From IMG/VR virus record IMGVR_UViG_3300018046_000006, positions 1 through 27,313 of that record: a DNA stretch of 27,313 bases; one strand, given 5' to 3'. The notes below the pieces were generated by a model, which made no database searches, was not told the origin of the DNA, and saw only the letters and a program-made list of their open reading frames with translations. Positions 1 through 27,313 of the stretch are shown piece after piece. The stretch comes from a virus. The translations under genes were made by a program, and so were the position numbers. Positions within the stretch are counted from its first letter, which is position 1. Every line of letters begins with the position of its first letter.

Positions 1-325
1 TCCGCTCGGGTCCCTTCCCGGAAACTAGCCAGCCGAGGCGAAAACCTGTTTTCTCAGCAATTATCTGCGCGATGTCAGTACTCAGGCGGATTACCCCTGC
101 CTCTATATTACGGATTGTGCTGGGTTTGATGCCCATTTCCAGGGCAAATTTTTCCTGACTGTATCTCTCCAAACCTCTCTTAGTCCGGTAGTGCTCCCGG
201 ATCTTTTTCAGCCTCCGCGCAGTTTCTGAGAGTTGTTTTTGGTCGTCCATTTTTTGGATTGACTCCACTCTAGTATTTAGATTATTCTGTCCTTCGACAA
301 TACGTTCGAGCGTCATCGTGGACAT
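1..325 (-). CDS. Cro/CI-type phage repressor, partial at the left edge
   Basis: DNA-binding repressor expected to maintain lysogeny. The frame on the - strand starts at the ATG at 325-323 and is still open at base 1, giving at least 108 residues. This start is preceded by a clear AAGGAG seven bases upstream; a later in-frame ATG at 250 lacks such a site. Residues 1-35 form a charged, possibly coiled leader. Residues 38-100 fit the HTH_XRE fold: LKKIREHY, then YSQEKFALEMGIKPSTIRNIE with the conserved Q, A, G, S-T-I and E-A-G positions, then a following helix. After about residue 100 only the beginning of the C-terminal part is visible, so a peptidase-type repressor domain cannot be confirmed. 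It is divergent from the small regulator at 359, the usual immunity-region arrangement. Confidence 0.85.
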   Translation of the reverse strand, partial: MSTMTLERIVEGQNNLNTRVESIQKMDDQKQLSETARRLKKIREHYRTKRGLERYSQEKFALEMGIKPSTIRNIEAGVIRLSTDIAQIIAEKTGFRLGWLVSGKGPER

Positions 326-352
326 TGATTTCTCCTTGTCACCTGAAAGGAC

Positions 353-381
353 ACTTTAATGGAAAATCTGATCACTGCAAA
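353..381 (-). promoter_or_regulatory. Candidate promoter for the repressor gene
   Basis: Read on the - strand there is TTTGCA (bases 381-376), a 17-base spacer, then TAAAGT (358-353), each matching four of six sigma70 consensus positions. It would start transcription about 20 bases before the repressor start codon. Most of it lies inside the first codons of the divergent gene at 359. The match is weak and rests on motif resemblance alone. Confidence 0.3.
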
Positions 382-568
382 CAAAAATGAGATCTTCGGA
401 AAGCTCAGACTAAAGGGCCTGACGCTTAAAGATTTCGCGCAAGAGCGAGAGTGGGACCCAAATACTGTGCAGCAAATAGTCCGCCGGTACGCGGGGACTA
501 ACAAAATCCCAAGGGGGGAATTGACGAAAAAGGTACTGATTGAACTGACTAATTACCTCAAAGACTAA
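359..568 (+). CDS. BcepMu gp16-like small phage regulator (Cro position)
   Basis: A 69-residue DNA-binding-type protein. The pattern of a leading helix, LKLRLKGLTLKDFAQE-like segment (here GLTLKDFAQER), then TVQQIVRRYAGT and a PRGELTKKVL tail matches the phage-associated BcepMu gp16 family as I remember it: small helix-turn-helix proteins next to phage repressors. The ATG has AAAGGA eight bases upstream. It lies opposite the repressor and just ahead of the replication genes, the place occupied by Cro in lambdoid phages, so a role as early regulator of the lysis/lysogeny decision is inferred. The 33-bp gap to the repressor start means its own promoter must lie at least partly inside the repressor gene; I found no convincing one. 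Confidence 0.75.
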   Translation: MENLITANKNEIFGKLRLKGLTLKDFAQEREWDPNTVQQIVRRYAGTNKIPRGELTKKVLIELTNYLKD

Positions 569-602
569 AGTCAAGCTTTCACGATTGCAAAGGAGGGGGA
601 TC

Positions 603-2732
603 ATGGTAAGCGCACTGGAAGTGGCACTAGAGGCCACTAAACGGGGTTGGTACGTATTTCCACTCGCAGCCGGCACGAAGGTCCCGCCGAGCGGGTTCGA
701 TAAGCCAGAGGGGCGAGCGTCAAACGTCTCCACCGTGATCGAGCAGTGGGCGACCCAGTATCCGAACTGCAACTGGGCGCTTGCCGCTGGTAAATCGGGG
801 CTCGTCGTAATCGATGTCGACGTTAAAGACGGCGCCCCGGGTCTCGAATCGTGGAACAGGCTGGCTGAAGAATTTCCCGAACTTCCCCAGACTCTTTCTT
901 CCTTCACGCCCTCGGGCGGCTGGCACTTCTATTACACGGGGCAAGCCCCAAACTCCGCGGGCACAAGATTAGGTCCCGGCATCGATGTCAGATCCAAGGG
1001 CGGCTACGTAGTTCTCCCTGATGGTCAGATCGTAGGGGGTAAGAACCCGGGGTTTTACTTTTGGAGAAGTAATTGCCCACTCGATCCGCGGGAGATCCCT
1101 GCAGGAGTTCTCGAGCGCCTCGGCCGGCCGCGCGAGCGCGACCCACTACACGACATCCCACTCTGCGATCTCGATGACCCGGACTCGATCGAGCGCGCTA
1201 TCCACATTGCCAAAACCTGCTCGACAGATCTCACCGGCTTTAACGTCGGCTGCCTGCTGCGCGACGCCGGCCTTTCTGAAGATATGGCTCTCGAGGTTTT
1301 CATGGAACACCACGCGCCCAGGTGCAAGGAACCATGGCCTATAGAGAACGCGCAAAAGAAGATTGAAAACGCTTACACGTACGCCAAGGACCGGATAGGC
1401 AATAGCTCACCGGTGCTTGTGCGGAACTCATTTGAAGACATGACCGCCGACCAGGCGCCCCCACTCCCGGAAGATCCCAATGCGCCGGCGGTCGTAATTC
1501 CGGTCTGCCGGGCATCGGAGATTGATCCTACGACCATCCCGGTACGAGATTGGGTACTGGGAAGGAGGTATCTTCGGGACTTTGTTACGGTGCTCATTGC
1601 TCCTGGCGGCCAGGGTAAATCGACTATGGTGCTCGCAGACGCCGCGGCAATAGCCTCCGGGCGACCGATTACCGGCGATGCGGTCTACCACCAGGGGAAA
1701 GTCTGGTATTACAACACTGAGGATCCCCAGGATGAGCTTGATCGGCGCGTCACCGCGATGGCGATACTGCACAAGCTGACCAAGGAAGATCTTTCAAACC
1801 TCTTCACGACTTCCGGGCGAACTCATCCTCTCATTCTTGTCAAAGACACTAAAGACGGCATCCGTCGAAACGAAAAAGCAATCCAGGCAATCATCGAGAT
1901 AATCAAGCGTGAGGGCATAATCCTTTTTATAGTCGACCCGTTTGTGCGCCTCCACAATGTGAATGAAAACGATAACATGGCAATCGATGCGGTCATGCAG
2001 GTCCTAGCCAGGATTGCAGCGGAGACCGGGTGCGCCATTGCCGTGGTCCACCATACCAAAAAGCTCGGGAAGACCAGCGGCGCCGGCGACATGGATACCG
2101 CCCGCGGGGCGTCTTCCATGATGTTTGCCGCCCGGATTGCCCATACCCTTACCACGATGACCGATGCCGAAGCGACGACTTTCCGCGTGGATCTGGATCG
2201 GGCTAAGTGGCATGTGCGCCTGGACGATGCGAAGGCAAATCTCTCGCCTCCGGGGGCTAATACCAGGTGGTTTGAACGCGTCTCGGTCAAGATACCCAAC
2301 GGGGACCAGGTGGGCGCCATCAAGGTTGTATCCTTCCCGGACGCCCCCGCCGTACAAGTGGAAAAATCACTCGATCTAGTCCAGATGGTATTCCAGGTTT
2401 GGACTCAGCCTATCACCTGCTACGACATGGCGTCGCTTATCAAGAAGCACTTCTCCGATGAATACGGGGAGTGGACACAACGAAGGCTCAACGACAGGAT
2501 TATCGAGCTTTTTAAAGGGGTGGTGCGCGAGCACAACGGAGAAGTTCTTACCGCCAGATGGGGTGACGGGAAGAAGGGAAAAGCGCGGATCTTAGTGCGG
2601 GAAGCAGAAGCTACGGAACAACGGGAAGCTACGGTCGGAGCTTCGGAGCTTGAAGCTACGGAACAACGGGAAGTTACGGTCGGAGTTTCGAAGCTAGGGG
2701 CAAAAATCGAGGTTGACGAAGATGAATTCTAA
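603..2732 (+). CDS. Primase-polymerase / replicative helicase fusion
   Basis: A 709-residue replication protein that should prime and unwind phage DNA. The N-terminal third is an archaeo-eukaryotic PriPol domain: the acidic DVD pair at residues 71-73, SGGWHFYY with His108, and GIDVRSKGGY with Asp128 are its three catalytic motifs. The C-terminal half is a RepA/DnaB-type RecA-fold ATPase, with Walker A GGQGKST at 335-341 (Lys339), Walker B FIVDP with Asp445, a VVHHTKK motif and a TARGASSM segment. The ATG at 603 follows AAGGAGG; an in-frame TTG at 585 would place this Shine-Dalgarno inside the gene, so 603 is preferred. Residues 669-698 are two copies of a 15-residue repeat (EATEQRE...SEL / EATEQRE...SKL), part of a DNA repeat array that continues past the stop. 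No separate DNA polymerase gene is visible. Confidence 0.9.
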   Translation: MVSALEVALEATKRGWYVFPLAAGTKVPPSGFDKPEGRASNVSTVIEQWATQYPNCNWALAAGKSGLVVIDVDVKDGAPGLESWNRLAEEFPELPQTLSSFTPSGGWHFYYTGQAPNSAGTRLGPGIDVRSKGGYVVLPDGQIVGGKNPGFYFWRSNCPLDPREIPAGVLERLGRPRERDPLHDIPLCDLDDPDSIERAIHIAKTCSTDLTGFNVGCLLRDAGLSEDMALEVFMEHHAPRCKEPWPIENAQKKIENAYTYAKDRIGNSSPVLVRNSFEDMTADQAPPLPEDPNAPAVVIPVCRASEIDPTTIPVRDWVLGRRYLRDFVTVLIAPGGQGKSTMVLADAAAIASGRPITGDAVYHQGKVWYYNTEDPQDELDRRVTAMAILHKLTKEDLSNLFTTSGRTHPLILVKDTKDGIRRNEKAIQAIIEIIKREGIILFIVDPFVRLHNVNENDNMAIDAVMQVLARIAAETGCAIAVVHHTKKLGKTSGAGDMDTARGASSMMFAARIAHTLTTMTDAEATTFRVDLDRAKWHVRLDDAKANLSPPGANTRWFERVSVKIPNGDQVGAIKVVSFPDAPAVQVEKSLDLVQMVFQVWTQPITCYDMASLIKKHFSDEYGEWTQRRLNDRIIELFKGVVREHNGEVLTARWGDGKKGKARILVREAEATEQREATVGASELEATEQREVTVGVSKLGAKIEVDEDEF

Positions 2733-2854
2733 TTTTGCGAAGCTCCGAGAAGCTCCGAAAAAACGACCGCTGCTTGTAAGTGATGAGAATCACTCGGTAA
2801 AAGGTGAAGCTACGGAGCTCGGAGCTTCAATGGCGTTTCGGAGCTCGGAGCTTC
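2607..2854 (+). repeat. Two-orientation GAAGCT(A/C)CGR repeat array (main part)
   Basis: Direct copies of GAAGCTACGG or GAAGCTCCGA start at 2607, 2625, 2652, 2670 (one mismatch), 2739, 2749 and 2806. Reverse-complement copies (GGAGCTTC type) lie at 2637, 2645 (one mismatch), 2682 (one mismatch), 2821 and 2847. The first four direct copies sit in a 45-bp unit repeated twice (2607-2651, 2652-2696) that encodes the 15-residue repeat at the primase C-terminus. Two 10-bp units are in perfect tandem at 2739-2758, and a 16-bp unit, CGGAGCTCGGAGCTTC, occurs at 2813-2828 and 2839-2854. The array crosses the primase stop codon without change, so the DNA rather than the protein appears to be what is conserved. 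An iteron-type origin is the leading reading; a simple expanding repeat is the alternative. Confidence 0.8.
2779..2794. other. Inverted repeat AGTGAT-N4-ATCACT
   Basis: A perfect 6-bp inverted repeat with a GAGA spacer, inside the repeat-rich non-coding gap after the primase gene. It could be an operator half-site pair or a small hairpin. A related ATCACTGAAG stretch occurs at 2871-2880. Confidence 0.5.
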
Positions 2855-2876
2855 CTCGTAAGTTACTGAAATCACT

Positions 2877-2936
2877 GAAGCTCCGAAGCTACGGAAGCTA
2901 CGCCCTACTACGTAGGGTAGCGACGCTTCGTCGCTT
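2877..2936 (+). repeat. Distal repeat cluster with two palindromes
   Basis: Three further GAAGCT(C/A)C units stand head to tail at 2877, 2885 and 2894. They are followed at once by the inverted repeat CCCTAC-TAC-GTAGGG (2903-2917) and a perfect 7-bp hairpin, AGCGACG-CTT-CGTCGCT (2919-2935). No T-run follows, so it is not a typical intrinsic terminator. Iteron-like units beside palindromes are common in replication origins, which is inference here. A 77-codon frame across 2713-2946 is built entirely from these repeats and I do not regard it as a gene. Confidence 0.65.
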
Positions 2937-2983
2937 CTACTCGTAGTCGTGCCGCAACCGACTCAAACAAGGAAAAAGGGGCG

Positions 2984-3115
2984 ATGAAAAAATTAAAGAT
3001 ACCTGGGGGAAGATGGCGAAAGTTTGAAAGTAGCGGGATTGCATTTCTTGGATTCTGGGTTGCGTACCTCTCGTTTCTGTCGATGGCGATCTGGGCGTTG
3101 TTCTTTCGGAGGTGA
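2984..3115 (+). CDS. Small single-pass membrane peptide (43 aa)
   Basis: An ATG-initiated frame of 43 codons with AAGGGG just upstream. The first 15 residues are strongly basic (MKKLKIPGGRWRKFE). Residues 17-41 are a continuous hydrophobic helix rich in aromatic residues (IAFLGFWVAYLSF and on), ending FFRR. This is a textbook single transmembrane segment with the N-terminus inside. Its last codons hold the GGAGGTGA ribosome binding site of the RuvC-like gene, so the two are probably translationally coupled. The function is unknown. Small early phage membrane peptides often act on host envelope functions or superinfection, but nothing here shows that. It is too short for ordinary ORF calling. 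Confidence 0.6.
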   Translation: MKKLKIPGGRWRKFESSGIAFLGFWVAYLSFLSMAIWALFFRR

Positions 3116-3118
3116 GTC

Positions 3119-3598
3119 GTGATTCTGGGGCTGGACATGGCAACGAAAACAGGATGGTGCTTCGTGGACGACCGCGGCCAGGTGGTTGAATCCGGCGTCC
3201 AGGATTTCACGAAGAAGCGGGGTGAGGGAAACGGTCTTTTGTTCCTGCGTTTCCGGAAATGGCTTAACGAACTGACGCGATGCCTGGTGCGCGGCAAGAA
3301 GGTGCGTCTCATTGCGTACGAGCAAGCCCACCACCGGGGAGGCGCAGCCACAGTGCTTTGTGTAGGCCTTGAGACGCGCGCCCAGGAGCAGGCCGCAAAG
3401 CTGGGGATCGAGTCAGCCCCGGTGATGGCGAACAGACTCAAGCATTTTGCAACGGGTAAAGGGAGAGCGCGGAAGGGGGAGATGATCGAGGCAGCCGCCA
3501 GGATCCTGGGGCGTGCTCCGGTCGATGACAACGAGGCCGACGCGGTGCATGTGGCGCGGTGGGCCTATAAAGAGTTCTACGAGGAGGAGGAGTGGTAG
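3119..3598 (+). CDS. RuvC-like Holliday junction resolvase
   Basis: A 159-residue RNase H-fold nuclease expected to cut four-way or branched DNA during phage replication and before packaging. The motifs are in order: LGLD at 3-6 (Asp6), an acidic residue after the hydrophobic strand in IAYEQ (Glu68), and the C-terminal DDNEADAVHVA block (Asp137, Asp141), which matches the metal-binding set of RuvC and its phage relatives. The length is typical. The start is GTG at 3119, with GGAGGTGA about six bases upstream inside the preceding small gene. It belongs to the early operon after the primase-helicase. Strict RuvC versus a phage RuvC-like resolvase cannot be settled by eye. Confidence 0.85.
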   Translation: MILGLDMATKTGWCFVDDRGQVVESGVQDFTKKRGEGNGLLFLRFRKWLNELTRCLVRGKKVRLIAYEQAHHRGGAATVLCVGLETRAQEQAAKLGIESAPVMANRLKHFATGKGRARKGEMIEAAARILGRAPVDDNEADAVHVARWAYKEFYEEEEW

Positions 3599-3600
3599 AG

Positions 3601-3801
3601 ATGGGGCAAGCATTAAGGTGTACGGCAGTCTTTGATCCCGCGTACGTGGTAGCGCGTGACAAGCTCATTAAACCGGCCGAGCGTGAGACCGACAGGAGGG
3701 TCAGACGCGTCAAGTTCGATTGCGAGGAGACCTACAAGCGGACCTGGAGCGCGACATTTTGCCAGACCATGGACCGAATGGCGAAGGAGGCAGGCCTTTG
3801 A
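3601..3801 (+). CDS. Small hypothetical early protein (66 aa)
   Basis: I do not recognise this protein. It is charged, with a VRRVKFDCEETYKRTWSATF centre and a basic first half, and shows no membrane segment. The ATG at 3601 has GGAG nine bases upstream. An in-frame GTG at 3592 overlaps the RuvC-like stop codon and would add three residues; either could be used. Its end overlaps the TTG start of the next gene (TTGA), so translation is probably coupled. Confidence 0.6.
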   Translation: MGQALRCTAVFDPAYVVARDKLIKPAERETDRRVRRVKFDCEETYKRTWSATFCQTMDRMAKEAGL

Positions 3802-4004
3802 ACCAGGTGGTCGAGATCTTCCGCAAGCTCTTTCGGATGCAAAAGGCACTTGAAGTGGTTGCCCCCCGCAAGCGGGGGACCTCTTCGATGAAGCACCACG
3901 CCACGGGTCGACGGGGCTGCCAGGCTAAAGCGATCCGCCGGCGCCGGGCACAAAACAAAGTGGCGGCCGCAAGCCGCCGCGTGAACTGGAGGAGGGCAGC
4001 ATGA
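3798..4004 (+). CDS. Small, very basic hypothetical protein with TTG start (68 aa)
   Basis: The TTG at 3798 overlaps the previous stop (TTGA) and is preceded by AAGGAGG with a seven-base gap, a stronger ribosome binding site than most in this window. The frame is also open further upstream, but no initiation signal supports an earlier start. After an N-terminal helix (NQVVEIFRKLFRM) the protein is dominated by Arg, Lys and Ala, as in AKAIRRRRAQNK, so nucleic-acid binding is plausible but unproven. Two GC-rich hairpins (3863-3878 and 3962-3978) lie inside the gene. Its stop overlaps the next ATG (ATGA). Confidence 0.55.
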   Translation: MNQVVEIFRKLFRMQKALEVVAPRKRGTSSMKHHATGRRGCQAKAIRRRRAQNKVAAASRRVNWRRAA

Positions 4005-4342
4005 GTGACATGGTGGACGCTTTGTGTAGCTGCGGTCACAGGTACGGCGCGCATATCCCGACGCATACCAGGGACATGTACTACCGGGGGAATTGTATGG
4101 TTGAGGGTTGCAGTTGCCGGGCGTTTGAATTGGCGGTTGCCCCACCGACGGATGACAACTGGAAGCACCGCAGTGCGGGAATGCGATGCGAGAAGTGTAT
4201 GTGGTTTGTCTTCAAGGACGTCTCGGGTAAGCCAACGCATCTCGGCCGTTGCAGGCGCCACGCTCCCACGATGAGCGGATGGCCCGCCGTCTTCGGGACC
4301 GATTGGTGCGGGGATCACAAACTCGACGAGGAGAAGATCTGA
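4001..4342 (+). CDS. Cys/His-rich zinc-binding phage protein
   Basis: A 113-residue protein with two metal-type clusters. The first is CSCGH ... NCMVEGCSC at residues 8-46; the second is MRCEKCMWF ... GRCRRHAP ... WPAVFGTDWCGDHK in the C-terminal half. The second pattern (CxxC, then CRRHAP, then a WPxV strand and DWCG) recurs in many small phage and prophage proteins of unknown function. The ATG at 4001 overlaps the previous stop and follows GGAGGG. Its stop overlaps the next ATG (TGATG). A role in protein or nucleic-acid binding is likely from the folds but not shown. Confidence 0.7.
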   Translation: MSDMVDALCSCGHRYGAHIPTHTRDMYYRGNCMVEGCSCRAFELAVAPPTDDNWKHRSAGMRCEKCMWFVFKDVSGKPTHLGRCRRHAPTMSGWPAVFGTDWCGDHKLDEEKI

Positions 4343-4344
4343 TG
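4328..4344 (+). repeat. 17-bp ribosome-binding/start cassette, copy 1
   Basis: The sequence GAGGAGAAGATCTGATG contains a Shine-Dalgarno and the ATG of the zinc-ribbon gene. It is repeated exactly at 4542-4558. Confidence 0.9.
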
Positions 4345-4617
4345 CTGATCTGGCAATGCGATCTATGCGGAACGCAGCAGGAGCAGCGTATCGAGCGGTA
4401 CACCGTATTTGACGAGAGGGGGGTTGATCAATATGAGGTTTGCGACCGCTGCCACGGGGAACTGCAGACGCTGGAGAGCAGTTTAAGGACAACGTGGCAG
4501 CTTGTCCGCAGAAAGAAGATTGCCGAACTGAGGGGGCAGAAGAGGAGAAGATCTGATGTCAAACCCGGATCAAGAAAACCCGTACGTGACGGCGGACAGG
4601 CCGCCAACCGAGGATGA
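4342..4617 (+). CDS. Small zinc-ribbon protein (91 aa)
   Basis: Begins WQCDLCGTQQ and continues to YEVCDRCHGEL, a two-knuckle CxxC...CxxC ribbon within the first 37 residues, followed by a helix and a basic tail. The ATG at 4342 overlaps the upstream stop and follows GAGGAGAAG; a longer frame from 4249 has no such signal. The last 62 bases overlap the next gene in another frame. The sequence from its ribosome binding site through the ATG is repeated exactly at the next gene's start, so the basic tail may be a product of a recombination junction. Confidence 0.65.
   Translation: MLIWQCDLCGTQQEQRIERYTVFDERGVDQYEVCDRCHGELQTLESSLRTTWQLVRRKKIAELRGQKRRRSDVKPGSRKPVRDGGQAANRG
4542..4558 (+). repeat. 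17-bp ribosome-binding/start cassette, copy 2
   Basis: Exact copy of 4328-4344, here providing the Shine-Dalgarno and ATG of the gene starting at 4556. The spacing of 214 bp equals roughly one small gene. Confidence 0.9.
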
Positions 4618-4849
4618 GGTGCGTGAGCGTATCGCGATGCTCGAGGAGAAGCTGCGAGACATAAAGGCGTCTCTTCCAACGCAGCCGATCGTGCTGCCGG
4701 CGCCCGCGCGACCGCCACTCGTAGTCACTGAGGGAATGGTTTTCGAGGCCGATGGGGCTTTGTTTCAAGTGATCCGCCTTCTGGGGCGCGGTCGATTCGT
4801 TATCAGACAACTGAAAGGAAAAGCCAAAGATGAATCACCAGACGTTTGA
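4556..4849 (+). CDS. Hypothetical early protein (97 aa)
   Basis: I do not recognise a family. Residues 18-42 are a charged helix (TEDEVRERIAMLEEKLRDIK), likely a short coiled coil. A proline-rich linker follows (QPIVLPAPARPPL), then a compact beta segment (GMVFEADGALFQVIRLLGRGRFVIRQLKG) resembling a small SH3-like barrel. The ATG follows GAGGAGAAG. It overlaps the previous gene by 62 bases and the next by 20. The position suggests an accessory early function. Confidence 0.6.
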   Translation: MSNPDQENPYVTADRPPTEDEVRERIAMLEEKLRDIKASLPTQPIVLPAPARPPLVVTEGMVFEADGALFQVIRLLGRGRFVIRQLKGKAKDESPDV

Positions 4850-5465
4850 TTCTGTTGTCAGCGAGTTGTTAATGGACGCCCGCGAGATGATGCGGACCAA
4901 GGGTGAGATGTATGCGCCGGGGGAGGATCGCCTGGAAGCATTCGCGCGCATGGCCGCCGGCCGCCGGACGACTGAGAAACTGGTTAACCTAGGCCTTGTG
5001 GACAAGCACTACACCGCGATGTGGATGTTTGCCGAACGTGAGGCTGACACGGGGGACCTCATCGATCCGGTGGAGTGGAAAGAGAAGATCGTCGACATGA
5101 TCGTGTACATGTGCCTGCTCTGGGCGCAGGTGATTGAGGACCGGTATCGGGAGTCCAAGTATTGTGTCGAGAACCAGTTGCAGATGGGCTGGCCTCTCCC
5201 GGTTCCTGCAGGATTGATGGAGAGCCTCTTCGAGGCGATCCCCACGATATTCCAGGACTCGGATATGGCCTTTGTCAAGGGCATGACCCAGGGAATGGCG
5301 CAGGTCGCTGGAGCTTTCTCACCACCCCCGCGGGTCATCCACCTGGGACCTCTCGAGCGGGAGGACAAGACGCCTTCAGACGTCGAGCCGAAGAAGGCTG
5401 TCCTGGGCTCGGACGAGGGATCGAGGCCGGACGTCCTGTACCGCGAGGGCGGGGGACACGATTAA
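4830..5465 (+). CDS. DUF1599/MazG-like protein with a C-terminal extension
   Basis: A 211-residue protein. Residues 1-100 carry the pattern of the DUF1599 family (described as nucleotide-modification associated, MazG-like helices): KGEMYAPGEDRLEAFARMA, a KHYTAMWMF helix, and WKEKIVDMIVYMCLLWAQ with the E...D spacing expected of a metal-binding helical bundle. This suggests action on nucleotides, but the substrate is unknown. Residues 110-211 are not recognisable and end in a charged, glycine-rich tail. The ATG at 4830 has AAAGGA eleven bases upstream; the stop overlaps the next ATG (TAATG). Confidence 0.65.
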   Translation: MNHQTFDSVVSELLMDAREMMRTKGEMYAPGEDRLEAFARMAAGRRTTEKLVNLGLVDKHYTAMWMFAEREADTGDLIDPVEWKEKIVDMIVYMCLLWAQVIEDRYRESKYCVENQLQMGWPLPVPAGLMESLFEAIPTIFQDSDMAFVKGMTQGMAQVAGAFSPPPRVIHLGPLEREDKTPSDVEPKKAVLGSDEGSRPDVLYREGGGHD

Positions 5466-5728
5466 TGGCGGACCTCCTGCAAGGGTGGGAAGAGATTGCA
5501 GGCTGCCTGCGGGTATCGGAACGGCAGGCGCGTGAGTGGAAAGAGGAGCTTCTGGCTGCGGGGGTCGTCTTCGCTTTGCCAGGGAGGTGGCATAAACCGG
5601 TTTATCACGCGCTTCGAGGAGAATTGCTCGCGTGGGTCAAAAGGAGAGGGCGTGGTGGCTATAGTCTACCCGTGGCCGCAGTTGTGCGAAGTTCACAACT
5701 GCGGGAAGCAACGGGTCCCGATCGGTAA
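5465..5728 (+). CDS. Helix-turn-helix protein (87 aa)
   Basis: A small DNA-binding-type protein. GWEEIAGCLRVSERQAREWKEE at residues 7-28 is a good helix-turn-helix of the excisionase/MerR/terminase-small kind, followed by a winged segment (VVFALPGRWHKPVYHA). The start at 5465 overlaps the preceding stop; a longer frame from 5162 runs inside the previous gene and is not supported. It is the second-last gene before the early terminator and about 135 bp from the 11-bp repeats at the late promoter, so it is a candidate late regulator. That link is positional only. Confidence 0.65.
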   Translation: MADLLQGWEEIAGCLRVSERQAREWKEELLAAGVVFALPGRWHKPVYHALRGELLAWVKRRGRGGYSLPVAAVVRSSQLREATGPDR

Positions 5729-5804
5729 CGGAAAGTTCATCTACGTCTGCCGGCAGTGCCAGGAGGAGATGACCAAGATGCCGCCGCCAGATGGCTACGA
5801 CTAA
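5652..5804 (+). CDS. Small zinc-finger-like protein (50 aa)
   Basis: The frame starts at GTG 5652 (or GTG 5655) directly after AAGGAGAG, overlapping the 3' end of the helix-turn-helix gene. Two cysteine pairs are seen, LCEVHNC and VCRQC, about 21 residues apart, typical of a minimal zinc finger. The frame extends upstream to 5496, but that part shows no start signal. It is the last early gene; the intrinsic terminator stem begins six bases after the stop. Confidence 0.6.
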   Translation: MVAIVYPWPQLCEVHNCGKQRVPIGNGKFIYVCRQCQEEMTKMPPPDGYD

Positions 5805-5810
5805 GACCAA

Positions 5811-5844
5811 TAGGCGCTGAGAAATCAGCGCCTAAACTTTTTTT
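5811..5844 (+). terminator. Strong rho-independent terminator of the early operon
   Basis: A perfect 10-bp stem, TAGGCGCTGA / TCAGCGCCTA, with a GAAA tetraloop, then AAC and seven T. It lies six bases after the last early gene and closes the early transcription unit. Confidence 0.95.
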
Positions 5845-5862
5845 AATATCCTGCTTTTTGTT

Positions 5863-5906
5863 GCTCATGTGCCGCTCATGTGCCGCTCATGTGCCGCTCA
5901 TGTGCC
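5863..5906 (+). repeat. Four perfect 11-bp tandem repeats (GCTCATGTGCC)
   Basis: Units start at 5863, 5874, 5885 and 5896 without a mismatch. Each is nearly palindromic (GCWCATGWGC). The array ends two bases before the -35 box of the promoter at 5909. An 11-bp period places each unit on the same face of the helix, as in arrays bound by head-to-tail activators or by OmpR/PhoB-type regulators. A role as operator or activator site for the late promoter is inferred. Confidence 0.9.
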
Positions 5907-5908
5907 GG

Positions 5909-5937
5909 TTGACTCCCCCTTGTAATCACCTTTTAAC
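5909..5937 (+). promoter_or_regulatory. Candidate late promoter (TTGACT-N17-TTTAAC)
   Basis: TTGACT matches five of six -35 positions, the spacer is exactly 17 bp, and TTTAAC matches four of six -10 positions. It lies between the early terminator and the endolysin, and directly after the 11-bp repeats. The weak -10 box suits a promoter that needs an activator. The predicted start near 5944 gives a leader of about 90 bases. Confidence 0.6.
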
Positions 5938-5986
5938 CTTGATATCCCGCAAACACTCATGGTCGTTTTCTTTTTCCTTGTCTCTG

Positions 5987-6027
5987 GGGGCGCCGCCGCA
6001 TCCTCCCGGCAGCGCCCCATTAAAGGA
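5987..6027 (+). promoter_or_regulatory. Structured leader over the endolysin ribosome binding site
   Basis: GGGGCGC (5987-5993) pairs with GCGCCCC (6012-6018). Inside, GCCG (5995-5998) pairs with CGGC (6007-6010), leaving a loop CATCCTCC. The loop bases TCCT (6001-6004) are complementary to AGGA (6024-6027) in the endolysin Shine-Dalgarno AAAGGA, so a pseudoknot could hide the ribosome binding site. The hairpin is seen in the sequence; the pseudoknot is inference. Confidence 0.45.
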
Positions 6028-6032
6028 CGCGC

Positions 6033-6545
6033 ATGGCAGACTTTAAACCCGCCGTTGACCTGGTGATCGAACACGAGGTCATCGCCTACGGTACCGACCA
6101 CGAAATCGACTACTCAAACGTCGCCGGCGATCACGGCGGTGAGACCAAATACGGCATCTCCAAAGCAACCTTCCCAAACGTCGACATCAAGGATCTGAGC
6201 GAGGCAGACGCCCGGCAGATCTACTTCGATAGCTACTGGGCACCTTACCAGATGGCCCGGATAACCGATCAGCACATAGCAAATTTCATTTTCGACCTGC
6301 TCGTAAACATGGGGCCGGGTCACGACTTTCAAGTTGTCCAGCGCGCCGTAAACGCTTTGGGAAATGACTTGGTTGTCGACGGTCGCGCCGGCCCGGCGAC
6401 GATCGGGGCGATAAATGCCGCGGATCCGGTCGCGCTCAAAGCGGAGATCGGAACCCAGGCCGAGCGATTTTACCAGGAACTCAACCAACCCCGGTTTCTG
6501 GCGACATGGCTGCGCCGGGTAAAAGACGACGAGGCCCGGGCCTGA
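6033..6545 (+). CDS. Endolysin, glycoside hydrolase family 108 type
   Basis: A 170-residue muramidase-type enzyme expected to cut peptidoglycan at the end of infection. The N-terminal VIEHE places the probable catalytic Glu at residue 15; most family members have EGG here, whereas this has EVI. The GDHGGETKYGISKATFP block (residues 33-49) is the family signature. YFDSYWAPYQM and the helix with FDLLVNMGP follow. The last third has VDGRAGPATIGAIN, matching the peptidoglycan-binding domain that accompanies this family. There is no signal peptide, so release would need a holin. The ATG has AAAGGA five bases upstream. It is the first gene of the late unit. Confidence 0.85.
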   Translation: MADFKPAVDLVIEHEVIAYGTDHEIDYSNVAGDHGGETKYGISKATFPNVDIKDLSEADARQIYFDSYWAPYQMARITDQHIANFIFDLLVNMGPGHDFQVVQRAVNALGNDLVVDGRAGPATIGAINAADPVALKAEIGTQAERFYQELNQPRFLATWLRRVKDDEARA

Positions 6546-6787
6546 TGGAGATGCCATCGAGCAGCACGATGCTCCAGGGCGTTTTCTCTCTGGCGCAGAT
6601 TGGGGCGATCATCTACCTGGTGCGCGTCTTGATCACGCCGATCGCAAAAACGGTAGAAACCTGCGCGAGGTCAATCGAGACCTTGTTCGACGGGCGAAAT
6701 AAGCATGAGACCCGGCTCGTAAAGATCGAAACGGTCCATGCGCTTAAAGGATGCAGTAAACCTGACTCTTTGGAGGGGACACAATGA
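6545..6787 (+). CDS. Small single-pass membrane protein of the lysis region
   Basis: An 80-residue protein with one hydrophobic helix (LQGVFSLAQIGAIIYLVRVL, about residues 10-32) followed by a charged, probably coiled tail. It overlaps the endolysin stop (TGATG) and the next start (ATGA). The position and topology fit a holin-like or inner-membrane spanin protein. The short N-terminus before the membrane segment and the cytoplasmic or periplasmic tail do not separate these two possibilities. A longer frame from 6506 lies inside the endolysin gene and is not preferred. Confidence 0.6.
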   Translation: MEMPSSSTMLQGVFSLAQIGAIIYLVRVLITPIAKTVETCARSIETLFDGRNKHETRLVKIETVHALKGCSKPDSLEGTQ

Positions 6788-7269
6788 AGAAAGCACGTAC
6801 CATCGCAGGCGTAGCAGTTATGGCGTTTCTCGCAGCAGTATTGATCAGCGCGGTAGTGTTTGGCTGCGCTCTTGTAAAAACAGACGTGGCAAAACTTGAA
6901 GGCGACGTCAAGGCAATCAACTGGTCCGAGGTGAGCACTTACTGGGCAGACTTTGTCAAGGGCTTAAACGAGGCTCTCCCTGTCGCTGAGACGCTCTTTC
7001 CCGGCACCAAGAGCACAATCGAAACGATCGTAAAGCCTGTCCTGGCTGACGCAAACACCGCTGCAACCGCGCTTACCACCTCGGTGCAGGCGTACCAGAA
7101 CGGCACGCTAACTACCGCAGCCCTGCAGCAGGCAGCCGCGGAAACTCAGTCAGCAGTCCAGGCAGCAAGCGCCATAGTCGGCCAAGCTGTAAAGGGTAAG
7201 CTCGCTACCGGGGCAGTGGCCGCAAGCTCGGTCCCTACAGTAGCTACCCCGGCTGGCTCATCCAAATAG
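6784..7269 (+). CDS. Probable exported or lipid-anchored Ala/Thr-rich protein
   Basis: A 161-residue protein with a basic N-terminus (MKKAR), a long hydrophobic core and VVFGC at residues 24-28. This resembles a lipobox, though Phe at -2 is unusual, so an uncleaved anchor is possible. The mature part is alanine-rich and helical (SVQAYQNGTLTTAALQQAAA and on), ending in a Pro/Thr/Ser linker. Being next to the small membrane protein in a lysis cluster, an outer-membrane spanin role is conceivable, but it is longer than typical o-spanins. A second reading frame that looks coding continues directly from its end (see 7267-7414). Confidence 0.6.
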   Translation: MKKARTIAGVAVMAFLAAVLISAVVFGCALVKTDVAKLEGDVKAINWSEVSTYWADFVKGLNEALPVAETLFPGTKSTIETIVKPVLADANTAATALTTSVQAYQNGTLTTAALQQAAAETQSAVQAASAIVGQAVKGKLATGAVAASSVPTVATPAGSSK

Positions 7270-7414
7270 ACGTATCCGACACTCAACCGACTCGGGAGGG
7301 CGACCTCCCGATTTGGTACGGTGTCAACGGTTGGAGGGTTAACCAGGGTCTCATAGAAGACACGACGGCAAATAACAAGGTCTGGTACATCCAGACCACG
7401 GTTTGGAGATGGTA
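7267..7414 (+). other. Coding-like frame without a start codon
   Basis: The -1 frame relative to the preceding gene is open from 7195 to a TAG at 7412-7414. It contains no ATG, GTG or TTG. From 7267 on it reads IDVSDTQPTREGDLPIWYGV, then NGWRVNQG and a Trp-rich end (VWYIQTTVWRW), with C/G-rich third positions, and it ends just before the next gene's ribosome binding site. Joined to the preceding protein it would follow a Pro/Thr linker as an extra C-terminal domain. It may be made by frameshifting, by a rare start codon, or reflect a sequence error or a decayed gene. A GC hairpin, CGGGAGG-GCGA-CCTCCCG (7293-7310), lies within it. Confidence 0.4.
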
Positions 7415-7418
7415 GCCA

Positions 7419-7769
7419 ATGGGTTTGACCAACTACCTGGTTGAAAAATACGGCATCGGAATGGTGGTGGATACGCTGAAAAGCTCGTACCCACCTCTTC
7501 TCGTTTTCATGGACGCCATCGGAACCGGTTCCGTCCCGGAAGCAGTCTCGGCCTGGTTAAGCGCGCACAAGGACTTCGTTGCGTCGCTTCCGCCCGCGGC
7601 GCCCTCGACAGTGGATTGGGACCGGTTCTCCCACCGCCTGTTGACCGAACGCCCGGCGGTGAAGGTCTTCCTCGATCTTTTCACGGCATTGGGGATCGCC
7701 CAGGTAGCTGGCGTCGACTTTAACACGTTTCTCGAGGACCTCGTAGCCTACAAGGCGGCGCAATCATGA
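7419..7769 (+). CDS. Hypothetical late protein (116 aa)
   Basis: I do not recognise a family. The protein is amphipathic: an N-terminal LVEKYGIGMVVDTLKSSYPPLLVFMDAI segment, a central proline stretch (SLPPAAPSTVDWDR) and a hydrophobic C-terminal half (VKVFLDLFTALGIAQVAG), with no clear membrane anchor. GGAG lies upstream of the ATG. The stop overlaps the next start (ATGA). It sits between the lysis genes and the terminase; a role in lysis or in the virion is equally possible. Confidence 0.6.
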   Translation: MGLTNYLVEKYGIGMVVDTLKSSYPPLLVFMDAIGTGSVPEAVSAWLSAHKDFVASLPPAAPSTVDWDRFSHRLLTERPAVKVFLDLFTALGIAQVAGVDFNTFLEDLVAYKAAQS

Positions 7770-8098
7770 AAGAGCTCATCAGTACGCACTTCTCGGCGGT
7801 CCTGGGATACGGACTCTGGCTCATCCTCATCTTCTTTTTGGCGCTCACCGTGCGCTTTGACAACCTGGTCACGCACATGGCGGCCGGCTGGATGGCGTCC
7901 GTTGCAACCTACATCAACGCAAAAGCGATAGCGATCGCGGGGCAGGCGCCCCCAAACATTGCGGTTCACATGCCGGCGCCGGCTGACCCGCAGCCCGTGA
8001 ATGTGACGGTAGTACAACCCGAGCCAGAGCGCCCTGCCGCCAGCGCGCCAAATCCGGCAGCCGCGGCGCCCGAACTCTCGCAATGGGTGACGAAGTAA
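7766..8098 (+). CDS. Single-pass membrane protein with Pro/Ala-rich tail (holin-like candidate)
   Basis: A 110-residue protein. Residues 9-28 (FSAVLGYGLWLILIFFLALT) form a strong transmembrane helix; a second weakly hydrophobic helix spans about residues 38-60. From about residue 60 it becomes a Pro/Ala-rich, extended tail (VVQPEPERPAASAPNPAAAA). The layout could fit a holin or an envelope-spanning spanin with an extended linker. It overlaps the previous stop, and its own stop is immediately followed by the TerS start. Confidence 0.6.
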   Translation: MKELISTHFSAVLGYGLWLILIFFLALTVRFDNLVTHMAAGWMASVATYINAKAIAIAGQAPPNIAVHMPAPADPQPVNVTVVQPEPERPAASAPNPAAAAPELSQWVTK

Positions 8099-8596
8099 AT
8101 GAACCCCAGCAAGTGGGAAGATAGCTTTGTTGAACGCGCGCAGAAGATATGCGCCCGCGGATTTAGCCAGGAGGCACTCGCGGACGCTTTCGGCGTGAGC
8201 GTTAAGACGATCGAGCACTGGTCGGCAGAGCGTCCCGAGTTCCGGGAAGCAATGCGCCGCGGCCGGTACGACTTCGCCTGTAACGAGCTTGAGGGCACCC
8301 TCTTCACGTCCGCCAGCGGGTACTTCAAAAATGAGGAAACCTGGGAAACCCGCAAGGTCAAGTCCTGGGACTTTGAAACAGACGAAGAAGTCATCCTCGA
8401 GGAACTCGTCCTCGTAAAGAGGGTGAAGAAATTTTTTCCGCCCAACGTGACCGCGATCATCTTTGCGCTCAAAAACAGGCTGCCTGATCGCTGGAAAGAC
8501 GTAAACAAGCTTGAGATAGAAGACCTTAAACCGCTTGCCGACAGGCTGGCGGAAGCTCGCAAAAACGAGGCAAAGCGTGAGCAAAGAGGAAGCTGA
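8099..8596 (+). CDS. terS: Terminase small subunit
   Basis: A 165-residue DNA-recognition subunit of the packaging motor. Residues 20-45 (GFSQEALADAFGVSVKTIEHW) are a helix-turn-helix of the type seen in phage small terminases, followed by FREAMRRGRYDF. The C-terminal FFPPNVTAIIFALKNRLPDRWKD is the characteristic P..T..IF.LKNR.P..W motif of this family. It immediately precedes and overlaps the large subunit by 20 bases. Confidence 0.85.
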   Translation: MNPSKWEDSFVERAQKICARGFSQEALADAFGVSVKTIEHWSAERPEFREAMRRGRYDFACNELEGTLFTSASGYFKNEETWETRKVKSWDFETDEEVILEELVLVKRVKKFFPPNVTAIIFALKNRLPDRWKDVNKLEIEDLKPLADRLAEARKNEAKREQRGS

Positions 8597-10046
8597 ACTA
8601 ACGCGTGACATGGGCCGGTTCTCCATGGACCCGTACGGGTGGGTGCTCTTTTCCTTCCCGTGGGGATCAGGTGAGCTCGAAAACGAGATTGGCCCAGACG
8701 TATGGCAGACCCACGAACTCCAGGCGATTAGCGCGCAGCTACTCGCCGGCGGGGATCTCGGCGTAGTCATCCGGCGCGCGATCGCATCAGGCCATGGCAT
8801 CGGCAAGTCAACCTTTGTCGCCTGGTTAATCCTCTGGGCCATGAGCACATATGAGAACTGTAAGGGCGTTGTGACCGCCAATACTGAGACGCAGCTTCGG
8901 ACCAAGACCTGGGCCGAGCTCGCCAAGTGGCACCGCCTCTGTATCTGTAAGCACTGGTTCGTGTTTACCGCGACCGCCCTTTTCGCAGCGGACCCCGGGC
9001 ACGCGAAGACCTGGCGGATCGACATGGTGCCCTGGAGCGAGCGCAACACTGAAGCGTTCGCCGGCCTGCACAACAAAGGCAAACGCGTGATCCTCATCAT
9101 GGATGAGGGAAGCGCCATCCCGGACAAAATCTGGGAGGTCTCCGAGGGCGCTCTAACCGATGAGCGTACCCAGATCATGTGGTTTGCCTTCGGTAACCCC
9201 ACGCGTAACACAGGACGGTTCAAGGAGTGCTTTGCCGGCGGCAAGTTTTCTCACCGCTGGGTCACGAGCCAGATCGATTCGCGCACCAGCAGGTTCACCA
9301 ACAAAAAGGAGATCGCCGAGTGGATCGCCGACTACGGCATCGACTCCGACTTCTGTAAGGTCCGGATCCGCGGGATGTTTCCCGCAATGAGTGCCAAGCA
9401 GTTTATCTCGGTAACCGATGTTGACGCGGCGTTTGGCCGGTTCCTGCGGCCCGAGCAGATCAGCTTCGCCCCCAAGATCATCTGCGTTGACCCGGCCTGG
9501 GAGGGCGATGACGAGTTGGTGATAGGCCTGCGCCAGGGGCTCTCTTTTAAGCTTCTGCGAACTATCTCCAAAAACGATAACGACGTCCAGGTGGCGACGA
9601 TCATCGCCAACCTGGAAGACCAGGAGCATGCAGATGCGGTCTTCATCGACGCCGGCTACGGAACGGGCATCGTTTCCGCCGGCCAGGTGATGGGGCGTAC
9701 CTGGTTACTGGTTTGGTTTGGCGGGGCGTCCGACGACCCCGGCTGCGTCAACAAGCGCGCCGAGATGTGGAAGCTCATGCGCGATTGGCTTAAAAGCGGC
9801 GGCTCGATCCCTAAGGACATGGTCCTCTATAACGATTTGATCGGCCCGGAAACGGTCGCACGACTCGACGGCAAGATTCAGATCGAGAGCAAGGCTCACA
9901 TGAAGGAGAGGGGGCAGAAGTCCCCAAACCGTGCCGACGCTCTCGCGATCTCATTTGCGTATCCAGTGAGCGGGCAAGCGGTAGCCACGGCAAACACCAA
10001 ACCCGCTTTTGCGCTGACCGAATACGACCCATTCAAGGACGACTGA
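8577..10046 (+). CDS. terL: Terminase large subunit
   Basis: A 489-residue packaging ATPase and nuclease. Walker A is SGHGIGKST (Lys77), and Walker B is VILIMDEG with Asp176-Glu177. The nuclease half has an RNase H-type acidic set: ICVDPAW (Asp305), FIDAGYG (Asp358) and NRADALA (Asp454). These acidic sites are what would cut the concatemer. I prefer the GTG at 8577 (GAGG six bases upstream) over an upstream in-frame start at 8535 inside the TerS gene. A 498-codon frame on the opposite strand is an antisense shadow. Confidence 0.9.
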   Translation: MSKEEAELTRDMGRFSMDPYGWVLFSFPWGSGELENEIGPDVWQTHELQAISAQLLAGGDLGVVIRRAIASGHGIGKSTFVAWLILWAMSTYENCKGVVTANTETQLRTKTWAELAKWHRLCICKHWFVFTATALFAADPGHAKTWRIDMVPWSERNTEAFAGLHNKGKRVILIMDEGSAIPDKIWEVSEGALTDERTQIMWFAFGNPTRNTGRFKECFAGGKFSHRWVTSQIDSRTSRFTNKKEIAEWIADYGIDSDFCKVRIRGMFPAMSAKQFISVTDVDAAFGRFLRPEQISFAPKIICVDPAWEGDDELVIGLRQGLSFKLLRTISKNDNDVQVATIIANLEDQEHADAVFIDAGYGTGIVSAGQVMGRTWLLVWFGGASDDPGCVNKRAEMWKLMRDWLKSGGSIPKDMVLYNDLIGPETVARLDGKIQIESKAHMKERGQKSPNRADALAISFAYPVSGQAVATANTKPAFALTEYDPFKDD

Positions 10047-10047
10047 T

Positions 10048-10248
10048 ATGTGTACAGCAGATGCGCTCAAAGGTATCGCGCCCGGCGGCGGAAGCGGTGA
10101 GGCAAGCCCTGTTCCCCCTCCGGAAGTCCAGGACGCAATGCAGCAGGGTCTGCCGCCTCAGGCGCTTAAAGCGATGACTCAAACTGGCGGCAAGCAACTC
10201 CCAAGCGGGCAGCCCAAGATCCCTAAAGCCCCGGCGAAAGGAAAATAG
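10048..10248 (+). CDS. Small Pro/Gly-rich virion-region protein (66 aa)
   Basis: A low-complexity protein (APGGGSGEASPVPPPEVQ, then KIPKAPAKGK) starting Met-Cys, with AAGGA seven bases before the ATG. No domain is visible. It has the same Met-Cys start and proline-rich make-up as its downstream neighbour, and the two may be related or work together. It lies between terminase and portal genes, where podovirus genomes often carry such small proteins of unknown role. Confidence 0.55.
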   Translation: MCTADALKGIAPGGGSGEASPVPPPEVQDAMQQGLPPQALKAMTQTGGKQLPSGQPKIPKAPAKGK

Positions 10249-10251
10249 GCG

Positions 10252-10464
10252 ATGTGTTTTGGTGGTGCATCTATGCCGGCAGTAACACCTGTTCCAGCCG
10301 CGCAGCCGCCTCCCCAGCTACCGGATAACGGAGTGCAGAAGGCGGGCACAGACGCGGAGACAAAAGCCCAGATGGCTTACGGCGCGAGCCAGACCATTCT
10401 GACATCCCCGGCAGGACTTACGACGCCGGCAACAACGACTAAGAAGACACTCCTCGGAGGGTAA
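10252..10464 (+). CDS. Small conserved-looking phage protein ending KKTLLGG (70 aa)
   Basis: Starts MCFGG, is proline-rich in the middle (PVPAAQPPPQLPDNG), and ends QTILTSPAGLTTPATTTKKTLLGG. From memory, the ILTSP.GLT...KKTLLG ending recurs in small proteins near the head genes of many podoviruses, with no assigned function. AAAGGA lies about ten bases before the ATG. Confidence 0.65.
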   Translation: MCFGGASMPAVTPVPAAQPPPQLPDNGVQKAGTDAETKAQMAYGASQTILTSPAGLTTPATTTKKTLLGG

Positions 10465-10465
10465 A

Positions 10466-11008
10466 ATGAGCGACGGCATGCTGCAGCAAGCAGCAATGAT
10501 CGTACACCCCACGACCGGCATCCCGATCGGGTTTAGGAAAGCGAACGGATCGGAGATCTATCTTCCGACAATTCTCGCGCAGTCCGCGGTCAGCCCCGGG
10601 ACGGTAACCGGAACGACTAACGAGACTACGCTTCTGACGCTCACCGTCCCCGGCGGCGTCATGGGTCCCAACGGGATTATCAACGTTCACGCCCGCTTTA
10701 CAGTCACCGCGAGTGCGAACAACAAGACCCTCCGGGTGAGGTTTGCCGGAAATATTATGTCGTCGCCCATCGTCAGCGGGGCAACTTATCTCGGGTACGG
10801 CATGGTCTGCCAGATCCGAAACCGCGGGAATCGCTCGGTTCAGATCGCAGACGGCGATGCCTCGGGCCCCGGCGGCTTGACCGTCACCTATACGAGCACA
10901 GTCAATACGGCGGTTGACCAGATACTGACAATCACGGGGCAACTTGCTACGGGCAGCGAGTCAATCGTGCTTGAGTCTTACTCTGTCCACCTCTTGCCTT
11001 CGTTTTAA
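10466..11008 (+). CDS. Beta-rich virion protein (paralogue of the gene at 16938)
   Basis: A 180-residue protein with strand-rich composition and no signal peptide. The segment VPGGVMGPNGIINVHARFTV, then SANNKTLRVRF, and the C-terminal LESYSVHLLP recur with clear similarity in the protein at 16938-17795, so the two are probably paralogues. Similar sequences are familiar in phage structural regions; a decoration, collar or fibre-adhesin role is a guess. GGAGGG precedes the ATG. Confidence 0.65.
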   Translation: MSDGMLQQAAMIVHPTTGIPIGFRKANGSEIYLPTILAQSAVSPGTVTGTTNETTLLTLTVPGGVMGPNGIINVHARFTVTASANNKTLRVRFAGNIMSSPIVSGATYLGYGMVCQIRNRGNRSVQIADGDASGPGGLTVTYTSTVNTAVDQILTITGQLATGSESIVLESYSVHLLPSF

Positions 11009-11018
11009 GGGGGTAACC

Positions 11019-11177
11019 ATGGCGGGGCGGTATCAGTACAAGGAAACTCTCATTCGGCCTAGCGAGGATCTCCTCGAGGTACTGCGCCTCCGTCGAGACG
11101 AGGGCTGGACCGTTGTTTCGGTCTGCCTGATTCTCGGTCAGTGGTACCGATGCATTTTGAAAAGGACCGTCCATTGA
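11019..11177 (+). CDS. DUF4177-like small protein (52 aa)
   Basis: The pattern YQYKETLIRPSEDLLEVLRL, then RRDEGWTVVSVCLILGQWYRCILKR, resembles DUF4177-type proteins (YEYK ... LN..G.EGW.LVSV ... LKR): a strand-helix-strand unit of unknown function. The ATG at 11019 has AAGGGGG just upstream; the longer frame from 10944 lies inside the previous gene. The stop overlaps the TTG start of the portal gene (TTGA). Confidence 0.65.
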   Translation: MAGRYQYKETLIRPSEDLLEVLRLRRDEGWTVVSVCLILGQWYRCILKRTVH

Positions 11178-12868
11178 AAAAGCCTTTGGTACCGGGCCAG
11201 CATTCGGACAAGATGATCTCGCTCCACCAGTATGTGGATAAGCGCCTGCTGGGTCTGCGCCCGGACAGGTACAGCTACTGGAATCACTGGCGCCAACTCT
11301 CGGACTACCTGCTGCCGCGCCGGGGCAGGTTCCTGATCACGCCGAACCAGAGTAACCGTGGAGATCCCGTCGGCGGAAAGATCATCGATTCGACCGCGAC
11401 TCTGGGGCTGCGGACGCTCTCAGCTGGGCTTATGGCCGGCTTAACGAGCCCCGCGCGACCCTGGTTCCGGTTGACATTGCGAAATATCGACGTGAGCAAA
11501 ATGGCAAACGTCCGCCTCTGGCTAGATGAGGTGACTTCGCGTCTGCTCTCGGTCATGTCCCAGAGTAATATGTACAACGCGCTTCATACCGTCTACGAGG
11601 AGCTCGGGGCATTTGGGACCGCATGCATCTTGATAGACGAAGATTATGAGGACGTCATCCGCTGCCAGCCGCTCACCGCCGGCGAGTACTACCTGGGGTC
11701 CTCCGGACGCAACCAGACAGATACGCTCTACCGCGAATACGTCTTGACCGCGATGCAGGTCATCGATCGCTTTGGTATCGAAAACTGCTCAAAGGCCGTC
11801 CAATCGCTCTATGAGAGCAAACAAATGGACAAAGAGATCTACGTCGCCCAGGCGATCGAGCCTAACGATGACCGGGCGCCTCAGATCCCAGGCCTAAAGG
11901 GCCGGAAGTATCGAAGCGTTATCTGGGAACTCGGGCAGCACGTTGACACGGTCCTCGATCTGCGAGGCTACCACGAGCTCCCGTTTGCCTCTCCACGCTG
12001 GGACGTGATGGGAAATGACAGCTACGGGCGCGGCCCCGGCATGGACTGCCTGGGTGACGTCAAGATGCTGCAGAAGCTCACGCTTCGGCTCTCCCAGGCG
12101 ATCGATAAAGTGGTGAACCCGCCCATGGTGGCGGACGTGGCCCTTAGAAACACGACGACCTCTCTTCTGCCCGGCGGTGTGACCTACGTCGCAAACTCCG
12201 GGGCGGTTGGGTTTAAGCCGGCCTACCAGGTGCCCCCGAGCATCCAGGGGGCGCTCGAGGAACGAAAGGCCGCGCAGGAACGGATTAAGGACTGCCTGTT
12301 TGTAAACCTCTTTCTCATGATCGCCGAGCTCGATGATGTTCGCACAGCAACCGAGATCGTGGAAAGAAAACAGGAAAAGATGTTGATGCTCGGGCCCTTT
12401 CTCGAAAGGTCCCAGTTTGAACTGATCAACCCGGTCGTCGATCGCACCTTTGCGATCATGCTCCGGGGCGGTCTTTTGCCGCCCCCACCCCGGGAAGTCA
12501 TCGGCGCACCTCTGGATATCGAGTGCGTTTCAACGCTTGCAGACGCCCAGAAGTCGACGGCGACAACGGGGATCGAGCGCCTGGTTGCTTTCGTTGGAAA
12601 CCTCGCGGCAGCAAAGCAGGACGTGCTCGACACAATCAATTTTGACGAGGTTGTGGATGAATACGCGGGTCTCCTCGGTGTGACGGAAAAGGTCCTCACG
12701 ACCGATGACGAGCGCAAGGAAACCCGGGACGCCCGGGCCAAGGCAATGCAGCAGGCCCAGACGGCGCAAAACGGCATGGCCGCCGTACAGGGCGCGCAGA
12801 CCTTGAGTCAAACTGATGTCGGCGGCGGGCAAAACGCCCTCCAGCGCATGATAGGAACTGCCCCGTGA
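11174..12868 (+). CDS. Portal protein (T7 gp8 / head-to-tail connector family)
   Basis: A 564-residue ring-forming protein at the vertex through which DNA is packaged. It has the connector-family hallmarks: WNHWRQLSDYLLPRRGRF near the start, DSTATLGLRTLSAGLMAGLTSPARPWF, LHTVYEELGAFGTACIL, and later LKLTLRLSQAIDKVVNPPM-like and TATEIVERKQEKMLMLGPFLERSQFE segments. The TTG at 11174 has AAAGGA seven bases upstream and overlaps the previous stop; an in-frame ATG at 11150 is the alternative. The C-terminus is Gln/Ala-rich. The stop overlaps the next GTG. Confidence 0.85.
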   Translation: MKKPLVPGQHSDKMISLHQYVDKRLLGLRPDRYSYWNHWRQLSDYLLPRRGRFLITPNQSNRGDPVGGKIIDSTATLGLRTLSAGLMAGLTSPARPWFRLTLRNIDVSKMANVRLWLDEVTSRLLSVMSQSNMYNALHTVYEELGAFGTACILIDEDYEDVIRCQPLTAGEYYLGSSGRNQTDTLYREYVLTAMQVIDRFGIENCSKAVQSLYESKQMDKEIYVAQAIEPNDDRAPQIPGLKGRKYRSVIWELGQHVDTVLDLRGYHELPFASPRWDVMGNDSYGRGPGMDCLGDVKMLQKLTLRLSQAIDKVVNPPMVADVALRNTTTSLLPGGVTYVANSGAVGFKPAYQVPPSIQGALEERKAAQERIKDCLFVNLFLMIAELDDVRTATEIVERKQEKMLMLGPFLERSQFELINPVVDRTFAIMLRGGLLPPPPREVIGAPLDIECVSTLADAQKSTATTGIERLVAFVGNLAAAKQDVLDTINFDEVVDEYAGLLGVTEKVLTTDDERKETRDARAKAMQQAQTAQNGMAAVQGAQTLSQTDVGGGQNALQRMIGTAP

Positions 12869-13179
12869 GCTACGACGCCGGAAACGCCGAGCATGTAAAA
12901 GCGCGGAAAAAGGAAGACAGGCTGCGCCGCCTGCAGATCGACGAGGGCTTTAGGCGCGTCATGGGCGACCAGGCCGGCCGCCATTGGGTTTGGGATTTTC
13001 TCGAGTTCTGCTCGATCTTCCAGACCTCCTTTAGCCCGAGCAACGCGCAGACCGCTTTTAACGAAGGGCAACGCAACGCGGGTCTCCGCGTTATGGCCGA
13101 TATTCATAGACTCTGTCCGGAGCAGTATCTCCGGATGGTAACCGAAAACCAACCAAAAGAAAGGGATCACGATGCCTGA
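12865..13179 (+). CDS. Bbp19-like head-region protein (104 aa)
   Basis: A small helical protein placed between portal and scaffold, as in BPP-1-like phages. The features are DEGFRRVMGDQAGRHWVWDFLEFCSIFQTSF and FNEGQRNAGLRVMADIHRLCPEQYLRM, the conserved core I associate with the Bbp19 family; the biochemical role is unknown. It starts at a GTG overlapping the portal stop (GTGA) and ends overlapping the scaffold ATG. Confidence 0.75.
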   Translation: MSYDAGNAEHVKARKKEDRLRRLQIDEGFRRVMGDQAGRHWVWDFLEFCSIFQTSFSPSNAQTAFNEGQRNAGLRVMADIHRLCPEQYLRMVTENQPKERDHDA

Positions 13180-13891
13180 TCCAGTACCCGGGGCGCCCGT
13201 AAACGACCCGGCACCTGTCGACACCGGTCTGACTCCTCCCGGCAATATCCTGGGGGACATTCCGATCGCGGACCCAGCAGTACCTCCCGCGGGCGACCTG
13301 CCTGCAGGAGATCCCGCAGCCCCGCCTGCGGACGACCCGCCGCCGGATGCTGGCGATAAACCGCCAGGAGATAAACCCGAGCCGCGCGCGCCCGAGACGT
13401 ATGCGGAATTTACCATCCCCGATGGACTCACCATGGATGAAGCGGGCATGACAGAGTTCCAGGCCCTTGCCAAAGAGCAGGACCTGACCCAAGAGCAAGC
13501 CCAGAAACTCCTGGAGTTTGGCGGGAGCAAAATCAAGGACATGGTCACGGCGCCTTATCGCATGTGGAACGAACTGCAGACGACATGGCAAGCCGAGATC
13601 AACGCTGACCCGGAAATCGGCGGGACTCATCTCGAGGACACGATAGCGGCTGCGGCCGAGCTCTACAAGATCTCGCCGTCTAACCCCTACGTTAAATCAG
13701 AGACTGAGGCTAAAGCACTGCAAGATGCGTTGAACCTGACCGGCGTTGGGAATAACCCGGCAATGGTCCGTTTATTTGCGCGAATCGGAATGTCTCTCCG
13801 CGAGCCCGCGCCTCTTAGTGGGGGCGTCGTGCCACAGGAGAAAAACATTCTCGACTCGCTTTATCCGTCCATGGCTAAAAAACAAGAATAG
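13172..13891 (+). CDS. Probable head scaffolding protein
   Basis: A 239-residue acidic protein directly ahead of the coat gene. Residues 1-70 are a Pro/Asp/Gly-rich disordered region. A helical region follows (EFTIPDGLTMDEAGMTEFQ and LTQEQAQKLLEFG), then ADPEIGGTHLEDTIAAAAEL and a Lys-rich tail ending MAKKQE. This profile (acidic disordered N-terminus, helical core, basic tail) and position are typical of podovirus scaffolds. The ATG has AAAGG seven bases upstream and overlaps the previous gene. Confidence 0.75.
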   Translation: MPDPVPGAPVNDPAPVDTGLTPPGNILGDIPIADPAVPPAGDLPAGDPAAPPADDPPPDAGDKPPGDKPEPRAPETYAEFTIPDGLTMDEAGMTEFQALAKEQDLTQEQAQKLLEFGGSKIKDMVTAPYRMWNELQTTWQAEINADPEIGGTHLEDTIAAAAELYKISPSNPYVKSETEAKALQDALNLTGVGNNPAMVRLFARIGMSLREPAPLSGGVVPQEKNILDSLYPSMAKKQE

Positions 13892-14026
13892 GCCGCCCGG
13901 TTACCCGAACGGCCCAGGATCTGAGCGCCGCGCCAACGGCGATCGTGTAGCATCCCAAAGCGATATTAACTCAAATCCTGCGGCAGTTAAAGGGTTTCTC
14001 CAGCGCGCCTCGAGGGAGAAACACAA

Positions 14027-15064
14027 ATGGCTACTATAGGACCTGTCGCCCTGACCATGACTGATTGGGCCAAGCGCCTCGACGACGACGGCAAGATTGC
14101 CCAGATCGTCAATCTTATGTCCCAGACCAACGAGATCCTGGACGACATGCTCTGGCTGGAAGGCAACCTTCCGACCGGGCACAAAACCACGATTCGTACA
14201 GGCCTTCCTTCCGCCTACTGGCGCCTGATCAACCAAGGCGTGCCCAGAGGCAAAAGCACGACCGCTCAGATCACTGAATCTTGCGGTATGCTCGAGACCT
14301 ACTCCGACGTTGACGAGGCGCTAGTAAGTCTTGCCGGCGACGCCCAGGCCTTCCGGCTCTCCGAGGATATGGCCTTCATCGAGGGTATGAACCAGCAGAT
14401 GGCGCAGACCCTTTTCTACAATAACACCGCTTCCACGCCTGCCGCGTACATGGGCCTCGCCCCCCGGTATCCGAGCGTTCTGACTGCAAACAGTCAGACC
14501 GCCAATAACGTAATCGACGCCGGCGGCCTCGCTTCAACCAACACCAGCATCTGGCTCGTTATGTGGGGTCCGATGTCTGTTCACGGGATTTTCCCCCGGG
14601 GATCTAAAGCCGGTTTCCAGCACCAGGACAAGGGTCTGGTCCCGCTCTACGATTCCAACTCCAACCCCTACTACGGTTGGCGGACCCATTATAAATGGGA
14701 TGCCGGCCTGGTCGTGAAAGATTGGCGGTACGCCGTACGTATTGCCAATGTGGATGTGACCACTCTTTCCGGCGCATCTCCTCCAAACCTTCTTAACCTG
14801 CTCGTTCGCGCGATTCACCGTCTGCCTACCCAGCCGGCGAGAGCGGGTAACGTTCAGACGACCGACGCTCCGCAGCTGACTATGGGCCGTTGCGCGTTCT
14901 ACGCTGCGAGAGCGATCACCACCTGGCTCGACATCCAGGCCATGAACAAGACCAACGTGCTCTTGAAAATGGAAGAGTTCGACGGTCGTGCGGTTACGAG
15001 TTTCCGCGGCATCCCGATCCGTACCTGCGATCAGCTTCTGTCTACCGAGGCTCGCGTAGTCTAA
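14027..15064 (+). CDS. Major capsid protein
   Basis: A 345-residue coat protein of the BPP-1-type HK97-fold group. Its length, its place between scaffold and cement genes, and segments such as MTDWAKRLDDDGKIAQIVNL, MLWLEGNLPTGHKTTIRTGLP, YWRLINQGVPRGKST and RGIPIRTCDQLL fit this family. The ATG follows GAGGGAG. The upstream gap (13892-14026) contains only weak partial inverted repeats and no convincing promoter. A stable hairpin pair follows the stop, as expected for the most highly expressed late gene. Confidence 0.85.
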   Translation: MATIGPVALTMTDWAKRLDDDGKIAQIVNLMSQTNEILDDMLWLEGNLPTGHKTTIRTGLPSAYWRLINQGVPRGKSTTAQITESCGMLETYSDVDEALVSLAGDAQAFRLSEDMAFIEGMNQQMAQTLFYNNTASTPAAYMGLAPRYPSVLTANSQTANNVIDAGGLASTNTSIWLVMWGPMSVHGIFPRGSKAGFQHQDKGLVPLYDSNSNPYYGWRTHYKWDAGLVVKDWRYAVRIANVDVTTLSGASPPNLLNLLVRAIHRLPTQPARAGNVQTTDAPQLTMGRCAFYAARAITTWLDIQAMNKTNVLLKMEEFDGRAVTSFRGIPIRTCDQLLSTEARVV

Positions 15065-15076
15065 CAATTTTTGGAC

Positions 15077-15118
15077 GTGTTTGGACACAGGCCTGGGGGA
15101 GATCGTCGATCCCAGGCC
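15077..15118 (+). terminator. Hairpins after the capsid gene, without T-run
   Basis: A short GTGT-TTGG-ACAC hairpin (15077-15088) is followed by GGCCTGGG (15090-15097) paired with CCCAGGCC (15111-15118), with a possible inner GATC/GATC pairing. No run of T follows, so this is more likely an RNA-stabilising or partial attenuating structure than a full terminator. Confidence 0.4.
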
Positions 15119-15149
15119 CCTCCTGACGCGCCGCACAAAGGGGATTTCC

Positions 15150-15626
15150 ATGATAATGGACGCTTTACTGCTTTTTGAGCCGGTTGCGGGTACCGCCGTT
15201 ACAGCTACGGCAACCTCGACCAACATCTTGGACCTCGCCAATATCACCGGCGTCAGTGCGATCACGCGTGACATCGGTATCGGCGGAAACTTTGACATGA
15301 AGATCATGGTCATCGTCAATACGCTCTTTACCGCCGCGGGGGCCGCGACCCTGCAGGTCCAACTCCAGACGGCACCGGATAACGGCTCGGGTCTTCCCGG
15401 ATCCTGGTCGAACCTCGCGATGTCTGACGCCATCCCGAAGGCCTCGCTTGTCGTTGGCTACGAGCTCCTGCGTATCGACATGCCTTACGGCGCGCAGAGA
15501 TTTCTCCAGCTTAACTACGTGGTCGCAACTGGCCCGTTTACCGCTGGGAAACTCAACGCCGAAATGGTCCTCGATAAGCCCGAAGCACTGGCTTACCCGA
15601 GCGGGTACTCAAACGCTTATCTGTAA
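15150..15626 (+). CDS. Bbp16-like capsid cement protein
   Basis: A 158-residue decoration protein that should stabilise the capsid surface. VTATATSTNILDLANITG, the RDIGIGG turn, ATLQVQLQTAPDN, and a C-terminal FLQLNYVVATGPFTAGKLNAEMV stretch match the Bbp16 family pattern. The ATG at 15150 has AAAGGGG upstream; 23 more codons to 15081 would run through the hairpin region and lack a start signal. It follows the coat gene as in BPP-1. Confidence 0.8.
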   Translation: MIMDALLLFEPVAGTAVTATATSTNILDLANITGVSAITRDIGIGGNFDMKIMVIVNTLFTAAGAATLQVQLQTAPDNGSGLPGSWSNLAMSDAIPKASLVVGYELLRIDMPYGAQRFLQLNYVVATGPFTAGKLNAEMVLDKPEALAYPSGYSNAYL

Positions 15627-15633
15627 ACAACCC

Positions 15634-15655
15634 GGCCGGCGGGGAACCGCCGGCC
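15634..15655 (+). terminator. Perfect 9-bp GC hairpin without T-run
   Basis: GGCCGGCGG-GGAA-CCGCCGGCC, a GNRA-type tetraloop on a fully GC 9-bp stem, placed eight bases after the cement gene stop. It lacks a following T-run and more likely protects or partly attenuates the mRNA. Confidence 0.5.
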
Positions 15656-15678
15656 TCGCTAACCCAGGAGGGTGACAA

Positions 15679-15954
15679 ATGGCTCAGTATAAACTTTTGG
15701 AAACAGCATACTTAAACGACCGGCTCTACAAAGAGGGCGAAACCGCCACGGTCCCGGACCATGTTCTTCCCGGTCCTCACATGGTCCCAGTGGACGCTAA
15801 AGCCCATGAGATCGCAAGAAGCATGGGGCTTGTAAACGGCCCGGTCTATGACGGTACCGAGGATGCGTACAAGACGCTTCCCGGCCAGGCCCCCGGCCAG
15901 GCCGAGATTGCCTCGGGGCTCTCCGCGCCGGTCGAAGAACCCACTTTCCAATAA
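15679..15954 (+). CDS. Small virion-region protein (91 aa)
   Basis: Begins MAQYKLLETAYLNDRLYKEGE, a pattern of short beta strands seen in small proteins of phage head regions; the second half is acidic and ends EEPTFQ. I cannot name a family. GGAGGG lies eight bases before the ATG. Being between cement and another beta-rich virion gene, a capsid or collar role is likely but unproven. Confidence 0.6.
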   Translation: MAQYKLLETAYLNDRLYKEGETATVPDHVLPGPHMVPVDAKAHEIARSMGLVNGPVYDGTEDAYKTLPGQAPGQAEIASGLSAPVEEPTFQ

Positions 15955-15982
15955 CCTCTCATAAAACTAGGGAGCTCTAAAA

Positions 15983-16555
15983 ATGGGCAACTTTCAATCG
16001 AACGTCGTTGGGCCGATAGGCGGTAACTCCGACGGGTCGGTCCCGATCAGCATCGAAAATAAGTACACCTACCGGTACGCGGCCCTTGCGAACACCCCCG
16101 CGGCTACGCCTACCGATTTCATCACCATTCAAGGCGCAGCCGGCCGCACCGTCAAAATCAAGTCGATCCGGCTGGGCGGCATCGCCACAACCGCCGGACT
16201 TTTGACCGCGCAGATCGTGCGCCGGTCTGCCGCAAACACCACGGGTACGTTCTCCGCGGTGGCCGCCGTTAAGCACGACGTAAACGACCCGTCGCCTCTC
16301 GCTACGGTGAACCTGTACACGGTGAACCCTGGCGGTCTGGGCACGCTGGTTGGGCCTTTGGCGGTAAATAGAGTCTGGCTGCCGCTTACCACGTCACAAA
16401 ACGCCATGACGCTTTTCGATTTCTCCACGCGCATGGATAAAGCCCTGGTCCTTCGCGGGATCAGTGATTTTATCTGCATCAACTTCAACGGTGCGGCCGT
16501 TCCGGCCGGTGGGGTCCTGGATTTTGAGATCGAAACCGAGGAAGACGCATCCTAA
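15983..16555 (+). CDS. Beta-rich virion protein (190 aa)
   Basis: A strand-rich, low-Cys protein with FITIQGAAGRTVKIKSIRL, then QIVRRSAANTTGTFSAV, KHDVNDPSPLATVNLYT and NPGGLGTLVGP. Similar blocks occur, to my recollection, in many phage head or neck proteins annotated only as hypothetical. The ATG follows GGGAG. A terminator-like hairpin begins five bases after its stop. Confidence 0.65.
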   Translation: MGNFQSNVVGPIGGNSDGSVPISIENKYTYRYAALANTPAATPTDFITIQGAAGRTVKIKSIRLGGIATTAGLLTAQIVRRSAANTTGTFSAVAAVKHDVNDPSPLATVNLYTVNPGGLGTLVGPLAVNRVWLPLTTSQNAMTLFDFSTRMDKALVLRGISDFICINFNGAAVPAGGVLDFEIETEEDAS

Positions 16556-16559
16556 ATAG

Positions 16560-16583
16560 CGGGGCCTGCGGGCCCCGTCTTTT
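16560..16583 (+). terminator. Intrinsic terminator
   Basis: A perfect 7-bp all-GC stem, CGGGGCC / GGCCCCG, with a TGCG loop, followed by TCTTTT. The T-run is directly followed by the GGAG of the next gene. It probably terminates part of the transcripts, stepping down expression after the abundant head proteins. Confidence 0.75.
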
Positions 16584-16595
16584 GGAGATAAAGCA

Positions 16596-16928
16596 ATGCT
16601 AAAGGTAACCCAAATGCCCGATGGGCTCGGGAACTGGATGCCAGGCGCGCTCCAGCAGTCAGACACAATCTACGCAGTAGTTCTGGTGGCGGGGACATCC
16701 CAGCAGATTCCGCTGCCCGCGGGTGCCAACGCGATAGTGTTTGCGGCAAGTGGCGGATCTGACTTCTACATGCTGCTCGCGAACTCGGTCATCGCGGTCC
16801 CGGTCGCCAATAACGTGGCCGGCACGGCGCCGGAACTAAATCCGCTCGTGAGATCGTGTACCGGTAAGACGTATGTGAGCCTCATTAGCCCGGTAAGCTG
16901 CGTCATTACGATGGCTTTCTACTCGTAG
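16596..16928 (+). CDS. Small beta-rich virion protein (110 aa)
   Basis: A 110-residue protein rich in Val, Ala and Ser with alternating hydrophobic strands (QIPLPAGANAIVFAAS, SDFYMLLANSVIAVPVAN). There is no signal peptide and no recognised family. GGAG lies nine bases before the ATG, straight after the terminator T-run. The composition and neighbours suggest a structural component. Confidence 0.6.
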   Translation: MLKVTQMPDGLGNWMPGALQQSDTIYAVVLVAGTSQQIPLPAGANAIVFAASGGSDFYMLLANSVIAVPVANNVAGTAPELNPLVRSCTGKTYVSLISPVSCVITMAFYS

Positions 16929-16937
16929 GGGGAGCAG

Positions 16938-17795
16938 ATGAAAAAGATCTTAAGCACCATACTGGCAGTCTTTATCCTGGCGCTTGCCCCCTACGCCCTG
17001 GCGCAGTATGTCCAGCCGCACACGGCGACTGCGGCGCCTCAAATCATTGACAATCCCTCGCAGCAGACGACCATCAACTCTATGCAGGTCCCCCGGGTGA
17101 TATGTCAGTCAGCGGTTCCTCAGTTGATCTATGCTGCAAGTGGATGGACAGCAGCCCCCACAACCATTGCTACGCTGGCTTCCTGCACGGTTCCTGCCGG
17201 TGCCATGGGTCTCAACGGCGCACTCAGGATCTCGACGGTTTGGAGTTTCACCAACTCGGCCAACAACAAGTCGCTGTATGAGAATTTCAATACGACGAAC
17301 ATTGCCAACTGGGGAATGGCGACCAACGCCACTTTCGTTGACACCAGAATCCTCTCAAACCGCAACTCTGCCAGTTCTCAGATGACAGGATATGCATCTG
17401 GTGGTGGTCCGTTTGGTGCGTCGGCCGCTGCTGTTACAACCTTGTCTATAAACACCACCACTGCACAGACTGTGAGCTTTCTTGGCACAACGTCCGTTGA
17501 GTCCGGCATCTCTCAAACGGCCCTCACAGGCAACGGAACCTCCTGCTCGGCGACTGTTGCCTCCGGTGCCTACGCCGTGGGCGACTACGTCATCGTGGCA
17601 AGCGGATCGGGTTGCGGGTCCGGTTCTCAAAATACTGGAGCAACCCCTGTAGCAGTAACCGCCAGCAACGGTTCCACGACCTATTCTTACCCTTGCACCT
17701 GTAATGGTGGTTCGCCTACCGGCGGATCAGGGCAGCGGTACTCGAGGATTCAGCTTGAGAGTTACTGCGTCGAACTCATACCCGGAGTGAACTAA
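16938..17795 (+). CDS. Exported beta-rich protein, paralogue of the gene at 10466
   Basis: A 285-residue protein with a textbook Sec signal peptide: MKK, hydrophobic residues 4-17, then PYALA-Q with predicted cleavage after Ala22. The mature part shares VPAGAMGLNGALRIS, NSANNKSLYENF and the C-terminal QLESYCVELIP with the 10466 protein, plus an insert of about 65 residues before the shared ending that holds several cysteines (for example YPCTCNGG). A signal peptide on a protein related to a virion component is unusual. It could be secreted, placed in the envelope, or use the hydrophobic leader for assembly. Confidence 0.7.
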   Translation: MKKILSTILAVFILALAPYALAQYVQPHTATAAPQIIDNPSQQTTINSMQVPRVICQSAVPQLIYAASGWTAAPTTIATLASCTVPAGAMGLNGALRISTVWSFTNSANNKSLYENFNTTNIANWGMATNATFVDTRILSNRNSASSQMTGYASGGGPFGASAAAVTTLSINTTTAQTVSFLGTTSVESGISQTALTGNGTSCSATVASGAYAVGDYVIVASGSGCGSGSQNTGATPVAVTASNGSTTYSYPCTCNGGSPTGGSGQRYSRIQLESYCVELIPGVN

Positions 17796-17810
17796 AGAAG
17801 GCGAAACGAT

Positions 17811-18584
17811 ATGCCCAGCCAGTTGGATGTCTGTAACCGAGCACTCTCGATTCTAGGGACGCGTTCGACCATCGCCTCGATGACCGAGGCCTCTGACGAA
17901 GCGTTGCAGTGCTCGATCCACTACGTGCCTGTTCTGCAGGGACTCCTGCGGATCCACTTGTGGAGCTTCGCCTGGAAGCAGGCGCCGCTGGGCCTTCTGC
18001 TTGCGGCCGGCGGGACCCCGGAAAATCCGAACTACGTGGGTAATAATCCCCCGCAGCCATGGGCCTACGAGTATGCGTGGCCCAACGATTGCGTGCGCGT
18101 ACGCGGGATATATCCGCTGATGACGATGACGCCTTCCGGTACAGTGCTCGCCGGCGCCTCGAACGCGGTCTACCCATATCTCGCGGCCAATGCCGTACCG
18201 TTTTCAATTGGCCTTGACCAGGACGCCGTTGGAAACCCGATCAAGGTTATCCTCACAAACGAGGACCAGGCGGTCATCGAGTACACCGCCTACGTCTCGA
18301 ACCCCAACCTCTGGGACTACGAGTTCGTCGAGGCCTTCGTGTATCTCCTGGCGGCCCGGCTTACCGGACCCCTGGACGGTGACAAGACCCTGCAGGCGAA
18401 TTTTCTAAAAGAGGCCCAGCAGGTCATTCTCGATGCTCGCGTAGCAGACGGATCGGAGAACCCCTCGAGCCCAGAGCATATCCCGGATTGGATACAGTGC
18501 CGCGGGTACGCCAGCCAGGGATTTTGGCAGGTGGGTGGGCAAGATGAAATGACCCAGTATCTCAACAGCATGATGATAAACTGA
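17811..18584 (+). CDS. Tail tubular protein A-like adaptor (T7 gp11 type)
   Basis: A 257-residue head-to-tail adaptor. The opening DVCNRALSILGTRSTIASM, the LLRIHLWSFAWKQAPLGLL helix, AYEYAWPNDCVRVRGI, and the later YEFVEAFVYLLAARL match the gp11/adaptor family pattern. GAAGG precedes the ATG. Its stop overlaps the next start (TGATG), which is the nozzle gene as in T7-like genomes. Confidence 0.8.
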   Translation: MPSQLDVCNRALSILGTRSTIASMTEASDEALQCSIHYVPVLQGLLRIHLWSFAWKQAPLGLLLAAGGTPENPNYVGNNPPQPWAYEYAWPNDCVRVRGIYPLMTMTPSGTVLAGASNAVYPYLAANAVPFSIGLDQDAVGNPIKVILTNEDQAVIEYTAYVSNPNLWDYEFVEAFVYLLAARLTGPLDGDKTLQANFLKEAQQVILDARVADGSENPSSPEHIPDWIQCRGYASQGFWQVGGQDEMTQYLNSMMIN

Positions 18585-21472
18585 TGCCAAAAATATCGGA
18601 GATGCAGACCTCATTTGCCGCCGGCGAGATCGCGCCCAGCTTGTACGGGCGTATCGATCTGGCAAAGTATCATATCGGCGCCAAGACGCTTCGCAATATG
18701 TTCGTGCTGCCCCATGGCGGCGTCAGTAACCGGGCTGGGACGATGTTTGTCGGCAGGTGCAAGGTCTCGGCCTACCCCGTTCATCTGATCCCTTTTCAAT
18801 TTAATTTGCTTCAGACCTACATACTTGAGTTCGGGCACTACTACATGAGGGTCGTGATGAACGGCGGCTACGTGCTCGAGCCCTCGTTTGTAATCTCTGG
18901 GGTCACGAACGCAAACCCGGGCGTTTTTACCACCTCGACGGCCCATGGGTTTAACGTCGGCGACCAGGTGAACATTTCCGGCGCCCTCGGCATGTCGATC
19001 AACTCCACTCCCGGACTGCAGTACCTGGTCGCTAACCCGACCACCTACACGTTTACGCTCACCGATCTTGACGGTAACCTCGTAAACACCACCTCGAGCG
19101 GGGCGTATACTTCCGGCGGCGTGGTCGCGCGCGTCTTTACGCTCGCAACCCCCTACAACGGAAACGATGTTCAGATGCTCAAGTGGACCCAGAGCGCAGA
19201 TGTACTCTCGCTCTGCCATCCGAACTACCCACCCTACGATCTAAACAGAACCCAGCACTGGGTCTGGACGCTCGCACCGGTATCTTTTGCCCCGAGCATC
19301 GCGGCGCCTTCGAGCGTCACGTTCACTAACGGGGGCGTGGGCGCCTGGTACTACCAGTATGTCATAACGGCGGTTTCCTCCTCGCCTCCAGGAGAATCTT
19401 TGCCCTCACAGATAGTGAGCGGTACGGGTGCCGAGCTAAACCAAACCACTGGGGTGGCGAACACGATTTCCTGGTCCGCCATAACTTCGGCAACGAGCTA
19501 CAACATCTACAAAGCCAACCCCTCGACAAGTCCGATCGCGGCCGGCGCCATGTTCGGATATATCGGGGCCACGACCGGGCACTCTTTTTCCGATCTCGAA
19601 GTCGAGCCGGATTTCTCCCAGGCGCCCCCGCAAGGCGCGAACCCCTTTAACGCCGGCCCGATCACCTCGGTATCCGTTTTAGCCGGTGGCTCGGGCTACG
19701 ACGCGAAATCAACCATTACTGTCACCGACCCCACGGGCAAGGGCGCGGTGATTACGCCGACGATCGTAAACGGCGTGATAACCAAAGCTGTGGTTACAAA
19801 CGGCGGACAGAACTACGAGAACCCCGTGGCGCACGCCGCCAACCAGGGGACCGGCGCGGCGGGGTACTTGAGCGTTTACAGTGTAGGCTTTGGGAACCAG
19901 ACCTACGTTGGCGTCACCATGACGAACGGGGGCCAGGACTACTTCGGAAACGTAGCAGTCTCCACAGCGGTAGGATCCGGACTCACGTTTACGCCCACGA
20001 TAACAAACGGCGTGATAACAAACGTTGTGGTCGCCGGCGCGCCTGAGGGCTACGTCGACCAGGCGCCTCTTATCTTCACTCAGCTTGGGGGCTCGGGCGC
20101 CAAGTTCAGCCTGGGGGTCACTCCTTCGGGCAACTACCCGGGATGCGTGACTTATTTTCAGCAACGAAAGGTCTTCGGCGGATCTAATCAAGCGCCCTCA
20201 ACGCTTTGGATGACTCAACCCGGGGACTACCACAACATGGATACGTCCAACCCGAGCAGGTCCTCCGACGGGATCACGGCGACGATCGCCAGTAACGCCG
20301 TGAACGCGATCAAGTTTTTCGTCCCATTTACGGATCTACTCATGATGACCGCCAGCGGGGCCTGGAAGCTAAACGGAGGTCAGACGGGCACCCCCATCAC
20401 GCCGACCGCACTCGTAGCATCCCCGCAGTCATATGTGGGCTGCGCGGATCTTCCCCCGATCGTGGTCAACTACGACGTGCTCTACGTCCAGGCGAAGGGC
20501 AGTATCATCCGGGATCTGGCGTACAATTACTACGCCAATATTTTCACCGGGACCGACCTCTCGATTTTAAGCAATCACCTGTTTTTCGGGTACACCCTCC
20601 AGAGATGGTGCTACGCCGAGGAACCATACAAGCTCATCTGGGCGGTCAGATCCGACGGGACGATGCTCCTTTTCTGCTATTTGAAGGAGCAGGACGTCTA
20701 CGCCTGGACGCATGCCGACACGCCTGGAAATAGTGGAACCGATACTTTCTGCTCGGTTGCGACCATCCCGGAGCAGCAGATAGCCGGGATCACCGAGGAC
20801 TCGGTCTACGTCGTAACGCAACGGACTATCCCCAACGTCGCCTACGGTCAGCCGGTCAAGTATCTCGAGCGCATCTCGACCCGAAATTTCATGACTAACG
20901 GTGTCTCCGATGTCACGAAAGCGTGGTTTTGCGACTGCGGCCTTCAATACAACGGAAATGCCGTGAGTGCGGGGGGTAACGGTCTTGGACCCGTTAGCTC
21001 GGTCTCAGGACTCGACCACCTCGATGGTGCCACGGTCTCGATACTCGCCGACGGAAACGTTCAGCCCCTGCAGGTTGTGACCAACGGAACCATAAGCATC
21101 CAGTACCCCGCGTACCTTATTACCGTGGGGCTGCCATACACCGGGCAGGTGCAAAGCCTTCGCTTCCACCCCGAGGCCTCTGCCGCGCAGTCTCAGACCT
21201 TCCGCGGGAAGATTTCCGCGGTGACGCTTCGCCTGGTGGACTCCCGCGGGCTTAAAGTCGGCCCGGCTATAAACGATCTGACCGAGATAAAAGAGCGAAA
21301 CGCGACGGTTAACTACGGTGTGGCGGTCCCGCTTTTTACCGGGGACGAGCGCCTTGTGATCGATAACCGCTACCTGGCTGAAGACGTTGTCTGGATTGAG
21401 CAGGACAACCCGCTGCCTTGCACAATTCTTGGGATTATTCCAGATGTCACGCTCGGAGATACACCAGGTTGA
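18584..21472 (+). CDS. Tail tubular protein B-like nozzle with inserted domains
   Basis: A 962-residue tail protein. The N-terminus (SFAAGEIAPSLYGRIDLAKY, KTLRNMFVLPHGGVSNRAGT) and the C-terminal half (YFQQRKVFGGSN, FFVPFTDLLMMTASG, WCYAEEPYKLIWAV) fit the gp12-like nozzle family. Inserted at about residues 102-185 is a segment resembling phage E1-FCCH-type domains (TSTAHGFNVGDQVNIS). At about 238-350 lies a fibronectin III-like unit (YQYVITAVSSSPPGES ... ISWSAITSATSYNIYKA). At about 360-510 there are Gly-rich repeats (NGVITKAVVTNGG and NGVITNVVV). It is longer than T7 gp12, probably because of these inserts. Confidence 0.75.
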   Translation: MPKISEMQTSFAAGEIAPSLYGRIDLAKYHIGAKTLRNMFVLPHGGVSNRAGTMFVGRCKVSAYPVHLIPFQFNLLQTYILEFGHYYMRVVMNGGYVLEPSFVISGVTNANPGVFTTSTAHGFNVGDQVNISGALGMSINSTPGLQYLVANPTTYTFTLTDLDGNLVNTTSSGAYTSGGVVARVFTLATPYNGNDVQMLKWTQSADVLSLCHPNYPPYDLNRTQHWVWTLAPVSFAPSIAAPSSVTFTNGGVGAWYYQYVITAVSSSPPGESLPSQIVSGTGAELNQTTGVANTISWSAITSATSYNIYKANPSTSPIAAGAMFGYIGATTGHSFSDLEVEPDFSQAPPQGANPFNAGPITSVSVLAGGSGYDAKSTITVTDPTGKGAVITPTIVNGVITKAVVTNGGQNYENPVAHAANQGTGAAGYLSVYSVGFGNQTYVGVTMTNGGQDYFGNVAVSTAVGSGLTFTPTITNGVITNVVVAGAPEGYVDQAPLIFTQLGGSGAKFSLGVTPSGNYPGCVTYFQQRKVFGGSNQAPSTLWMTQPGDYHNMDTSNPSRSSDGITATIASNAVNAIKFFVPFTDLLMMTASGAWKLNGGQTGTPITPTALVASPQSYVGCADLPPIVVNYDVLYVQAKGSIIRDLAYNYYANIFTGTDLSILSNHLFFGYTLQRWCYAEEPYKLIWAVRSDGTMLLFCYLKEQDVYAWTHADTPGNSGTDTFCSVATIPEQQIAGITEDSVYVVTQRTIPNVAYGQPVKYLERISTRNFMTNGVSDVTKAWFCDCGLQYNGNAVSAGGNGLGPVSSVSGLDHLDGATVSILADGNVQPLQVVTNGTISIQYPAYLITVGLPYTGQVQSLRFHPEASAAQSQTFRGKISAVTLRLVDSRGLKVGPAINDLTEIKERNATVNYGVAVPLFTGDERLVIDNRYLAEDVVWIEQDNPLPCTILGIIPDVTLGDTPG

Positions 21473-21932
21473 GATTGTCCCGGCGCGTCTTGAGCACGTA
21501 GCGCCCATCGCCGAAAACATGCGGCGGGAAGACGTTGAAGAGGTACTTGCCGCTACTGGCCGCGATCCTCTAAGCGCCCTGCAGGGATCGTTTGACGCGT
21601 CGGTTTTGTGCTGGACCGGAACGGTCGACGGGGCCCCGGCCTGCATGTTCGGCGTCGCCCCGATCGATATCCTAGGCGGGGTGGGTGCCCCCTGGCTACT
21701 AGGGACCGATCTTGTGCCCGCGAACACGGCACCGTTTCTAAGGCGCAACAAGGCTTACGTTGCCCGGATGCTTGCGCTTTTCCCCTGTCTTTTCAACTAC
21801 GTCGACGCCCGCAACCGGCAATCGATCCGCTGGCTCAAGTGGCTGGGCTTTGACTTCGACGCGGCGCCTGTTCCCTACGGCATAGAAAAACTTCCGTTTT
21901 TCCGGTTTACGATGAGGAGAGCCAATGTGTGA
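21444..21932 (+). CDS. T7 gp13-like / GNAT-fold virion protein
   Basis: A 162-residue protein of the phage Gp13 family. RLEHVAPIAENMRREDVEEV, VDGAPACMFGVAPIDIL, GVGAPWLLGTDLV, and NYVDARNRQSIRWLKWLGF are its core motifs and resemble an acetyltransferase fold. Enzyme activity is not established for the family to my knowledge. The ATG at 21444 overlaps the nozzle gene by 29 bases and has only a weak GGGA upstream, so expression may rely on coupling. Confidence 0.75.
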   Translation: MSRSEIHQVEIVPARLEHVAPIAENMRREDVEEVLAATGRDPLSALQGSFDASVLCWTGTVDGAPACMFGVAPIDILGGVGAPWLLGTDLVPANTAPFLRRNKAYVARMLALFPCLFNYVDARNRQSIRWLKWLGFDFDAAPVPYGIEKLPFFRFTMRRANV

Positions 21933-22455
21933 TCTAGTAACCGCTGCCCTGGTAACCTCGGCCGTTGGGGCGATGACCAGCGCGGGGGGCGCCTTGATGA
22001 ACGCCTCGGCGCAAAGCGCGGCCGCCTCCTACCAGGCCCAGGTGGCGCAGAATAACGCCAAATACGCCCAGCAAAACGCAACGCTGGCGCTCCAGCAGGG
22101 TGCCGTCCAGGAGGCAGCCCAAAGGCAGAAGACGGCACAGATGGTGGGGACCGAGCGCGCCGTTATGGGTGCAAACGATATCGAAATGAACTCGGGGTCG
22201 CCCCTCCAGGTTCAGCGCAGCACCGTTGAGACAGGCGACCTCGACGCCCTGACCATCCGGTCAAACGCCCAAATCGCGAGCACGAACGACCTCCAGCAGT
22301 CGGCGAATTTCACCGCGCAGGCCGGTCTTCTTTCCGCGCAGTCAAGTTGGGCCATGGACGCCGGTATGTTCGGCGCCGGCTCAAGCCTGCTTGGTGGGGC
22401 GTCCTCTTTCACGAATAGCTACCTGCAGTTCCAGCAGAAAGGGCTTTTAAACTAA
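21925..22455 (+). CDS. Internal virion core protein (T7 gp14-like)
   Basis: A 176-residue protein that should be ejected with the DNA and form the outer-membrane part of the injection channel. It has a hydrophobic N-terminus (LVTAALVTSAVGAMTSAGGAL), then a long Ala/Gln-rich helix (QAQVAQNNAKYAQQNATLAL), and a conserved-looking ANDIEMNSGSPLQVQ loop, matching gp14-type proteins. The ATG overlaps the previous gene and follows GAGGAG. Confidence 0.75.
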   Translation: MCDLVTAALVTSAVGAMTSAGGALMNASAQSAAASYQAQVAQNNAKYAQQNATLALQQGAVQEAAQRQKTAQMVGTERAVMGANDIEMNSGSPLQVQRSTVETGDLDALTIRSNAQIASTNDLQQSANFTAQAGLLSAQSSWAMDAGMFGAGSSLLGGASSFTNSYLQFQQKGLLN

Positions 22456-24980
22456 TGCCTCAAGTACCTGCGGATTTTGTCCAGACCGTTATGCCCACAG
22501 GTCAGCACGCCTACGAAGACGTCCACGGGGCCGCGACCCCGGACGCCTTTGGCGCTCAATTCGGCCAGGCGGTGAATTCGTTTGGAAAAACGGTCGAGGC
22601 AAGCGGCGAGATGATGGCTCAAAACGCGCTGAGATTTCAATCCATCAAGAATGAAACCGACGCTAATAAAGCCGACATCGAGCTCACAAATCGCCTGACC
22701 GATCTCCAGTATAACGTCTCTCCGGACAAGCCGCTCGGGTTTAATAACCTCAAGGGGTCCGATGCGGTAGATGGGTACCAGGACTTCCACGACAAAGCCC
22801 AGCAGGCCTACCAGGATGTGCGCGCAACGCTTCCTCCCGGTGAGGCTCAACAGATGTTTGACCGCGTGGGCATACGCCGGATTCAGATGGCAATCGCAAG
22901 CGGGGCCGAGCATACCGCCCAGGAACGCCTGGCGGACGTGCTTGATACGAGTAACCAGCGGATCGCGGTCCAGCGGAACCTGGCGGCGTGTGACCCCTAT
23001 AACCCCAGCCTTTTAACCCAGACGCTCGGACTCATACAGAGCGAGGTCCAAAAAACGGCCGATACTCTAGGTCACCACGACCCGTCGGTCATGGCGGCGG
23101 CGATGCAGGGGCAGAAGGATCAGCTGTACCACGACGTGGCGCTAAAGCAGTTGCAGGATACCACAAACCCTCGCGGGGGCTCGGCGGCTGCCATGGACTT
23201 CTATAACCAGCACAAAAACGACATGAGCCTCAAGATGCAAAACGAGCTCCTGGCGACGCTGCAACCCGGCTTTGAACAGCAGGCGATAAGCAAAACTGTC
23301 GAGGGTATCATGGGAGGCGGCAGCCGGCCGGCAGCAAACCTGACTGACGCGGTGGGTTTCACTGAGAGCAAGAACAAAGACTATAACCCGGACGGGACGC
23401 CGGTCACCTCGCCTCTAGGCGCAAAGTACCGCATGCAGGTCATGCCCGACACCGCGGCGCATCCGGGATATGGAATCCGGCCGGCCCAAAGTGATACTCC
23501 CGAGGAGTGGAACCGGGTGGGCGAAGAGCTCCTCGCAAAAATGCTCCAGCGTTACGGGAACAATCAGACGCTCGCCGTTGCGGCCTACAACGCCGGACCC
23601 CAGACGGTCGATAATCTCATTGCCAAATACGGGGATCCGCGCACGGGCGCCATCGCCGAAGATGCCTTCATAAACCACCTGCCGGTACGCCGGGATGCAA
23701 ACGGCAAGATAGTAAACGATTGCCCCTCCTACGTCCGAGCGATCAACGCTGCCGCGCCCCCTACGCCCGGCACGCCTCCAACTTCAACCGATGCAACGGC
23801 CCATTTTCAGTCCTGGCAGCAGGACGTCGCAGCCGCCGCGCAGCAACAACGGCCCAACGATGCTATCTACGCGCAGCAGATGCAAAACCAACTGGCGACC
23901 AAGACCGCTCTGATTAATCACGGGCAGCAGATGAGCGAGCAGGCCGCCCACGATACGCTCACTCAGGCGATCAATTCCCCGCAATCGCCCATCACCAGCA
24001 TGGACCAACTCTTCGCGGATCCGGCTCGCTACCAGGCGTACACGCAGCTTTGGAACTCGGCCCCGGATAAAGCGATCAACATTCAAAACATGATCAAGGC
24101 CAAGGCCAAGGGGGACCCCGTAGAGCCTACCGCGGAGAACCAGGCTCTCTGGTACCAACTCCACGGGCAGGCGTTTGGTCCTGATGCGGCGACGTTTATG
24201 AACACCGATCTCAATCAGTTCTACGGCAAGCTGCCAGACCATCAGTGGCAAGAACTTGTAAGGATCCAGGGCGCGATTAATAAGCACGACGTGACCGAGG
24301 CCGCAAAAGGGGTCAACATCACGGCGGCACTGACCGCCCTCACTAAGAGTAACGAGCTCCAGGCCGCGGGATATAAGCCCAACTCCAAGACCAAGGCCGA
24401 CGCCGAGAAGATGAGCGAATTTACCGGGCGCCTGGGCGAGGCCATCGACCAGGCCCGGGTGGCTAATAATAACAAACTCCCCCCTCAGCAGGACATTATC
24501 GCGATCGGCCAGCGCCTGCTTACCCAAGGCGCGATCAAGGGGACGGGGCTTATCTCGGAAGACAAAATGACGCTCGCCGAGGCCCAGACGGCTAACACAG
24601 AAGCAAATTTCCACGTCCAGGTGGGACAGATACCCAAGAACATAAAGACGGGCATGACCAATGCCTGGACCGCCGCGTACGGGCAGCCCCCAGACGATAG
24701 TACGCTTTCCGCATGGGCGACCACCGCGGCCCGGATTGACACGATAAAACCCGACGAGAGGGCGCAGATCGTGTCCGCCTACTCGAGCAAGATCGGCGGC
24801 CAAAATCCGACTGACCAGCAGGTCGCCATGCTCTATACGCGGAAGCAGATTTTTGCCGCGCTCAAAGCCAAACAGGAAGCAGACGAGGCAGCCAAGGCCG
24901 CCACGGCAGCGCAGCCCGCAGCCTCTAAGAGCGCGCCTGGCTCATCGGGACCCGCTTTGCCAGTGCAACTCGGATACTAA
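22455..24980 (+). CDS. Ejection protein with lytic transglycosylase domain
   Basis: An 841-residue internal virion protein. Residues about 295-400 are a soluble lytic transglycosylase-type domain: FTES with catalytic-type Glu304, a KYRMQVMPDTA motif and VAAYNAGP (Tyr378). The rest is helical, with Gln/Ala-rich stretches, a Pro/Ala tail, and no signal peptide. In T7 the murein-cutting domain sits in gp16; here it is in the gene after the gp14-like protein, so this protein may combine gp15 and part of gp16. It starts in the preceding stop codon (TAATG). Confidence 0.8.
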   Translation: MPQVPADFVQTVMPTGQHAYEDVHGAATPDAFGAQFGQAVNSFGKTVEASGEMMAQNALRFQSIKNETDANKADIELTNRLTDLQYNVSPDKPLGFNNLKGSDAVDGYQDFHDKAQQAYQDVRATLPPGEAQQMFDRVGIRRIQMAIASGAEHTAQERLADVLDTSNQRIAVQRNLAACDPYNPSLLTQTLGLIQSEVQKTADTLGHHDPSVMAAAMQGQKDQLYHDVALKQLQDTTNPRGGSAAAMDFYNQHKNDMSLKMQNELLATLQPGFEQQAISKTVEGIMGGGSRPAANLTDAVGFTESKNKDYNPDGTPVTSPLGAKYRMQVMPDTAAHPGYGIRPAQSDTPEEWNRVGEELLAKMLQRYGNNQTLAVAAYNAGPQTVDNLIAKYGDPRTGAIAEDAFINHLPVRRDANGKIVNDCPSYVRAINAAAPPTPGTPPTSTDATAHFQSWQQDVAAAAQQQRPNDAIYAQQMQNQLATKTALINHGQQMSEQAAHDTLTQAINSPQSPITSMDQLFADPARYQAYTQLWNSAPDKAINIQNMIKAKAKGDPVEPTAENQALWYQLHGQAFGPDAATFMNTDLNQFYGKLPDHQWQELVRIQGAINKHDVTEAAKGVNITAALTALTKSNELQAAGYKPNSKTKADAEKMSEFTGRLGEAIDQARVANNNKLPPQQDIIAIGQRLLTQGAIKGTGLISEDKMTLAEAQTANTEANFHVQVGQIPKNIKTGMTNAWTAAYGQPPDDSTLSAWATTAARIDTIKPDERAQIVSAYSSKIGGQNPTDQQVAMLYTRKQIFAALKAKQEADEAAKAATAAQPAASKSAPGSSGPALPVQLGY

Positions 24981-24992
24981 GGAGATAAGTTT

Positions 24993-27313
24993 TTGCCTCT
25001 AAATCCGTACGACGATGACAGCATCACGCCCCGCGCGCAGGACTCTTCGGCGCCCGCGGGCGCGGTGAATCCTTATGACGCGCTCGTGGCCGAGGCGGCA
25101 GCGAACACCGCCGCCACGGTGCAGAATAACATCTATAGCGCCCAGAGCGTGGACCCAGATGCGTACGCCAAGGCCAAGCAGATGGGCGAGTCGATAGGCC
25201 TTCACCCCGATACCGTTGCTGGTCAGATGCCAGATCTCGAGCAGCAGAAAACGCTTGCGATCCAGCAACAGCAGGCGGCCCGGGAAAAGTCCCTTACGGA
25301 TTTTTTGGCAAACGAAATTAACGCCAAGATCTCCCGGGACGATCTCGATAAGCTCGGGATGATCTCTCGCGGAATAAAGGCGCTCCAGGGTGGGTGGAAC
25401 CAGGCGGATCTCAATTATGAGCTCGGTCAGATTAATACCCGGGAGCAGATGCATATGCCCGCTGCGGGCGACCAGGTGCGCCGCCAGCAGATCGAAAGTC
25501 AACTGAAAGATATCACCCCAGATACCGGGGTCTACGGATACCTGCAGAAAGCCACGGCGTTTGTGGGGGGCCTTGAGAAAAGCGCAGAAGTCGCGATACC
25601 CCCTGCCGCAGCAGGCGCCCTGATCGGCGCAGCCGCGACCCCCGAGGCAGCTGGAGCAGGTGCTGTTCCCGGATTTGCCTATATGTTTGGCACCGCTCTT
25701 ATGGCCGACTTTGCGCGGCAGTCAGCCGCTAATACCGTACATGCGGTTCACCAGATGCGAACTGATACCGGGGACCCCATACCCGAGTCAGTCGCGCAGT
25801 TAGCGGGTGCGATCGCAGGAGTGGGCACCTACTTTGTGGGTAAAGCCGCCGGCACCGAGGTGAGCGATGCGACCATGGCAGGCGTTCAATCTCTTCTTAC
25901 TCGCACGCTTTCGGAAGCTGTAACCCGCCCCACCATTTCACGAGCACTTGGGCAGTTCGCGAACACCATAGGCGCTTCGGCGCTTAAAGGCGCGGCGTTA
26001 AACTCCCTGATGTCGACCGCGGGCTTTGCCGGCGAGCAGGTCGCAAGATTTGTCACGCCCAATATCTCCTCGGTTTTCACTGACCCAGGGCAGCAGGAAC
26101 AACTCAAGGCGACCCTGGTCAACTCCATCGTAGACGGCTTGACCTTATTTCCTTTAATGGAGCTTCCCGGCGCCGCGATGAATTTTACGGGCGATATGCT
26201 CCGCGCTCGCCAGGCCTCGCTGGACGTGCAGAACCTGACCGCTCTCGCAGCAGGCATCGGTGAGAGTAAGACCCGCGTGCGAGATCAGGGTACCTTCATC
26301 GATTTCATGAGATCCCAGCTTGACGGCACTCCGCTCGAGCACATGGGGGTAAACGCCCAGGCGCTAATGGAGCTCTACCAGAAGGCCGGCATCGAGGACC
26401 CGACCAAACTCGCCCCCGAAGATGACCCACTCCTGGGATGGCTGACCGACCGCGATCAGCAGTTAACCGAGGCGCGTGCCTGCAAAGGCGACGTGATCGT
26501 ACCGGCGGGGGAGTTTCTCTCACGCCTGGCCGGGACGCCGGCGTTCGATGAGCTCCTCCAGGATATACGCGTGCGGCCCGATGGGTTCACCGCGCGCGAG
26601 GCGACCGATCCCGAAGTGATCCTCGCCCGGATGGAAAACTTTACCAACCAGGTGCGGACCTTCCAGGCCAATTGGGCCCAGGAGCTCGCCCAGCATGAGC
26701 CGACCCAGGCGGTCTTTAACGACGTCTACGATCAGCTGCGGGCAGTCGGCCGGGATCCACGCGAGGCGGCAAACCTTGCGACCGTCATGGCCGCACGATA
26801 CGAGACCCGGGCTGCCCGGAATCCCCAGGCATACGCGGACGCCCTCGAGGCGTACAAGGCAAGCGGGCTGAGGATCCAGAGCGAAGAGGGCGCGCCGGTC
26901 GATAAGCAGTTGAGCCAGGACCTCGCAGCCGAGGGGACCCTGTTCCAGCGTGTTCTAAATAAACCCCCGAGGCCTGAGGGCGGCGAGGCCCCGACCAAGA
27001 CCATCCAGGCCTATAAGCTCTTCGATGTGCGAGACAACCGCCCGGGGGAGATCTTCCCCACTCAGATTGATAAGACGCGGCCGGTTCCCCTGGGGACCTG
27101 GTTGCCGGCGGAAGTCGTAAACACGAAGGGGTTCGCAGGACGTCCGGGCTGGCACGGCGGCCTTCTGCCGTATGCACCACAACTCGAGGTTGGCGAGAGT
27201 GGGCGAAAACGAGTCTGGGCGCAGGTCACAATGCCCGCGGACGTTGAGCACCAGGCAGAAGCGGACGCTAGTCCGACGAAGGACATTAAGGGCAAGGTCC
27301 CCGAGGGTGGGCA
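24993..27313 (+). CDS. Very large ejection/polyvalent-type protein, partial at the right edge
   Basis: Open from a TTG at 24993 (AAGGAG with an eight-base gap) to the window end, giving at least 773 residues. Residues about 1-190 are helical. Residues 200-300 are hydrophobic and Ala/Gly-rich (AIPPAAAGALIGAAATPEAA, then AGAIAGVGTYFVGKAAG), as in membrane-inserting ejection proteins. Near residue 670 begins YKLFDVRDNRPGEIFPTQID, RPVPLGTWLPAE, then RPGWHGGLLPYAPQL and VWAQVTMPADVEHQAEA. This block recurs, to my recollection, in very large phage polyvalent proteins and has no assigned function. The gene may be a gp16-like protein carrying added effector-type domains. Confidence 0.75.
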   Translation, partial: MPLNPYDDDSITPRAQDSSAPAGAVNPYDALVAEAAANTAATVQNNIYSAQSVDPDAYAKAKQMGESIGLHPDTVAGQMPDLEQQKTLAIQQQQAAREKSLTDFLANEINAKISRDDLDKLGMISRGIKALQGGWNQADLNYELGQINTREQMHMPAAGDQVRRQQIESQLKDITPDTGVYGYLQKATAFVGGLEKSAEVAIPPAAAGALIGAAATPEAAGAGAVPGFAYMFGTALMADFARQSAANTVHAVHQMRTDTGDPIPESVAQLAGAIAGVGTYFVGKAAGTEVSDATMAGVQSLLTRTLSEAVTRPTISRALGQFANTIGASALKGAALNSLMSTAGFAGEQVARFVTPNISSVFTDPGQQEQLKATLVNSIVDGLTLFPLMELPGAAMNFTGDMLRARQASLDVQNLTALAAGIGESKTRVRDQGTFIDFMRSQLDGTPLEHMGVNAQALMELYQKAGIEDPTKLAPEDDPLLGWLTDRDQQLTEARACKGDVIVPAGEFLSRLAGTPAFDELLQDIRVRPDGFTAREATDPEVILARMENFTNQVRTFQANWAQELAQHEPTQAVFNDVYDQLRAVGRDPREAANLATVMAARYETRAARNPQAYADALEAYKASGLRIQSEEGAPVDKQLSQDLAAEGTLFQRVLNKPPRPEGGEAPTKTIQAYKLFDVRDNRPGEIFPTQIDKTRPVPLGTWLPAEVVNTKGFAGRPGWHGGLLPYAPQLEVGESGRKRVWAQVTMPADVEHQAEADASPTKDIKGKVPEGG

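Follow-up and report, generated by a model that had tools for sequence, protein, structure and literature searches.

The window, the whole stretch of DNA that we analysed (27,313 nucleotides), comes from a 27.3-kb virus record whose contig may be incomplete. Its structural module is podovirus-like. Our interest lies in one gene and in the DNA that follows it (Table 1). The protein encoded by this gene comprises, in this order, an AEP primase-polymerase, a RecA-fold hexameric helicase, a C-terminal winged-helix-like domain, and a disordered tail. The helicase matches RepA of RSF1010 (1g8y) in phmmer (2.9e-22), and the same protein ranks first in Foldseek; we call the window protein PrimPol-RepA. 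Proteins that join an AEP primase to a RepA-family helicase and a winged-helix domain are already known (PMC5862659). The C-terminal domain matched no Pfam family. In the AlphaFold2 model, the C-terminus has helices at residues 581-599, 606-621, and 626-640 and strands at residues 649-653 and 661-665. The winged helix is predicted at a pLDDT of only about 60, and residues 641-709 have values of about 30-44, as expected for a disordered segment.

Table 1. Genes, repeat clusters, and palindromic elements around the putative origin (positions in the window).
Feature	Position	Strand	Evidence or content
Repressor-like and small HTH genes upstream of the initiator	2-325; 359-568	-; +	
PrimPol-RepA initiator, 709 aa	603..2732	+	Pfam Prim-Pol 3.5e-29, AAA_25 2.1e-38
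Candidate iteron cluster I	2607..2700	+	in CDS; 45-bp unit twice; 5 + and 3 - sites
45-bp unit, two copies in frame	2607-2695		copies 93% identical
Acidic C-terminal tip of the initiator	2715-2732		VDEDEF
AT-rich gap spanning the stop codon	2701..2738	.	GC 0.34
Stop codon of the initiator gene	2730-2732		
Candidate iteron cluster II	2739..2758	+	GAAGCTCCGA twice in tandem, 10 bp apart
AT-richer gap	2759..2805	.	GC 0.43; contains the hairpin at 2779-2794
Hairpin AGTGAT-GAGA-ATCACT	2779-2794		sequence; in gap 2759..2805
Candidate iteron cluster III	2806..2854	.	one + site, three - sites
AT-rich gap	2855..2876	.	GC 0.36
Candidate iteron cluster IV	2877..2903	+	three + sites, spacing 8-9 bp
Palindrome CCCTACTACGTAGGG	2903..2917	.	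sequence
Hairpin AGCGACG-CTT-CGTCGCT (AGCGACGCTTCGTCGCT)	2919..2935	.	
RuvC-like Holliday junction resolvase	3119..3598	+	PHROG 159 3.2e-15

The end of the initiator gene and the DNA behind it carry an array of copies of a single short word. The initial annotation had described many copies in both orientations, a 45-bp unit present twice in frame, palindromes, and a continuation of the array past the stop codon, and our counts bear out each of these. The contig contains 11 exact matches to GAAGCTMCGR, every one of them within 2607-2894, against 0.32 expected from shuffles (11 were reached in 0 of 100 shuffles). When up to two mismatches are allowed, there are 18 non-overlapping sites at 2607-2937, 11 on the + strand and 7 on the - strand, where the remaining contig leads one to expect 1.3 per 440 bp. 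No other stretch of the contig is as rich in repeats as the array (152, with 59 for the runner-up). Its 8-mer pair score is 151 for the whole region (shuffle maximum 15), and the noncoding part alone scores 56 (shuffle mean 1.7, maximum 11). The copies had also been thought to fill about 330 bp. This extent holds, at 2607-2937, but the filling is not even: copies are grouped in four GC-rich clusters (GC 0.56-0.60) separated by AT-richer gaps.

Many short copies of one word, clustered at the 3' end of a PrimPol-RepA gene, are what one expects of an iteron origin. So are gaps that are AT-rich relative to the genome (GC 0.58), even if this AT-richness is modest: of 90 further 600-bp stretches in the contig, 10 contain an equally AT-rich 40-mer. 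Cluster I encodes residues 669-699, within the predicted disordered tail, and the array would extend into the gene because this last segment encodes a tail that tolerates it. The array could adopt a branched fold (z -4.65), which is explained by its inverted repeats. Rfam and tRNA scans gave no match, and no intrinsic terminator was found in the array.

We searched for relatives with an alignment of the helicase domain of the window and its Rhizobium phage counterpart as the query, and obtained 66 loci from viruses and a single Rhizobiaceae MAG. The primase used as a single-protein query against viral and genome contigs returned no relatives, and a DNA-level search against phage records returned no match. 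At 80% non-redundancy, 33 loci were left, usually of about 10 kb; the window is one of them, and a few are annotated phages. In 20 of these 33 loci, or in 19 when counted with non-overlapping bins (1.5 expected), repeat content over the whole locus peaks directly 3' of the stop codon of this gene. Stricter clustering gave 14 of 25, 11 of 21 (55% clusters; 1.04 expected, p 1.6e-10), and 9 of 15. About 13 of the 33 lack a top-ranked array right after the stop; these include L126, L127, and L128, whose helicases are 43-48% identical to that of the window. Displaced arrays, about +1.3 kb away and with words of the L129 kind, are found in L133 (ACCGTGCA) and L166 (ATCCGTGC).

Seven further PrimPol loci or clusters were fetched in a later scan, once the hypothesis had been formed, and four of them agree with it. 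In L193, L194, and L250, which encode Prim-Pol with AAA_25, the peak repeat stretch lies right after the stop and consists of a different word in each. The fourth, L198, encodes a PrimPol with a DUF5906-type helicase and also has a post-stop array, with a TTTGCTCCAA-like word, so the arrangement may extend past RepA-type helicases. A post-stop array was not seen in L200, in the cluster of L195-L197, or in that of L209 and L229. The post-stop array is common in the PrimPol-RepA class and is not universal. The initial annotation had specified beforehand that related primases without repeats of any sequence at this place would speak against an origin; we found arrays there far above chance.

The word itself changes from lineage to lineage: it is AAACGCCGG in L125, GGTGGAGCA in L188 and L148, TTGCATCGGT in L131, TCCCCCAGTT in L176, and TAACCGTGCA in L129. 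Nearly all arrays have copies in both orientations, and the spacing of neighbours on the same strand peaks at 8-11 bp, about one helical turn. Leaving aside the window and L125, the words of the family resemble one another beyond shuffles. We also asked whether the words of the window and of L125 could be variants of TGCNCCAGT, the family word, and rejected this, the similarity not being significant.

L125, with 50% identity overall and 63% in the helicase, is the closest relative of the window, and there too the initiator is followed by the array and then by a RuvC-like resolvase (ORF 6478-6987 of L125). Its array has about 19 AAACGCCGG-like copies and starts inside the tail of the gene, where it encodes ETPETP, and its word is unrelated to that of the window. 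The initiators of the window (VDEDEF), of L176 and L179 (EADDVPF), and of L125 (LGEF) have acidic C-terminal tips ending in Phe, and we assume that these resemble the partner-recruiting tips of the SSB type or the T7 gp2.5 type. A change of GC skew at the array, proposed as a sign of an origin, is seen in the window (from 0.03 to 0.18) and in L125 (from 0.00 to 0.14), a rise of 0.14 in each contig. Among the other relatives, L135 also has a clear rise and L184 a fall, while most have a flat skew. We discarded GC skew as general evidence for an origin given this inconsistency, and count it as weak support because most relatives lack the rise.

Words and C-termini of the initiators co-vary. In a set of 20 loci, with each close cluster represented once, word similarity tracks C-terminal identity after control for helicase identity (partial r 0.35, partial Mantel p = 0.0005); the converse, word similarity against helicase identity with the C-terminus held constant, gives -0.06. 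For instance, L188 and L136, with 95% identity in the helicase and 48% in the C-terminus, have 4 of 9 word positions in common, whereas L188 and L148, at 91% and 60%, have 9 of 9 in common. The C-terminal domain of L188 models as a winged helix (domain pLDDT about 88), and most of its matches among PDB chains are winged-helix proteins (best Z 6.2, for a common fold). In the C-terminus of the window, helices and strands follow one another as in L188, at low confidence. These comparisons support, without proving, the idea that the C-terminus reads the repeat word. The co-variation could partly stem from recombination moving the gene end and the array together. Natural pairs with near-identical helicases and differing C-termini and words are usable for domain swaps of origin specificity.

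Taken as a whole, the sequences make it likely that 2607-2937 is an iteron-type replication origin in which the TCGGAGCTTC copies are recognised by the C-terminal domain of the PrimPol-RepA encoded just upstream. The initial annotation had proposed an origin here, and the proposal gains from the conserved post-stop position with changing words and from the co-variation of word and C-terminal domain. The rival named at the time was a proliferating simple repeat. Such a repeat would have no function, a short word having been amplified by slippage and unequal exchange in a permissive gene tail and the adjacent intergenic DNA. Duplication clearly built the array, as the 45-bp in-frame unit and the tandem 8-10 bp copies attest, and the window word does occur as a coding repeat elsewhere: three same-strand copies are present in 37 other viral contigs, and in 36 of these the copies share a single strand and phase, as repeats of the EAP/EAT coding type. 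Simple sequence repeats use one strand, have a uniform period, and show no link to gene function. The window array instead uses both strands, is unevenly spaced, is tied to an initiator family, and is noncoding over more than half of its length, and a search of IMG/VR for other mixed-orientation arrays of its word found none. Moreover, slippage predicts neither different words at the same place nor words that track the C-terminal domain, which makes this explanation improbable.

Slightly less probable still is an operator or other regulatory region, with many sites at which a phage repressor would bind or the initiator would regulate itself, and no start of replication. Initiators often autoregulate through their own iterons, and there are repressor-like and small HTH genes upstream of PrimPol-RepA. 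However, the array sits after the initiator gene and not after a promoter, a search within it revealed no sigma-70-like promoter, and its word co-varies with the C-terminal domain of the initiator itself. A regulatory role could be a secondary function of the array. Least probable is a cis element other than a start site, such as an initiator-bound copy-number or partition site comparable to crr of P4, a replicon with two separate iteron regions in which the role of crr differs from that of ori. Against it, we found only one such array in a 27-kb contig that may be incomplete.

We compared the putative origin with several known systems. SaPI Rep is an AAA+ (MCM/Cch-like) helicase; the window protein is not of this kind, its helicase being a RecA-fold AAA_25/RepA one joined to an AEP PrimPol, and it is carried by a tailed phage instead of a satellite island. 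The likeness lies in the arrangement of the initiator and its origin. In SaPI Rep, the C-terminal domain recognises iterons directly downstream of its own gene (PMC7581432), and in PICI origins two iteron sets flank an AT-rich region (PMC6092414). The window likewise has short iteron-like words directly 3' of an initiator-helicase gene, an AT-rich gap between sets, and a helicase C-terminal domain that would be the binding module, as predicted from the co-variation of the word. The origin of pRN1 lies directly downstream of its PrimPol-helicase gene and has a stem-loop and no iterons (PMC4234260). Its ORF904 protein resembles ours in joining PrimPol, helicase, and C-terminal winged helix with an origin just 3' of the gene, one whose sequence is not conserved among relatives; it differs in having an SF3 helicase and a single 100-nt stem-loop origin instead of a RepA-type helicase and clustered repeats.

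The oriV system of RSF1010 (IncQ) shares with the window a RepA-type hexameric helicase and an AEP primase, and its iterons and hairpin priming sites would have counterparts there. There, however, the functions are split among three proteins (RepA, RepB', and RepC) without a fused winged helix, RepC binds the iterons, and these are 20 bp long and in one orientation, whereas the window has 10-bp words in both. Among the subset of window proteins that we scanned, no RepC-like protein was matched. In P4, one protein, alpha, primes, unwinds, and binds the origin by its C-terminal domain, and the iterons are in both orientations. It differs from the window protein in its Toprim-type primase and SF3 helicase, and its iterons form two regions (ori and crr).

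In an origin of this type, the TCGGAGCTTC copies would be the binding sites of the initiator. They are roughly 10 bp long, occur in both orientations, and often form tandem pairs with a spacing of about one helical turn. Several PrimPol-RepA molecules would occupy the clusters through their C-terminal winged-helix domains, and an AT-rich gap would then open. The RepA-type helicase ring would load at the opened gap, and the PrimPol domain would prime the exposed strand, perhaps at neighbouring hairpins. We infer all of these steps: binding, melting, helicase loading, and priming.

Hairpins of the CCCCTTTAGGGG type are present in the arrays of nine relatives (L129, L131, L148, L164, L174, L175, L184, L185, and L188), and the iterons there differ. 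The pattern has 16 overlapping matches in 42 kb of post-stop DNA, not all of them independent because some loci are closely related, against 2 in 633 kb elsewhere, and both of the latter fall in the displaced array of L166. The window has no CCCCTTTAGGGG hairpin; its palindrome CCCTACTACGTAGGG may be the counterpart. By analogy with RSF1010, we guess that the CCCCTTTAGGGG hairpin serves in priming.

We lean, by a little, towards a more general proposal: that these loci form a large, as yet undescribed class of single-protein phage replicons, in which the initiator has the PrimPol-RepA-winged-helix architecture and its gene carries a bidirectional iteron origin at the 3' end. Initiator and origin would co-evolve rapidly, near-identical helicases would use different words chosen by their C-termini, and the CCCCTTTAGGGG hairpin would be a priming or loading site in many members. 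In the literature that we searched, which covered few subscription journals, no paper described phage PrimPol-RepA genes with iteron origins at their 3' ends. Phage initiators in which a PrimPol is fused to a RepA-type helicase are widespread, and for this class the results provide candidates for both the origin and the recognition code. PrimPol-RepA replicons could be minimal single-protein replication systems.

We also tried to reach relatives of the window through its terminase. The 80 loci obtained (L002-L081, 58-75% identity) share the structural module only, and neither the initiator nor the word array is found in any of them. Structural and replication modules thus appear to be exchanged independently, because the retrieved DNA of the terminase relatives lacks the replication module of the window. 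The second most repeat-rich stretch of the contig, at 5863-5907, is a perfect 11-bp tandem repeat (GCTCATGTGCC, 4.1 copies) in the gap preceding the endolysin gene. An unrelated phage, L109, has a 16-bp array (GAAGCTACGAAGCGTA, 1566-1660) that begins at a stop codon.
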